Below the pieces are notes generated by a model. The model did no database searches and was not told the DNA's origin. It saw nothing but the letters and a program-made list of their open reading frames with translations. A DNA stretch of 64,000 nucleotides from Vagococcus xieshaowenii (GTDB lineage: Bacteria; Bacillota; Bacilli; Lactobacillales; Vagococcaceae): NCBI RefSeq assembly GCF_004792515.1, contig NZ_CP038865.1, forward strand, positions 766,001-830,000, read 5' to 3'. Shown here piece by piece: positions 1-64,000 of the stretch (its first letter is position 1; the number at the start of each line of letters is the position of its first letter). A program made the translations under genes and the position numbers.

Positions 1-2
1 AC

Positions 3-125
3 CCAGCAGAAGCATGGTCTGATGGGCAACAATCATTAAACGAAAAAAATTATTTAAATATGATGGAACAAGTGAATATCATGAATGATGCTATGGAAAA
101 AATTCGTGCCATTAAACTTGTTTAA
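3..125 (+). CDS. aroF: DAHP synthase, C-terminal end (partial)
   Basis: The last 40 codons of a gene that begins before the window. The peptide opens with PAEAWSDGQQSL, which matches the conserved C-terminal region of the type I beta 3-deoxy-7-phosphoheptulonate synthases (the DAHP/KDO8P synthase fold). This enzyme condenses phosphoenolpyruvate and erythrose 4-phosphate, the first step of the shikimate pathway. Its place 23 bases ahead of aroB, in a run of shikimate genes, supports the call. Only the tail is visible, so the catalytic residues and any N-terminal regulatory domain cannot be judged. The gene symbol is tentative because naming differs between species (aroF, aroG, aroA). Confidence 0.75.
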   Translation, partial: PAEAWSDGQQSLNEKNYLNMMEQVNIMNDAMEKIRAIKLV

Positions 126-148
126 TATTAAACGCGAGGTGAAGTAGA

Positions 149-1219
149 GTGGAACTTCCAGTTAATTTAGAACATCATAGCTATAAGATATCAATAAAAA
201 CTAATAGCCTTTCCCAGATTGGTAACTGGTTGGCTAATCTGTGGCATAAACGAAAACTAGCGATTATTACGGATGATACGGTGAATGCTCTATACGGATC
301 CATCGTAAAGACCTCGTTAATTGAGGCGGGTTTTGAAACAGAACTATTTAGTGTGACTCCAGGAGAAGCAAGTAAATCTCTTACAACCGCAAGTCTTTTA
401 TATGAGCAATTAGCTGAATTCGGTATGACTCGCTCGGATGGCGTGGTTATATTGGGTGGAGGGGTTGTAGGAGACTTAGGTGGATTTGTTGCTTCTACCT
501 ACATGAGAGGTCTATCGTTTGTTCAAGTACCTACCACTTTATTGGCGCAAGTTGATAGTAGTGTTGGGGGGAAAACAGCCGTTAACACTGAGGTAGCAAA
601 GAATTTGGTAGGTACATTTGCTCAACCAGATGGCGTATTAATTGATCCTCAAACATTGCAAACGCTAAATAGCCGCCAAATTAGTGAAGGAATAGCTGAA
701 ATCGTAAAATCAGCAGCTATAGCAGACATGAGTCTATGGTCTAAACTAGAACAACTCGATAATAAAGAAGCTTTAGTCTCAGAAGCCGAAGTAATCGTTC
801 ATGCTTGCTGTCAAATTAAAGCACGAGTGGTTGAAGAGGATGAATTTGATAACGGCAATCGTTTAATCTTAAATTTTGGACATACGATTGGTCACGCCAT
901 TGAAAATCAAGCAGGATATGGGGAAATAACACATGGAGAAGCTGTCTCAATAGGTATGGTGCAGCTGTCAAAAGTTGCTGAAAAAAAAGGCTTGATTGCA
1001 TCAGGTGTCACAGCTTCCTTACGAGAAATGTTAACTAAATTTGATCTACCCATTGAATGGCCAGATTTAAATAGAGAACAATTATATGGTGCCTTAACAC
1101 ATGATAAAAAAACACGAGGAAGTCAATTGAAATTAATTCTTGTGCCAACAATTGGTCAAGCCGTTATCCATCAGTTGCCGATAACCGAGATGAAAGAATT
1201 TTTAGAAATAACAAAATAG
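149..1219 (+). CDS. aroB: 3-dehydroquinate synthase
   Basis: Converts DAHP to 3-dehydroquinate, step two of the shikimate pathway, in the cytoplasm with NAD and a divalent metal. The protein is 356 residues, the usual length. The NAD-binding glycine-rich stretch [10 protein letters not shown] is near residues 103-112. The metal-site signature GHTIGH lies near 244-249, and HGEA begins near 262. The start is GTG, preceded by a GAGGTGAAG ribosome site about six bases upstream. It lies between the DAHP synthase end and aroC (11-base gap), so it is co-transcribed with the other shikimate genes. Nothing is missing from the fold as far as can be seen. Confidence 0.96.
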
Positions 1220-1230
1220 AAGGTGAAAAA

Positions 1231-2397
1231 ATGCGATTTTTAACAGCAGGTGAATCACATGGACCAGAATTAACAACGATTATTGAAGGTGTCCCAGCGG
1301 GTTTAGCATTAATAGAAGAAGACATAAATGAAGGTTTATCTCGTCGACAAAAAGGCTATGGACGAGGTGGTCGTATGTTGATTGAAAAAGATCGCGTACG
1401 TATTACCTCAGGCATTCGCCATGGTAAAACACTGGGCTCTCCAATCACACTAGTCGTTGAAAATAAGGACTGGAAAAATTGGCAATCAGTAATGTCTAGT
1501 GAGTCAGTAACAGATAAAGAAAAATTAAAACGTCGTGTGGCTAAACCACGTCCTGGACATGCCGATTTAGTCGGTGGTCAAAAATATGCCTTTGATGATT
1601 TAAGAAATGTATTAGAACGCTCATCAGCTCGTGAAACAACAATGCGCGTGGCAGTAGGAGCTATTGCCAAAAAACTGCTAAAGGAATTAGAGATTGAGGT
1701 GGCTAGCCATGTGGTAACGATAGGCGGAGTACATGCTGATTTGTTACCGCATTATACAGTAAATGATATCCAACGCTTAGCTGAAGCATCTGAAGTACGT
1801 TGTTTAGATCAACAAGTTGAACAACAAATGAAAGACGTTATCGATCAAGCTAAAAAAGATGGTGACACGGTTGGTGGTGTAGTTGAAGTTGTTGTAGGTG
1901 GTGTGCCAGTTGGTTTAGGAAGTTATACGCATTGGGATAATAAATTTGATGGAAAGATTGCCCAAGCGATGATGAGTATTAATGCTTTCAAGGGTGTAGA
2001 ATTTGGTGTAGGATTTGAAGCAGCTAATTTACACGGTAGTCAAGTTATGGATGAAATTATCTGGAGTGAAACAGATGGTTACACACGTACAACCAATCAC
2101 TTAGGTGGTTTTGAAGGTGGTATGACTAATGGTATGCCAATTATCGTTCGAGGTGTGATGAAGCCAATTCCAACATTATATAAACCATTAATGAGTGTCA
2201 ATATTGATACGAAAGAACCCTACAAAGCAAGTGTGGAACGTTCTGATAGTTGTGCGGTACCTGCAGCATGCGTGATTGCCGAGTATGTAGTAGCAACTGA
2301 AGTGGCAAAAGAGTTACTGAATAAATTTGAAGCTGATTCTTTTGAACGCTTAAAAATACAAGTAGCTGATTATCGTGAGACGGTAAAAAAATATTAA
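1231..2397 (+). CDS. aroC: Chorismate synthase
   Basis: Performs the last step of the shikimate pathway, 1,4-elimination of phosphate from EPSP to give chorismate, using reduced FMN. It is 388 residues, typical of Bacillus-type enzymes. The N-terminal GESHGPE motif (residues 7-13) carries the conserved His10. The flavin and substrate signatures [11 protein letters not shown] (38-48), GHADL (109-113) and [10 protein letters not shown] (about 130-139) are all present. An AGGTG ribosome site precedes the ATG. It is followed 13 bases later by aroA. Streptococcal operons carry tyrA between aroC and aroA; that gene is absent here. Confidence 0.97.
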
Positions 2398-2410
2398 GGA
2401 GTTTCCTTCC

Positions 2411-3697
2411 ATGAAGTTATTGATTAACCAAAAAAAATTACAAGGTCATGTTTATGTGCCAGGTGATAAATCTATTTCACATCGAAGTATCATGTTTGGT
2501 GCAATAGCACATGGACAGACTAGAGTTAAAGGCTTTTTAGAAGCAGAAGATTGTTTGTCTACCCTTCATTTGTTTCGCTCTCTAGGGGTCGAAATAGTAC
2601 ATGAGGGAACGGATGTTTTAGTAAATGGTTGTGGGATTGAATCCTTTAAACAGCCTAAAGTACCTATTGATATTGGAAATTCGGGTACCACGATTCGTTT
2701 AGCAACAGGTCTGTTAGCGGGGGGGCCTGTTGATGTGACATTATATGGTGATGCCTCTATTGCTAAACGTCCAATGGGGCGAGTATTGACTCCCTTAAAA
2801 GAGATGAACGCAAGTGTTTCAACACAGGATGGTAACTATGCACCAATTCATATTAAAGGTAATCAAACGTTAACAGGTATTCGCTATCAGATGCCTGTTG
2901 CCAGTGCACAGGTTAAATCGGCGCTCTTATTAGCCGGCCTTCATGCTAAGGGAGAAACTACCGTTATTGAAAAGGAAAAGACTCGTGACCATACGGAGGA
3001 TATGATTAAACAATTTGGTGGCAAATTAGAAGTAACTGGTAAAGTCATTCGTTTAAAAGGTCCCCAACGACTAATTGCCCAAACTGTTGTGGTGCCGGGG
3101 GATATTTCGTCAGCAGCATTTTTCATGGTGGCTGGATTAATAACTAAAGAAAGTCAGATAGTGTTACCGAATGTCGGAATCTCTGCTACAAGAACAGGTA
3201 TTATAGATGTTATTCGTCAAATGAACGGCCACTTGACAATTACTAATGAAGATAAGTTAAACAAGTCGGCCACTTTGACCGTTACAAATAGTAGTTTAAA
3301 AGCAACGACCGTTGAGGGCAAGTTAATTCCAAGATTAATAGATGAATTACCGATTATTGCTTTATTGGCCACACAAGCTAGCGGGACCACAGTTATTCGG
3401 AATGCGGAAGAGTTAAAGGTTAAAGAAACCAATCGTATTGATGTTACCGCTTCTGAATTAAATAAAATGGGGGCTAACATTGAAACAACTTCAGATGGTC
3501 TGATTATTCATGGACCGACCCCACTACACGCCGCTGTTGTTGATTCACACGGTGACCATCGTATAGGAATGATGTTAGCAATTGCCAGTTTATTAGTTGA
3601 AACCGGGCAAGTTGAGCTTAAAAATTCGGAAGCTGTCGCTGTTTCTTATCCACGTTTCTTTGAAGATTTAGCCAGCTTAATAGGAGAAAAACAATGA
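2411..3697 (+). CDS. aroA: 5-enolpyruvylshikimate-3-phosphate synthase
   Basis: Transfers the enolpyruvyl group of PEP to shikimate 3-phosphate. The 428-residue protein shows the expected two-domain inside-out barrel. The substrate-binding GDKSISHR has Lys20, NSGTT is near 90-94, RLIDELPII carries the central aspartate, and the C-terminal part contains the conserved KETNRI and HGDHRI motifs. The ribosome site AAGGAG lies about nine bases ahead of the ATG. Its stop overlaps the aroK start by four bases, indicating translational coupling. It belongs to the same superfamily as MurA, also in this window at 51 kb; the HGDHRI end and the operon identify this one as AroA. Confidence 0.96.
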
Positions 3698-4203
3698 CTT
3701 CCATCGTCTTAGTAGGGTTTATGGGAAGTGGTAAAACGACTGTAGCAAAAGCGCTTCAAACACAAAGTAATCTTCCTCTAGTAGATATGGATCAATTAAT
3801 AATAAATTCTCAGGGGCAAAGCATTTCAGAATTATTTGAACGCTATGGCGAATCCGGATTTAGAAGAATTGAAACAGCGTGTTTAAGAGATTGTTTACAA
3901 ACATCTTCCATTATTTCAACAGGAGGAGGTGTGGTATTATCTTCTGAAAATCGTCAATTATTAAATAAGTCTACTAGCCACATCATTTGGCTAAAAGCAG
4001 AGTTTGAAACGATGTATCAACGAATAATAGCAGACAAGAAAAATGTTCGACCTATTGTGGTTCAACGGACAAAACAAGAGCTAGAAAAAATTGAGAATGA
4101 TCGACGGGCACTATACGAAGACGTTGCCACCTTTATTGTAGAAGTTGATAGGTTATCAGTTAATCAAATTGTTAATCAAATCAAGCGGAATATTATTGAC
4201 TAA
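3694..4203 (+). CDS. aroK: Shikimate kinase
   Basis: Phosphorylates shikimate at the 3-hydroxyl with ATP. The 169-residue protein has the Walker A loop GFMGSGKT (8-15), the shikimate-binding DMD (about 32-34) and GGGVV (about 75-79), the core features of the NMP-kinase fold family. Its ATG overlaps the aroA stop codon by four bases. In streptococci pheA usually follows aroK; here the next gene is an LCP-like protein, so the phenylalanine and tyrosine branch enzymes are not encoded in this cluster. Confidence 0.94.
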
Positions 4204-4254
4204 TCCCATAAAGTAAATAGCTCTACGAAATGTCCTAATGAATTGAGGGGAAAA

Positions 4255-5061
4255 ATGAAAAGACAATCAAAAAAAAATCTAAAAAAAATGTCTGCTTTTG
4301 CAGCCTTTGTTTATGTTATTAATCAACTAGTGTTTATGTTGATTGTTATAGTCATGGGGTTTGTGCTGTTTGAATATAGAACGGGATTAAAAGATGCAAA
4401 ATATGATATAGACTACGTTCGACCAGAAGTGACTGCGCCTAAGTTATCTGATAATAAAGATCAGCAAGTATATACTTTAGTGATTAATCAAGAACAGAAG
4501 ATAAAACAATTATCATTTGTTTCTATTTTTAAATACGATAAACATGAAAATGAAACACGCATATTAACAATGCCATCTGAAATATCATTTACTAATAATG
4601 GCACATCTTTTGAGGACGTTTATTTTCAAAAAGGCCTTTCTGAGGTGATTAAACAACTAGAAAAGAGTACGGGTATTGAACTTGAACATTATGTAGTTAG
4701 CACGCCATATTCTGCTCAATTGATCGTTGAACATTTTGTTTCAAAAGAATTTCCTAAAGACGAGGCCAAACGACTAGTCAAAGAGAGCTTAAAAGGGGAA
4801 GGAAACACGCGTCAAAAATCGATAGAAACCTTAACGACACATGTATTAACAGATGGTTTTTCAATGGCTCATTTGTTAAAACTACCAAAAGCTTTGGGCG
4901 TACTATCTGGATACTCAGAAAATGATTTTAACATTAAAGAATTAACATCACTAACTAAAAATTTAACGTTTGAAGATCAAAAAAACGTAAGCTTTAAACA
5001 TCTTGAGGCTAACACGCCTTTAGGATCTCATCAAGCAGAATTATTAAGTTTTTTTGAATAA
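4255..5061 (+). CDS. LytR-CpsA-Psr-like membrane protein, probably degenerate
   Basis: A 268-residue protein with a very basic N-terminus, one membrane segment (about residues 14-39) and an extracellular domain. The pattern of a central strand ending TMPSE (105-109), then a helix, then IELEHYVV (about 142-149) resembles the LCP phosphotransferase core, where family members normally read IPRDT and IDHYV. The arginine expected after the proline is serine here (Ser108), and the later arginine motif is not obvious, so classical teichoic-acid or polysaccharide ligase activity is doubtful. In streptococci a Psr-type gene also closes the aro operon, which supports the family guess. The start at ATG 4255 follows GAGGGG; an upstream TTG lies next to that ribosome site and is rejected. 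Confidence 0.6.
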   Translation: MKRQSKKNLKKMSAFAAFVYVINQLVFMLIVIVMGFVLFEYRTGLKDAKYDIDYVRPEVTAPKLSDNKDQQVYTLVINQEQKIKQLSFVSIFKYDKHENETRILTMPSEISFTNNGTSFEDVYFQKGLSEVIKQLEKSTGIELEHYVVSTPYSAQLIVEHFVSKEFPKDEAKRLVKESLKGEGNTRQKSIETLTTHVLTDGFSMAHLLKLPKALGVLSGYSENDFNIKELTSLTKNLTFEDQKNVSFKHLEANTPLGSHQAELLSFFE

Positions 5062-5073
5062 ACTAAAATTTTA

Positions 5074-5102
5074 TTTAAGGGGTTATTAAAGTATGATATA
5101 GT
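5074..5102 (+). promoter_or_regulatory. Promoter of the DegV gene
   Basis: TTTAAG, a 17-base spacer, then TATAGT preceded by TGA (extended -10). It lies 31 bases ahead of the DegV start and just past the end of the shikimate operon, for which I see no clear terminator. Confidence 0.55.
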
Positions 5103-5132
5103 GATGATTAGCAAATTAGGAAGGAGAATACA

Positions 5133-5984
5133 ATGAAAACAGCTATAGTCACTGATAGCACGGCGTTCTTACCTGAAACTGTTAAGAATCATCCAGATGT
5201 ATATGTGATTCCTATTCCAATTATTATAGATGGAAAAATTTATAATGAAGGTGTTGATGTGGCTGATGAAAGTCAGTTTTATCAATTGTTAAGAGAAAGT
5301 AAGGAATTACCTAGCACGTCACAGCCATCGATTGGAGAAGTTTTAGAGTTGTATAGCCATCTTGCTAAAGAAGGTTATGAACGTGTGATTAGTATTCATT
5401 TATCATCAGGAATTTCTGGGTTTATTAATAATTTGATTGGAATGTCTCCAGGTATTGAAGAAATAGAGGTTATTCCTTTTGATTCTAAAATTACAAGTAT
5501 GCCAATGGGACATATGGTCAGTGTAGCATTAGAAATGTCTCAAAATCAGGAAGAGTTAGACACGATTGTTTCACGTTTAGAGTTTGTTCGTGAGCATACA
5601 GAAGCCTATCTAATTGTGGATGATTTAAATCATTTAGTACGTGGCGGTCGTTTAAAAAATAGTTCAGCAATTATTGGTAGTTTATTAAAAATTAAGCCCG
5701 TATTAAAATTTGATCAAGGATCCATTGTGTTATCTGAAAAAATTCGTTCATCGAAAAAAGCATTTGCTCGTGCGGAAGATTTAATCGTTAAACATTATAA
5801 AAAAGCAAAACAAGAGCATATTTATTATTTAATTCATGCGAACAGTTTACAAATCGCTGAAATTGAAAAGATTAAATTGGAAGAAAAATGCCCTGGTATT
5901 CATATAGAGATTGGCCATTTAGGACCAGTTGTGGGCACGCATGTTGGAGAAAAAACAATAGGCTTTGCTTGGTCAGCCAAATAA
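5133..5984 (+). CDS. DegV family fatty-acid-binding protein
   Basis: A 283-residue cytoplasmic protein of the DegV (FakB) family, which binds a single fatty acid and, in partnership with the FakA kinase, presents it for phosphorylation. It starts with the family signature TDSTAFLP and has the central HLSSGISG loop near residue 94, which contacts the lipid carboxylate. The middle VDDLNHLVRGGRLKN segment is strongly conserved in the family. An AAGGAGG site is placed correctly before ATG. It is monocistronic, with its own promoter and a bidirectional terminator. Which fatty acid it binds, and whether it works with FakA, cannot be told from sequence. Confidence 0.9.
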   Translation: MKTAIVTDSTAFLPETVKNHPDVYVIPIPIIIDGKIYNEGVDVADESQFYQLLRESKELPSTSQPSIGEVLELYSHLAKEGYERVISIHLSSGISGFINNLIGMSPGIEEIEVIPFDSKITSMPMGHMVSVALEMSQNQEELDTIVSRLEFVREHTEAYLIVDDLNHLVRGGRLKNSSAIIGSLLKIKPVLKFDQGSIVLSEKIRSSKKAFARAEDLIVKHYKKAKQEHIYYLIHANSLQIAEIEKIKLEEKCPGIHIEIGHLGPVVGTHVGEKTIGFAWSAK

Positions 5985-5985
5985 T

Positions 5986-6040
5986 AAAAAACATCAGCTG
6001 ATAATTACTCAAGTGTAATTATTAGCTGATGTTTTTTATT
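5986..6040. terminator. Bidirectional terminator
   Basis: A long inverted repeat, AACATCAGCTGATAATTAC against GTAATTATTAGCTGATGTT, with A-rich and T-rich flanks. It can end transcription of the DegV gene (+) and of the convergent DUF2929 gene (-). Confidence 0.9.
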
Positions 6041-6041
6041 A

Positions 6042-6218
6042 TTATGCTTCTTTTTTTGATGAAGTCAGTTCGCCTATAATGTAAACAATTGCGACTAAAA
6101 TAAGTGAACCGATTAATGCTGACATAGGTGTATAAGCAGTATGACTTAATGCTGCACCTAAATAACCAATCATTTGGCCAATAATTAAACCTGAAAGTAA
6201 TACGATAATAAATCTCAT
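6042..6218 (-). CDS. DUF2929 small membrane protein (YjzD-like)
   Basis: A 58-residue protein made almost entirely of two hydrophobic helices (about 2-20 and 31-52) joined by a short loop, with a charged C-terminal tail SSKKEA. The opening MRFIIVLLSGLIIGQMIG and the polar GAALSH segment match the DUF2929/YjzD family of Bacilli, whose function is unknown. The start is ATG at 6218, with AAAGAGGTG just upstream on the minus strand; an upstream TTG in the same frame would place the ribosome site inside the gene. It converges on the DegV gene and shares its terminator. Confidence 0.75.
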   Translation of the reverse strand: MRFIIVLLSGLIIGQMIGYLGAALSHTAYTPMSALIGSLILVAIVYIIGELTSSKKEA

Positions 6219-6330
6219 TAACGACACCTCTTTCCTCAAGTTTATTTTATCACATAGTTGTTAAAAGTCTAGACTTGTATAGTTAATTTTATTTATTAAG
6301 AAGAGAGAATATATTAGCTAAGAGTTTTCA

Positions 6331-6339
6331 TGATATACT
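6331..6339 (+). promoter_or_regulatory. Extended -10 promoter of dnaE
   Basis: TGATATACT is an extended -10 element (TG, one base, TATACT). No good -35 hexamer is seen 17 bases upstream. It lies about 22 bases ahead of the dnaE start, with AAGGAGG between. Confidence 0.5.
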
Positions 6340-6361
6340 ATAAGATGTAAAAGGAGGTTGG

Positions 6362-9300
6362 ATGTCAATGGAAAACGTACAATTATATAATCAAACAGCT
6401 TTTTCATTACTGAAAAGTACCAATCGTATTCAGGACTTTGTAAAACAAGCGAAAAAGCTAGGTTATTCAGCACTTGGGATAGCAGACATTAATACCATGT
6501 CAGGTGTGGCAGATTTTTATCGTGCATGCAAGTCTGAAAACATCCATCCGATAATTGGTGTAACTATAGAATATACCGTCGAAACACTTGAACATTTAAC
6601 ATTTAAATTAGTTTTTTATGCTAAAAATAAAAAAGGTTATCAACACTTAATCAAACTATCAACACTGAAAATGATGCATCAACATCAAGCTGTTTTTTTA
6701 GAGCAATTACTCCCTTATTTTTCAGATTTAGTAGTTGTTATTCCAGCAGAAGAATCACAACTGAATTATCACTTAAAAAAAGATAACCAACAAGCAATGG
6801 CTTCATTCATTTCATCTATAACAGCGGTTGCGGATAATGCTTCTATTTATGGAGGAGTAGCTAATTATTTGAATGATACCCAATTAAACAGTTTACAGGG
6901 AGCATATAGCTTACTGAAGATTCCAATGGTCGCTTTTGAAGATAGTCGTTATTTACTACCCAGTGATCATTTTTCTGTAGAAATCTTACATCACATTGAT
7001 TTGGGAACACGTTTAGAAAGTTTGGAGTACCAAGAAGCGGGTTCGTATTACTTGCAAAGTCCAGAATCAGTTTGGAATTATTATGACGCAAGTGAACATT
7101 TAGATGCTTATAAAAATGCCCATGCTATTGCCGAAGCTTGTCAATTTGAGATGGATTTTAGTCAAAGTTTATTGCCTCATTTTGATACACCTGACAATTT
7201 GTCAGCAGGCGAGTATTTACGTCAATTATGTTTTGAATTTTTACCACAACGGATACCAGAATATGATGAACGCTATGTTGAACGTTTAGAAAAAGAACTT
7301 GGTGTGATTCATGAGATGGGCTTTGACGATTATTTCTTAATTGTTTGGGACGTGATGCGTTTTGCTGAAGAGCAAGAAGTCGTAACAGGTGCCGGAAGAG
7401 GTTCGGCAGCAGGGGCTTTGGTTTCTTACGTTTTATCGATTACAGATGTAGATCCTATCAAGTATCATTTGTTGTTTGAACGTTTTTTAAATATAGAGCG
7501 AAATAGTATGCCTGATATAGATATAGACATTCCTGATAATCGTCGGGATGAAATTTTGCATTATGTACATGACAAATATGGTGATACGCACATGGCCCAA
7601 ATTGCCACATTTGGTACGATGGCTGCTAAGATGGTTTTGCGAGATGTCTGTCGTGTATTCGGTCTGTCTCAGAATGAAGCTTCTGAATGGTCAAATGCCG
7701 TTCCTAATGTGTTGAAAATTACGCTTAATGATGCGTTTAATCAATCAAAAAAACTACAAAAACTTGTAGAGAGTTCAGAACGTAACCAATTGATTTTTAA
7801 AGTGGCTAGGCAATTAGAAGGACTGCCTCGACATGTCTCTACTCATGCGGCAGGTGTCGTTATTAGTGATATTGAGTTAACCGATGTCGTTCCACTGCAA
7901 GAAGGGTCAGAAGATATTCCTCTAACGCAATTTGCAATGGGAAATGTTGAAGCAATTGGTCTTTTGAAAATGGACTTCTTAGGTTTAAGAAATCTTTCAA
8001 TTATTGATGACGCCTTACGTCATATTAGACGAACTACGGGTACTAAATTAACACAAAAGATGATTCCTATGAACGATCCCAAGACGCTTGCCTTATTTAA
8101 AAAAGGGCAAACATCAGGTGTTTTTCAATTTGAATCTGCAGGTATTCGTAATGTATTACGAAAAGTATCACCTGAATCAATTGAAGATATCGCAGCAGTT
8201 AATGCTTTATATCGTCCCGGTCCGATGGAAAATATTGAAACATTTGTTAAGAGAAAACACGGTCAAGAAGACATTCAATATCCACATGAGAGTTTAAAAG
8301 ATATTTTAGATGTGACGTATGGCATTATTGTGTATCAAGAACAAATTATGCAAGTAGCTGCTAAAATGGCTAATTTCACTTTAGGACAAGCAGATATTTT
8401 ACAGAGAGCTGTTAGTAAAAAAGTTAAACGGGTCTTAGACGAGCAAAAGCAACATTTTATTGATGGGTCCGTTTCCAATGGTTATACACTGGAAGTCGCA
8501 GAAGAAGTTTATCAATACATTGAAAAATTTGCTAATTATGGTTTCAATCGTTCGCATGCGATGGCTTATTCTTTTGTCGGGTATCAAATGGCCTACTTAA
8601 AAGTGCATTATCCAGCGGCATTTTTTGCTGCCTTATTACACTCGGTTCGTCATAATTTAGAAAAAATCAAAGAATACATCGCGGATGCAAGAAAATACGG
8701 CGTGGTAATTAAAGGGCCAACGATTAATCGTTCATCGTATAGTTTTTCTTTAACAAAGAATAACAAAATATTGTTTGGTTTTAGTTCTTTAAAAGGCCTG
8801 CGACGTGATTTTGTAAAAGAGTTAATTGCCGAGCGAAAAGAAAATGGCCCTTATACTAGTTTTGATAACTTCTTAATTCGAAATGACAATAAATGGCTTA
8901 AAAAAGAGTGGCTAACGCCTCTTATTCAGATTGGAGCATTTGATGAGATTGAAAAAAATCGTCGAGAATTGATGAAGAATCTAGATGGAAATATTGCCAA
9001 TGTATTAATTAGTGGAGGAAGCTTTGATATGCTTGCAACACTTGAACTCAAGGAAAGCCAACTACCAGATTATTCGCTTGAAGAGAAATTAACGTTTGAA
9101 GAAGAATTACTAGGTGCATACGTATCAGGACATCCGGTGAATCAATATAAGAGTATCAAACTAGTCAAACAGGCTATAAACATTTCTCAATCATTAGTTG
9201 GTAAGCATCAAACGTTTTTAGTCTATTTAAAAAAAATTCGTGAAATTAGAACGAAAAAAGGTGAGACAATGGCATTTTTAGAAGTTTCTGATGAAAGTGG

Positions 9301-9712
9301 CGATTTATCGTTAACGGTTTTCCCAAGTGCTTATCGTAAGTTTTATAGTCAACTAAAAGAACACAATGTTTATTTAGTTAGTGGTAAAGTTGAAGAAAGT
9401 CGTTACAATCAAGAACGTCAACTACTAGTTGAACAATTAGAGCCAATCGAAACATTGTCACAACAAATTGGTTCATCTGTTTGTTATCTTAGACTTTCAA
9501 AAGATATCAATCACCCAAAAGTACTAGCTGAAATAAAAGAATTAATTAAGGATTATAAAGGTAATAATCCAGTTATTTTATATAATGAACAAACAAATCA
9601 GCGAAGTATGTTGAATCAATCGTTATGGATAGAACATAATCAAGAGGTAAGGACACACTTAGTGGCACTACTTGGTGAAAAAAATGTTGTTTTTGATAAA
9701 GGGTCAGTTTAA
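6362..9712 (+). CDS. dnaE: DNA polymerase III alpha subunit, DnaE type
   Basis: A 1116-residue family C polymerase, the length of Bacillus DnaE, which in Firmicutes extends primers and works with PolC at the fork. Domains in order: an N-terminal PHP domain (about 1-210), the palm with the metal-binding aspartates in PDIDID (384-389) and a third near 538, fingers and a helix-hairpin-helix region, then an OB-fold domain (about 950-1035) and a short C-terminal part. The PHP domain has lost its metal ligands: where active forms read HxHSxYSLL it has YNQTAFSLL, and GIADIN replaces the usual LTDHG. It has its own extended -10 promoter. A second ATG two codons in is an equally possible start. Confidence 0.95.
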   Translation: MSMENVQLYNQTAFSLLKSTNRIQDFVKQAKKLGYSALGIADINTMSGVADFYRACKSENIHPIIGVTIEYTVETLEHLTFKLVFYAKNKKGYQHLIKLSTLKMMHQHQAVFLEQLLPYFSDLVVVIPAEESQLNYHLKKDNQQAMASFISSITAVADNASIYGGVANYLNDTQLNSLQGAYSLLKIPMVAFEDSRYLLPSDHFSVEILHHIDLGTRLESLEYQEAGSYYLQSPESVWNYYDASEHLDAYKNAHAIAEACQFEMDFSQSLLPHFDTPDNLSAGEYLRQLCFEFLPQRIPEYDERYVERLEKELGVIHEMGFDDYFLIVWDVMRFAEEQEVVTGAGRGSAAGALVSYVLSITDVDPIKYHLLFERFLNIERNSMPDIDIDIPDNRRDEILHYVHDKYGDTHMAQIATFGTMAAKMVLRDVCRVFGLSQNEASEWSNAVPNVLKITLNDAFNQSKKLQKLVESSERNQLIFKVARQLEGLPRHVSTHAAGVVISDIELTDVVPLQEGSEDIPLTQFAMGNVEAIGLLKMDFLGLRNLSIIDDALRHIRRTTGTKLTQKMIPMNDPKTLALFKKGQTSGVFQFESAGIRNVLRKVSPESIEDIAAVNALYRPGPMENIETFVKRKHGQEDIQYPHESLKDILDVTYGIIVYQEQIMQVAAKMANFTLGQADILQRAVSKKVKRVLDEQKQHFIDGSVSNGYTLEVAEEVYQYIEKFANYGFNRSHAMAYSFVGYQMAYLKVHYPAAFFAALLHSVRHNLEKIKEYIADARKYGVVIKGPTINRSSYSFSLTKNNKILFGFSSLKGLRRDFVKELIAERKENGPYTSFDNFLIRNDNKWLKKEWLTPLIQIGAFDEIEKNRRELMKNLDGNIANVLISGGSFDMLATLELKESQLPDYSLEEKLTFEEELLGAYVSGHPVNQYKSIKLVKQAINISQSLVGKHQTFLVYLKKIREIRTKKGETMAFLEVSDESGDLSLTVFPSAYRKFYSQLKEHNVYLVSGKVEESRYNQERQLLVEQLEPIETLSQQIGSSVCYLRLSKDINHPKVLAEIKELIKDYKGNNPVILYNEQTNQRSMLNQSLWIEHNQEVRTHLVALLGEKNVVFDKGSV

Positions 9713-9752
9713 TAAGAAAAGACAAAATTTCTGTGTTTTTTTGATATTTAGT

Positions 9753-9781
9753 AAGACAATTGTGTCAAAAAATGGTAAAAT
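9753..9781 (+). promoter_or_regulatory. Promoter of pfkA-pyk
   Basis: AAGACA, 17 bases, TAAAAT, about 72 bases ahead of the pfkA start. An alternative pair, TTGTGT and TACTAT, overlaps it with a short 15-base spacer. No cre-like catabolite site is visible in the leader. Confidence 0.45.
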
Positions 9782-9805
9782 ACTATAGGAATTGAATTTT
9801 GGTAA

Positions 9806-10816
<1,011 letters not shown>

Positions 10817-10842
10817 AATATATTGAAATAGGAGCGCATAAC

Positions 10843-12585
10843 ATGAAAAAAACTAAGATTGTATGTACGATTGGGCCTGCTAGTGAAACAGTTGAAACAC
10901 TTGTAGAATTAATTAACGCTGGGATGGACGTTTGTCGTTTGAACTTCTCACATGGTGATTACGAAGAACACGGGAACCGTATTAAAAACATTCGTGAAGC
11001 AGCAAAAATTACAGGAAAACGCATCGCGATTCTTTTAGATACAAAAGGACCTGAAATTCGTACAAATAACATGGAAAACGGTGCAGTAGAATTACTTACT
11101 GGCGAAACTATCCGTATTTCTATGGAAGAAGTTTTAGGAAATGCTGAGCGTTTTTCAGTTACTTATCCAGAATTAATCAACGATGTTGAGGTTGGTGGAC
11201 ATATTCTTTTAGATGACGGTTTAGTTGATCTAGAAGTAATGGAATTGGATCATGCTAATGGAGAAATCGTTACGCGCATCTCAAATGACGGTACATTAAA
11301 AAATAAAAAAGGTGTTAATGTGCCAGGTGCTTCAATTAATTTACCTGGTATTACAGAAAAAGATGCATCTGATATCCGTTTTGGTATCGAACAAGATGTT
11401 GATTTTATCGCAGCAAGTTTCGTTCGTCGTCCAAGCGATGTATTAGAAATTACTAAAATTTTAGAAGAAAACGATGCAACACATATTCAAATTATTTCTA
11501 AAATCGAAAACCAAGAAGGTGTTGATAATATCGACAGCATCTTACAAGTTTCAGCTGGTTTAATGGTTGCTCGTGGTGACTTAGGCGTAGAAATCCCAAC
11601 AGAAGAAGTACCAGTTGTACAAAAAGAATTAATCAAAAAATGTAACGCTGTAGGTAAAACAGTTATTACAGCGACTCAAATGTTAGATTCTATGCAACAT
11701 AATCCACGTCCAACACGTGCTGAAGCAAGTGACGTTGCCAATGCTATCTACGATGGTACTGACGCAATCATGTTATCTGGTGAAACAGCTGCCGGTGATT
11801 ATCCAGTAGAAGCTGTTACAACAATGGCGCGTATTGCATTACGTACAGAAGACGCATTAGTTGATCAAGATGTATTTGCATTGAAACGTTTTAGCCAAAC
11901 TGATACAACTGAAGCAATCGGTCAATCAGTAGGACATACAGCACGTAACTTAGGAATCAAAACAATTGTTGCAGCAACAGAATCTGGCTACACTGCTAAA
12001 ATGATTTCTAAATATCGTCCAAAATCTCATATCGTAGCAATGACTTTCGATGAAAGAAAAGCACGTAGTTTAGCTTTAACTTGGGGTGTATTCCCAGAAG
12101 TAGCTGAAAAACCTGAATCAACAGATGATATGTTTGCTCGTTCAGCTGAATTAGTTCAAGACTTAGGTTTTGCTAAAGAAGGCGATTTAGTTATTATTAC
12201 TGCTGGTGTTCCAGTAGGTGAACGTGGAACAACTAACTTAATGAAAATTCATTTAATTGGTTCTAAATTAGTTTCTGGACAAGGAATTGGTGACAAACCA
12301 GTATCTGCTCATGCTGTAGTAGCAACAACTGCTGAAGAAGCAACAGAAAAAATGACTGAAGGCAGCATTTTAGTTGTGAAAACAACTGATAAAGATTACA
12401 TGCCAGCAATCGATTTAGCTAGTGCTTTAGTAGTAGAAGAAGGCGGCTTAACATCTCATGCAGCTGTAGTAGCAATTGCTAAAGGTATTCCTGTTATTGT
12501 TGGAGCTGCTGGAGCAACTTCATCAATCGAAGCAGGAAAATTAATCTCTGTTGATCCTAAAGCAGGCGACGTTTTCTTAGGATAA
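10843..12585 (+). CDS. pyk: Pyruvate kinase
   Basis: Makes pyruvate and ATP from PEP and ADP. At 580 residues it is the long Bacillus type. The barrel carries IGPAS near the start, the catalytic lysine in SKIENQEG (about 221) and GETAAGDYP. After the allosteric domain there is an extra C-terminal domain resembling the PEP-utilising mobile domain, with GGLTSHAA and its histidine near residue 538. The role of that domain is not settled in other species. It is co-transcribed with pfkA and closed by a strong terminator. Codon choice is clean and biased, as expected of a highly expressed gene. Confidence 0.97.
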
Positions 12586-12608
12586 TATATTCTAATAGTT
12601 AGACATTA

Positions 12609-12645
12609 AAGAATAGAAACTGAATAGTTTCTATTCTTTTTTTTT
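12609..12645 (+). terminator. Terminator of pfkA-pyk
   Basis: AAGAATAGAAACT and AGTTTCTATTCTT form a perfect 13-base-pair stem with a four-base loop, followed by a long T run. Confidence 0.93.
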
Positions 12646-12656
12646 AAGCTTATGCG

Positions 12657-12665
12657 TGTTAAACT
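12657..12665 (+). promoter_or_regulatory. Possible extended -10 promoter of the S41 protease operon
   Basis: TGTTAAACT has the extended -10 form and lies about 36 bases ahead of the S41 start. The -35 position falls in the T run of the preceding terminator and has no consensus. Confidence 0.4.
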
Positions 12666-12700
12666 AAAGCTTAGGAACTTAGTAGAGGAACGTGATAGTA

Positions 12701-14137
12701 ATGGATTCTAATAAAAAATTTTCATATAAACATATAATAATGACTGCACTTCTTTCAGCAGGGGTAGCCCTTGGTGGTAGTTATTTAATTTTAGACGGCC
12801 AAAAATTATTGACTAGTACGTCTAGTAATACGGTAACACACGAGAAATTTTCACAGGTAGAGAATGTTTTTGATTTTATTAAACAAAATTATGTAGGTGA
12901 GATTGACGATACAACATTAATCAATGGCGCATTAACGGGAATGACTGATGCAATAGGTGATCCTTATTCTAATTTTTTGACAGGTTTGTCAAAAGACTCG
13001 CTTGATGAAACTATTGATGGAGAATTTGAAGGTATTGGTGCAACGATGTCTTATGCCAACAACTTACCTTTTATTGTTGAACCACCCATACCAGGTTCGC
13101 CTGCCGAAAAAGAAGGATTAAAAGTAAATGATAAAATAATAAAAGTTGATGGAAAAGAAATTGAAGGCGAAACGTTAACCGATGTTGTGAGTAAAATTCG
13201 TGGAAAAAAAGGAACAAACGTTACATTGACAATTGAACGTGAGGGAGAATTAATGGACGTCACTTTAACCAGAGATGTGATTCCTATTCAATCCGTTTAT
13301 CCAGAACTTGCGAAAGATAATAAGAATATAGCTGTTATTAGAGTCACCACGTTTAATGGTAATACAGCGCAAGATTTCTTTACATCTATTGAAAAGATGA
13401 GAAAAGAAGGTGCCAAGCAATTTGTCATTGATTTAAGAGATAACCCAGGTGGTAGCTTACAAGAAGTTTCTAGTATGTCTAGTGCGTTCTTAAAAGACGG
13501 TGAAATCATTTTCCAAGTAGAAGATAGTCAAGGTAACAAAGAAAAAGTCAAAGCCGGTAAATCACTAGATAAGGGTCAAAAAATTAATGAACCTATTGTC
13601 GTATTAGTCAATGAGAATAGTGCGAGTGCATCGGAAATATTTGCAGCAGCAATAAAAGAAAATAAACGTGGCGAAATTATGGGAACTAAGACATTTGGTA
13701 AAGGCACGATGCAAACGGTTCAGCCGTTAACTGAAGATACTGAATTAAAGTTAACCGTTAATAAATGGCTAACGCCTGATGCAAATTGGATTAATAAAAA
13801 AGGATTGAAACCTACGATTGAGATAAAAACACCTGATTATTATTCAGTGAAGGTAATGGATAAAACTAATTCCATGCAATTAGGTTCATCTGGAGAAAGC
13901 GTTAAATCACTAAATATTATGCTGGATGCTTTAGGTTACAGTGTGGATAAAACAAGTGATAAATTTAGTGAACAAACGACAGAAGCTGTAATAAGTTTCC
14001 AAAAAGAACACAAGATTGAAGTGAATGGTATAGTTAATAAAGAGACAGCTACTAAAATTGAAGAAGTCTTATATGCTTTTATTAAAGAAAATGATAATCA
14101 ATTAACTGAAGCGATAAATGAGTTAAGTAAATCCTAG
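12701..14137 (+). CDS. S41 family C-terminal processing peptidase
   Basis: A membrane-anchored serine protease of 478 residues in the CtpA/CtpB family, acting outside the membrane. One N-terminal transmembrane segment (about 11-31) is followed by a PDZ domain (about 90-170) that gates the active site. Then comes the S41 core with the Ser-Lys dyad, Ser309 in the SASASE motif and Lys334 in KTFGKG, 25 residues apart as in characterised members. The C-terminus (about 395-455) is a peptidoglycan-binding type 1 domain. The start at ATG 12701 is ten bases after GAGGAA; an in-frame GTG nine bases earlier is too close to that site. It is followed by a signal peptidase gene after 18 bases. Substrates are unknown. 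Confidence 0.92.
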   Translation: MDSNKKFSYKHIIMTALLSAGVALGGSYLILDGQKLLTSTSSNTVTHEKFSQVENVFDFIKQNYVGEIDDTTLINGALTGMTDAIGDPYSNFLTGLSKDSLDETIDGEFEGIGATMSYANNLPFIVEPPIPGSPAEKEGLKVNDKIIKVDGKEIEGETLTDVVSKIRGKKGTNVTLTIEREGELMDVTLTRDVIPIQSVYPELAKDNKNIAVIRVTTFNGNTAQDFFTSIEKMRKEGAKQFVIDLRDNPGGSLQEVSSMSSAFLKDGEIIFQVEDSQGNKEKVKAGKSLDKGQKINEPIVVLVNENSASASEIFAAAIKENKRGEIMGTKTFGKGTMQTVQPLTEDTELKLTVNKWLTPDANWINKKGLKPTIEIKTPDYYSVKVMDKTNSMQLGSSGESVKSLNIMLDALGYSVDKTSDKFSEQTTEAVISFQKEHKIEVNGIVNKETATKIEEVLYAFIKENDNQLTEAINELSKS

Positions 14138-14155
14138 AAGAAAAGAGTGGCCGTA

Positions 14156-14695
14156 ATGAATAATGATTTTCTAGAAAGATTGATTTATTGGCTGAAAATT
14201 ACCGTATTCGCAGCTTTTGTTGTTCTAATAGTAAGAGGTTTTATTTTTATTCCGATGACTATAGAAGGCAATTCGATGGAAAAAACCCTTCATCAAGAAG
14301 ATCATATAATTTATGAGAAATTTTCGAATATTGAACGCTTTGATATTATTTTGTTTAGAGCAAGCGACGGAACAGTAATGGTTAAAAGAGTTATTGGTCT
14401 ACCTGGGGAACATGTGGCTTATTATAATGATGAGTTATTGATCAATAATAAAAAAGTAGCTGAGCCTTATCTAGATGAGGTGAAATTAAACCATTTAGCC
14501 AATCACTACACGACAAATTTTGATAGTAAAGAAATTTTAGGAAAAGACAATTTGTCAGAAGATGGATATTTTGTCCTTGGTGATAATCGTCGTGTGAGTA
14601 AGGATAGCCGATCATTTGGTGAAGTAACAGCTGATCAAATTATTGGTCGAGCACGAATGATATACTACCCATTGAAAGATATAAAATTATTGTAG
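14156..14695 (+). CDS. lepB: Signal peptidase I (first copy)
   Basis: Removes signal peptides from exported proteins at the outer face of the membrane. The 179-residue protein has one N-terminal membrane segment (about 12-33), the catalytic serine in GNSMEKT (Ser40), the general-base lysine in MVKRVIGLPG (Lys77), and box E GDNRRVSKDSR. The second copy in this window (63.4 kb) is of similar size but diverged. ATG 14156 is preferred to a GTG three codons upstream because the AGAAAAGAG site suits it better. It is in an operon with the S41 protease and rbgA. Confidence 0.93.
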   Translation: MNNDFLERLIYWLKITVFAAFVVLIVRGFIFIPMTIEGNSMEKTLHQEDHIIYEKFSNIERFDIILFRASDGTVMVKRVIGLPGEHVAYYNDELLINNKKVAEPYLDEVKLNHLANHYTTNFDSKEILGKDNLSEDGYFVLGDNRRVSKDSRSFGEVTADQIIGRARMIYYPLKDIKLL

Positions 14696-14710
14696 AAAAG
14701 GAAGTTTTTT

Positions 14711-15583
14711 ATGAAAGTAATACAGTGGTTCCCTGGTCATATGGCCAAAGCTAGAAGAGAAGTAACAGAAAAGTTGAAATATGTCGATATTGTCTTTGAA
14801 CTAGTGGACGCTCGTCTACCTATTTCAAGTCGTAATCCTATGTTAGATGAAATTGTACAACATAAACCGCGCTTAATGTTATTAAATAAAGCTGACTTAG
14901 CGGACCCTATTCAAACACAAAAATGGCAACAACATTTTGAAAAGCAAGGATATTCAACATTAAAATTAAACTCTCAAGAAGGAAGAGGCGTTAAACAAAT
15001 CGTTCCTGCTGCCCAAGAAGCATTAAAAGAAAAACGTGAACGTCAAAAAGCAAAAGGGATTAAAGAACAACCCATCCGTGCAATGATTATTGGTATACCT
15101 AATGTTGGAAAATCTACATTGATGAATCGTTTAGTTAAGAAAAATATCGCAAAAACTGGAAATAAGCCGGGTGTAACTAAAGGCCAACAATGGTTGAAAG
15201 TTGGTAATGAGCTAGAGTTATTAGATACACCAGGTATTTTATGGCCTAAATTTGAGGATCCAGAAATAGGGAGAAAACTTGCTTTAACAGGTGCGATTAA
15301 AGATAATTTACTTCATCTAGATGATATTGCATTATATGCTATTCAATTTTTTAATGATTATTACCGTGAATCATTAGGTAAGCGTTATGCCTTTTCAGAA
15401 GATGATTATGCGCTAAATAATGTCGATCAATTGATGTTGATTGCTAAAAAACGAGGCTTTAGAGATGATTATGAACGTGCTAGCGAAATGTTGATCCAAG
15501 AAATTCGTACAGGTCAAGTGGGACGCTATACCTTAGATCGTGTGGAAACATGGGAGGAAGAACAGCTTGACACTAACGATTAA
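14711..15583 (+). CDS. rbgA: Ribosome biogenesis GTPase RbgA (YlqF)
   Basis: A circularly permuted GTPase required for late assembly of the 50S subunit. The permutation is visible: the G4 motif NKAD (59-62) comes before the P-loop GIPNVGKST (128-136) and the G3 motif DTPG (about 173-176). The family's N-terminal WFPGHMAKA (6-14) is present and the length of 290 residues is typical. The C-terminal all-helical domain binds rRNA. An AAGGAAG site precedes the ATG. Its last 17 bases overlap the start of rnhB, and the rbgA-rnhB pairing is widespread in Firmicutes. Confidence 0.96.
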
Positions 15584-16331
15584 AGAAGTAAAAACGCTTT
15601 TGCTTGATCGTGAGACATCAAACCAAGTCATTGCAGACTTACGTTTAGATGAAAGAAAAGGCGTACAAACATTATTGGCTCAATATGATCGTCGTATTGA
15701 AAAAGAGAAAAAAGCCCAAGAATTGTTTGAATATATGCAGACATATGAGCGTGAGGCTAGGCATCATCAATATCAGTTAATTGCGGGAATTGATGAAGTG
15801 GGCCGTGGGCCGTTAGCTGGTCCCGTGGTAGCTGCAGCGGTTATTTTACCAGAAGAAGTAGATTTAGTAGGTATTAATGATTCTAAACAATTAAGTCATG
15901 CAAAGCGTGAAATTTTGTTAGATAAGATTAAGGCACAAGCGTTGGCAATTGGGATTGGGATTGTTTCACCAGAAGAAATTGATCGAATTAATATCTATGA
16001 AGCAACAAAAGTAGCGATGATTAAAGCGATTCAACAACTTAAGCCAACGCCAGATTATTTATTGTTAGATGCGATGAAGCTACCGACTATTGCTCTTCCA
16101 CAAGAATCTATCATTAAAGGAGATACTAAAAGTATTTCAATTGCTGCAGCAAGTATAGTGGCAAAAGAAACAAGGGATCAATTGATGAGCAAATATGATC
16201 AACAATACCCAGGTTATGGATTTGCTGATAATGCAGGCTATGGAACAGCTAAGCATTTAGAAGGGCTAAATACATTAGGCATTACACCTATCCATAGACG
16301 TACCTTTGCACCTATTAAAGATATGATTTAA
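15567..16331 (+). CDS. rnhB: Ribonuclease HII
   Basis: Cleaves RNA in RNA-DNA hybrids and at single ribonucleotides in DNA. The start is taken as TTG 15567, nine bases after GGGAGG, which gives a 254-residue protein beginning MTLTIKEVK, like Bacillus RnhB. An ATG nine codons upstream would have no ribosome site. An N-terminal extension (about 1-70) precedes the catalytic core, which opens with [12 protein letters not shown] (metal ligands Asp76, Glu77), continues with DSKQLS, and has a further acidic residue in LLLDAMK. The gene overlaps rbgA and ends just ahead of a hairpin that also contains the dprA ribosome site. Confidence 0.95.
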
Positions 16332-16337
16332 AAAATG

Positions 16338-16386
16338 AAAGCCACTCTTAATCACTAATATAATTAGTGAAAGGGAGGCTTTTTTT
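16338..16386 (+). terminator. Terminator hairpin that also contains the dprA ribosome site
   Basis: The 5' arm (16338-16359) pairs with the 3' arm (16363-16382) around a three-base loop, with one mismatch and a two-base bulge, and a T run reaches directly to the dprA ATG. The only ribosome site for dprA, AGGGAGG, is inside the 3' arm. The structure therefore looks like both an intrinsic terminator and a translational block. Confidence 0.85.
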
Positions 16387-17298
16387 ATGACTAATCAACG
16401 TTTTGAATTATTTTTATTAAAACATTTACATGGTATTGGTAATAAAGGGCTACTAAAATTGCTCAATCATATTATATTAAACGGAGAAACAATTAAAAAT
16501 TATGCTGCAACTGACTTAATGAGGATAGCAGGCGTTTCAACACGTTATCAACCACTATTTGAACAAAGTGTTAAGATGATTTGGAATCATCAGGATGAAT
16601 TATTAGAAGCGTTTTATCGTACCGAATTTCTAACTATTATGGATGAAGATTATCCGATGTTATTATTAGAAACATACAATCCGCCTGTTGGTTTATTTTA
16701 TAAAGGGGATAAAAAACTATTGAGAAATGCCACTTTAGCAGTAGTTGGTACACGTGAAGCAACGTCCTATGGTAAAAAGCTAACTAATAAAATAGTTGCG
16801 GATTTAATTAAGCAACAGTATACTATCGTAAGTGGACTAGCTAAAGGTATTGATACATTTGCACATCAAGAAGCAATAGCAGCTCAAGGTCAAACTATCG
16901 CGGTTGTTGCACATGGTTTAGATAAAATTTATCCTAAAGAAAATGCAGAACTCTTTGAGAAGTTGTCCACTAGTCACTTAGTTTTATCCGAATATAAGGA
17001 AGGGACTTTACCAAAGAAACATCAATTCCCTATGCGCAATCGAATCATTGCAGGTCTATCACATGGTGTTTGTGTGATAGAAGCCAAGCAACGAAGTGGT
17101 TCACTCATTACAGCACAACAAGCTTTAGACAATAATCGAGAAGTATTTGCAGTTCCAGGACCAATTGATGCGTCTAATTCGGAAGGTTGTCATGAATTGA
17201 TCCAAAATGGTGCAAAACTTGTGACATCTGCCAACCATATAATAGAAGAAATTAAACAATTTCGACTAGATAATGTTGACAAACGTTTGACGAAATAA
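16387..17298 (+). CDS. dprA: DNA-processing protein DprA
   Basis: Loads RecA on incoming single-stranded DNA during natural transformation. The 303-residue protein has a short N-terminal helical region (1-75) and the extended Rossmann fold with VGTREATSYG, SGLAKGIDTFAHQ, the DNA-contacting MRNRIIAGLS and RSGSLITAQQAL, ending with a short C-terminal part without the winged-helix domain some homologues have. The ATG follows a T run, with GGGAGG buried in the preceding hairpin, so expression from the rnhB side should be low. A promoter for dprA itself is not obvious. The topA promoter begins inside its last codons. Confidence 0.94.
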   Translation: MTNQRFELFLLKHLHGIGNKGLLKLLNHIILNGETIKNYAATDLMRIAGVSTRYQPLFEQSVKMIWNHQDELLEAFYRTEFLTIMDEDYPMLLLETYNPPVGLFYKGDKKLLRNATLAVVGTREATSYGKKLTNKIVADLIKQQYTIVSGLAKGIDTFAHQEAIAAQGQTIAVVAHGLDKIYPKENAELFEKLSTSHLVLSEYKEGTLPKKHQFPMRNRIIAGLSHGVCVIEAKQRSGSLITAQQALDNNREVFAVPGPIDASNSEGCHELIQNGAKLVTSANHIIEEIKQFRLDNVDKRLTK

Positions 17299-17304
17299 TA
17301 ATAT
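17276..17304 (+). promoter_or_regulatory. Promoter of topA
   Basis: A perfect TTGACA -35 within the dprA 3' end, a 17-base spacer and TAATAT, about 49 bases ahead of the topA start. Confidence 0.65.
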
Positions 17305-17352
17305 ATGATACGATTTAAAAGTAGAATCGTTAAATAAAGGTGGTTAGTCGGC

Positions 17353-19431
17353 ATGGTATTTAAATATTTGGTGATTGTAGAATCACCTGCAAAAGCAAAG
17401 ACTATAGAAAAGTATTTAGGAAAAAATTATAAAGTGGTCGCAAGTGTCGGTCATTTAAGAGATTTACCAAAAAGCCGAATGGCCATAGATTTTGAACATG
17501 ATTATGAGCCAGAATATATCTCAATTAGAGGTAAAGGCCCAATTATTAAAGAATTAAAAAAACAAGCAAAAAAAGCCCAAAAAGTTTATCTCGCAAGTGA
17601 CCCGGATAGAGAAGGGGAAGCCATTGCGTGGCATTTGGCTCATTTGTTAGATTTGGATTTAAATGATGATAATCGTGTAGTATTTAATGAAATTACCAAA
17701 GACGCGGTTAAAGCAGCATTTAAAGAACCAAGAAAAATTAATCTAGATTTAGTCGATGCGCAACAAGCTCGACGTATTTTAGATAGAATTGTTGGTTATT
17801 CTATAAGTCCATTATTATGGAAAAAAGTAAAAAAAGGTCTAAGTGCGGGACGTGTTCAATCGGTTACACTTAAAATGATCATTGATCGTGAAAATGAAAT
17901 TAAAGCGTTTATTCCAGAAGAATATTGGTCTATCACAGGTAATTTCTTAAAAGGACGTAAGAAATTTAAAGCAGCCTTTTATGGGATTGATGACAAAAAA
18001 ATGGCATTAAAAAATACAGATGAAGTGCAAGATGTTCTTAAAAAGATAGACAATGATCAATTTGAAGTAACGGATATTATTAAAAAAGAACGAAAACGTA
18101 ATCCGGCTAAACCATTTACAACAAGTAGTTTACAACAAGAAGCTGCAAGAAAAATTAACTTTAGAACACGTAAGACGATGATGGTCGCGCAACAGCTTTA
18201 TGAAGGAATTGCTATAGGTAAAGAAGGTACTGTCGGGTTAATTACATATATGCGTACGGATTCAACTCGTTTGTCTGATACAGCAAAGACAGAGGCAGCT
18301 AAATATATTACAGAAACCTATGGCGAGGAATACTCTGTTGGGATGAAGGCTGATGGTAAGAAGAAATCTGGTTCTCAAGATGCCCATGAAGCGATTAGAC
18401 CATCTAGTATTTTTAGAACACCTGAATCATTAGCTAAATATTTAGACAAAGATCAAATGAAGTTGTACAGCTTAATTTGGTCTCGTACAGTGGCTAGTTT
18501 AATGACGCCTGCCGTTTTAGATACAATGCGCGTTAGTTTGACACAAAACGGAGTCATTTTTGTCGCTAATGGCTCTAAAGTGAAATTCCCTGGATTCATG
18601 AAAGTTTATATTGAAGGTAAAGATGATGGCAAAGAAGAAAAAGAAAATATCTTGCCTGATTTGTCTGTAGGAGAAATGGTTAAATCGGTTGATATTGAAC
18701 CGAAGCAACATTTTACTCAACCACCTGCAAGATATACTGAGGCAACTTTAGTTAAAACGCTAGAAGAAAACGGTGTAGGACGCCCCTCAACTTACGCGCC
18801 GACATTAGAAACCATCCAACGTCGCTATTATGTGAAGTTGGTCCAAAAGAGATTTGAACCAACAGAATTAGGCGAAATCGTTAATGAGTTAACAGTCGAG
18901 TTCTTCCCCCAAATTGTTAATATGAAATTTACAGCTGAAATGGAAACAGAGCTAGATAATATTGCCTTAGCAAAAGAAAAATGGGTAGATGTTATTGATA
19001 GATTTTACAAGCCATTTAAGGTAGAACTGGATAAAGCAGAAGTTGGAATGGAGAAGGTACAAATCAAGGATGAACCAGCTGGTTTTGATTGCGAATTATG
19101 TGGCTCACCAATGGTCATAAAACTAGGCCGTTTTGGTAAATTCTATGCTTGTAGTAATTTTCCTGAGTGTCGTCATACATTAGCAATTGTTAAAGAAATT
19201 GGGATGAAGTGTCCAACCTGCCATGAAGGCGAAGTTATTGAACGTAAGACGAAGAAAAATCGTATTTTTTATGGATGTAGTCGATACCCTGAATGTGAAT
19301 TTACTTCTTGGGATAAACCAATTCCAAGAGATTGTCCAAAATGTAATCATTTCTTAGTTGAGAAAAAAGTAAAAGGTGGCAAACAAGTCATCTGTAGTCA
19401 TTGTGACTATAAAGAAGAAATTCAAAAATAA
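17353..19431 (+). CDS. topA: DNA topoisomerase I
   Basis: A type IA topoisomerase that relaxes negative supercoils. The 692-residue protein begins with the Toprim domain ([17 protein letters not shown], later [12 protein letters not shown]). The catalytic tyrosine is in [10 protein letters not shown], near residue 299. Three C-terminal zinc-ribbon units follow, with cysteine pairs CELC/CSNFPEC, CPTC/CSRYPEC and CPKC/CSHC. AGGTGG precedes the ATG by nine bases. Order dprA-topA-trmFO-xerC-hslV-hslU is conserved in Bacilli. Confidence 0.97.
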
Positions 19432-19446
19432 AATTAGAGGTGAAGT

Positions 19447-20742
19447 ATGGAACCCGTTGTTAAAATAATTGGTGCCGGTTTAGCCGGTAGTGAAGCCGCT
19501 TGGCAAGTTGCGCAAGCTGGTGTCAAAGTGCATTTATATGAAATGAAAAAAGAAAAAAGAACACCTGCGCAATCAACAGATAAATTTGCAGAATTGGTGT
19601 GTTCAAACTCATTGCGTGGTCGCAGTATTACCAATGCAGTTGGCTTGTTAAAAGAAGAGATGCGCCATTTCGATTCATTAATTATGCAAGCAGCTGATGC
19701 AACGGAGGTTCCAGCGGGTGGTGCTTTGGCGGTAGATCGTCATTTGTTCGCTGACTATATTACAGATAAAATTAGAAATCATCCGAATATCACTGTATTT
19801 GATGAAGAAGTACAACACATACCAGAAGATGGTGTGACCATTGTAGCAACAGGTCCACTAACTTCTGATACATTAGCAGCAGATATTGCGGCATTTACTA
19901 AATCTGAAGGTTTATATTTTTATGATGCGGCGGCACCTATCATTGAGAAATCATCTATCAATATGGACAAAGTATACTTGAAATCACGCTATGATAAAGG
20001 TGAAGCAGCGTACTTAAACTGTCCAATGAACAAAGAAGAGTTTTATGCTTTTCGTGAAGCCTTAGTCTCAGCAGAAGCGGCTCCACTAAATAGTTTTGAA
20101 GATATGAAAGTCTTTGAAGGCTGTATGCCAATTGAAGTGATGGCTGAACGTGGAGAAAAAACGATGCTATTTGGACCAATGAAGCCTGTTGGTCTAGAAG
20201 ATCCTAAGACAGGTAAACGACCTTATGCGGTGGTACAACTACGTCAAGATAACGCAGCAGGGTCACTATTTAATATGGTTGGTTTCCAAACACATTTGAA
20301 ATGGGGCGAACAAAAGCGTATTATCCAAATGATTCCAGGTTTAGAAAATGCTGAAATCGTTCGTTATGGTGTGATGCACCGTAATACGTTTATGAACTCA
20401 CCAAAGATTATGCAACCAACTTACCAAACACGTGAACGTGAAAACTTATTCTTTGCTGGTCAAATGACGGGTGTTGAAGGCTATGTTGAAAGTGCGGCCA
20501 GTGGTTTGTTAGCAGGAATTAACGCTGCTAAATTAATCAAAGAAGAAGCTCCTATTATTTTACCTCGTGAAACAGCTATCGGTGCTATGGCATATTATAT
20601 TACGCATGCTGAAGGCAAACATTTCCAACCAATGAATGTTAACTTTGGTATTATTGCGCCTTTAGATGAACGAATTCGTGATAAAAAAGAACGTTACACT
20701 GCAATTGCAGAAAGGGCTTTAGCAATTATCGAAAAAATTTAA
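19447..20742 (+). CDS. trmFO: tRNA (uracil-54-C5)-methyltransferase, folate dependent
   Basis: Makes ribothymidine 54 in tRNA using methylenetetrahydrofolate and FAD. The 431-residue protein (formerly Gid) starts with the dinucleotide-binding [12 protein letters not shown]. It carries the conserved [21 protein letters not shown] and [18 protein letters not shown] motifs, the last being the C-terminal FAD contact. The start ATG follows GAGGTGAAGT. It is 15 bases behind topA and probably shares its transcript. A strong terminator follows. Confidence 0.96.
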
Positions 20743-20754
20743 TAATCGGTAATC

Positions 20755-20782
20755 AGACCTACGAGAAATCGTAGGTCTTTTC
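20755..20782 (+). terminator. Terminator of topA-trmFO
   Basis: AGACCTACGA, a GAAA loop, TCGTAGGTCT, then TTTTC. A perfect ten-base-pair stem with a stable tetraloop. Confidence 0.9.
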
Positions 20783-20837
20783 TGATTGATTACTAAATAT
20801 TTTTTTTAATATTTTATTAATTAATACGCAAGTCGGA

Positions 20838-20866
20838 TTGTCAGGTAAAAATTCTTATGATAAGGT
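20838..20866 (+). promoter_or_regulatory. Promoter of xerC-hslVU
   Basis: TTGTCA, exactly 17 bases, TAAGGT; about 25 bases ahead of the xerC start. Confidence 0.6.
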
Positions 20867-20890
20867 TAACAAGTAAGGGTGGTAATGTAG

Positions 20891-21787
20891 ATGAAAGAAA
20901 CATGGTTAGAGAGTTTTTTGACGTATTTAGTAATAGAAAAACATTTTTCGGAGCACACTAGAAAAGCTTATCATGATGATATTACTGACTATATGAATTT
21001 TTTGGAAGAAACTGGAGATGCTGATTTTTTTAGCGTAACCCCACAAGATGTCCGAGTCTATTTATCGTATCTTTATGATAAGAATTATAGTCGAACGTCT
21101 ATTAGTCGTAAGATTTCAAGTTTGCGTTCGTTTTATCATTTTTTATTACAACAAGAGCAACTCACTGAGAATCCTTTTTCCTATGTACAGATGAAAAAAG
21201 GTCAATTACGGTTGCCACGGTTTTTATTTGAAAAAGAGATGGATGCATTGTTCGAAACGGCTAAAGGTGATACACCGCTTGATTATCGTAATCTTGCTAT
21301 TTTAGAATTAATGTATGGGACGGGTATCCGTGTGAGTGAATGCTCAGGAGCCTTGATGAGCGATTTGGATTTCAACTTAGGTGTTATATTAGTGAGAGGT
21401 AAAGGTAATAAAGAACGTTATGTTCCATTTGGTTCATACGCTTCAGATGCGCTAACTGATTATATTGAGAACGCTCGCAATCCCTTGATGAGCAAATATG
21501 GTAAATCGCATGACGTGTTATTTGTCAATCATTACGGTGACCCAATCACCTCTAAAGGTATTGAATATATCTTAAAACAACTAATTAAAAAAAGTTCTTT
21601 AACAACGGATATTCATCCACATATGCTTCGACATACATTTGCAACACACCTTTTAAATAATGGAGCGGATATGAGAACCGTTCAAGAATTATTAGGTCAC
21701 GTGAGTTTATCTTCTACACAAATTTATACGCATGTGACGAAAGAAAATTTACAAAAGAGTTATCGTAATTTTCACCCACGTGCTTAG
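20891..21787 (+). CDS. xerC: Tyrosine recombinase XerC
   Basis: A site-specific recombinase that resolves chromosome dimers at dif together with XerD. The 298-residue protein has the SAM-like core-binding domain (1-100) and the catalytic domain with the complete active site: Arg147, Lys171, His244, Arg247, His270 and the nucleophile Tyr279. AAGGGTGG precedes the ATG. Its place ahead of hslV and hslU is that of codV in Bacillus. It has its own promoter after the trmFO terminator. Confidence 0.95.
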   Translation: MKETWLESFLTYLVIEKHFSEHTRKAYHDDITDYMNFLEETGDADFFSVTPQDVRVYLSYLYDKNYSRTSISRKISSLRSFYHFLLQQEQLTENPFSYVQMKKGQLRLPRFLFEKEMDALFETAKGDTPLDYRNLAILELMYGTGIRVSECSGALMSDLDFNLGVILVRGKGNKERYVPFGSYASDALTDYIENARNPLMSKYGKSHDVLFVNHYGDPITSKGIEYILKQLIKKSSLTTDIHPHMLRHTFATHLLNNGADMRTVQELLGHVSLSSTQIYTHVTKENLQKSYRNFHPRA

Positions 21788-21822
21788 TGAGTGAGCGATA
21801 ATATCAAAGGAGATAGTAAAAA

Positions 21823-22371
21823 ATGGGATTAACAACATTTCATAGTACAACCATTTGTGCGGTAGAAAAAAATGGAAAATTTGCCATGGCCGGCGATGGC
21901 CAAGTGACAATGGGAGAATCAGTTGTCATGAAGGGTACTGCTAAAAAAGTACGTAAAATATATAACGATCAAGTCGTTGTAGGGTTCGCAGGTAGTGTTG
22001 CGGATGCCTTTAACTTAGAAAATAAATTTGAAGCAAAGTTACATGAATTTAAAGGAAATTTAACCCGAGCAGCCGTCGAATTAGCGATGGAATGGCGTAG
22101 TGATAAAATGATGCAGAAGTTAGAAGCATTATTAATTGTAATGAATGACAAAGAAATGCTAATGGTTTCTGGAACAGGTGAAGTTATTACACCAGATGAT
22201 GGAATTATTGCGATTGGTTCAGGTGGCAATTATGCGTTATCTGCTGCCCGTGCCTTAAAACGAGATGGTCGAGAGGATTTAACTGCAGCGGATATAGCCC
22301 GTGCGGCTCTAAACGTAGCAGGCGATATCTGCGTTTATACCAACCACAATATTATTGTAGAAGAGCTGTAA
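21823..22371 (+). CDS. hslV: ATP-dependent protease peptidase subunit HslV (ClpQ)
   Basis: The peptidase of the HslUV proteasome-like complex, 182 residues. The N-terminal nucleophile type is recognisable from STTICAV and AGDGQVTMG. By alignment with the Escherichia coli MTTI start, the Thr9-Thr10 pair is the likely catalytic start, so residues 1-8 would be a propeptide, as in other Firmicutes. AAAGGAG precedes the ATG. Between xerC and hslU it forms the classical cluster. Confidence 0.95.
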
Positions 22372-22384
22372 AGGACTGATGATA

Positions 22385-23791
22385 ATGGGAAATATGAATA
22401 GAACACCAAGACAAATTGTATCAGAATTAGATCAATATATTATTGGGCAACAAAATGCCAAAAAATCAGTGGCAATTGCTTTAAGAAATAGATACCGTCG
22501 TATGCAATTAGATGAAGAAATGCAAAGAGAAGTAACACCAAAAAACATTTTAATGATTGGCCCAACAGGTGTTGGTAAAACAGAAATTGCTAGACGATTA
22601 GCTAAGACAGTTAATGCACCGTTTGTTAAAGTTGAGGCGACTAAATTTACAGAAGTAGGTTATGTTGGACGTGACGTTGAGTCAATGGTTCGCGATTTAG
22701 TTGAAGCAAGCATCCGCATCGTTCAAGAACAAAAATATAGTGATGTTTACTCAGAAGCAAAAAAAATTGCGGAAGACCGTTTGGTGAAATTATTAGTCCC
22801 TGGTATCAAAAAAGAACAAAAAGAGTCACGTAACCAGATGGATATGATGATGAAAATGATGAATGCGATGCAAAGTATGAATGATGCAGAAGAAGAAAAA
22901 GAAGAAGTCACCGAAAGTATTAAAGCTAATCGTGTAACAGTGAAAGATCAGTTACAAAAAGGCTTGCTAGATAATCGTGATATTACCATTGAAATTGAAG
23001 AGCCAAAAGTTCAAATGCCAATGGGAAATCCAGGTTTAGAACAAATGGGCTTTGATTTAGGGGATACTTTAAGTGCGTTAACACCGAAGAAAAAAGTGAA
23101 GCGTACGGTAACTGTTAAAGAAGCGCGTGAGATTTTAATTCAAGAAGAGTCTGAAAAACTTGTGAATAAAGCAGATATTCATAGCGAAGCAATTAAAGTT
23201 GCTGAAAATACTGGTATTATTTTTATTGATGAGTTTGATAAAATTACCTCTAAGTCGGATACCAATGGTCAAGTATCTCGTGAAGGTGTTCAACGTGATA
23301 TTTTACCAATCGTTGAAGGTTCTCAAGTGACGACCAAATATGGTCCTATCAATACGGATCATATCTTATTCATTGCATCAGGTGCTTTTCATTTAAGTAA
23401 GCCAAGTGACTTGATTCCAGAGCTGCAAGGCCGTTTCCCGATTCGAGTTGAACTAGATGACTTGAGTAAAGAGGATTTTGTCCGTATTTTAACCGAACCA
23501 GAAAATGCTCTAGTTAAACAATATATGGCCTTATTAAAAACTGAGAATGTGAATGTTACTTTCTCAAAAGAAGCCATCGAAGAACTAGCAGATATTGCCT
23601 ACAAAGTAAACGAAGAAACAGATAATATTGGAGCGCGTCGCTTACATACTATTTTAGAAAAATTACTAGAAGATTTATTATTTGAAGCGGCTGAAATGCA
23701 AATGGGTGACATCATGATTACACAACAATATGTGAATGAAAAACTTGGAGATATCGTTCAAAATCAAGATTTATCACGCTTTATTTTATAA
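22385..23791 (+). CDS. hslU: HslU ATPase subunit (ClpY)
   Basis: The AAA+ unfoldase partner of HslV, 468 residues. The Walker [10 protein letters not shown] lies near residues 58-66 and is followed by the intermediate domain with its methionine-rich stretch (about 150-165). Walker [10 protein letters not shown] and the sensor-2 region [15 protein letters not shown] come after, and the C-terminal SRFIL tail is the segment that docks in HslV. ATG 22385 is chosen because it is nine bases after AAGGA; an ATG two codons earlier is only three bases from it. In most Bacilli codY follows; here an aldose epimerase gene does. Confidence 0.95.
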
Positions 23792-23816
23792 AAAATAAAT
23801 GAAAGAGGGCAACCTA

Positions 23817-24692
23817 ATGTATACTCTGAGAAACAATCAAGTCACTGCTACGTTTAAAGCACAAGGGGCTGAATTAACGAGTTTAAAGTTGAATGAAAAT
23901 GATGTTGAGTTTTTATGGCAAGGAGATCCTGAATTTTGGGGTCGACAAGCGCCAGTCTTATTCCCTTTTGTGGGTCGCTTAAAGGATGATACTTATAGAT
24001 TTGAAGGGAAAACGTATCATTTGCCTCAGCACGGATTTGCACGTGATCAAGTATTTAATGTGTTGGAACATAGTAAGGAGCGTATTACTTTCTCTTTAAA
24101 GAGTTCGGCAGAAACAAAAGCCAATTATCCATTTGATTTTGAATTACAAATTATTTATCGGTTAGAGGGTAATCAATTAACAACGACTTATAGAGTTGAA
24201 AATTTAGGTTCCGATAAGATGTACTATTCGGTTGGAGGGCACCCAGCGTTTAATGTGCCGATTAATGGCGATGGGGCGTTTGAGGATTATAATTTAACTG
24301 TCAATTTTTCAACTGAAAGTTTGTTTTTACCATTGCAAGGGCCAAATATTGCAATGAACAAGAAGGAAGTTGTTGAACCGACATTTACTATTCCTTTATT
24401 GAGAGAAGTATTTAAAGGTGATGCGTTAGTTTATATGACTGACTTAGGACAGCAAACATTTACATTGCATTCTGAACAAAGTTCTCATCAATTAACCGTC
24501 TCTTATGAAGGACTACCTTTTGTCGGTATTTGGAGTCCTTATCCTAAAGAAGCACCGTTTGTTTGCATTGAACCATGGTTAGGAATTGCTGATACAATAG
24601 ATGCTTCGGGTGAACTAACAGAAAAAATGGGGATTCAGATGTTAGATGCTGCACAAGTGTCTACATCGAGTTACCAAATTGTGATTAAATAA
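23817..24692 (+). CDS. Aldose 1-epimerase family protein (LacX-like)
   Basis: A 291-residue beta-sandwich sugar-binding protein of the galactose mutarotase superfamily. Family marks are WGRQAPVLFPFVGRL, the first active-site histidine in LPQHGFARD, the second in GGHPAFN, and the glutamate in CIEPW. This subgroup (LacX/YihR-like) acts on unknown or broad hexose substrates. The start ATG 23817 follows AGAGGG by seven bases; an upstream in-frame ATG lacks a ribosome site. It trails hslU by 25 bases with no terminator between, so it may be transcribed with hslVU. Confidence 0.82.
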   Translation: MYTLRNNQVTATFKAQGAELTSLKLNENDVEFLWQGDPEFWGRQAPVLFPFVGRLKDDTYRFEGKTYHLPQHGFARDQVFNVLEHSKERITFSLKSSAETKANYPFDFELQIIYRLEGNQLTTTYRVENLGSDKMYYSVGGHPAFNVPINGDGAFEDYNLTVNFSTESLFLPLQGPNIAMNKKEVVEPTFTIPLLREVFKGDALVYMTDLGQQTFTLHSEQSSHQLTVSYEGLPFVGIWSPYPKEAPFVCIEPWLGIADTIDASGELTEKMGIQMLDAAQVSTSSYQIVIK

Positions 24693-24694
24693 AA

Positions 24695-24747
24695 AAACTC
24701 AATCATTCACGCTCTTTACTAGAGGTGAATGATTGAGTTTATTTTTT
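24695..24747. terminator. Bidirectional terminator
   Basis: AAACTCAATCATTCAC pairs with GTGAATGATTGAGTTT over 16 base pairs, with an inner CTCT/AGAG stem. A run at one end and T run at the other serve the epimerase gene (+) and plsY (-); it overlaps the plsY stop codon. Confidence 0.9.
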
Positions 24748-25362
24748 CTTGTTTAAGCCAAAAGGGACCTTGTTCTCAGTACCATCTTTAATCCTTGAAA
24801 TATTATCTTTGTGACGATAGAAGATAAACGCACTGACGGCAGCTGCAACAATTGTTAAGACCCAATTAAAATCGGGTAAAATAGTTGGCCAAATGAATGG
24901 CAATAAAATGGTTGAAAGCGTGACGATAACGGCTGCAATCATACTAGATAAACTAACCATACTCGTGATAAACAAGCAAACCACAAAAATAGCTACGGCA
25001 TAAAGAAAGAATAGGGGTGAATATGCTAGTAACATCCCCGCACTAGTTGCGACAGCTTTACCGCCTTTAAATCTGGCAAAGATAGGGAATGTGTGCCCGA
25101 TTATAGCAGCAATGCCTCCCCATAATATAGGCAAATCTGAATGGAATAATAAAGGCAAGCTAGTAGCTAATGTTCCTTTAAGTACATCCGCAAGTAATAC
25201 GACAACGCCAGCTTTTTTTCCTAACACTCTAAATGTGTTGGTTGTTCCAGTATTACCACTTCCGTATTCACGGATATCTTTTTGATAAAATAATTTGCCA
25301 ATCCAAACGCCTGAAGGGATCGAACCTAAGAGATAGGCAAGTAGTAAAATAATGATAGTCAT
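24739..25362 (-). CDS. plsY: Acyl-phosphate glycerol-3-phosphate acyltransferase
   Basis: Transfers an acyl group from acyl phosphate to glycerol 3-phosphate, the first step of phospholipid synthesis in Gram-positives. The 207-residue membrane protein has about five hydrophobic helices. The three family motifs are seen: [10 protein letters not shown] with the serine, [15 protein letters not shown], and [18 protein letters not shown]. The ATG at 25362 on the minus strand is preceded by GAGGAGAG, so an upstream longer frame is rejected. It is divergent from alr with a matched promoter pair. Confidence 0.95.
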
Positions 25363-25390
25363 TGTTCTCTCCTCACTATGTTGTGGATTT

Positions 25391-25419
25391 ATTTTACCAT
25401 GGATTAATAGTCTTAACAA
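25391..25419 (-). promoter_or_regulatory. Promoter of plsY
   Basis: Read on the minus strand: TTGTTA, 17 bases, TAAAAT with an extended TGG in front. The start of transcription would be about 20-25 bases before the plsY ATG. Confidence 0.65.
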
Positions 25420-25440
25420 ATGTTGTTTCACAAATATTTA

Positions 25441-25449
25441 TGGTAAAAT
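25441..25449 (+). promoter_or_regulatory. Extended -10 promoter of alr
   Basis: TGGTAAAAT is a strong extended -10; TTGTTT upstream is only 15 bases away. It lies about 53 bases ahead of alr, back to back with the plsY promoter. Confidence 0.55.
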
Positions 25450-25502
25450 GAAAAGGAAAATTTTTGTAAATGTTAAATTAATAAGAAATTGAAGGTGTTT
25501 GT

Positions 25503-26624
25503 ATGATGGTAACAAGTTGGAACAGACCGACCACATTGATAGTAAATAAAAAAGCGATTCAATTCAATATAGCACAGGAGCAAAAGCGATTAAAATCGGG
25601 GCAAGAACTTTTTGCAGTGATAAAAGCTGATGCATATGGTCATGGCGCAATTGAAGTAGCAAAAACAGCTTTATTACAGGGCGTTAATGGCTTTTGTGTC
25701 TCTAATATTGATGAAGCGGTTGAATTACGTGAAGCAGGTATTTTATTACCTATATTAATCCTGGGAGTTGTTTCCCCAACATTGGCGCCACTTGCCCAAC
25801 AATATGATCTGACACTAACGGTAGCCAACGAAGAGTGGTTAAGATATGTCGCAACTAACAATGACTTAGATACTCAAAAAGCACCATTAAAGGTTCACCT
25901 AAAAATTGATACAGGCATGCATCGCATAGGATTTAATAAAATAGACGACATGGTTAAAAGTGTACAGTTTATCCAATCTCACCCATTATTGACTTATGAA
26001 GGAATCTTTACGCATTTTGCAACAGCAGACGAAGAAGATACAACTTACTTCGATGAACAAGTAGCAACATTCACTGAATTTGTCAAAAAAAGTCCAGTTA
26101 AACCTAAATATATTCATTGCGCTAATAGTGCAACTGCTATTTGGCATGAAGACTGTCCTACTAATATAGTTCGTTTAGGGATAGGTTTATATGGATTGAA
26201 TCCATCAGGAGATGTGCTATCTTTACCATATGAATTAAAACCCGCTGCTAGTTTAACAACCGAGTTAGTCTTTGTTAAACAGTTACATGTAGGAGATAAA
26301 GTGAGTTACGGGGCGACCTATCAGGCAAGTGAAGACGAATGGATAGGAACACTTCCAATCGGCTATGCGGATGGATGGAACCGTAAGTTACAAGGGTTTA
26401 AAGTGTTAGTTGATGGAAATTACTGTGAAATTATTGGGCGAGTTTGTATGGATCAGTGTATGATTCGATTACCTAAATATTATTCGCCGGGCACTACAGT
26501 TACGCTGATGGGTGAAGACAATGGACAAGTAATTGATGCTAATGATATCGCACATTATTTAGAGACTATTTCCTACGAAGTGCTATGCGGTATTAGTACA
26601 CGAATTCCCCGTAAATACGTATAA
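25503..26624 (+). CDS. alr: Alanine racemase
   Basis: Interconverts L- and D-alanine for peptidoglycan and teichoic acids. The 373-residue fold-type III PLP enzyme has the cofactor lysine in VIKADAYGHG (Lys41) and the second catalytic residue, a tyrosine, in SYGATYQA near 270. The dimer-interface motif GRVCMDQCMI is present. Two adjacent ATG codons are possible starts; AAGGTG suits either. acpS, often ahead of alr in Bacilli, is not here. A separate promoter precedes cysK. Confidence 0.96.
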   Translation: MMVTSWNRPTTLIVNKKAIQFNIAQEQKRLKSGQELFAVIKADAYGHGAIEVAKTALLQGVNGFCVSNIDEAVELREAGILLPILILGVVSPTLAPLAQQYDLTLTVANEEWLRYVATNNDLDTQKAPLKVHLKIDTGMHRIGFNKIDDMVKSVQFIQSHPLLTYEGIFTHFATADEEDTTYFDEQVATFTEFVKKSPVKPKYIHCANSATAIWHEDCPTNIVRLGIGLYGLNPSGDVLSLPYELKPAASLTTELVFVKQLHVGDKVSYGATYQASEDEWIGTLPIGYADGWNRKLQGFKVLVDGNYCEIIGRVCMDQCMIRLPKYYSPGTTVTLMGEDNGQVIDANDIAHYLETISYEVLCGISTRIPRKYV

Positions 26625-26634
26625 AACATATGAA

Positions 26635-26663
26635 TTGCTTGAAACGACTCTTTCTTATAAAAT
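26635..26663 (+). promoter_or_regulatory. Promoter of cysK
   Basis: TTGCTT, 17 bases, TAAAAT; about 35 bases ahead of the cysK start. The leader is too short for a T-box or S-box riboswitch. Confidence 0.6.
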
Positions 26664-26698
26664 GAACAGTGAGCTATCAAAACTGTAGGAGGTTTATT

Positions 26699-27625
26699 AT
26701 GAGAAAAGTAGATAATATTTTAGCATTAGTTGGGGAAACACCTTTAGTGAAATTAAATCATTTAGTTGATGAGAACGATGCAACCGTTTATATGAAATTA
26801 GAATTTTTTAATCCTGGTGGAAGCGTGAAAGATCGTATTGCAGTTGGAATGATTGAACAAGCTGAAAAGGAAGGCTTAATTAAACCAGGTGATACCATTG
26901 TAGAACCAACAAGTGGGAACACTGGTGTTGGCTTAGCAATGGTTGCTGCAGCAAAAGGGTACAAATCAGTGATTATTATGCCTGATACAATGAGTATCGA
27001 ACGTCAAAAATTAATGAAAGCATACGGTGCGGACTTAATCTTAACACCAGGTGCTGAGGGAATGAAAGGTTCAATTGCAAAAGCAACGGAATTAGCAGCG
27101 CAAGATGGCTTCTTTATGCCATTACAATTCAATAACGCAGCAAATCCTGCTAAGCATGAAGAATCAACTGGTAGAGAAATTTTAGCAGCTTTTGAAGGTG
27201 AAAAAATTGATGCGTTTGTGGCAGGGGTCGGAACAGGTGGTACCATTACAGGTGTTCAACGTGTATTAAGTGCACATGATTCTGAAACAACATTCTATGC
27301 AGTAGAACCAGCAGAATCAGAAGTCTTACGTGGAGGGGCTCACTCACCACATAAGATTCAAGGGATTGGCGCAGGTTTTATCCCTGAAGTGTTAGATCAA
27401 GACGCTTATGATGAAATTATTCCTGTACCAAGTGATGACGCGATTGCAACTGGTCGTGAAGTGGCTCAAAAAGAAGGGATTTTAGTGGGGATTTCAGCTG
27501 GCGCAGCGATTAACGCCGCTGTTCAAGTAGCTAAACGATTAGGTAAAGGTCATAACGTTGTTGTCGTTGTTCCAGACAATGGCGAACGATACTTATCAAC
27601 TGCTTTATATGATTTTTCTGAATAA
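26699..27625 (+). CDS. cysK: Cysteine synthase A (O-acetylserine sulfhydrylase)
   Basis: Makes cysteine from O-acetylserine and sulfide with PLP. The 308-residue protein has the cofactor lysine in GGSVKDR (Lys44), the substrate loop TSGNTG (about 68-73), and the phosphate-binding GTGGTITG near 175. The [14 protein letters not shown] helix near the C-terminus is typical. The start ATG 26699 has an AGGAGG seven bases ahead, and the longer frame from upstream is rejected. It is monocistronic with its own promoter and terminator. Confidence 0.95.
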
Positions 27626-27636
27626 TATAGCATACG

Positions 27637-27668
27637 AAGTCACTCATCTTTGGATGGGTGGCTTTTTT
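27637..27668 (+). terminator. Terminator of cysK
   Basis: AAGTCACTCATC, loop TTTG, GATGGGTGGCTT, then T run. Twelve pairs including two G-T pairs. Confidence 0.9.
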
Positions 27669-27700
27669 ACGTTAACTATTAGCGATTTATCTTGGAAATA

Positions 27701-27709
27701 TGGTAAGAT
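27701..27709 (+). promoter_or_regulatory. Extended -10 promoter of the NdpA-like gene
   Basis: TGGTAAGAT, extended -10, 36 bases ahead of the start codon. No recognisable -35. Confidence 0.45.
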
Positions 27710-27745
27710 GATTAACGTCGAAAACACGTAGGAAAGGAAGATTTC

Positions 27746-28738
27746 ATGAAAATAGAAAATGCTATTTTACATATGTTGGACTTTGAAAATAGTTCAACCG
27801 TATTATCTCAAGGTGAGTTAGCTGTTAAAGAACCTGTTATTCAACAATATTTAGATAAGTTAGTGTCAAAGTTTTTAGAAGGTGATTTAAAAACAGGAGA
27901 GTTGCCAACGGACAATGAGATTGTTCAAAGTGTTAGAAATACTGAGCAAACATTTATTGAGATGAGCCAAACGTTAGCCAACGCTTATTTTGATGGCTTA
28001 AAAACTGCTGAAGAAGTGAGCAATGGTGATTTGTTAGTTGTGGCAGGATTAGGTAATGATGAAGAACCATTTATAGGAATGTTTAAACTTAATTACAAGC
28101 CAGCCTATACCCATTTTGTTGATTATGTGGACGATCAAATGGTCAATAATATTATCATGAACAAAGCAATTTTACCAAGCATGAGTCAACGAGTAGATGA
28201 AGGCATTGTGATTGCCCTGGAAACGTTAAACTATCAATCCATTGAGAAAAAATACAAACTGGATGGTCGCAGAGTAAATTATTTAAGTGATTGCTTATTT
28301 GAAGTTCAATCGTTACCTAGTGCGATTGATAATATAAAACTTGTAAAAAAAGCGGTGAAATCAGTAGCAGATAAATACAATGTTGAGGCTTATGAAAGTT
28401 TAGCAAACGTTCAACAGGCAATATATGAAAGTATTGAAGAAGAAGGAATTATTAGTAATGAACGGATTGCTGAAGCTGTTTTTGAAGATAATCACCAAGC
28501 AAAAGAAGAATACAAAGAATATCTTTCAAAAACTAATTTTCATGAAGATGTTCCGACTAATGTGCCTAAATTAGAGAAAAAATTTAGTAAGCAAAAATTG
28601 AAATTAGCAAATGGTATCGAACTATCTGTTCCAATTGATATTTATCAAGACAAAGAAGTGATTGAGTTCATCAACAATCCAGATGGCACGATTTCTGTGA
28701 TGATCAAAAATGTTGAAGCGATTATGAATAAATTTTAA
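27746..28738 (+). CDS. Nucleoid-associated protein, NdpA/YejK-like
   Basis: A 330-residue soluble acidic protein. Its architecture, an N-terminal alpha/beta region (about 1-135) including GDLLVVAGLG and EPFIGMFKLNY, then a helical middle and a C-terminal strand region ending in IKNVEAIMNKF, resembles the 37-kDa nucleoid-associated family (PF04245) first described in Gammaproteobacteria and present in many Lactobacillales. The proteobacterial member co-purifies with the nucleoid; its function in Firmicutes is unknown. No catalytic motif is evident. AAAGGAAG precedes the ATG. It stands alone between two terminators. The family assignment comes from recognising the pattern, not from a search. 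Confidence 0.65.
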   Translation: MKIENAILHMLDFENSSTVLSQGELAVKEPVIQQYLDKLVSKFLEGDLKTGELPTDNEIVQSVRNTEQTFIEMSQTLANAYFDGLKTAEEVSNGDLLVVAGLGNDEEPFIGMFKLNYKPAYTHFVDYVDDQMVNNIIMNKAILPSMSQRVDEGIVIALETLNYQSIEKKYKLDGRRVNYLSDCLFEVQSLPSAIDNIKLVKKAVKSVADKYNVEAYESLANVQQAIYESIEEEGIISNERIAEAVFEDNHQAKEEYKEYLSKTNFHEDVPTNVPKLEKKFSKQKLKLANGIELSVPIDIYQDKEVIEFINNPDGTISVMIKNVEAIMNKF

Positions 28739-28740
28739 GC

Positions 28741-28779
28741 AAAAAGCATTGAAAACTAAATAGGTTTCAATGCTTTTTT
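28741..28779 (+). terminator. Terminator of the NdpA-like gene
   Basis: AAAAAGCATTGAAA and TTTCAATGCTTTTT form a long stem with one inner mismatch and T tail, directly behind the stop codon. Confidence 0.9.
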
Positions 28780-28791
28780 ATTAGAAATCAA

Positions 28792-28821
28792 TTAGTTTTT
28801 TATGAGGGAATACGGTATAAT
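28792..28821 (+). promoter_or_regulatory. Promoter of the orphan membrane protein gene
   Basis: A perfect TATAAT at 28816 with TTAGTT 18 bases upstream; 28 bases ahead of the start codon. Confidence 0.55.
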
Positions 28822-28849
28822 TTATTCATGTGAGTTAGGGGGATAGCTG

Positions 28850-29518
28850 ATGAGTAAAGCAAAAAGTGTAGAAGCATGGCTAAAGGCTGAACAATATTTG
28901 TATAATGTGACACCAATTTTGTTTATAATAGGCGTTTTTTTATTATTTATGATGGTTTTTTTGCTGTTGTATGTAAAGAATAGAGACTTTAAATGGAAGT
29001 GGCAATTCGTGATAGGTAGTCTAGCGATAATGGCAGCAATGGTCTTGTACTTGAATATTGGCAATACTAAATACGGTTGGTATCGACAAGAAAGTCTAAA
29101 TGTTACCACAGCCATTCGTGATCGCCAAAAGAAAATATTTGGCTATCACTTGAAAGGGTTTACCCCACCTAAAGTCTATGATAAAGCTAAAATAGAAGCA
29201 ACAGGACTTTATACACGTCATGCAATTCAAGAATCGGATGGTTTAACGTATATCGGGGAAACAGAGTATTTATATTATTTTAAAGTGTATAAAAAACTTT
29301 ATAACGTGAGTAAAAATGCTGATTTTATTGAATTTGTTGAGGGCATAGAGAAACCACAATTTATAGGCTTTAATTATACGTTGAATAATCTCGAATTGGT
29401 CGAGATTGGTTTTAGAACAGAAGTCGGACCGCTTTATACAAACTTACAATTACCTAAATCTATGGTAGACCAACTTTATGAGCATCGAGGCGGCAAAACA
29501 GAAGTTTACGATTACTAA
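28850..29518 (+). CDS. Uncharacterised two-helix membrane protein
   Basis: I do not recognise this 222-residue protein. It has a short charged N-terminus, two membrane helices (about 21-42 and 52-70) joined by a basic loop (KNRDFKWKWK), and a 150-residue soluble domain. By the positive-inside rule the loop is cytoplasmic and the C-terminal domain is outside. That domain is rich in Tyr, Phe and charged residues (YLYYFKVYKKLYN) and has no cysteine, signal cleavage site or known catalytic motif. GGGGGATAG precedes the ATG. It is monocistronic, between its own TATAAT promoter and a terminator. Confidence 0.7.
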   Translation: MSKAKSVEAWLKAEQYLYNVTPILFIIGVFLLFMMVFLLLYVKNRDFKWKWQFVIGSLAIMAAMVLYLNIGNTKYGWYRQESLNVTTAIRDRQKKIFGYHLKGFTPPKVYDKAKIEATGLYTRHAIQESDGLTYIGETEYLYYFKVYKKLYNVSKNADFIEFVEGIEKPQFIGFNYTLNNLELVEIGFRTEVGPLYTNLQLPKSMVDQLYEHRGGKTEVYDY

Positions 29519-29525
29519 AAGATGC

Positions 29526-29556
29526 AACCAGTCAGCGTGATCTGATTGGTTTTTTT
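29526..29556 (+). terminator. Terminator of the orphan membrane protein gene
   Basis: AACCAGTCAG, loop CGTGAT, CTGATTGGTT and T run; ten pairs. Confidence 0.9.
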
Positions 29557-29602
29557 ATCGTTTTTTGTACATGTTTCGTATTTTTAATCAGCCAAATAAT
29601 AG

Positions 29603-29628
29603 CGAAAGTATGTTCGGTATGGTAAAAT
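29603..29628 (+). promoter_or_regulatory. LexA box and extended -10 promoter of uvrBA
   Basis: CGAAAGTATGTTCG (29603-29616) differs at one base from the Bacillus LexA consensus CGAACRNRYGTTYG. It sits immediately ahead of TGGTAAAAT (29620-29628), an extended -10. LexA bound here would block the polymerase, so uvrBA should be SOS induced. Confidence 0.85.
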
Positions 29629-29664
29629 AAGTGGATAAGCAAATGAGAAGGAAGTGATGATAAG

Positions 29665-31659
29665 ATGATAGAAAGACAGACCGATATCACCTTTGATTTA
29701 GTGTCGAAATATCAACCTAATGGCGATCAACCTGCTGCGATTCATCGCTTAGTTGATAACCTTAATCACCATGTGAAAGAACAAATTTTACTTGGTGCAA
29801 CTGGAACGGGTAAAACATTTACGATTTCAAATGTTATTAAAGAAGTCAATAAACCCACGCTTGTCATTGCACATAATAAGACGTTAGCAGGACAATTATA
29901 TAGCGAGTTAAAAGAGTTTTTTCCTAATAATGCGGTTGAATATTTTGTAAGCTATTATGATTATTATCAACCGGAGGCTTATGTACCATCGAGTGATACT
30001 TACATTGAGAAAGATTCAAGTGTCAATGATGAGATTGATAAGTTACGTCATTCAGCCACTAGTTCATTATTAGAACGTAATGATGTTATTGTCGTAGCGT
30101 CGGTTTCTTGTATATACGGATTAGGTGATCCTAACGAATACCGCAAAAAAGTCTTGTCTTTACGTGTAGGAGCCGAAATGGATCATAGTGAGTTGTTACG
30201 TCGTTTAGTGGCGATTCAATTTGAGCGCAATGATATCGACTTTCAACGTGGTCGTTTTCGTGTGCGCGGAGATGTTGTTGAGATTTTTCCTGCTTCACGT
30301 GATGAACGGGCATTACGCATTGAATTTTTTGGCGATGAAATTGAGCGAATTCGTGAAGTGGATGCGTTAACAGGTGAAATTGTCGCTGATCGTGAACATG
30401 TCGCCATTTTTCCGGCCACTCACTTTGTGACAGATGAGAATGATATGGAAGAGTCTATCAAGAAGATTGAAGCAGAGCTTGAAGAACGACTGAGTGAACT
30501 TCGTGATGAGGATAAGTTATTAGAAGCGCAACGTTTAGAACAGCGGACTAATTATGATCTTGAAATGGTTCGTGAAATGGGTTACTGCTCAGGTATTGAG
30601 AATTATTCACGTCATATGGATGGCCGTAAAGAAGGTGAGCCACCGTACACATTGATTGACTTTTTCCCAGATGATTTCTTGATTGTGGCCGATGAGTCAC
30701 ATGTGTCACTGCCTCAAATTAGAGGGATGTATAATGGAGACCGTGCCCGTAAACAGATGTTAGTTGATTATGGTTTTCGTTTACCAAGTGCTTTAGATAA
30801 TCGACCGTTACGTTTAGAAGAATTTGAGGAACGTGTCAATGAAATTATTTACGTTTCAGCAACACCTGGTCCATATGAGATGGAACGAACCGATCAAGTA
30901 ATCGAACAAATTATTCGTCCGACAGGTCTTTTAGATCCAGTGATTGAAGTTCGTCCAATTATGGGACAAATTGATGATTTGGTTGGTGAAATTAATGAAC
31001 GTATTGAAAAAAATGAACGCGTGTTTATCACAACGTTAACGAAAAAAATGTCAGAGGACTTGACCGATTACTTGAAAGAATTGGGTATCAAAGTTAAATA
31101 TCTACATAGCGACATTAAAACATTAGAACGTACCGAGATCATTCGAGATTTACGTTTAGGTGAATTTGATGTCTTGGTGGGGATCAATTTACTTCGTGAG
31201 GGATTAGATGTGCCAGAAGTATCACTTGTGGCTATTCTAGATGCTGATAAGGAAGGTTTCTTACGTAGTGAGCGTTCATTGATACAGACGATTGGGCGTG
31301 CAGCACGTAACTCGGAAGGACGTGTTATTATGTATGCCGATAAAGTGACCGATTCTATGCAAAAAGCAATAGATGAAACAACACGACGTCGTACGATACA
31401 AATAGCATACAATGAAGAACATGGTATAGTGCCAACCACCATCAAAAAAGATATTCGTGAATTGATACGTATCACAAAAGAAGCAGATCATGAAGAAACG
31501 GCAGCATCGGTTAATTCATATCATGAGTTAAGTAAACAAGAAAAACGTGAGATTATCATGAAACTCGAACAAGAAATGAGAGATGCTGCCAAAGCGCTTG
31601 ATTTTGAACGAGCGGCAACATTGCGTGACACAGTATTAGAACTAAAAGGTGATTTATAG
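29665..31659 (+). CDS. uvrB: Excinuclease ABC subunit B
   Basis: The damage-verifying helicase-like subunit of nucleotide excision repair. The 664-residue protein has Walker [11 protein letters not shown] (about 43-52). The tyrosine-rich beta-hairpin [11 protein letters not shown] follows and inserts between the strands. Helicase motifs [18 protein letters not shown] and QTIGRAARN are present, and the C-terminal UVR motif (about 625-660) binds UvrC. It is followed by uvrA after 12 bases and preceded by a LexA box. Confidence 0.97.
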
Positions 31660-31671
31660 GAAGGTGAAAAA

Positions 31672-34491
31672 GTGGCAAATGACAAACTTGTAATTCGTGG
31701 GGCACGTGCCCATAATTTGAAAAATATAGATGTCACCATACCAAGAGACAAATTAGTGGTGGTGACCGGTCTTTCTGGTTCAGGGAAAAGCTCGTTAGCG
31801 TTTGATACGATTTATGCCGAAGGACAACGACGTTATGTTGAAAGTCTCTCTTCATATGCACGTCAATTTTTAGGACAAATGGATAAGCCCGATGTAGATA
31901 GCATTGACGGTCTGAGTCCAGCAATATCGATTGATCAAAAGACAACGAGTAAAAACCCACGTTCAACAGTGGGGACAGTGACAGAAATTAATGATTATTT
32001 ACGTTTACTTTATGCCCGTGTAGGTGTACCTGTTTGTCCTAATGATGGGACAGTGATCGAAAGTCAATCCGTTGAACAAATGGTGGATCGTGTCTTAACT
32101 CTTGAAGAACGTAGCAAAGTTCAAATATTGGCACCTATTGTTGTAGGAAAAAAAGGCCAACATAAAAAAATTCTTGAAAAAGTAAAAAAAGAAGGATATG
32201 TTCGCGTTAGAATTGACGGCGAAATATATGATATAAGTGAACTTCCTGAGTTAGATAAGAACAAGAAACATACCATAGAAATTATTGTCGATAGGATTGT
32301 GGTAAAAGAAGGTATTCGCTCTCGTCTATTTGATTCGTTTGAAGCAGCGTTGCGATTAGCAGATGGTTATGCTATTGCTGATGTAATGGGGGTTGAAGAG
32401 CTATTATTTAGTGAACACTACGCATGTCCTTATTGTGGATTTACTGTTGGAGAAGTTGAACCCAGATTATTTTCTTTTAATGCACCATTTGGAGCGTGTA
32501 GTGAGTGTGATGGTTTAGGCGTCAAAATGGAAGTCGATCCAGATTTGGTTGTGCCAGATACAAGCAAAACCTTGGAAGAAGGGGCAATTGCACCTTGGAA
32601 TCCCATTAGTTCTAATTATTATCCGACTTTATTAAGACAGGCGTGTGAGACGTTTGGAATTCCAATGGATCAACCTTTTGAAACATTAAGTGTCGAACAA
32701 AAACAATTGATATTTTATGGGTCAGGGGATAAGCAGTTTCATTTCCATTACCAAAATGACTTTGGTGGGGTTCGGGATGTCGATATGACATTTGAAGGGA
32801 TTTTGACCAATATTGATCGTCGTTTCCGAGAATCTTCAAGTGATTACACACGCGAACAAATGCGATTATATATGACGGAGTTACCTTGTCAAAGCTGTCA
32901 TGGCTACCGACTAAATCCACAAGCTTTATCCGTTAAAGTTGGCGGTAAGCATATTGGCGAATTAAGTTCATTAGCAATTAATGATTCGCTGGCGTTTATT
33001 CGTTCAATTGAGTTATCTGAAAAAAATCAAATGATTGCACGTCCAATTTTTAAGGAATTAAATGATCGCTTGACGTTCTTAATAAATGTCGGCCTAGATT
33101 ATTTGAATTTAAGTCGGGCTTCGGGGACACTTTCCGGTGGAGAAGCACAACGTATTCGTCTAGCAACCCAAATTGGTTCTAATTTATCAGGCGTTCTTTA
33201 TATCCTAGATGAGCCTTCGATAGGTCTTCATCAACGTGATAATGATCGCTTAATCGAGTCGTTACGACAAATGCGAGATTTGGGGAATACGTTAATTGTT
33301 GTAGAGCATGATGAGGATACGATGATGGCCGCGGACTATTTGATTGATATTGGTCCAGGAGCAGGAGATGCCGGTGGACAAATTGTAGCAGCTGGAACAC
33401 CTGAAGAAGTGATGAATAATGATGCTTCTTTAACGGGACAATATTTGGCAGGTAAACGAGAAATCAAGGTGCCTGAAGAGCGTCGCAAAGGTAATGGTCA
33501 AGTGGTTACCGTACACGGAGCAACAGAAAATAATTTGAAAAATATTACGGTTGATTTTCCAATGGGGAAATTCGTGGCTGTAACAGGAGTATCTGGTTCA
33601 GGTAAGAGTACGCTTGTTAATGGTATTCTGAAGAAAAGTCTCGCACAAAAAATAAACCGAAATACGCATAAACCGGGTAAACATAAGAAGATAACCGGGT
33701 ATGAGGGGATTGAACGTTTAGTCGATATCGACCAAAGCCCAATCGGACGTACGCCAAGAAGTAACCCGGCAACTTATACGAGTGTGTTTGATGATATTCG
33801 TGATTTGTTCACTAAAACGAACGAAGCTAAAATTCGTGGCTATAAGAAAGGTCGCTTTAGTTTTAATGTGAAAGGTGGACGCTGTGAAGCTTGTAAAGGC
33901 GATGGGATTATTAAAATTGAAATGCACTTTTTACCAGATGTTTATGTTCCTTGTGAAGTTTGTCATGGACATCGTTATAACTCTGAAACATTAGAAGTTC
34001 GTTATAAAGGTAAAAATATTGCGGATGTTTTGGAAATGCGAGTAGAAGAAGCAGTAGAGTTTTTCCAAACTATTCCTAAAATAAAGCGTAAGCTACAAAC
34101 AATTGTAGATGTGGGCTTAGGATATGTAACACTAGGACAACCTGCTACAACTCTTTCCGGTGGAGAAGCACAACGTATGAAACTCGCTAGTGAACTACAT
34201 AAACGTCAAACAGGTTCGAGCTTTTATATTTTAGATGAGCCAACAACAGGTCTTCATTCTGAAGATATTCGTCGATTATTAGAAGTGCTACAACGTTTAG
34301 TTGACGCCGGTAATACCGTATTAGTTATAGAACATAACTTGGATGTTATAAAGACAGCCGATCATGTAATTGATTTAGGTCCAGAAGGTGGCGCTGGTGG
34401 TGGCATGGTAATCGCTGAAGGCACCCCTGAAGAAATTATGCAAGTGAAAGAAAGTTTTACAGGGTATTATTTAAAAAAAGTATTGAAGTAA
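31672..34491 (+). CDS. uvrA: Excinuclease ABC subunit A
   Basis: The damage-sensing ATPase of nucleotide excision repair, 939 residues. Two ABC modules are seen, with Walker [10 protein letters not shown] (about 31-39) and GVSGSGKST (about 641-649). Signature sequences TLSGGEAQR occur twice. Zinc fingers begin at CPYC/CSEC (about 253-280) and CEACKGDG (about 739), with CEVC further on. The start is GTG behind AAGGTG. It is co-transcribed with uvrB under the same LexA box and closed by a terminator. Confidence 0.97.
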
Positions 34492-34504
34492 GCTTCTAAC
34501 AAGC

Positions 34505-34538
34505 AGAAAAGACTGAATTTTCGGTCTTTTCTTTTTTA
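34505..34538 (+). terminator. Terminator of uvrBA
   Basis: AGAAAAGACTGA, ATTT-type loop, TCGGTCTTTTCT (one G-T pair) and T run. Confidence 0.88.
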
Positions 34539-34542
34539 ATGA

Positions 34543-34570
34543 TTGAGACACGCCCGGAATGTGTTATAAT
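34543..34570 (+). promoter_or_regulatory. Promoter of rapZ-yvcK-whiA
   Basis: TTGAGA, 16 bases, TATAAT with TGT in front (extended -10). One of the strongest promoters in the window. Confidence 0.75.
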
Positions 34571-34602
34571 GATATGAATGATTAATAAGGGGGAAAGAGA
34601 AT

Positions 34603-35490
34603 ATGGTTGATAGTTTAAAATTAGTAGTCATCACAGGGATGAGTGGTGCAGGAAAAACAGTAGCAATGCAAAGTTTTGAAGACATGGATTATTTCTGTAT
34701 TGATAATTTACCACCAGGCTTATTACCCAAGTTTTGGGAATTAATAAAAGAAAATGGTAAAGTGACAAAATTAGCTTTAGTTATTGATTTACGCTCACGT
34801 AATTTCTTTGAAGAATTACAGCAAGTACTGGTTCAAATGGAAGATACACAAATGATTGAAACAAGTATTGTCTTTTTAGATGCTTCGGATGAAGAGCTTG
34901 TTTCTCGTTACAAAGAAACAAGACGAACACATCCGTTAGCCATGGATGGCTTAGTAACTGAAGGTATTCGTAAGGAACGCGCGTTATTAGAAGAAATTAA
35001 AGCCGAAGCAATGGTTATTGATACAACAAATTTGAGCCCTCGTCAGCTGCGTGATCGCATCATGTTGGAATTCAAAGGGGATAATACACACACATTCCGT
35101 GTTGAAATGGTCTCGTTTGGTTTTAAATATGGCTTACCAATAGATGCTGATATTGCGATGGATGTCCGTTTTTTACCAAACCCTCATTATATTGAAGAAC
35201 TACGCCCTATGACAGGAATGGATCAACCAGTTTATGATTATGTGATGAGTTTTGAAGAGACGGAAAAATTTTATCAACAATTTAAAGACTTAATTCTTTC
35301 AATTTTACCCGGCTATAAAAAAGAAGGAAAAACAAGCTTGACGATTGCTATTGGCTGTACGGGAGGTCAACACCGCTCAGTAGCGTTAACGGAACGCTTA
35401 GCAAAAGAAATCAAAGAAACAGAGATTTATCCAGTAAACATCACCCACCGAGATAAAGGCAAACGTAAAGAATCGGTGAATCGTTCATGA
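34603..35490 (+). CDS. rapZ: RNase adapter RapZ / nucleotide-binding protein YvcJ
   Basis: A 295-residue P-loop protein with Walker A GMSGAGKT (11-18), YFCIDNLPP near 30-38 and a C-terminal domain with the conserved [10 protein letters not shown]. In Escherichia coli RapZ guides RNase E to the GlmZ small RNA and senses glucosamine 6-phosphate; the Bacillus homologue YvcJ binds and hydrolyses GTP and its role is less clear. It heads the widely conserved yvcJ-yvcK-yvcL cluster, and its stop overlaps the yvcK start by four bases. Confidence 0.95.
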
Positions 35491-36482
35491 GAACTTATCG
35501 TATTAACAAGCCTAAAATAGTTGTGATAGGTGGGGGAACGGGTTTGCCGGTCATTTTAAGAGGATTAAAAAATCAAGGGGCGGATATTACCGCAATCGTT
35601 ACCGTAGCCGATGATGGTGGAAGCAGTGGCTCGTTACGAGAAACGATTAAAATAGCACCACCAGGGGATTTAAGAAATGTACTCGTTTCTCTATCTGAAA
35701 TGCCTAAACTTTATGAAGATTTGTTTCAGTATCGTTTCAAAAAAGAAGACGATTTTTTAGCTAATCATTCAGTAGGTAATTTAATTATTGCCGCTTTAAC
35801 CGAGATGCGTGGCAGTATGTATGAAGCCGTTCAATTATTAGGAAAAATCATGCAAGTAGACGGTAATATATACCCGGTTTCTGAAAAGTCATTAACGTTA
35901 CATGCAGAATTTGATGATGGCACGGTTATCTCTGGTGAATCAAAAATAGCCAAACATCGTGGCAGTATCGAAAAAGTTTATGTTTCAAATGCGTATGATG
36001 ATGAACAACCAAATGCAGCTAGAAAAGTAGTTCAAGCGATTCTAGATGCTGATATGATTGTCTTAGGGCCGGGTAGTTTATTCACAAGTATTTTACCAAA
36101 CTTAATGGTTAAAGAAGTCGGAGAAGCATTAAATAACACTAAAGCAGAAATTGTATATATTTGTAATATCATGACGCAAAAAGGCGAAACCGAACATTTT
36201 TCAGATGCGAATCATGTACAAGTGTTACACAAGCATTTAGGAAATAAATTTATTGATACGGTGATTGTCAATATTCAAAAAGTGCCAGAAAATTACATTG
36301 ATAATGAGAAGTATGATGAGTATCTTGTGCAAGTAACACATGATTTTAATGCATTGCGAGCAGAAGAGTGTCGTGTTATCTCAGCTGATTTATTGAAATT
36401 AGAAAAAGCAAGTGTGTTTCATGACTCTGATAAGGTAGTGTCTGAATTGTTCACATTATTATATGACCGTAAGAAAAAATAA
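35487..36482 (+). CDS. yvcK: YvcK/GlmR, UDP-sugar-binding cell-wall regulator
   Basis: A 331-residue protein of the CofD-like family with the Rossmann start [16 protein letters not shown] (about 11-26) and the [10 protein letters not shown] loop. In Bacillus and Listeria it binds UDP-N-acetylglucosamine, directs carbon into cell-wall precursors by stimulating GlmS, and is essential on gluconeogenic carbon sources. The start ATG overlaps the rapZ stop. With whiA behind it, the three genes form one unit. Confidence 0.94.
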
Positions 36483-36495
36483 GGAGTGTTAGTGA

Positions 36496-37428
36496 ATGTC
36501 TTTTGCATCAGATGTTAAAAAAGAACTAACGACCTTGGATGTTCACCGCGAATCTGCTAAAGCAGAACTAGCAGCTCTGATTAGAATGAATGGTGCCTTG
36601 TCTTTGGCAAACCGCCACTTTGTTCTGAATGTACAAACGGAAAATGCAGCTATCTCTAGACGCATTTATACGTTATTACGAGATCATTATGACGTCCAAG
36701 CAGAATTTATCGTTAGAAGAAAAATGAAATTAAAGAAAAATAATATTTATATTGTTCGCTTAAAACAAGATACCCAATCTATCTTAACGGATTTAGATAT
36801 TTTTGATGATTACGGTTTATCTGATCAAATTTCAGATATGATTATTGGTAACAATGAGCGTATGAAAGCTTATTTACGTGGTGGATTTTTGGCGGGTGGC
36901 TCAGTTAATAATCCAGAAACCAGTCGTTATCACCTAGAGATTTATTCTTTGTATGAAAATCATAGCCGAGAATTACAAGAAATTATGGGATATTTTGATT
37001 TAAATGCCAAAACATTAAGTCGCCGTAATGGTTACATTACTTATCTAAAAGGAGCAGAAGATATTTCTGATTTTTTGACCTTGATAGGGGCAACAACAAG
37101 CATGTTGAAGTTTGAAGATGTACGTATCGTCCGTGATATGCGTAATTCTGTGAATCGTTTAGTTAACTGTGAAACGGCCAATATGTCTAAGACAATTGAT
37201 GCAGCAACTAAGCAAATTGAAAGTATTCAATACATAGAGTCACGCGTTGGTTTAGAATCATTGAATCATAAATTAAGAGAAGTGGCAGAACTACGCTTGA
37301 TGCATCCAGAAATTAGTTTAAAAGAGCTTGGAGAGATTGCTCCTTCAGGCCCCATTTCTAAGTCAGGCGTGAATCACCGTATTAGAAAAATTATCGAGTT
37401 TGCCGATAAGCTAAGAGAACAAGGATAA
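36496..37428 (+). CDS. whiA: DNA-binding protein WhiA
   Basis: A 310-residue protein with an N-terminal LAGLIDADG-like domain (about 1-210, including [12 protein letters not shown]) and a C-terminal helix-turn-helix (about 220-305) with [15 protein letters not shown] and [10 protein letters not shown]. In actinomycetes it controls sporulation septation; in Bacillus it affects division and chromosome segregation. AAGGAGTG precedes the ATG. It ends the rapZ operon. Confidence 0.95.
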
Positions 37429-37433
37429 TAATG

Positions 37434-37470
37434 AAAAGAGAGTTAACCATTTTGGCTAACTCTCTTTTTT
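37434..37470. terminator. Bidirectional terminator behind whiA
   Basis: AAAAGAGAGTTA pairs with TAACTCTCTTTT, with an inner CC/GG pair, and runs of A and T at the ends. It overlaps the stop codon of the convergent minus-strand gene. Confidence 0.9.
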
Positions 37471-37975
37471 ATCTGCGATATTTATTAGTAATTTGTTTTA
37501 ATTCAATTTTGCGATCTTCAATCATTTCATTTAATTGATCTGAGAATTTCTCGAAAATTTCTCGTCCGCTTTGGTAGACATAGGCGCCTTCTGAACGAAT
37601 TACTTTAGGGTCCAAAACAACTTTACGTTGCGCAATATTTTTGAAAAATTCTTCTACTAAAAAAGTAGGCAAATAATAATGGTTTTGAGCACAAAAACTT
37701 TGAATATAGATAAAGTCATCAATTGATATTTTGACATCATCAAATTTAACCGCTCGTTCGTAATCACTTAACAAGGCGCTTTCTTTGATTTCTATATCTC
37801 TTTTTTGAAGTACTTCGTTTATTTTTTTATTTAATAAAACTAAAATATCAATTTCTTTCATTTTATTTTTTATTTCTTCTCGTCGATCAATTTCAGATAA
37901 AAATTGTCGAATACTAATTTTTACAGCAATAATAGCGATAAAAGCTCCAATCAAAACACCTAACAACTCTGTCAT
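37469..37975 (-). CDS. Uncharacterised N-anchored protein with helical domain
   Basis: A 168-residue protein that I do not recognise. A hydrophobic N-terminal helix (about 4-20) could be a membrane anchor, followed by a basic and acidic helical stretch (about 24-60) likely to be a coiled coil, then a mixed domain with FCAQNHYYLPTFLVEEF. The start is ATG at 37975 on the minus strand with GGGAGG seven bases ahead; a longer TTG-start frame includes that site and is rejected. It is alone on this strand between whiA and clpP, two ordinary core genes. Confidence 0.7.
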   Translation of the reverse strand: MTELLGVLIGAFIAIIAVKISIRQFLSEIDRREEIKNKMKEIDILVLLNKKINEVLQKRDIEIKESALLSDYERAVKFDDVKISIDDFIYIQSFCAQNHYYLPTFLVEEFFKNIAQRKVVLDPKVIRSEGAYVYQSGREIFEKFSDQLNEMIEDRKIELKQITNKYRR

Positions 37976-38045
37976 AAAAAAACCTCCCAATAATTCTATA
38001 TTAAATATATCAAATTAACCGCGAAACGAAAAGACAAACCTAAAG

Positions 38046-38085
38046 ATTGACCAAAATTGACCTTTAGAGTAAACTTTATTTATAT
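38046..38085 (+). promoter_or_regulatory. CtsR operator and promoter of clpP
   Basis: ATTGACC-AAA-ATTGACC at 38046-38062 reads on the other strand as GGTCAAT, three bases, GGTCAAT, the heptad repeat of the CtsR heat-shock repressor (consensus RGTCAAA-NAN-RGTCAAA, one mismatch per heptad). Its second half doubles as the -35 (TTGACC), and TTATAT/TATATA follows 17-18 bases on. A second possible -10, TGTTACAAT, lies at 38099-38107. Confidence 0.8.
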
Positions 38086-38140
38086 AAAGGTTTTCTTATG
38101 TTACAATAAGTAACAACAGATGAATTTAGGAGGAACTATT

Positions 38141-38737
38141 ATGAATTTAATACCAACAGTCATTGAACAATCTTCAAGAGGTGAAAGAGCCTACGATATT
38201 TATTCACGTTTGCTAAAAGATAGAATTATCATGTTAAGTGGCCCAATCGATGATAATGTCTCTAATGCAGTGATTGCTCAACTATTATTTTTAGATGCGC
38301 AAGATTCTGAAAAGGATATCTATTTATATATTAATTCACCAGGTGGTAGTGTTTCTGCTGGGTTAGCTATTTTTGATACTATGAATTTCGTGAAAGCAGA
38401 TGTTCAGACAATCGTTTTAGGTATGGCTGCTTCAATGGGTAGCTTCTTACTAGCTGCTGGGGCAAAAGGTAAACGTTACGCTTTGCCAAATGCAGAGATT
38501 ATGATTCACCAACCACTAGGAGGCGCGCAAGGTCAAGCAACAGAAATCGAGATTGCCGCTCGTCATATTTTAAATACTCGCGAACGTTTAAATAAAATCT
38601 TATCAGAACGTACTGGTCAACCGATTGAAGTGATTGAAAAAGATACGGACCGTGACAACTTTATGTCAGCTGAAGAAGCAAAAGCATATGGTTTAGTTGA
38701 TGAAATTATGGAAAGTAGTAAAAATCTAAAAGCGTAG
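38141..38737 (+). CDS. clpP: ATP-dependent Clp protease proteolytic subunit
   Basis: The 198-residue serine peptidase of the ClpXP, ClpCP and ClpEP machines. The catalytic triad is visible: Ser98 in GMAASMGS, His123 in MIHQP and an aspartate in KDTDRDNF near 172. The N-terminal [22 protein letters not shown] is the standard ClpP start, so the ATG at 38141, preceded by AGGAGG, is used rather than one seven codons earlier. The CtsR repeat ahead predicts heat induction. Confidence 0.97.
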
Positions 38738-38749
38738 GATGTGAGTGAA

Positions 38750-39280
38750 ATGGAAAATATTCAACCAGCAGTGACAAACGAAGTAGGTATTCAATTAGGT
38801 GATGCTGATGCACCAGTTGTAGTTAAAGAATATGTTAATTTACGTTGTCCGTATTGTCGTCAATGGTTTCATGATTCAAAAGAAACTTACGCACAATTAA
38901 TTGCCGATGGAACCGTACGACGTGTCATTAAATTATTTAACAAAGAAAAGTTTGGTTTACATTACGCTAATGCAATGCATGACTATGTTCCTAAAAATGG
39001 TACCTATGAGGAAACAGTCGCTGTTTTAGAAGCTATTTATGATTCTCAAACAGAGTGGGGACCAATGGACCGTGAAAATAGTTTAGGAGATGTATGTGCT
39101 TATGCTGAAGGGACATTAGGTCTTGTGAAAGATGCAGATACACAAATGCAAGAAGCTATATTAGATGAAACAACTCAAGCGGGTATTCGCTTTATTCCAA
39201 CAATGATTATTGGAGATAACGTATTCGATCAAAAAATTACGCAAGAAGCGTTTGTTTCATTAATAAACGAAGCTAAATAA
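38750..39280 (+). CDS. DsbA-like thioredoxin-fold protein, cytoplasmic
   Basis: A 176-residue thioredoxin-fold protein of the DsbA/Thioredoxin_4 family with active-site CPYC (Cys33, Cys36) directly after the first strand, and the cis-proline loop FIPTMIIG near 155. There is no signal peptide, so it should act in the cytoplasm on disulfides or as an adapter. It lies 12 bases behind clpP with no terminator between, so it probably shares the CtsR-controlled transcript. A GTG three codons upstream is too close to the weak AGGA site. The exact role is unknown. Confidence 0.82.
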   Translation: MENIQPAVTNEVGIQLGDADAPVVVKEYVNLRCPYCRQWFHDSKETYAQLIADGTVRRVIKLFNKEKFGLHYANAMHDYVPKNGTYEETVAVLEAIYDSQTEWGPMDRENSLGDVCAYAEGTLGLVKDADTQMQEAILDETTQAGIRFIPTMIIGDNVFDQKITQEAFVSLINEAK

Positions 39281-39288
39281 CGTCGTGA

Positions 39289-39326
39289 AGAGGTGTGATG
39301 TTTATCATCATGCCTCTCATTTTTTT
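39289..39326 (+). terminator. Terminator of clpP and the DsbA-like gene
   Basis: AGAGGTGTGATG, loop TTTAT, CATCATGCCTCT (two G-T pairs), then CAT and a T run ending next to the ribosome site of the following GNAT gene. Confidence 0.85.
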
Positions 39327-39337
39327 AGGAGTAGCAT

Positions 39338-39901
39338 ATGGAAATAAGACAAGCAAATCATGGAGAATTTAATCATATTTTACAATTGTTAAAGCAAGCT
39401 GCAACAAGGATAAAAAATACAGGTTCTACACAATGGGCACATGTTTTAGAAGGAAAAGAAGATCAGCAGTTATTAACACATTTATTAAACCAAGAAGTAA
39501 TGGTAGGTATTATGGATAATGAAATAATCAGTGTGTGTTATTTGACGAAAAGAATGTCCGATTGGGATTGTAATCTTTGGGGCAATCGTTCAACGCCTCA
39601 TGATTTCCCAACCTATTATTTGCACAAGTTAGCTTTAGCAGATGGTTATCAAGGTAAAGGCAAAGCAGATACCTTTCTTCTATCCCTCCAAAAACACATG
39701 AAACAGAAGTACCCAGAAGGTAGCACTATTCGTTTAGACTGTATGGCTGAAAAAAACATATTAATGGACTTATATGAAAGAGTGGGCTTTGAATTTGTTG
39801 CAAGAAGAGACAATATTCAACTATCAGATCATACTGCTCCATTTAATATTTATCACTGGTGCTCTCATGTTGTAAATGAAGAAATCAATAGCCAATCATA
39901 G
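39338..39901 (+). CDS. GNAT family N-acetyltransferase
   Basis: A 187-residue GNAT-fold protein. The family's core, strand 4 then the acetyl-CoA pyrophosphate loop, is seen as YYLHKLALADGYQGKGKAD (about 89-107; Q/R-x-x-G-x-G/A form), followed by the LDCMAEKNILMDLYERVGFE segment typical of the C-terminal helix and strand. Substrate cannot be predicted. TTAGGAG precedes the ATG immediately behind the T run of the terminator. Confidence 0.85.
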   Translation: MEIRQANHGEFNHILQLLKQAATRIKNTGSTQWAHVLEGKEDQQLLTHLLNQEVMVGIMDNEIISVCYLTKRMSDWDCNLWGNRSTPHDFPTYYLHKLALADGYQGKGKADTFLLSLQKHMKQKYPEGSTIRLDCMAEKNILMDLYERVGFEFVARRDNIQLSDHTAPFNIYHWCSHVVNEEINSQS

Positions 39902-39908
39902 GATATTA

Positions 39909-39917
39909 TGCTATGAT
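39909..39917 (+). promoter_or_regulatory. Extended -10 promoter of secG
   Basis: TGCTATGAT, extended -10, with TAGCCA 17 bases before TATGAT as a partial -35. It lies about 38 bases ahead of secG. Confidence 0.5.
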
Positions 39918-39955
39918 TATAAAGAGTTATTCTGGGAGTATAGGAGGTTCATTAC

Positions 39956-40186
39956 ATGTATAATTTTTTAGTAGGTGTTATGATTATAGTATCAATCTTA
40001 ATTATCATCGCGGTAATGATGCAACCAAGTAAACAAAATAGTGCAGCTAGTGCCTTTACAGGTGGAGCAGATCAATTATTTGGGAAGCAAAAAGCTCGTG
40101 GTTTTGAAGCAGTTATGCAAAAATTCACAGCAGTATTAGCCGTTTTATGGATGGTTGTTGCGGTTGCATTAGCATTCATAGCATAA
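39956..40186 (+). CDS. secG: Preprotein translocase subunit SecG
   Basis: A 76-residue subunit of the SecYEG channel: two membrane helices (about 4-22 and 55-75) connected by a cytoplasmic loop with the conserved MQPSKQNSAASAFTGGADQLFG. AGGAGG precedes the ATG. In Bacillus the order is secG, carboxylesterase, rnr, smpB, and the same order is seen here, though with a terminator behind secG. Confidence 0.95.
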   Translation: MYNFLVGVMIIVSILIIIAVMMQPSKQNSAASAFTGGADQLFGKQKARGFEAVMQKFTAVLAVLWMVVAVALAFIA

Positions 40187-40199
40187 TAACCCAATGATA

Positions 40200-40228
40200 A
40201 AGTCTCCTTCTTTAGGAGGCTTTTTTTT
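40200..40228 (+). terminator. Terminator behind secG
   Basis: AAGTCTCCT, loop TCTTT, AGGAGGCTT, and eight T residues. Confidence 0.88.
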
Positions 40229-40271
40229 AGAGAATCAGATGTTAAACATATCAGTTAATTGAGGTGGGAAA

Positions 40272-41036
40272 ATGAGTTATAATGAAAATAATGAACCATT
40301 ATTTTTTGAGGGTGGTCATAGAGGCGTTATCTTATTACATGCCTACACGGGTAGTCCTAATGATGTGCGTTCATTAGGGAGATATTTGAATAGCAAAGGA
40401 TATTCAGTTTGTTTACCTACTTTTGCAGGTCATGCAACGGAACAACCTGAAAATATACTTGCGAAGGGTACAATCGATTGGCAACAAGACGTGAGTGACA
40501 GCATAGCATTTATGCAAGCAAAAGGAATTCAACAACTAGCTATTTTTGGCTTATCGCTGGGTGGCGTTTATGCAACCAAAAGTTTAGCTAACTATTCAGA
40601 TGTTTTTATAGGTGGTGGTGCCTTTTGCTCGCCATTAACACCTACAACCAAAAACAATATTTTTCCAGTATTTTTAAACTACGCTGAAACGTTAATTAAG
40701 AAACATAGTCAAACAGAGCTAGAAGTTAGAAGAAGAATGGAAAACGTTAACTATCAATTAACCAAACAATTAAAAGATATCAACGAATTACAAAAGCATG
40801 TCGAGGGATGTATTAGTGAAATTCAAGCACCGTATTTTTTTGCGCAAGGGGAATTAGACCAACTAGTAGACCCTAATGCAATAAAAGAAACGATGCAACT
40901 ATTTACATCAACCACAATAGAATTGCACTATTATCCAAAGAGTGGTCATGTAGTGACAGTCGGTCCTGAAAAAAATCAATTTCAAGAGGATGTCCTAACG
41001 TTTGTTAATTCGTTAGATTGGACTAGGAGTGAATAA
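40272..41036 (+). CDS. Alpha/beta-hydrolase carboxylesterase (Est/YvaK-like)
   Basis: A 254-residue hydrolase of the monoacylglycerol-lipase/Est30 type. The nucleophile elbow is GLSLGG (Ser95), the acid residue is in QGELDQLVDP (about Asp196-Asp200), and the histidine is in KSGHVVT (near 225). The oxyanion region LLHAYTGSP is near 21-29. It is cytoplasmic, without a signal peptide. GAGGTGGG precedes the ATG. It directly abuts rnr, which starts immediately after its stop codon. Confidence 0.88.
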   Translation: MSYNENNEPLFFEGGHRGVILLHAYTGSPNDVRSLGRYLNSKGYSVCLPTFAGHATEQPENILAKGTIDWQQDVSDSIAFMQAKGIQQLAIFGLSLGGVYATKSLANYSDVFIGGGAFCSPLTPTTKNNIFPVFLNYAETLIKKHSQTELEVRRRMENVNYQLTKQLKDINELQKHVEGCISEIQAPYFFAQGELDQLVDPNAIKETMQLFTSTTIELHYYPKSGHVVTVGPEKNQFQEDVLTFVNSLDWTRSE

Positions 41037-43391
41037 ATGAAAAAAACAATTAGAGAAAGTATTATTTCTTTTATGGAAACATCGGATAAAGCGAGTTTTT
41101 CTATTCAAGAAATAGCGGCTGGTTTAGAATTAGAACAAAGCCAAAATTTTAAGTTATTAGTTCAAACAATTGCCAGTATGGAGCGAGACAAAGAAGTAGA
41201 ATTTACAAGTAAAGGTAAAATCAAATTACCTATGGAGCTAACAATAGAAGGAACTTTTAGAGCTAATGACCGAGGCTTTGGTTTTGTCACTATCTCACCA
41301 GAAGAGCCAGATGTGTATATTGCTAAGGAGATGACTAATTTCGCGTTAAACGGGGATACCGTTAAACTTGATATTATCAAGCCAGGTAATCCAATTGATA
41401 ATCAAGCAGCAGAAGGACGCATTGTTGAAGTTATCGCTCGTGCAATGACACAGCTAGTAGGAGAGTTTGTTGCATATGATGAAGACCTAATCAATGAAAC
41501 TGGGCTGTATGGGTACATTTCACCTAAAAGTAAATTGATGAGTCATTATAAAGTCTACATTGCCGCAGAAGGCATTCACCCAGAAGATGGTGAAATATGT
41601 GTGGTTGAAATCACTCATTATCCAGAAAAGGGCTATGAGGATCAAATAGAAGGTATTGTCAAACAAACGATTGGTCATAAAAATGAGCCAGGCATGGATA
41701 TCTTAACTATTGCAATGCAACATGGTATTTTAACAGAGTTTTCAGCAGATACATTAGCTCATGCTGAAAAAGTGCCAGAAGAAGTACCAGAAGAAGATAT
41801 GAAAGATCGATTAGATTTACGAGATGAATTAATCATCACTATTGACGGAGCGGATGCTAAAGATTTAGATGATGCTGTACAAGTGAAAAAACTAAGTAAT
41901 GGAAATTATCAATTAGGCGTTTATATTGCGGATGTTTCTCACTATGTAACGGAAGGGTCACCTTTAGATATAGAAGCGCAAGAACGTGGGACAAGTGTTT
42001 ATTTAACAGACCGTGTAATTCCAATGTTACCAACACGTTTATCAAATGGTATTTGCTCATTAAATCCACAAGTTAATCGTCTGACGATGAGTTGTCGTAT
42101 GGAGATTGATCAACAAGGACACGTCGTGGATTACGAAATTTTTGAGAGTGTGATTAAATCGACTGAACGTATGACCTATTCAGATGTCAATCAGTTAATT
42201 GCTAAAGATGATGATGTCTTAACTACTAAATATCAACATCTATACCCAATGATTGATGATATGACAGAGTTACATGGTATTTTAGAAGCAATGCGTAAAG
42301 AACGTGGCGCTATTTCTTTTGAAGACAAGGAATCTAAAATTTATTTAGATAATGAAGGAAATCCTATTGAGATTGTCTTAAGAGAACGTGGTATCGCAGA
42401 ACGTATGATTGAATCATTTATGTTAGCCGCCAATGAAACGGTTGCACGTCATTTTCATGAAAGAATGTTACCATTTATCTACCGAATTCATGAACATCCA
42501 AAAGAATCAAAAATTCAAACGTTCTTTGAATTTATTAGTAATTTTGGCGTATCAGTTAAAGGAGTAAAAGATGATATTGAACCAAGAGAGCTACAAAAAG
42601 TCTTGGAACAAGCAGCTGATTTACCTGAAAAGCCAATTATTAGCATGATGTTATTAAGAAGTATGCAACAAGCAAAATACAGTGAAGAATCACTGGGACA
42701 TTACGGTTTAGCAGCTACGTATTATACCCACTTTACGTCGCCAATTAGACGTTATCCTGATCTACTGGTTCATCGCTTAATTAAAGAATATGCAAAAGAA
42801 AACCCAGTGTCAGAAAAACTTCAAGCTAAATGGCAAGCGAAAATACCTGATATTGCCCTACATTCTTCTCAAATGGAACGACGAGCTGTTGAAGCAGAAC
42901 GAGAAACAGACGCAATGAAAAAAGCACAATACATGGAACAATTTGTGGGAGAAACCTTTGAAGGAGTTATTAGTTCTGTGACAAAATTTGGCGTGTTTGT
43001 GGAGTTGCCAAATACGGTAGAAGGTTTGATACATATTAATCAACTAAAAGATGACTATTATCAATATATTGAAAGTCATTTAGCATTAGTTGGAGAACGC
43101 ACAAGAAAAATATATAAAATTGGGCAGCGAGTAGTCGTTAAAGTGGTTAAGGTAGATGTTGATAATCGTGAAATTGATTTTGAAATTTTATCATCAGAAG
43201 TCATTAGTGATGAGTCAATTACGCTTAAACAATCAAATCGTCAACGAAAAGAACGTCGTAATGATCGCGTAACTAAATCAGGAAAATATCCTGAAAAGAA
43301 AGACGCTATGTCTTCTTCAACGAATAAAGGAAAGAAAAAAACAGCGCCTTTTTATAATAAAGTAGCCAAAGGGAAAAAGAAGAAAAAATAG
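41037..43391 (+). CDS. rnr: Ribonuclease R
   Basis: A 784-residue 3'-5' exoribonuclease that degrades structured RNA and, with tmRNA-SmpB, faulty messages. Domains in order: N-terminal winged-helix region (1-60), two cold-shock domains (about 70-230), the RNB catalytic domain with DGADAKDLDDAVQV (about 270-283) supplying the metal-binding aspartates, an S1 domain (about 635-715) and a lysine-rich tail. Its ATG follows the stop codon of the esterase without a gap, behind AGGAGTGA. smpB is 21 bases on. Confidence 0.96.
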   Translation: MKKTIRESIISFMETSDKASFSIQEIAAGLELEQSQNFKLLVQTIASMERDKEVEFTSKGKIKLPMELTIEGTFRANDRGFGFVTISPEEPDVYIAKEMTNFALNGDTVKLDIIKPGNPIDNQAAEGRIVEVIARAMTQLVGEFVAYDEDLINETGLYGYISPKSKLMSHYKVYIAAEGIHPEDGEICVVEITHYPEKGYEDQIEGIVKQTIGHKNEPGMDILTIAMQHGILTEFSADTLAHAEKVPEEVPEEDMKDRLDLRDELIITIDGADAKDLDDAVQVKKLSNGNYQLGVYIADVSHYVTEGSPLDIEAQERGTSVYLTDRVIPMLPTRLSNGICSLNPQVNRLTMSCRMEIDQQGHVVDYEIFESVIKSTERMTYSDVNQLIAKDDDVLTTKYQHLYPMIDDMTELHGILEAMRKERGAISFEDKESKIYLDNEGNPIEIVLRERGIAERMIESFMLAANETVARHFHERMLPFIYRIHEHPKESKIQTFFEFISNFGVSVKGVKDDIEPRELQKVLEQAADLPEKPIISMMLLRSMQQAKYSEESLGHYGLAATYYTHFTSPIRRYPDLLVHRLIKEYAKENPVSEKLQAKWQAKIPDIALHSSQMERRAVEAERETDAMKKAQYMEQFVGETFEGVISSVTKFGVFVELPNTVEGLIHINQLKDDYYQYIESHLALVGERTRKIYKIGQRVVVKVVKVDVDNREIDFEILSSEVISDESITLKQSNRQRKERRNDRVTKSGKYPEKKDAMSSSTNKGKKKTAPFYNKVAKGKKKKK

Positions 43392-43412
43392 TCATAAGAA
43401 GTAGGTGGAGTG

Positions 43413-43871
43413 ATGAAGAAAAAGGACAGTAATACAATTGCTCAAAATAGAAAAGCCATGCATGATTATACGATCTTAGAAACAGTTGAGGCGGGGATGG
43501 TTCTACAGGGAACCGAAATCAAATCAATTCGTAACGGTCGAATAAATTTGAAAGATGGTTTTGCTACTATTAGGAACGGAGAGGCATATTTACATAATGT
43601 GCATATTAGTCCATATGATCAAGGAAATATTTTTAATCATGATCCGTTACGAGCAAGAAAACTTTTAATGAAGAAAAAACAAATTCATTCATTGGTAGGC
43701 GAAACCAAAAACGCTGGTATTACACTGGTTCCATTGAAAATCTACATTAAAAATGGCTTTGCCAAAGTATTAATTGGTGTTGCCAAAGGTAAAAAGCAAT
43801 ATGATAAGCGTGAAGACTTAAAACGAAAAGATATTAATCGTGAAGTAGAACGTGCATTAAAAAATCGTTAA
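43413..43871 (+). CDS. smpB: SsrA-binding protein SmpB
   Basis: The 152-residue tmRNA partner for ribosome rescue. The barrel contains [20 protein letters not shown] and NVHISPY. The basic C-terminal tail ([16 protein letters not shown]) enters the empty decoding channel. The ATG at 43413 has AGGTGGAG upstream; a GTG one codon earlier is less well placed. The tmRNA gene, which follows smpB in some relatives, is not seen in the next 250 bases. Confidence 0.96.
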
Positions 43872-43883
43872 TAAATGTTTGTG

Positions 43884-43936
43884 AAGAAGGTTGATTTGTT
43901 AGAATGATTAATATCAAGTTAACCTTCTTTATTATT
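43884..43936 (+). terminator. Terminator of rnr-smpB
   Basis: AAGAAGGTT and AACCTTCTT form nine pairs, with an inner TTG/CAA stem around a 16-base loop, followed by a T-rich stretch. Confidence 0.75.
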
Positions 43937-44011
43937 TTGATTAAGGGATTCTTTGAATTGTGAATCTTTTATACATTTGTTCAAAGTAAGCGTTTTATGT
44001 AAAAAATATCT

Positions 44012-44040
44012 TTGTATTTTTGGTTCAATGGTGCTATGAT
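44012..44040 (+). promoter_or_regulatory. Promoter of the atp operon
   Basis: TTGTAT, 17 bases, TATGAT with TGC in front (extended -10). It gives a leader of about 75 bases that holds two small hairpins (44050-44067 and 44071-44100). Confidence 0.7.
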
Positions 44041-44122
44041 ATGACTTGTTAGAGGGCAATAACTCTAGCTTGTGCTACAAATGTAAAAAAATTTAGCATG
44101 TTAAGAAGTGAGGTGAAGTTTT

Positions 44123-44851
44123 GTGGATGAAGTATCAAAAATAGTTAAGGTCGGGCCGCTCTATTTTGATTTGACATTAATTGGAATGGTGTTACTGACT
44201 TGTTTATTAGTTTTCTTATTTGTGTTCATTTGTTCAAGAAATTTACAAATGAAACCAAAAGGAAAACAAAATGTTTTGGAATGGATAATTGAATTTGTGA
44301 AGAATATCCTTAGTGATAACCTATCAAAAAAAGAAGTGGGCAATTTCCATCTTTTTTCTTTTACAATGTTCCTATTTATTTTATTTTCAAACATTATTGG
44401 ATTGATATTAAAAATTGAAATCCACCAAAATGGTGAGGCTGTTTCATTTTGGAAAAGTCCAACTGCTGACCCAATAGTAACATTAACATTGGGTGCTTTA
44501 ACTATTTTACTTACTAATTATGTAGGGATAAAGAAATTCGGATTTAAAAAGTTTTTCAATAATGGTTATATGCAACCTGTGTCATTCTTATTACCAATCA
44601 AGCTAATGGAAGATTTAACCAATATTTTAACATTGGGCTTACGTCTTTACGGTAATATTTTTGCGGGTGAAGTACTATTAACTTTAATTGCCAAAATGGC
44701 ACACGCTAAAGGGTTGATATCATACATCCCTGCAATTCCGCTAGAGATGATTTGGCAAGGTTTTTCACTGTTTATTGGTGCAATGCAAGCTTATATTTTT
44801 GTCACGTTATCTTCTGTGTATCTGTCTCACAAAGTTGAAACAGAGCATTAA
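44123..44851 (+). CDS. atpB: ATP synthase Fo subunit a
   Basis: The 242-residue membrane stator that forms the proton half-channels. Five or more membrane helices are seen, and the essential arginine is Arg174 in LGLRLYGNIFAGE, facing the c ring. The start is GTG with GAGGTGA six bases ahead. It opens the operon; no atpI precedes it. Confidence 0.95.
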   Translation: MDEVSKIVKVGPLYFDLTLIGMVLLTCLLVFLFVFICSRNLQMKPKGKQNVLEWIIEFVKNILSDNLSKKEVGNFHLFSFTMFLFILFSNIIGLILKIEIHQNGEAVSFWKSPTADPIVTLTLGALTILLTNYVGIKKFGFKKFFNNGYMQPVSFLLPIKLMEDLTNILTLGLRLYGNIFAGEVLLTLIAKMAHAKGLISYIPAIPLEMIWQGFSLFIGAMQAYIFVTLSSVYLSHKVETEH

Positions 44852-44876
44852 TGATAAATTTTTAGTAAATATTTAG

Positions 44877-45110
<234 letters not shown>

Positions 45111-45173
45111 TCACTTAAAAAAATTCGCCGATAAATGGACAAAGTAAATATTGAAAGAAGGGAAGGTTGAATA

Positions 45174-45698
45174 ATGATTGCCACAAACTTCTTGATTGGC
45201 AGTGTTCCTAATACATTTTTAACGAGCTTAAGTGTTGTATTACTTTCGTTTCTGTTACTGATGTTGCTAATTAAAAAATTTGCTTGGGGTCCAGTTTCGA
45301 AAATGTTAGATGAACGTGCAAACAAAATTGCAGGAGATTTAGACAGTGCTGAAGCAGACCGTAATGAAGCAAATAGACTTGTAAAAGAAAAAGAAGACTT
45401 ATTAGCAAACTCTCGTAATGAAGCAACAACGATTGTACGTAAAGCTAAAGAAACAGCAGAAAGAGAAGCACACGACATCGTATCAAATGCTCACGAAGAA
45501 GGCCGACGTTATCTTGAACAAGCCAAACGTGAAATTGAGCGTGAACGTGAAGTAATGATTGAAGCAGCTAAGAATGAAGTTGCTGACTTATCAATTCAAA
45601 TTGCTGAAAAAATTATTAGAAAAGAATTAAATGCCGAAACACATCAAGAACTAATCAATTCTTATATTGAAGGGTTGGGAAGTCAAGATGAAAGCTGA
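45174..45698 (+). CDS. atpF: ATP synthase Fo subunit b
   Basis: A 174-residue stalk protein: one N-terminal membrane helix (about 12-35) and a long charged helix (about 40-160) that dimerises as the peripheral stalk. The run of Glu, Arg and Ala with no proline is typical. Its stop codon lies inside the start of atpH (11-base overlap). Confidence 0.95.
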   Translation: MIATNFLIGSVPNTFLTSLSVVLLSFLLLMLLIKKFAWGPVSKMLDERANKIAGDLDSAEADRNEANRLVKEKEDLLANSRNEATTIVRKAKETAEREAHDIVSNAHEEGRRYLEQAKREIEREREVMIEAAKNEVADLSIQIAEKIIRKELNAETHQELINSYIEGLGSQDES

Positions 45699-46230
45699 AA
45701 ATTTAGTTGCAGACCGCCGTTACGGTCGTGTTTTATATGAAACTGCTAAAGATGAGAATAAAATTGAAGAGATTCATGATGAATTGAATACTTTAAGAGA
45801 AATATTTGAAGATGTGCCCGAATTAGGCAATATCTTGAGTGATGACCGCTTAGAACCTTTTGAAAAAGTAGACATTCTACATGAATTAGAAAAAGATTTT
45901 AGCGATACAGTCTCAAAATTTTTACGAGTGATTTATGAATATGGGCGAATGAATGAGTTAGTAGAAATTATCAATGAATATGAATATTTTTACTACAAGG
46001 ACAAAGGAATCTTGATCGCAGATGTGACAACTGCAATTGATATCACACCTGAACAAGAAACCGCTTTGGCTGAAAAAATTCGTGTTATGACTGAATCAGA
46101 AAAAGTTATTTTAAGAAAAAAAATTGATCCTAGTATTTTAGGCGGTATGATTGTTAATGCTAACCATCGTTTGATTGACAATAGCGTCACATCTAGGTTA
46201 AAAGAGATGCATAAAGAGCTATTATCGTAG
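45688..46230 (+). CDS. atpH: ATP synthase F1 subunit delta
   Basis: The 180-residue cap that links the b dimer to the top of the alpha3-beta3 head. N-terminal helical domain (1-105) and a C-terminal strand domain with the conserved GGMIVNANHRLIDNSVTSRL. The start is taken at ATG 45688, seven bases after GGGA inside the end of atpF; a longer frame beginning 21 bases upstream has no ribosome site. Translation is coupled to atpF. Confidence 0.94.
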   Translation: MKAENLVADRRYGRVLYETAKDENKIEEIHDELNTLREIFEDVPELGNILSDDRLEPFEKVDILHELEKDFSDTVSKFLRVIYEYGRMNELVEIINEYEYFYYKDKGILIADVTTAIDITPEQETALAEKIRVMTESEKVILRKKIDPSILGGMIVNANHRLIDNSVTSRLKEMHKELLS

Positions 46231-46257
46231 CGTTATCAAAAAAAAGAGGTGAGGTAA

Positions 46258-47781
<1,524 letters not shown>

Positions 47782-47809
47782 TTAGATCACAGAAGGATGG
47801 TGAAGCATT

Positions 47810-48721
47810 TTGGCAGAGTCATTAATTGAAATCAAGCGAAAAATAGCCTCAACAAAAAAAACAAGTCATATTACAAGTGCCATGCAAATGGTATCAGGTG
47901 CTAAATTAAATCGCTCTGAAGCAGCCGCTAGAGGCTATCAACTGTATGCCAGTAAAATCAGAGAGGTTGTCACGCACTTAGCTGCAAGTCAATTACTGGA
48001 TATTGCAAATGCTAATTCATGGATGGATAATGACGGTATTGATGCTCATGATCTATTAAAAAGTAGAGAAGTTAAAAAAACTGGCTATATAGTCATTACA
48101 GCTGATAAAGGTTTAGCAGGCGGCTATAATAGTTCAGTTATTAAACAAACATTATCTATTTTACTTGGCGATCATGAGGATGATAGCGAATATGTCTTGA
48201 TGACTGTTGGAAGAAAAGCAACAGATTTCTTTAAAAAACGTGGGGCTAATATTGCCTATGAGTTAACAGGTATTTCTGATCAACCAAGTTATAAAGAAGT
48301 TAGTACATTAGTTGATATGGCTATTCAGATGTACTCTGATGGCATTTATGATGAATTATATGTTTGTTATAACCATCATATTAATTCACTGTCTTCTCAA
48401 TATAGAGCTGAGAAAATGTTACCTGTAACAGACTTAGAAGTAGAAGAAGCTAAAACGTATAAACAAGAATATATATTAGAACCATCTGAAGATGAAATTT
48501 TGGATCAATTGCTTCCGCAATATGCTGCAAGTTTAATTTTTGGAGCGGTTCTAGATGCTAAAACGGCTGAGCACGCCGCACGTATGACAGCAATGAAAAG
48601 TGCTACCGATAATGCTTCAAATATTATCGATGAGTTATCATTAAAATATAATCATGCACGTCAAGCAGCAATTACGCAAGAAATTACGGAAATTGTTGGT
48701 GGTACTGCAGCATTAGAGTAA
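47810..48721 (+). CDS. atpG: ATP synthase F1 subunit gamma
   Basis: The 303-residue central shaft. The N-terminal coiled-coil helix EIKRKIASTKKTSHITSAMQ and the C-terminal helix with MKSATDNASNIIDELSLKYN are the two rotor strands; TADKGLAGGYN marks the Rossmann-like middle domain. The start codon is TTG, nine bases after AAGGATGG; no ATG fits. Confidence 0.95.
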   Translation: MAESLIEIKRKIASTKKTSHITSAMQMVSGAKLNRSEAAARGYQLYASKIREVVTHLAASQLLDIANANSWMDNDGIDAHDLLKSREVKKTGYIVITADKGLAGGYNSSVIKQTLSILLGDHEDDSEYVLMTVGRKATDFFKKRGANIAYELTGISDQPSYKEVSTLVDMAIQMYSDGIYDELYVCYNHHINSLSSQYRAEKMLPVTDLEVEEAKTYKQEYILEPSEDEILDQLLPQYAASLIFGAVLDAKTAEHAARMTAMKSATDNASNIIDELSLKYNHARQAAITQEITEIVGGTAALE

Positions 48722-48724
48722 TAA

Positions 48725-50143
<1,419 letters not shown>

Positions 50144-50158
50144 AAATGGAGTGTTCTT

Positions 50159-50575
50159 ATGAATAAGATGGAAGTACAAGTGGTTACTCCAAATGGCCTA
50201 GTGTACGATGGTGAGGCGGGCTTTGTCTTAGCAACGACGCCACAAGGACAACTAGGAATTATGGCAAACCATCAACCAATTATTGCACCTGTTAAGATTT
50301 CTTCTTTAATAATTAAAGAAGTTAAAGGTGGAGATATCCTTTCAGAAATAGCTGTGAATGGTGGTATCTTGGAAGTACGTGATAATATCGTAAGTATTTT
50401 GGCTAATAGTGCTGAACGTGCACAAGATATTGATGTTGAACGTGCTGAGCGAGCAAAAGATCGTGCAGAACAAGATATTCAATATGCTAAAGAACACCAA
50501 GAATCAGATAAGATGAAACGAGCAGAAGTTGCACTAGCTAGAGCAATTAATCGTATTCACATTTCAAAAAAATAG
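50159..50575 (+). CDS. atpC: ATP synthase F1 subunit epsilon
   Basis: The 138-residue regulatory subunit: an N-terminal beta sandwich (1-85, including TPNGLVYDGEA and GQLGIMANHQPII) and a C-terminal helical hairpin (about 90-138) rich in Ala, Glu and Arg that can inhibit hydrolysis. It is the last gene of the operon and is followed by a strong terminator. Confidence 0.95.
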   Translation: MNKMEVQVVTPNGLVYDGEAGFVLATTPQGQLGIMANHQPIIAPVKISSLIIKEVKGGDILSEIAVNGGILEVRDNIVSILANSAERAQDIDVERAERAKDRAEQDIQYAKEHQESDKMKRAEVALARAINRIHISKK

Positions 50576-50583
50576 TATATAGT

Positions 50584-50614
50584 AAAAGGGTGTGATTCAA
50601 AATCACGCCCTTTT
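50584..50614 (+). terminator. Terminator of the atp operon
   Basis: AAAAGGGTGTGATT and AATCACGCCCTTTT around a three-base loop, one G-T pair, T run at the end; further TATATA repeats extend the stem. Confidence 0.92.
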
Positions 50615-50655
50615 GTTATATACTAATACAAATACTAATTATTGGAGGCAATATC

Positions 50656-50895
50656 ATGCAAATATATGGAGTAGAGGCTATAATAAGAGTAATTAGTCAC
50701 TTTGTATTTATAAATTTAACTTTTTGGAGCATTCAATCTCTAAATTATGAAAAGTGGTTTAAAAAAGCTCCTATTGGTCAAATTAGAGCGTTTTTGTTAA
50801 TTTTATCGATAGTTCTAGGTTATACCGTAAGTTATGCTATGTGGGATATATTTTCTCTTTTTTCAAACTTTGTTTTCAGCATGAAGAATGGATAG
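50656..50895 (+). CDS. DUF1146 membrane protein (YwzB-like)
   Basis: A 79-residue two-helix membrane protein (about 10-27 and 44-66) of unknown function. The family is recognised by SHFVFINLTFWSIQSLNYEKWFK and by its place between the atp operon and murA, as for ywzB in Bacillus. TTGGAGG precedes the ATG. No promoter of its own is convincing. It may assist the envelope or the ATP synthase, but this is only an inference from context. Confidence 0.78.
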   Translation: MQIYGVEAIIRVISHFVFINLTFWSIQSLNYEKWFKKAPIGQIRAFLLILSIVLGYTVSYAMWDIFSLFSNFVFSMKNG

Positions 50896-50934
50896 ATGAA
50901 AACTTACATATTTTTTCCCTTTAAAACTGATTTA

Positions 50935-50943
50935 TGGTATACT
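50935..50943 (+). promoter_or_regulatory. Extended -10 promoter of murA
   Basis: TGGTATACT, extended -10, 34 bases ahead of the start; the -35 region (TTTCCC) is poor. Confidence 0.55.
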
Positions 50944-50977
50944 GTTTAGGCTTATGAATTTATTTGGAGGGAAAATA

Positions 50978-52282
50978 ATGGAATATATTATTGTCCAAGG
51001 TGGGAACCGTTTGGAAGGCACAGTCAAAATTGAAGGTGCTAAAAATGCTGTATTACCTATTTTAGCAGCTACATTGTTAGCAGAAGAAGGTAAAACTAAA
51101 TTAACAAATGTTCCGATTTTATCGGACGTTTTTATGATGAATGAATTAATTGATAAATTAAATCCTGAAATAACTTTTAATCAAGAAAATAATGAAGTAG
51201 TCGTTGATGCATCGACTGCTTTGGCCATTGAAGCGCCTTATGAGTATGTTAGTAAAATGAGAGCTTCAATTGTTGTGATGGGGCCATTATTAGCTAGAAA
51301 CGGGCATGCTCGAGTGGCTATGCCAGGGGGATGTGCAATTGGTAAACGACCTATTGATTTACATTTAAAAGGTTTTCAAGCACTAGGGGCAACTATTAAC
51401 CAAACAGATGGTTACATTGAAGCAGTAGCTCAAGACGGCTTAAAAGGCGCATCCATTTATTTAGATTTCCCAAGTGTTGGGGCAACTCAAAATATTATGA
51501 TGGCTGCTGTTAAAGCTAAGGGAACGACAACTATTGAGAATGTTGCACGTGAACCTGAAATCGTTGATTTAGCTAACGTCCTGAATAAAATGGGTGCTAA
51601 TATTGTTGGTGCTGGAACTGAAACGATTAGAATTGAAGGCGTTGATCGTTTAGTTGGCGTTGAGCATCGTATCGTTCAAGATAGAATCGAAGCAGGAACG
51701 TTTATGGTAGCTGCTGCAATGACAGAAGGCAATGTGCTGATTGAAGAAGCTATTGCTGAGCATAATAGTCCACTAATTTCTAAATTAAAAGAAACTGGAG
51801 CTATCATTACTGAAGAAGAAAATGGCATTAGAGTAGTAGGGCCAAAAGTAATAAAAGCAACAGATATTATGACGTTACCACATCCAGGTTTTCCAACAGA
51901 TATGCAAGCTCAAATGAGCGCACTACAAGTTATTGCTGAAGGCACAAGTGTCTTATCAGAAACAGTATTTGAAAATCGTTTCCAACATTTAATGGAAATG
52001 AATCGTATGGGTGCAAATTTTAAGATTGATCAAAATGTTGCGCATATTTATGGTAGTGCCAAATTATTAGGGGCAGAAGTATCTGCCACAGATTTGCGTG
52101 CAGCAGCAGCGTTAATATTAGCTGGATTAGTGGCTAAAGGAACAACAAAAGTAACACATTTAGAATATCTAGATCGTGGCTACTATAATTTTCATGGGAA
52201 ATTAGCTGCTTTAGGTGCTAATATTGAACGTATTAATGAGTCAGATACAGTAAACGAAGAAATTAAAACTTTAGTGAAGTAG
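50978..52282 (+). CDS. murA: UDP-N-acetylglucosamine 1-carboxyvinyltransferase
   Basis: Catalyses the first committed step of peptidoglycan synthesis, adding enolpyruvate to UDP-GlcNAc. The 434-residue protein has Lys22 in EGAKNAVLP and the fosfomycin-target cysteine Cys119 in [10 protein letters not shown], followed by [10 protein letters not shown] with the catalytic aspartate. The Cys is retained, so the enzyme should be fosfomycin sensitive by this criterion. The ATG at 50978 has GGAGGG ahead; an upstream ATG in the same frame is rejected. Confidence 0.96.
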
Positions 52283-52291
52283 GGTGATTAA

Positions 52292-52477
52292 ATGTCTTTA
52301 ACAAAAAAATACATTATTAAGCAGTTAATAAAAGTATTAATATTTCTTGTGTTATTTATCGTTCTTTTTTATGTGGGCCTTATGATTGGGTACGGTGGAA
52401 TTGGAGACGGTAAAGCTACGGAAGTTTTTGGCAAAGATGTTTGGCAGTTCCTAATAAGTATATTAAATAGAAACTAA
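52292..52477 (+). CDS. epuA: EpuA-family small membrane protein (DUF annotated as RNA polymerase subunit beta)
   Basis: A 61-residue protein with a basic N-terminus, one membrane helix (about 12-35) and the conserved IGYGGIGDG then VWQFLISIL. This pattern belongs to the EpuA family (PF11772), named in Streptococcus, where the gene sits behind murA. Database entries call it RNA polymerase subunit beta, which is a misnomer. It lies nine bases after murA. The function is unknown; it may act at the membrane with wall synthesis or DNA uptake. Confidence 0.8.
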   Translation: MSLTKKYIIKQLIKVLIFLVLFIVLFYVGLMIGYGGIGDGKATEVFGKDVWQFLISILNRN

Positions 52478-52507
52478 TAGCAGTAATTTGTTGCTAAAGA
52501 AGTATGA

Positions 52508-52544
52508 AATAAGGATGTGTCGTTGGGCATCATCCTTATTTTTG
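52508..52544 (+). terminator. Terminator behind murA-epuA
   Basis: AATAAGGATG and CATCCTTATT are a perfect ten-base inverted repeat with a T run, at the end of the murA unit. Confidence 0.88.
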
Positions 52545-52563
52545 TATGCTAGAAGGTGAAAAG

Positions 52564-52824
52564 ATGAAAAAAATATTAATCAAATTAGTCAGAATGTATC
52601 AAAAGTATATATCGGCAGGTACACCAAAATCGTGTAGATACCATCCAACATGTTCAGCTTATATGATTGATGCAATCACGTATCATGGTGCTTTTAAAGG
52701 GACAATCATGGGGCTGGGTAGAATATTAAGATGTCATCCATTTATTAAAGGTGGCATTGATTATGTGCCAAAAAAATTCACACTAAGAAGGAACAAAAGT
52801 GAAGAATATCCAGGTCCGTATTAA
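52564..52824 (+). CDS. yidD: Membrane protein insertion efficiency factor YidD
   Basis: An 86-residue protein with the signature [15 protein letters not shown] and GILRCHPF-like RILRCHPF, plus an amphipathic N-terminus ([13 protein letters not shown]). YidD homologues associate with the inner membrane and aid YidC-dependent insertion. The ATG at 52564 has GAAGGTGAA ahead; six codons of upstream open frame are left out. It is monocistronic behind a terminator; the terminator T run is close to its ribosome site. Confidence 0.94.
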
Positions 52825-52889
52825 GTCCGGTTAACAAATTTCTCCGTTATTTTGTTTAAAAATTTATATGATTAATGTAAATTTTAGTT

Positions 52890-52895
52890 TATAAT
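52890..52895 (+). promoter_or_regulatory. Promoter -10 of the ROK kinase pair
   Basis: A perfect TATAAT in a very AT-rich stretch, 56 bases before the first ROK gene. No clear -35 is seen. Confidence 0.4.
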
Positions 52896-52951
52896 AAAAT
52901 AAAAAAGCTTTCATTTTAAATAAATGACTAGCCAATTAAGGAGAAAGTCTT

Positions 52952-53812
52952 ATGTACGGAGCAATTGAAGCGGGTGGTACAAAATTTGTTTGTGCGGTAA
53001 GCAATGAAGCGTTAGAAGTAGTAGAAAGAGTAAGTATTCCAACTGAAACACCAGAAGTGACAATGCAAGCGGTTTATAATTTTTTTGATCAGTATGAATT
53101 AGTGAGTATGGGAGTGGGTTCATTTGGTCCGATTGATGTGAATGAAGCATCAGCAACGTATGGTTATATCACTTCAACACCTAAATTAAAGTGGCAACAT
53201 GTAAATGTATTAGGCATGCTAAAAGAACATTATGACATACCAATTAGTTGGACAACGGATGTAAACGCCGCAGCGTATGGTGAATTAACGTTTGGTGCGG
53301 CTAAAGGTAAGCAGAGTTGTGTTTATTTAACCATTGGTACGGGTGTCGGTGGAGGAGCTGTTGTAAATGGCCAATTATTACAAGGGTTTGGACATCCAGA
53401 AATGGGACATATTCATATAAAACGTTTAGAAAATGATGCTTTTGAAGGAGTTTGTCCGTTCCACAACGACTGTGTTGAAGGATTAGTTGCAGGACCTGCC
53501 CTTGAAAAGAGAACGGGTAAAAAAGGAATTGAAGTTAAAGCGAACGATGAAGTGTGGCAAATACAAGCACATTATATCGCGCAAGCTTTAATGAATTATA
53601 CCTTAATTTTATCACCTGAAATCATTATTTTAGGTGGTGGCGTGATGCATCAAAAACAACTATTTCCATTAATTCGCCAAGAGTTTCAAAAAATAGTTGC
53701 TGAGTATGTGGCGTATCCTGATCTTGATCTGTACATAGTTCCAACTAAATTAGGAGACGATAGTGGCATTATGGGTTGTTTACAATTAGCAAAAGAAGTG
53801 GCGGGAAAATAA
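52952..53812 (+). CDS. scrK: Fructokinase, ROK family, zinc-binding
   Basis: A 286-residue ROK kinase. It shows the N-terminal phosphate loop EAGGTKF, the catalytic Asp103 in TTDVNAAAYGE, the adenosine segment TIGTGVGGG, and a zinc site built from GHPEMGHIH and CPFHNDC (Cys168, His171, Cys174). This spacing marks the YdhR/ScrK fructokinase group rather than glucokinase. It is followed 27 bases later by a second ROK kinase. Substrate preference for fructose or mannose is inferred from the family. Confidence 0.82.
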   Translation: MYGAIEAGGTKFVCAVSNEALEVVERVSIPTETPEVTMQAVYNFFDQYELVSMGVGSFGPIDVNEASATYGYITSTPKLKWQHVNVLGMLKEHYDIPISWTTDVNAAAYGELTFGAAKGKQSCVYLTIGTGVGGGAVVNGQLLQGFGHPEMGHIHIKRLENDAFEGVCPFHNDCVEGLVAGPALEKRTGKKGIEVKANDEVWQIQAHYIAQALMNYTLILSPEIIILGGGVMHQKQLFPLIRQEFQKIVAEYVAYPDLDLYIVPTKLGDDSGIMGCLQLAKEVAGK

Positions 53813-53839
53813 CATAATAAAAAGAAAAGGAGCGTAAAC

Positions 53840-54712
53840 ATGGCGATTTTAGCATTGGATTGGGGCGGTACTAACGTAAAACATGGTGTGTGGCATAATG
53901 AACAGTTAATCAATCAAGGGATTGAAAAAACACCCAAAACTTACGATGAAATGAAAGCACTATTATTACAAATTAAAGAGCAGCATGAAAAAGACTTTAC
54001 GTTTGAAGGAGTCGCTATTAGTGCACCAGGCGCTGTTAATTATGAAACGGGTGTAATTGAGGGGTTAAGTGCGATTCCTTATATCCATCATTTTGATATA
54101 AGACAAGAGCTAACAGAATTATTTCAACTACCAGTTAAATTAGAAAATGACGCGAACGCTGCGGGTATTGCTGAGACATGGCAAGGGGTAGCGAAAGGAC
54201 TTGGAAATGTATTATTTGTTGTCTTAGGTACAGGCGTTGGTGGGGCGATTATTCAAGATGGAAAATTAAACGTAGGCGCTCATCGTTACGGTGGCGAGTT
54301 TGGCTTGATGTATTTAACGCCAGACAATACCTTTAGCGAACTAGGAACCGCTGTTAAAATGGTTGAACGTTTTGCCTTACGTACACAGCAAAAACCAACT
54401 GAATTAGATGCAAAAAAAGTCTTTGCATTAGCAGAAGAGGGCGATGAAGTGGCAATAGATGAGGTCAATAATTTTTATAATTATTTGGCACAAGGGTTGT
54501 TTAGTTTGATGTTTTGTTTTGACCCAGATTGTATTGTTATTGGCGGGGGTGTTTCTGCAAAAGAAGGATTAGTTGAGGAAGTCACCAAGCGCGTACAGGA
54601 AAAAGTTGATCGATTAAATATAAAAGATTATCATGTAGATATTCGTGCGTGTCAATTTGGTAATGATGCTAATTTAATTGGTGCAGTAGCTTCGTATTAC
54701 CAACAACTTTAA
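53840..54712 (+). CDS. ROK family sugar kinase without zinc motif
   Basis: A 290-residue ROK kinase, beta-glucoside kinase (BglK)-like. It has DWGGTNVK (7-14), the catalytic Asp104 in LENDANAAG, and the LGTGVGGA loop (129-136). The cysteine cluster of ROK zinc proteins (CxCGxxGC) is missing; where it should stand is GEFGLMYLTPDN (about 152-163). Sugar specificity may be different from its neighbour. AAAGGAGCG precedes the ATG; likely one transcript with the fructokinase. Confidence 0.8.
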   Translation: MAILALDWGGTNVKHGVWHNEQLINQGIEKTPKTYDEMKALLLQIKEQHEKDFTFEGVAISAPGAVNYETGVIEGLSAIPYIHHFDIRQELTELFQLPVKLENDANAAGIAETWQGVAKGLGNVLFVVLGTGVGGAIIQDGKLNVGAHRYGGEFGLMYLTPDNTFSELGTAVKMVERFALRTQQKPTELDAKKVFALAEEGDEVAIDEVNNFYNYLAQGLFSLMFCFDPDCIVIGGGVSAKEGLVEEVTKRVQEKVDRLNIKDYHVDIRACQFGNDANLIGAVASYYQQL

Positions 54713-54740
54713 AAGAAATAACTCGCTCAGTATTTTTTAA

Positions 54741-54768
54741 TTGAATTCAAGCGATAATATGGTATGTT
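54741..54768 (+). promoter_or_regulatory. Promoter of the DUF2969 gene
   Basis: TTGAAT, 16 bases, TATGTT with TGG in front. It lies about 35 bases ahead of the start. Confidence 0.5.
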
Positions 54769-54803
54769 TAATTAGTAACTATTTATGTTGAGGAGCTAAT
54801 AAA

Positions 54804-55034
54804 ATGAAAAAAAATAAAGATATTGAAGTATTAATTGAAGAGTCAAGCAAGAATAAAAACGGTGAAACTATTACTGTCCATGAAATGAAAATTGGAAAAA
54901 AAACAATTGGCACAGTTGAAGTGTTATCAGCTAATAAGTTTGAAGTTTATTACGATAATGAACTAATAAGTACAGTAAAAGGGCTTGATGAAGCCTTTGA
55001 AGAAATTATCCGTCAATGGAATTTATTTCAATAA
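54804..55034 (+). CDS. DUF2969 family protein
   Basis: A 76-residue small cytoplasmic protein of mixed strands and a final helix (GLDEAFEEIIRQWNLF). The pattern KNKDIEV, EMKIGKKTIGTVE and FEVYYDNELI matches DUF2969, a family found almost only in Lactobacillales; function unknown. GAGGAGC precedes the ATG. It lies just ahead of two tRNA genes but has its own promoter. It helps place the organism in this order. Confidence 0.8.
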   Translation: MKKNKDIEVLIEESSKNKNGETITVHEMKIGKKTIGTVEVLSANKFEVYYDNELISTVKGLDEAFEEIIRQWNLFQ

Positions 55035-55059
55035 AAAATAATTTTTTTAAAAAAAGTAC

Positions 55060-55088
55060 TTGCATTAGTCAACTTTATTATGTATTAT
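55060..55088 (+). promoter_or_regulatory. Promoter of the tRNA-Tyr/tRNA-Gln unit
   Basis: TTGCAT, 17 bases, TATTAT; about 35 bases before tRNA-Tyr, behind an A-rich stretch typical of UP elements. Confidence 0.55.
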
Positions 55089-55098
55089 ATAGAAGTGG

Positions 55099-55117
55099 TC
55101 AGGTGAGCAACACCTGA
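55099..55117 (+). other. Hairpin in the 5' leader of tRNA-Tyr
   Basis: TCAGGTG, loop AGCAA, CACCTGA: a perfect seven-base-pair stem ending five bases ahead of the tRNA. No T run follows, so it is not a terminator. It may shape the precursor for RNase P. Confidence 0.6.
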
Positions 55118-55122
55118 TAACT

Positions 55123-55203
55123 GGAGGGGTAGCGAAGTGGCTAAACGCGGCGGACTGTAAATCCGCTCCTTCGGGTTCGGCAGTTCGAATCTGCCCCCCT
55201 CCA
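55123..55203 (+). tRNA. tRNA-Tyr (GTA)
   Basis: Cloverleaf folds by eye. The acceptor arms GGAGGGG and CCCCTCC pair, the discriminator is A, the anticodon loop is CTGTAAA with GTA at 55157-55159, a long variable arm follows (class II), and GTTCGAATC is the T loop. The CCA end is not encoded. Confidence 0.95.
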
Positions 55204-55209
55204 TTATAA

Positions 55210-55281
55210 TGGGCTATAGCCAAGCGGTAAGGCAACGGACTTTGACTCCGTCACTCGTTGGTTCGAATCCAGCTAGCCCAG
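55210..55281 (+). tRNA. tRNA-Gln (TTG)
   Basis: Acceptor TGGGCTA pairs with TAGCCCA, discriminator G. The anticodon loop is CTTTGAC with TTG at 55242-55244. The short variable loop and GGTTCGAATCC T arm are normal. CCA is not encoded. It lies six bases behind tRNA-Tyr. Confidence 0.95.
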
Positions 55282-55283
55282 TC

Positions 55284-55313
55284 AAAGCTACTTTCTTAGA
55301 AAGTAGCTTTTTT
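55284..55313 (+). terminator. Terminator of the tRNA unit
   Basis: AAAGCTACTTTC, loop TTA, GAAAGTAGCTTT, then T run; twelve perfect pairs. Confidence 0.93.
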
Positions 55314-55364
55314 GTTTTATAATGATGGAAACGTGTACATGTTTTGTGTGTAGTGGTTTTTGTC

Positions 55365-55393
55365 TAGTCAGTTCAAGTGATTAATGTTAGAAT
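55365..55393 (+). promoter_or_regulatory. Promoter of hprK-lgt-ppaX-gpsA-galU
   Basis: TAGTCA, 17 bases, TAGAAT with TGT in front (extended -10); about 34 bases ahead of hprK. Confidence 0.55.
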
Positions 55394-55427
55394 AAATGAA
55401 TAGTATAGGTGTAATGAGGAGGCTATT

Positions 55428-56360
55428 ATGACAGAATTTGTGACAGTTGAACAATTAGTAAATGAGTTAGAACTAGAAGTCTTTTCAGGGAATGACTATT
55501 TAGACAGAAAAATTTATACAGCGGATATTTCTAGACCGGGGTTAGAGTTAACTGGTTATTTCAATTATTATCCTGCAGATAGAATTCAGTTGTTCGGTAA
55601 GAAAGAAACGACGTTTTTAGAACGTATGTCTTCTGATGAAAAAAGAATCGTTATGAAGAAGTTATGTAATGATGATACGCCAGTATTTGTATTTTCAAGA
55701 GGATTGACACCAACACCTGAATTGGTAGAAGCTGCTAAAGAAAAAGGAGTAACGATTTTAACAACCAAACGTTCAACTTCTAGAATATCAGGTCTTATGT
55801 CTAATTTTATAGACTCGAAATTAGCACCGAGAACATCTATTCATGGTGTGTTAGTTGAAATCTATGGCTTAGGTGTATTAATACAAGGTGATAGCGGTAT
55901 TGGTAAGAGCGAGACAGGTTTGGAATTAATAAAAAAAGGACATCGTTTAGTAGCGGATGATCGTGTGGATGTTTATCAACAAGATGAACGAACAGTCATT
56001 GGAGAGCCGGCACCAATATTAGAACACCTGATGGAAATCCGTGGTATTGGAATTATCGATGTGATGAATTTATTTGGTGCAAGTTCGGTAAGAAAGAGTG
56101 TACCAGTCCAATTAGTCGTTAAACTAGAACATTGGACGCCAGACAAGCAGTTCGATCGTTTGGGTGGTGCTGAACAAACGTTTAGAATCGCTGATGTCGA
56201 TGTTCCAATGATTTCGATTCCTGTTAAGACAGGTCGAAATGTTGCGATTATCATTGAAGTTGCAGCTATGAATTTTAGAGCAAAATCGATGGGTTACAAT
56301 GCAACAGAAAAATTTGAAGATAATTTGTCAAAATTAATTGAAACAAATTCAGAACAATAG
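55428..56360 (+). CDS. hprK: HPr kinase/phosphorylase
   Basis: Phosphorylates HPr on Ser46 in response to glycolytic intermediates, the master step of carbon catabolite control. The 310-residue protein has the conserved His139 in SIHGVLVEIYG, Walker A GDSGIGKS (154-161), and the C-terminal signature EIRGIGIIDVMNLFG. AGGAGG precedes the ATG. The order hprK-lgt-ppaX is the same as in Bacillus. Confidence 0.97.
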   Translation: MTEFVTVEQLVNELELEVFSGNDYLDRKIYTADISRPGLELTGYFNYYPADRIQLFGKKETTFLERMSSDEKRIVMKKLCNDDTPVFVFSRGLTPTPELVEAAKEKGVTILTTKRSTSRISGLMSNFIDSKLAPRTSIHGVLVEIYGLGVLIQGDSGIGKSETGLELIKKGHRLVADDRVDVYQQDERTVIGEPAPILEHLMEIRGIGIIDVMNLFGASSVRKSVPVQLVVKLEHWTPDKQFDRLGGAEQTFRIADVDVPMISIPVKTGRNVAIIIEVAAMNFRAKSMGYNATEKFEDNLSKLIETNSEQ

Positions 56361-56378
56361 AAAGTGGGTTAAGCGAAT

Positions 56379-57197
56379 ATGTTGTTTGCACAAATTAATC
56401 CTGTAGCTTTTAAGTTGTTTGGATTAGAAATACGTTGGTATGCCTTGATTATTGTCAGCGGGATTGTGATAGCAGGCTGGTTAGCAACAAGAGAATCAAA
56501 AAAAATGGGTTATAAAGATGATGATATTGTTGATTTCATGCTTTGGGCGTTGCCGTTATCCATTGTAGGCGCACGTTTGTATTATGTACTGTTTGAGTGG
56601 TCGTATTATTCACAACATCCTTCCGAAATATTGAACATTCGTAACGGTGGCTTAGCAATTTATGGTGGATTAATAACAGGGGCGTTAGTTACATACTTCT
56701 TTACTCGGAGTCGTTATTACTCTATGTGGAAGTTTTTAGATATTGCGACACCTGGTGTAATTATTGCACAAGCCATCGGACGATGGGGGAATTTTACAAA
56801 TCATGAAGCATTTGGTGGTGACACGACGCGTCGTTTTTTAGAGTCATTACATTTGCCTAATGTTATTATTGATAACATGAAGATTGAAGGGATATATCGT
56901 CAACCTACGTTTTTATATGAGAGTGTTTGGAATGTTATTGGCTTTATTCTATTAATGGTATTGAGAAGAAAGAAAGACTTGTTTAGACAAGGTGAAGTGG
57001 CGTTAAGTTATGTGATGTGGTATTCATTTGGACGATTTTTTGTAGAAGGTATGAGAACGGATAGTCTCTACTTATTTGGTAATATAAGAGTATCTCAAGC
57101 TCTTTCTGCGCTTTTATTTGTAGGCGCGATTATCATGATGATTTATCGTAGAAAAGTGGTAAAACCATCACTATATAATATTAGGGGTGTAAGATAA
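56379..57197 (+). CDS. lgt: Prolipoprotein diacylglyceryl transferase
   Basis: Adds diacylglycerol to the lipobox cysteine of prelipoproteins. The 272-residue membrane protein with about seven helices has the Lgt signature GRWGNFTNHEAFGG near 128-141, with the essential arginine. RWYALIIVSGI is near the N-terminus. It starts 18 bases after hprK and ends directly on the ppaX start. Confidence 0.95.
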   Translation: MLFAQINPVAFKLFGLEIRWYALIIVSGIVIAGWLATRESKKMGYKDDDIVDFMLWALPLSIVGARLYYVLFEWSYYSQHPSEILNIRNGGLAIYGGLITGALVTYFFTRSRYYSMWKFLDIATPGVIIAQAIGRWGNFTNHEAFGGDTTRRFLESLHLPNVIIDNMKIEGIYRQPTFLYESVWNVIGFILLMVLRRKKDLFRQGEVALSYVMWYSFGRFFVEGMRTDSLYLFGNIRVSQALSALLFVGAIIMMIYRRKVVKPSLYNIRGVR

Positions 57198-57863
57198 TTG
57201 AAAAAAGTAGAAACTGTATTATTTGACTTTGATGGGACATTAGCAGATACGAATCATCTAATTGCTCAATCGTATTTACATGTATTAGGAAAGTATTTTC
57301 CTGGACGCTTTTTGACAGAAGAATCAGTGGTTCAATACAATGGTCCCTCTTTAGAAGAAGTATTTGGGTCATTAGATAATGATAATGCTGAACAAATGAT
57401 AAAAGAATATCGTGAATATAATCATGCTAAACATGATGAGTTAATCGAAATATTTCCAGGTGTGCAAGAAGTGTTGGCTAATTTGAAACAACATGGTATT
57501 AAATTAGCAGTTGTTTCAACGAAGAAAAAAGAATTATTAGTACATGGACTGAAATTCCTTAATATTTATGATTATTTTGATGTAATATTAGGGAACGGTG
57601 ATTTTACAAAGGTAAAACCGAATCCAGAATCACTAAATCTGGCGATAGAAAGATTAGAAGCAACGCCTGAAACGACGTTGATGATTGGTGATAATCCACA
57701 AGATATTGAAGCAGCCAATAGAGCGAATGTTAGAGGTATATTTGTAGAATGGTCATGTAAATCAATTAAGGATGTTGCACCATATCACCCCTATAAAATG
57801 GTAGCAACGATGAAAGAATTAGAGGAATTGATTGTTTTTGAAAACAACGGAGGTATCAAATGA
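57198..57863 (+). CDS. ppaX: Pyrophosphatase PpaX (HAD family)
   Basis: Hydrolyses the pyrophosphate released by HPrK when it dephosphorylates Ser-HPr. The 221-residue HAD protein has the nucleophile motif [17 protein letters not shown] with lysine and [11 protein letters not shown]. The start codon is TTG, immediately after the lgt stop and behind TTAGGGGTG. Specificity for pyrophosphate rests on operon context; other HAD phosphatases look alike. Confidence 0.85.
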
Positions 57864-58876
57864 AACAAAAAGTTGCAGTTCTAGGGACAGGTTCGTGGGG
57901 GCTTGCATTAGCGCAAACCTTAGTTGAAAACGGACATGAAGTGATATTATGGGGACGAGATGTTTCTCAGGTTACTGAACTAAATGAGTATCATACAAAC
58001 AAAGCTTATCTGCCAGAAATTGTTTTTCCTGACACGCTTAAAGCAACAACAAGTATGGGGGATGCTGTAAAAGATGCAGATGCAGTATTGTTTGTTGTAC
58101 CAACAAAGGCGATTAGAGACGTAGCCCGTCAATTTGTAGAAGTTGTTCATACACAACCGGTAATTATTCATGCAAGTAAAGGATTTGAACAAGAAACACA
58201 TTTACGTATTTCTGAGATACTTGCAGAAGAAATTCCAGAAACTAAACGAAAAGATATTGTGGTTTTATCAGGTCCAAGTCATGCTGAAGAAGTGGCAGTA
58301 CATGATTTAACCACTATAACTGCTGCTAGTAAAAATGAAGACTATGCTGAATATGTTCAAGAATTATTTAGCAATGGATATTTCCGGGTTTATACTAACG
58401 ATGATGTGATTGGCGTAGAAACCGGAGCAGCATTAAAAAATATCATCGCACTGGGTGCGGGGGCTATTCACGGACTAGGCTTAGGGGATAACGCTAAAGC
58501 AGCTATCATGACACGTGGTCTAGCAGAAATTACACGATTAGGTGTGGCAATGGGAGCTGATCCATTAACGTTTATCGGGCTAAGTGGCTTTGGAGACTTA
58601 ATTGTTACCTGTACCAGTATTCACTCACGAAACTGGCGAACAGGAGATATGTTAGGTAAAGGCAAGAGTTTAGATGAGATTTTATCTTCAATGGGAATGA
58701 TTGTTGAAGGTGTTTCTACGACTAAGTCAGCTTATGAACTTGCACAACAACTAGAAGTTGAAATGCCAATTACAGAAGCAATTTATCAAGTTTTATATGA
58801 GAATAAAGATGTGAACTATGTGATTAAAGAAATGATGTTGAGAGATAGTAAGTCGGAAAAAGAATTTGATAAATAA
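57860..58876 (+). CDS. gpsA: Glycerol-3-phosphate dehydrogenase [NAD(P)+]
   Basis: Supplies glycerol 3-phosphate for lipids from dihydroxyacetone phosphate. The 338-residue protein has the NAD-binding GTGSWG (8-13), SGPSHAEEV, the conserved lysine in [11 protein letters not shown] and the [14 protein letters not shown] segment. Its ATG overlaps the ppaX stop by four bases behind GGAGGT. PlsY, encoded elsewhere in the window, uses its product. Confidence 0.96.
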
Positions 58877-58901
58877 TTATAGTAAAAAGGGGAATTTTAG
58901 A

Positions 58902-59837
58902 ATGACAGAAGGAAAAGTTAGAAAAGCCATTATACCAGCAGCGGGATTAGGAACACGTTTTTTACCTGCTACAAAAGCTATGGCTAAAGAGATGTTACCA
59001 ATTGTAGATAAACCAACGATTCAATTTATTGTTGAAGAAGCGTTAGCTTCTGGTATAGAAGATATTTTAATTGTAACGGGAAAAGCAAAACGTCCTATAG
59101 AAGATCACTTTGACTCAAATTTAGAATTAGAAATGAACTTAAAAGAAAAAGGTAAATGGGAATTATTAGAAACCGTGGAAGCAACAACTGGTATTAATTT
59201 ACATTTTATCCGCCAATCTCGTGCACTAGGACTAGGCCACGCGGTTTCTTTAGGAAAAGCCTTTGTGGGAGATGAACCGTTTGTGGTCATGCTTGGTGAT
59301 GATATTATGACGGATGAGGTTCCTTTAACAAAACAACTAATCGATAATTACAATGAAACAAAAGCATCTACTATTGCTGTTATGGAAGTGCCGCATGAAG
59401 ATACTTCTAAGTATGGGATTATAGCACCAGAAAGCGAAGTGAAGGATGGGTTGTACAACGTGAATCATTTTGTTGAAAAACCTAAGCCAGAAGATGCACC
59501 AAGTAACCTAGCTATTATCGGCCGTTATTTGTTTACACCAGAAATTTTTGATTTATTAGAAAAACAAGCCCCAGGAGCAGGTGGAGAAATTCAATTAACA
59601 GATGCTATTGATGAATTGAATAAAACACAACGCGTATTTGGTCATAAATTTACGGGTAAACGTTATGATGTAGGAGATAAATTTGGTTTCTTAAAATCAA
59701 GTATCGAGTATGGTTTAGAACACGCTGAAGTGAAAGATCAATTACATGATTTTATTATCGAACTAGGTAAAGAGTTAGCTAAAGAAGATAAAAAAAATAG
59801 TAGGACAGAAAATGTATCAGAAAAAGAAGCGGAATAA
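58902..59837 (+). CDS. galU: UTP-glucose-1-phosphate uridylyltransferase
   Basis: Makes UDP-glucose for teichoic acid decoration, glycolipids and polysaccharides. The 311-residue protein has the nucleotide loop [17 protein letters not shown], the [12 protein letters not shown] segment and [15 protein letters not shown] 58902 is used since AAAAGGGGA lies upstream; a longer frame beginning in the end of gpsA has no ribosome site. It is the last gene of the hprK unit, followed by a strong terminator. Confidence 0.95.
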
Positions 59838-59838
59838 G

Positions 59839-59871
59839 AAAAAGGAACGAGGCTTAGCCTCGTTCCTTTTT
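59839..59871. terminator. Bidirectional terminator
   Basis: AAAAAGGAACGAGGC, TTA loop, GCCTCGTTCCTTTTT: fifteen perfect pairs. Ends galU (+) and the 66-residue SOS gene (-). Confidence 0.95.
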
Positions 59872-60070
59872 AGTAGTCTTCATAATAGTGGTGTTGATAA
59901 TAAGTAACGTGTTGTTGTCGTGTTTCATACTTTTTTTCGTCCCACAAAATAATAAGTGTGGCAAATAGTGGAATTGAAATAATAAGGGCTAATTTAAGGC
60001 CAAATGCGCCTAAAAATATACCTGTAAGCAAGGTGAAAAAAATAAAAAATAATCGTCTAATACCAGTCAT
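59870..60070 (-). CDS. Small membrane protein under LexA control, uncharacterised
   Basis: I do not recognise this 66-residue protein. It has a short basic start, two membrane helices (about 7-24 and 27-44) linked by a tight turn, and a tail rich in Tyr and His (six Tyr and three His among the last 22 residues, ending YYEDY). By charge the tail is probably cytoplasmic. The gene is real: AAGGAGGAG is ideally placed, it has its own promoter with two LexA boxes, and it shares a perfect terminator. It lies directly behind lexA on the same strand. Known LexA-controlled division inhibitors (YneA, SosA) have one helix and an outer domain, so this is a different architecture. Candidate roles are a division brake, a membrane-acting effector or a toxin. 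Confidence 0.85.
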   Translation of the reverse strand: MTGIRRLFFIFFTLLTGIFLGAFGLKLALIISIPLFATLIILWDEKKYETRQQHVTYYQHHYYEDY

Positions 60071-60089
60071 AAATAACTCCTCCTTGATA

Positions 60090-60139
60090 CGAACGTTTGT
60101 TCTTGTTTTTATTATACAAACATTTGTTCGTGTTGTAAA
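60090..60139 (-). promoter_or_regulatory. SOS promoter with two LexA boxes
   Basis: Read on the minus strand: TTTACA (60139-60134), 17 bases, TATAAT (60116-60111). LexA box CGAACAAATGTTTG (60130-60117) fits CGAACRNRYGTTYG at every position and fills the spacer. A second box AGAACAAACGTTCG (60103-60090), one mismatch, lies just downstream of the -10 around the transcription start. Confidence 0.9.
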
Positions 60140-60148
60140 GGGTTATTA

Positions 60149-60766
60149 TTAAAAAGAACGATAAAGGCCAACGACTTTTCCTAGAATAGTACATGACTCT
60201 AAATAGATGGGATCAAGTGCATCGTTTTCAGGTTGTAATCTGATACGATTGTCTTCTTTATAAAAGGTTTTGCACGTTGCTTCATCTTCATCTGTCATGG
60301 CAATGACGATATCCCCGTTGCTAGCTTGTTCTTGTTTACGTACAATGACGAAGTCGCCGTCAACAATACCTTTGTTTATCATGCTAGTGCCCCGTATGGT
60401 TAGCATAAATAAAGGTCTGGTTTCATTTTTGAATTCTGGCGGGACAGGAAAGAAATCAGAGGCATTTTCAACCGCTAATATAGGTTCACCCGCAGTTACT
60501 GTTCCAAGTACAGGAATAGTAGATGGTTGAATACCTAATAGTTCTAATCCCAACTTAGTTACTTCAATAGCACGTGGTTTGGATGGGTCGCGTAATAATA
60601 ATCCTTTTTGTTCTAGTCGCGCTAAGTGACCATGAACGGTAGAAGTAGAAGATAAATTGACTGCTTCACATATTTCTCTGACAGTAGGTGGATAACCACG
60701 TTGTTCTACGGTTTCATGTATATAATGTAAAATGCTTAATTGGCGATTCTCTTTTTTATTCGTCAC
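60149..60766 (-). CDS. lexA: SOS regulator LexA
   Basis: The 205-residue SOS repressor. The N-terminal winged helix (1-65) has the recognition segment [21 protein letters not shown]. The self-cleavage site is Ala92-Gly93 in TVTAGEP, and the serine-lysine dyad is Ser128 in RGTSM and Lys166 in TCKTFY. All are intact. The start codon is GTG on the minus strand behind AGGAGG. A LexA box in its own promoter indicates autoregulation. Confidence 0.96.
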
Positions 60767-60801
60767 AGGAAATCCTCCTAGTAGTTAGTTTGATTAGTTA
60801 A

Positions 60802-60841
60802 ATTCTAACACATTAAGTAGAAGTAATCAAACACACGTTCG
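60802..60841 (-). promoter_or_regulatory. lexA promoter and LexA box
   Basis: Minus strand: LexA box CGAACGTGTGTTTG (60841-60828), a full match to CGAACRNRYGTTYG, overlaps the -35 TTGATT (60830-60825), then 17 bases to TAGAAT (60807-60802). The box also stands about 64 bases ahead of ynzC on the + strand. Confidence 0.88.
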
Positions 60842-60853
60842 TAAGTTGGAGGT

Positions 60854-60882
60854 TTGTGTTTTATGACAATATCGATTAAAAT
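60854..60882 (+). promoter_or_regulatory. Possible promoter of ynzC
   Basis: TTGTGT, 17 bases, TAAAAT. Transcription would begin only a few bases ahead of the AGGAGG of ynzC. An alternative ribosome site TTGGAGG at 60846 lies upstream of this promoter. Confidence 0.4.
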
Positions 60883-60904
60883 AGGTAATTGTATAGGAGG
60901 ACTG

Positions 60905-61162
60905 ATGAAAATGTTATCAAAAGAAAAAATGGCTAGAATTAATGAGTTAGCACGTAAGAAAAAAGCTGAAGGTTTAACAAAGGAAGAAATTTTAGAACAA
61001 CAGGCATTAAGAGAAGAATACTTAACAGTTTTTAGAGGTGGCATGCGTCATCATATCGAAGGCATGAAAGTAGTGGACCAAGAAGGAACAGATGTAACGC
61101 CTGATAAGTTAAAACGTATTCAAAAAGATAAACAAATTCATGGTCGTCATTTAGAAGATTAG
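60905..61162 (+). CDS. ynzC: DUF896 protein YnzC
   Basis: An 85-residue small helical, very basic protein of the DUF896 family (YnzC/YozD-like), with [21 protein letters not shown] and REEYL, then [11 protein letters not shown]-type segment [10 protein letters not shown] and the KLKR tail. In Bacillus ynzC is in the LexA-controlled yneA-yneB-ynzC operon next to lexA; here it stands alone opposite lexA. The start is at ATG 60905 or 60911 behind AGGAGG. An upstream in-frame ATG at 60863 with its own GGAGG would add 14 residues. Function unknown. Confidence 0.85.
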
Positions 61163-61184
61163 TGAAACTGTTTACAAAAAAACA

Positions 61185-61213
61185 TTGCGTATAGTGTAAA
61201 AAAATAGTAAAAT
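61185..61213 (+). promoter_or_regulatory. Promoter of tkt
   Basis: TTGCGT, 17 bases, TAAAAT; about 41 bases before the tkt start. Confidence 0.6.
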
Positions 61214-61253
61214 GTAATAAAGGTAAAAAAAACCTAAAACATAGGAGATGATC

Positions 61254-63251
61254 ATGTTGTTCGATAAAATTGATGAATTAGGCGTTAACACATTACGTAC
61301 ATTAAGTATGGATATGATTCAAAAAGCAAATTCTGGGCATCCCGGTTTACCAATGGGAGCTGCACCAATGGCTTATGCATTATGGACAAAACATTTAAAA
61401 GTGAACCCAAAGACTTCAAGAAACTGGATTGACCGTGACCGTTTTATTTTGTCTGCTGGACATGGTTCTGCATTACAATATAGCTTATTACATATGGCAG
61501 GGTATGATGTGACAATTGAAGATATTAAAAATTTCCGTCAATGGGAAAGTCGTACACCGGGACATCCTGAAGTTCATCATACAGATGGTATCGAAGCGAC
61601 AACAGGACCTTTAGGACAAGGGATTGCAATGAGTGTCGGTTTTGCAATGGCAGAAGCACATTTAGCAGCAACGTATAACCGTCCTAATTATAAAGTGATG
61701 GATCATTATACTTATGCTATTTGTGGTGATGGTGACTTGATGGAAGGTATTTCTCAAGAAGCTATTAGCTTAGCAGGACACTTGAAATTAGATAAATTGA
61801 TTGTTTTATATGACTCAAATGATATCTCTTTAGATGGTGATTTAGACAAATCATTTAGTGAAGATGTAAAAGGACGTTTTGAAGCAACAGGTTGGCAACA
61901 TATTTTAGTGAAAGATGGCAACGATTTAGCAGCTATTTCTAAAGCTATTGATGAAGCGAAAGCTGAAACTAACAAACCAACTATTATTGAAGTAAAAACA
62001 GTTATCGGATTTGGTGCGCCAAACGCAGGGACTAATAAAGTTCATGGTGCTCCACTTGGTATGGACGGAATTGCAACAGCTAAAGCAGCTTATGGCTGGG
62101 AATATGAAGCCTTTGAAGTCCCTACTGAAGCAAAAGAACGTTTTGAAGCAACAATTAATGCTAACGGTGAAGCAGCTGAAGCACAGTGGAACGAATTGTT
62201 TGCCTCTTATCAAGCTGAATATCCAGAGTTAGCGGCACAATTATTAGCTGGCTTTGCTAATGAATTACCAGAAAATTGGGATGCTGAAATGCCTATTTAT
62301 CAAGAAGCAGATGCAGCTAAAGCAAGTCGTGTAACATCAAGTGAAATGATCCAAGCGTTAGCTAAAACAGTCCCTACATTATGGGGTGGTTCTGCTGATT
62401 TATCTGGCTCAAATAACACGATGATTGCTGGTGAAACCGATTTTGATGCTGATCATTATGAAGGTCGTAATATCTGGTTTGGTGTTCGTGAATTTGCTAT
62501 GGCCGCTGCAATGAACGGTATTGCATTACATGGTGGAACAAAAGTTTATGGCGGAACGTTCTTTGTATTCGTTGACTACTTAAGACCAGCTATTCGTTTA
62601 GCTTCTATTCAAAAAGCGCCGGTTACTTATGTGTTAACACATGATTCAGTAGCAGTTGGAGAAGATGGTCCAACACATGAACCAATCGAACAATTATCAA
62701 GCTTACGTGGTTTACCTAACCTAAATACAATTCGTCCAGCTGATGGGAATGAAACTCGTGCAGCATGGAAAATTGCTATTAGTTCAACAGAACGCCCAAC
62801 AGTATTAGCTTTGACAAGACAAAACTTACCAGTTTTACCAAATTCAGCAGAGTTAGCTGATGAAGGTGTTGCTAAAGGTGCTTATGTTATTTCACCAGCC
62901 AAAGGTGACGCAACAGGTATCTTGATTGCTACAGGTTCTGAAGTGGCGTTAGCCATTGAAGCACAAAAAGTGTTAGCAGAGCAAGGTGAAGATGTTTCAG
63001 TTGTTTCAATGCCAAGTATGAATTTATTTGAAGAACAATCAGTTGAATACAAAGAAGCAGTCTTACCTCGTCGTTTAACCAAACGTGTGGCTATCGAAAT
63101 GGGAGCAACATTTGGATGGGAACGTTATGTTGGATTTGATGGTGCTGTAATGGGTATCGACAAGTTTGGGGCTTCTGCTCCAGGAAATATTGTCATTGAA
63201 CAATATGGCTTTACAGTAGATAACGTTGTTAAAACATATAACGAATTATAA
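61254..63251 (+). CDS. tkt: Transketolase
   Basis: A thiamine-diphosphate enzyme of the pentose phosphate pathway, 665 residues. It has the substrate histidine in SGHPGLPMG, the ThDP motif GDGDLMEGISQEA, the pyrimidine-domain glutamate in REFAMAAAMNG and the C-terminal GSEVALA. ATG 61254 is preferred over an ATG two codons earlier, as AGGAGA is five bases ahead of it. It also supplies erythrose 4-phosphate to the shikimate route encoded at the start of the window. Confidence 0.96.
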   Translation: MLFDKIDELGVNTLRTLSMDMIQKANSGHPGLPMGAAPMAYALWTKHLKVNPKTSRNWIDRDRFILSAGHGSALQYSLLHMAGYDVTIEDIKNFRQWESRTPGHPEVHHTDGIEATTGPLGQGIAMSVGFAMAEAHLAATYNRPNYKVMDHYTYAICGDGDLMEGISQEAISLAGHLKLDKLIVLYDSNDISLDGDLDKSFSEDVKGRFEATGWQHILVKDGNDLAAISKAIDEAKAETNKPTIIEVKTVIGFGAPNAGTNKVHGAPLGMDGIATAKAAYGWEYEAFEVPTEAKERFEATINANGEAAEAQWNELFASYQAEYPELAAQLLAGFANELPENWDAEMPIYQEADAAKASRVTSSEMIQALAKTVPTLWGGSADLSGSNNTMIAGETDFDADHYEGRNIWFGVREFAMAAAMNGIALHGGTKVYGGTFFVFVDYLRPAIRLASIQKAPVTYVLTHDSVAVGEDGPTHEPIEQLSSLRGLPNLNTIRPADGNETRAAWKIAISSTERPTVLALTRQNLPVLPNSAELADEGVAKGAYVISPAKGDATGILIATGSEVALAIEAQKVLAEQGEDVSVVSMPSMNLFEEQSVEYKEAVLPRRLTKRVAIEMGATFGWERYVGFDGAVMGIDKFGASAPGNIVIEQYGFTVDNVVKTYNEL

Positions 63252-63261
63252 AAAAAATAGT

Positions 63262-63296
63262 AAAGAGATAGGTTGATTTTTCCTATCTCTTTTTTT
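63262..63296 (+). terminator. Terminator of tkt
   Basis: AAAGAGATAGG, nine-base loop, CCTATCTCTTT, then T run. Confidence 0.9.
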
Positions 63297-63297
63297 A

Positions 63298-63306
63298 TGT
63301 TACAAT
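63298..63306 (+). promoter_or_regulatory. Possible extended -10 promoter of sipS
   Basis: TGTTACAAT, extended -10 form, in the DNA directly behind the tkt terminator and about 85 bases ahead of the signal peptidase. Confidence 0.4.
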
Positions 63307-63390
63307 GAAATAATCATGAATAATGAAAACTAAAATGGATAGTTTATTGGATAATCAACAGACTATTTAGTGTATAGGAGGAAACTTCAA

Positions 63391-63987
63391 ATGAAGAAAA
63401 ATGAGCTTTTAGGTAACATCATCTGGTTTATCGGTATGTTAGCCATCTTGTTTGCGGTTAGACATTTTGTTATATCGCCAATTCAAGTATCAGGAGATTC
63501 TATGTTACCAACATTAGAAAACAAAGAACGCATCATGCAATTAAAATTTGGTGAACCTAAGCGTTTTGAAATTGTAACATTTCCAGCACCAGATCAACCT
63601 GGTAAAAGTTATATTAAGCGTGTTATTGGTGTACCTGGTGATGAAATAAGCTTCAAAAAGGACCAATTATATGTTAATGGTGAATTAGTCAATGAGAAAT
63701 ATATTGAGGAAGCTAAAAAAGGATATGATGACACTAATCCTTATACATCATATAAAAAACCAATTGATGAAACAACGTATGAATTAGAAACGGATTTCTC
63801 GTTACAAGATATTATTGGGATTGAAACGACAGTGGTTCCTGAAGGAAAAGTATTTGTTTTAGGGGATAATCGTCCTATTTCAAAAGACAGCCGATACATT
63901 GGTTTAATTGATATTAAAGATATTTCAGGTCGAGTTAAATTTATTTTCTGGCCGTTGAATCGTTTTGGTTTAATTGAAAATAATTAA
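63391..63987 (+). CDS. Signal peptidase I (second copy)
   Basis: A 198-residue type I signal peptidase. One N-terminal membrane helix (about 9-31), catalytic Ser37 in GDSMLPT, Lys76 in YIKRVIGVPG, and GDNRPISKDSR as box E. It differs from the copy at 14.2 kb mainly in the middle insertion (EKYIEEAKKGYDD) and the start region. ATG 63391 follows AGGAGG; the longer frame runs through that ribosome site. Two copies could share general secretion or have separate substrates. Confidence 0.93.
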   Translation: MKKNELLGNIIWFIGMLAILFAVRHFVISPIQVSGDSMLPTLENKERIMQLKFGEPKRFEIVTFPAPDQPGKSYIKRVIGVPGDEISFKKDQLYVNGELVNEKYIEEAKKGYDDTNPYTSYKKPIDETTYELETDFSLQDIIGIETTVVPEGKVFVLGDNRPISKDSRYIGLIDIKDISGRVKFIFWPLNRFGLIENN

Positions 63988-63992
63988 ACAAC

Positions 63993-64000
63993 AAGGAGCT
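63993..64000 (+). other. Ribosome binding site of a gene beyond the window
   Basis: AAGGAGCT directly behind the signal peptidase stop is a good ribosome site in the last bases, so another + strand gene probably starts within about ten bases past the end. Confidence 0.6.

Follow-up and report, generated by a model that had tools for sequence, protein, structure and literature searches.

In T4, I-TevI RNA from an upstream promoter folds and hides the Shine-Dalgarno sequence (SD), whereas RNA from the promoter adjacent to the gene lacks the 5' arm of the fold and leaves the SD free (excerpt of PMC2988022). The same excerpt names similar arrangements for I-TevII, I-TevIII, segB and Aeh1 mobE, and also for soc and e (PMC2988022). 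The element described here, located directly upstream of dprA in Vagococcus xieshaowenii and its relatives, has its predicted logic in common with the T4 late genes, namely an SD that is hidden in RNA from upstream and freed by an internal promoter. It differs from them in that it lies on a bacterial chromosome, that its putative internal promoter belongs to the late-competence class, and that the hairpin is also terminator-like, with a U-tract that forms the spacer between SD and start codon. The transposase genes of IS10 and IS50 are a further precedent: in RNA that reads in from outside, the ribosome site is covered by pairing, and the element's own promoter starts past the first arm. Those systems guard a mobile element; the dprA element, which adds a terminator, would guard a core competence gene.

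On the promoter side, the pneumococcal ComX motif is given as TTTTTN..TTMCGAATA with transcription starting about 8 nt further on, and streptococcal ComX/SigX promoters are described as a T-rich stretch followed by (A/C)CGAATA (passages of PMC6560143), which resembles the box found before most comGA and coiA genes of the genomes studied here. Five leaders from a family that we take for streptococci (f4), as well as the S. suis loci, have, judged by eye, a separate terminator-like hairpin just 5' of this box (com-box) and no T-run after the SD, unlike the dprA element. Our literature search among open PubMed Central papers found no report of such an element at dprA, nor of a com-box inside a terminator. 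The principle is known; the place, a competence gene, and the merged terminator appear to be new.

Computation reveals, ahead of dprA, a conserved and covarying hairpin, a T-run, a com-box in relatives and a difference in SD accessibility between read-through RNA and RNA started internally. The reading that we consider probable is that a single sequence of about 50 bp acts as a composite switch with three jobs. In RNA arriving from upstream, the element would work as an intrinsic terminator and end the rnhB operon. Where transcription reads through, the 3' arm would keep the dprA SD paired in the RNA and dprA would stay untranslated. As DNA, its 5' arm and loop would form a late-competence promoter, presumably read by a sigma factor of the ComX/SigX or SigH type. 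RNA begun in the loop or the 3' arm, where we predict the start site, would form no hairpin, would not stop at the T-run and would have its SD free; expression of dprA would then be restricted to its own promoter and to competence, with a corresponding effect expected on the amount of DprA.

The rnhB-dprA junction in the window

The window is the whole stretch of V. xieshaowenii DNA that was analysed (64,000 nucleotides), and all coordinates refer to its + strand. The gene 5' of dprA is rnhB (ribonuclease HII; 15540-16331), recognized in profile searches and adjoining dprA in all 27 genomes of the same family that have enough flank. The dprA gene itself (16387-17298) starts with the ATG at 16387 and encodes 303 amino acids (TIGR00732, 5.5e-78; PF02481, 1.6e-82). 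The 55-nt gap between the two genes holds one terminator-like hairpin (16337-16383), composed of a 5' arm (16337-16359), a loop (16360-16362) and a 3' arm (16363-16383), whose 20 pairs form blocks of 7, 5 and 8, interrupted by an A.A mismatch and a small AA bulge.

The original prediction had placed a hairpin behind rnhB, with AGGGAGG in its 3' arm and a T-run touching the dprA ATG, and both statements are confirmed: the SD AGGGAGG occupies 16372-16378, and a T7 run (16380-16386) abuts the start codon, serving as U-tract and SD-to-ATG spacer at once. The minimum free energy (MFE), which had been suggested as a check, is -20.0 kcal/mol compared with a mean of -7.06 (sd 2.52) for dinucleotide shuffles (z -5.13), and was reached by 0 of 200 shuffles. 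A stable stem followed immediately by a U-tract (MFE -20, T7) is the form expected of an intrinsic terminator; a simple terminator scan did not list the hairpin, the stem being broken by the mismatch and the bulge. Of the window's 60 ORFs with 100 aa or more, dprA alone combines a start-adjacent T-run of at least 5 with an upstream MFE of -15 or lower. Elsewhere in the window, a terminator-like hairpin with a T-run is found at 12608-12639, 3' of a gene (10843-12585) that we take, by eye, to be pyruvate kinase, and upstream of the gene string leading to rnhB.

A hairpin of this kind could belong to a ligand- or protein-controlled attenuator or riboswitch, with an anti-terminator that frees the SD, and some attenuators do have this form, a terminator whose 3' arm contains the SD. 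We regard this explanation as very improbable at the dprA locus: no Rfam match to a riboswitch or other known RNA family was obtained at E 1 or better within 15900-17400, the gap in the window species has just 55 nt, and no conserved second stem was seen by eye in the leaders inspected.

Conservation and covariation of the hairpin

A DprA match was present in 29/29 genomes of the family, and 28 dprA leaders were scored; across the whole analysis two rows were dropped, one because the dprA start was not found near a contig end (L029) and one because the start was wrongly called (L171). As controls we used the leaders of comGA and coiA from these genomes, with 29/29 for coiA and 24/29 for comGA, for which G005, G010, G022 and G023 had no assigned locus and G025 no start. 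Hairpins with a z of at most -3 occur in 25 of the 28 dprA leaders compared with only 2 of the 53 control leaders, T-runs of at least 4 in 25/28, and both together in 24/28. T-runs of at least 5 were found in 24/28 dprA leaders versus 1/53 comGA and coiA leaders. With hairpin and T-run also present in 23 of 26 sampled leaders of a second family (f3), the conservation in relatives that the original prediction had left to be checked is borne out. One family leader (L016) fails with the chosen ATG; a TTG start gives an SD and an interrupted T-run with a weaker stem (-10.6).

These comparisons bear on a simpler explanation, namely an ordinary compact layout in which the hairpin is the rnhB terminator, the SD overlaps it by chance or economy, and dprA is expressed by leaky read-through or from an unrelated promoter. 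Short gaps are indeed the rule (where rnhB lies upstream, its distance to dprA is at most 85 nt in 26/27 genomes), and a T-rich promoter box will in any case be complementary to a purine-rich SD. Against this stands the rarity of such folding among the comGA and coiA controls (2/53), and, taking this together with the placement of the com-box and the recurrence in f3 given below, we judge the compact layout unlikely.

The stem sequences vary widely among relatives while pairing persists. When 43 distinct leaders are aligned with a covariance model, 94% of the cells are paired, compared with 62-75% after shifting one arm by 1-3, and compensatory changes on both sides are seen in 12 of 13 pairs compared with 2-5 in the shifted controls; these values lean towards pairing because 14 of the same leaders had been used to build the model to which the alignment was fitted, and the alignment holds only model-matched leaders, whereas the hairpin z-scores are free of this bias. 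The model gave 56 matches, of which 12 were dropped (other strand of the palindrome) and 43 of the remaining 44 were distinct. At E 0.05 it detects 18/27 family sources, and the window is not among these: in the window genome its own dprA leader ranks third (E 2.2), and the two inspected of six matches elsewhere in this genome, L203 and L204, look like ordinary terminators. RNAalifold, applied to a sequence alignment of 24 of the 28 leaders (without L016, L031, L032 and L034), returned no pairs, in our opinion because arms of differing length fail to align by sequence.

The com-box and the accessibility of the ribosome site

A 12-base com-box matrix was trained on the 53 control leaders only (24 comGA and 29 coiA), with dprA excluded to avoid circularity. 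The box was confined to 14-58 nt 5' of the start, an earlier version having drifted to plain T-runs. The matrix consensus is TTTGCGAATATT, and in 45/53 training leaders the top-scoring box has its end 16-27 nt 5' of the start codon; some control leaders are without a good box, with scores of 0.2 to 1.8 in, for example, comGA of G004, coiA of G022 and comGA of G001.

Scored with this matrix against shuffles, 23 of the 28 family dprA leaders have a com-box at p 0.05 or better. The hairpin is present in 22 of these 23 leaders, and in 21 of the 22 the box is wholly within the 5' arm and loop, a placement that tells against the compact layout. When the 5' arms are aligned, many of them have a T-rich run followed by GCGTATA, GCGAATA, ACGTAC or GCAAATA, a pattern similar to the pneumococcal ComX motif given above. 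Outside dprA, the coiA leader of G025 (L124) has a com-box within an SD-pairing hairpin, without a T-run.

The corresponding position in the window species (16351-16362) holds a degenerate com-box, ATCACTAATATA, which aligns with the GCGTATA, GCGAATA or GCAAATA of relatives. Its score of 3.0 (p 0.12 versus shuffles of its own leader) is reached by 0.57% of the + strand positions of the window, and is the sole positive score among the 37 positions scored across the leader. The dprA com-box of the sister species G003 has p 0.30, and both species have T where the family mostly has G. The loop also carries TATAAT (16359-16364), a perfect match to a sigma-A -10 hexamer, which has a possible -35 partner, ATGAAA (16335-16340), matching at 4/6 positions with a spacing of 18 (10/12 overall). 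The original prediction saw no promoter inside the arm; this hexamer and the com-boxes of 23/28 family leaders do not support that statement.

In the window species, and perhaps in G001, which has TATAAT at the aligned place, a housekeeping sigma-A promoter could drive dprA constantly, with the hairpin merely insulating the gene from rnhB read-through, and the degenerate com-box of the window species and G003 would agree with this. We hold constant expression of this kind to be quite unlikely, because the -35 is weak, the site is one of four joint-best sigma-70 matches (10/12) in a region of 8 kb that has such matches at chance frequency (27 versus 30.9 in shuffles, thus no excess), and TATAAT is absent from two of the three congeners compared, G002 and G003, both of which have the hairpin and the T-run.

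The competence genes of the window species look kept, because its coiA leader has a good com-box (TTTGCGTATTAT, score 10.5), its comGA leader a fair one (TTTGCATATTTA, score 9.7), and the frames of comGA and of the two genes behind it, which by position we take to be comGB- and comGC-like, are open. Under the composite switch, the dprA com-box would have drifted in this species, and its internal promoter may therefore be altered or weak, or sigma A may read it by way of TATAAT. A start from the drifted com-box or from sigma A would in either case fall past the 5' arm. The predicted start region (16368-16372) is based in part on the usual -10 spacing. Its other basis is the pneumococcal box-to-start spacing (passages of PMC6560143).

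Where the RNA begins strongly affects the predicted state of the SD. In the window species, the computed cost of opening the SD is 12.8-12.9 kcal/mol for RNAs starting at 16290-16337, 5.7 from 16345, 3.2 from 16355, and between 2.6 at 16368 and 0.6 at 16372. For the family dprA leaders, the median cost is 13.6 kcal/mol in read-through RNA versus 2.6 from the predicted start (n=26; the SD rule found none in L016 and L020 of the 28), and the comGA and coiA control leaders have 2.5 (n=53). RNA begun at the predicted place lacks the 5' arm. The mean probability that the SD is unpaired shifts in the same direction, less sharply than the costs, with medians of 0.002 for read-through RNA, 0.45 for the predicted start and 0.31 for the controls. 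Accessibility from the predicted start is moderate, exceeding 0.6 in 7/26 dprA leaders, and it is below 0.3 in 26/53 control leaders too. In these computations the SD is thus paired in RNA from upstream, as in the T4-type systems.

One family genome (G012) provides a natural contrast. Its 102-nt rnhB-dprA gap has a separate terminator-like hairpin before the com-box; the com-box is kept (p 0.006), and the overlapping hairpin (z +0.5), the T-run (2) and the SD cost (2.4) are gone. Being one genome, it is a hint only, and in the compact layout termination alone could explain the loss.

The original prediction had further proposed that read-through RNA folds and hides the dprA start, and that this amounts to a two-level block. 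The first proposal holds for the SD, which is paired at the cost given above, but not for the ATG itself, which is outside the stem. The second is plausible for read-through RNA, given the SD cost and the terminator-like hairpin with its U-tract, but an internal promoter can pass it. A start within 16360-16375, giving a message without the 5' arm, had been named as evidence against the block. Such a start is what the family comparison predicts, and the "block" therefore becomes a switch that only an internal promoter can pass.

Spread, topA and candidate sigma factors

We searched 268 genomes outside the family, found a DprA match in 267, and scored 51 leaders, made up of 12 loci among the best matches and 39 of 40 picked from the matches listed. 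Hairpin, T-run, com-box and SD release are found together in 19/28 leaders of the window's own family, in 22/26 sampled leaders of f3, a sample that leans on one genus (12/26 from g25), and in 1/25 sampled from six other families (1/11 in f2, 0/5 in f4, 0/2 in f5, 0/2 in f7, 0/1 in f8 and 0/4 in f9), with a further family of the same order, f6, unsampled. Having been trained in the window's own family, the matrix may overlook box variants of other families, for example GCGGATA in f2. The f3 stems are of other sequence and have the same arrangement, a recurrence that the compact layout does not readily explain.

In f4, a com-box at p 0.05 or better was detected in 4/5 leaders, and the S. suis loci have ACGAATA or GCGAATA by eye. 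In three f4 leaders (L169, L186 and L189) the T-run of the upstream hairpin runs directly into the com-box, TTTTCGAATA, a layout that is a second way of merging a terminator with a competence promoter. Two leaders of f5g58 (L179 and L188) have hairpin, SD and T-run before dprA without a com-box, and their loop region, TATATATAG, is perhaps another promoter type.

We rate at a little better than even the wider claim that a terminator, an alternative-sigma promoter and the dprA ribosome site have been fused within about 50 bp and selected across at least two families of one order. Promoter choice would set the RNA fold, the competence sigma factor would control both transcription and translation of dprA, and leakage from upstream would be shut off twice.

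Downstream, a topA promoter-like site (TTGACA-17-TAATAT; 17276-17304) lies inside the 3' end of dprA. An exact TTGACA is found upstream of topA in 29/29 family genomes, 77-121 nt before the topA start; the -10 is biased because the site was chosen as the best in 150 nt, and the exact TTGACA in all genomes is still notable. With a terminator before dprA and a promoter-like site for topA, dprA therefore looks like a separate unit within rnhB-dprA-topA, and topA need not depend on the dprA switch. In S. mutans, topA rose 6.5-fold when dprA rose 45-fold (excerpt of PMC5069739), so dprA RNA need not stop before topA.

A SigH-type sigma factor is encoded in 29/29 family genomes, and a second short sigma factor in 24/29. 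The window genome has two short sigma-70-type genes (L140:1477-1998 and L139:1420-2007); one is SigH-like and lies beside a DUF1694 gene, and the other has a phage-holin-family gene about 580 nt downstream. Either is a candidate competence sigma factor. Overexpression of SigH in L. sakei raised dprA RNA 2163 +/- 1242-fold (excerpt of PMC3364868), a rise that would fit a dprA otherwise held very low.

The same genome includes a contig of 27.4 kb (C2; L136) whose first 20 kb closely match Enterococcus mobQ plasmids; 957 plasmid records match, 889 of them from Enterococcus, the best with 97.4% over the whole query.

A role of DprA is to deliver incoming DNA to RecA. In pneumococcus it also represses early competence genes (passages of PMC6560143). 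Unwanted DprA could therefore spoil the timing of competence. The element would explain how a late-competence gene is kept silent outside competence while placed in the housekeeping string rnhB-dprA-topA, a silence that the 2163-fold rise in L. sakei suggests. It would also provide a signature by which competence control could be recognized in the sequences of relatives of lactic acid bacteria, and a compact design, found in nature, for expression without leakage.
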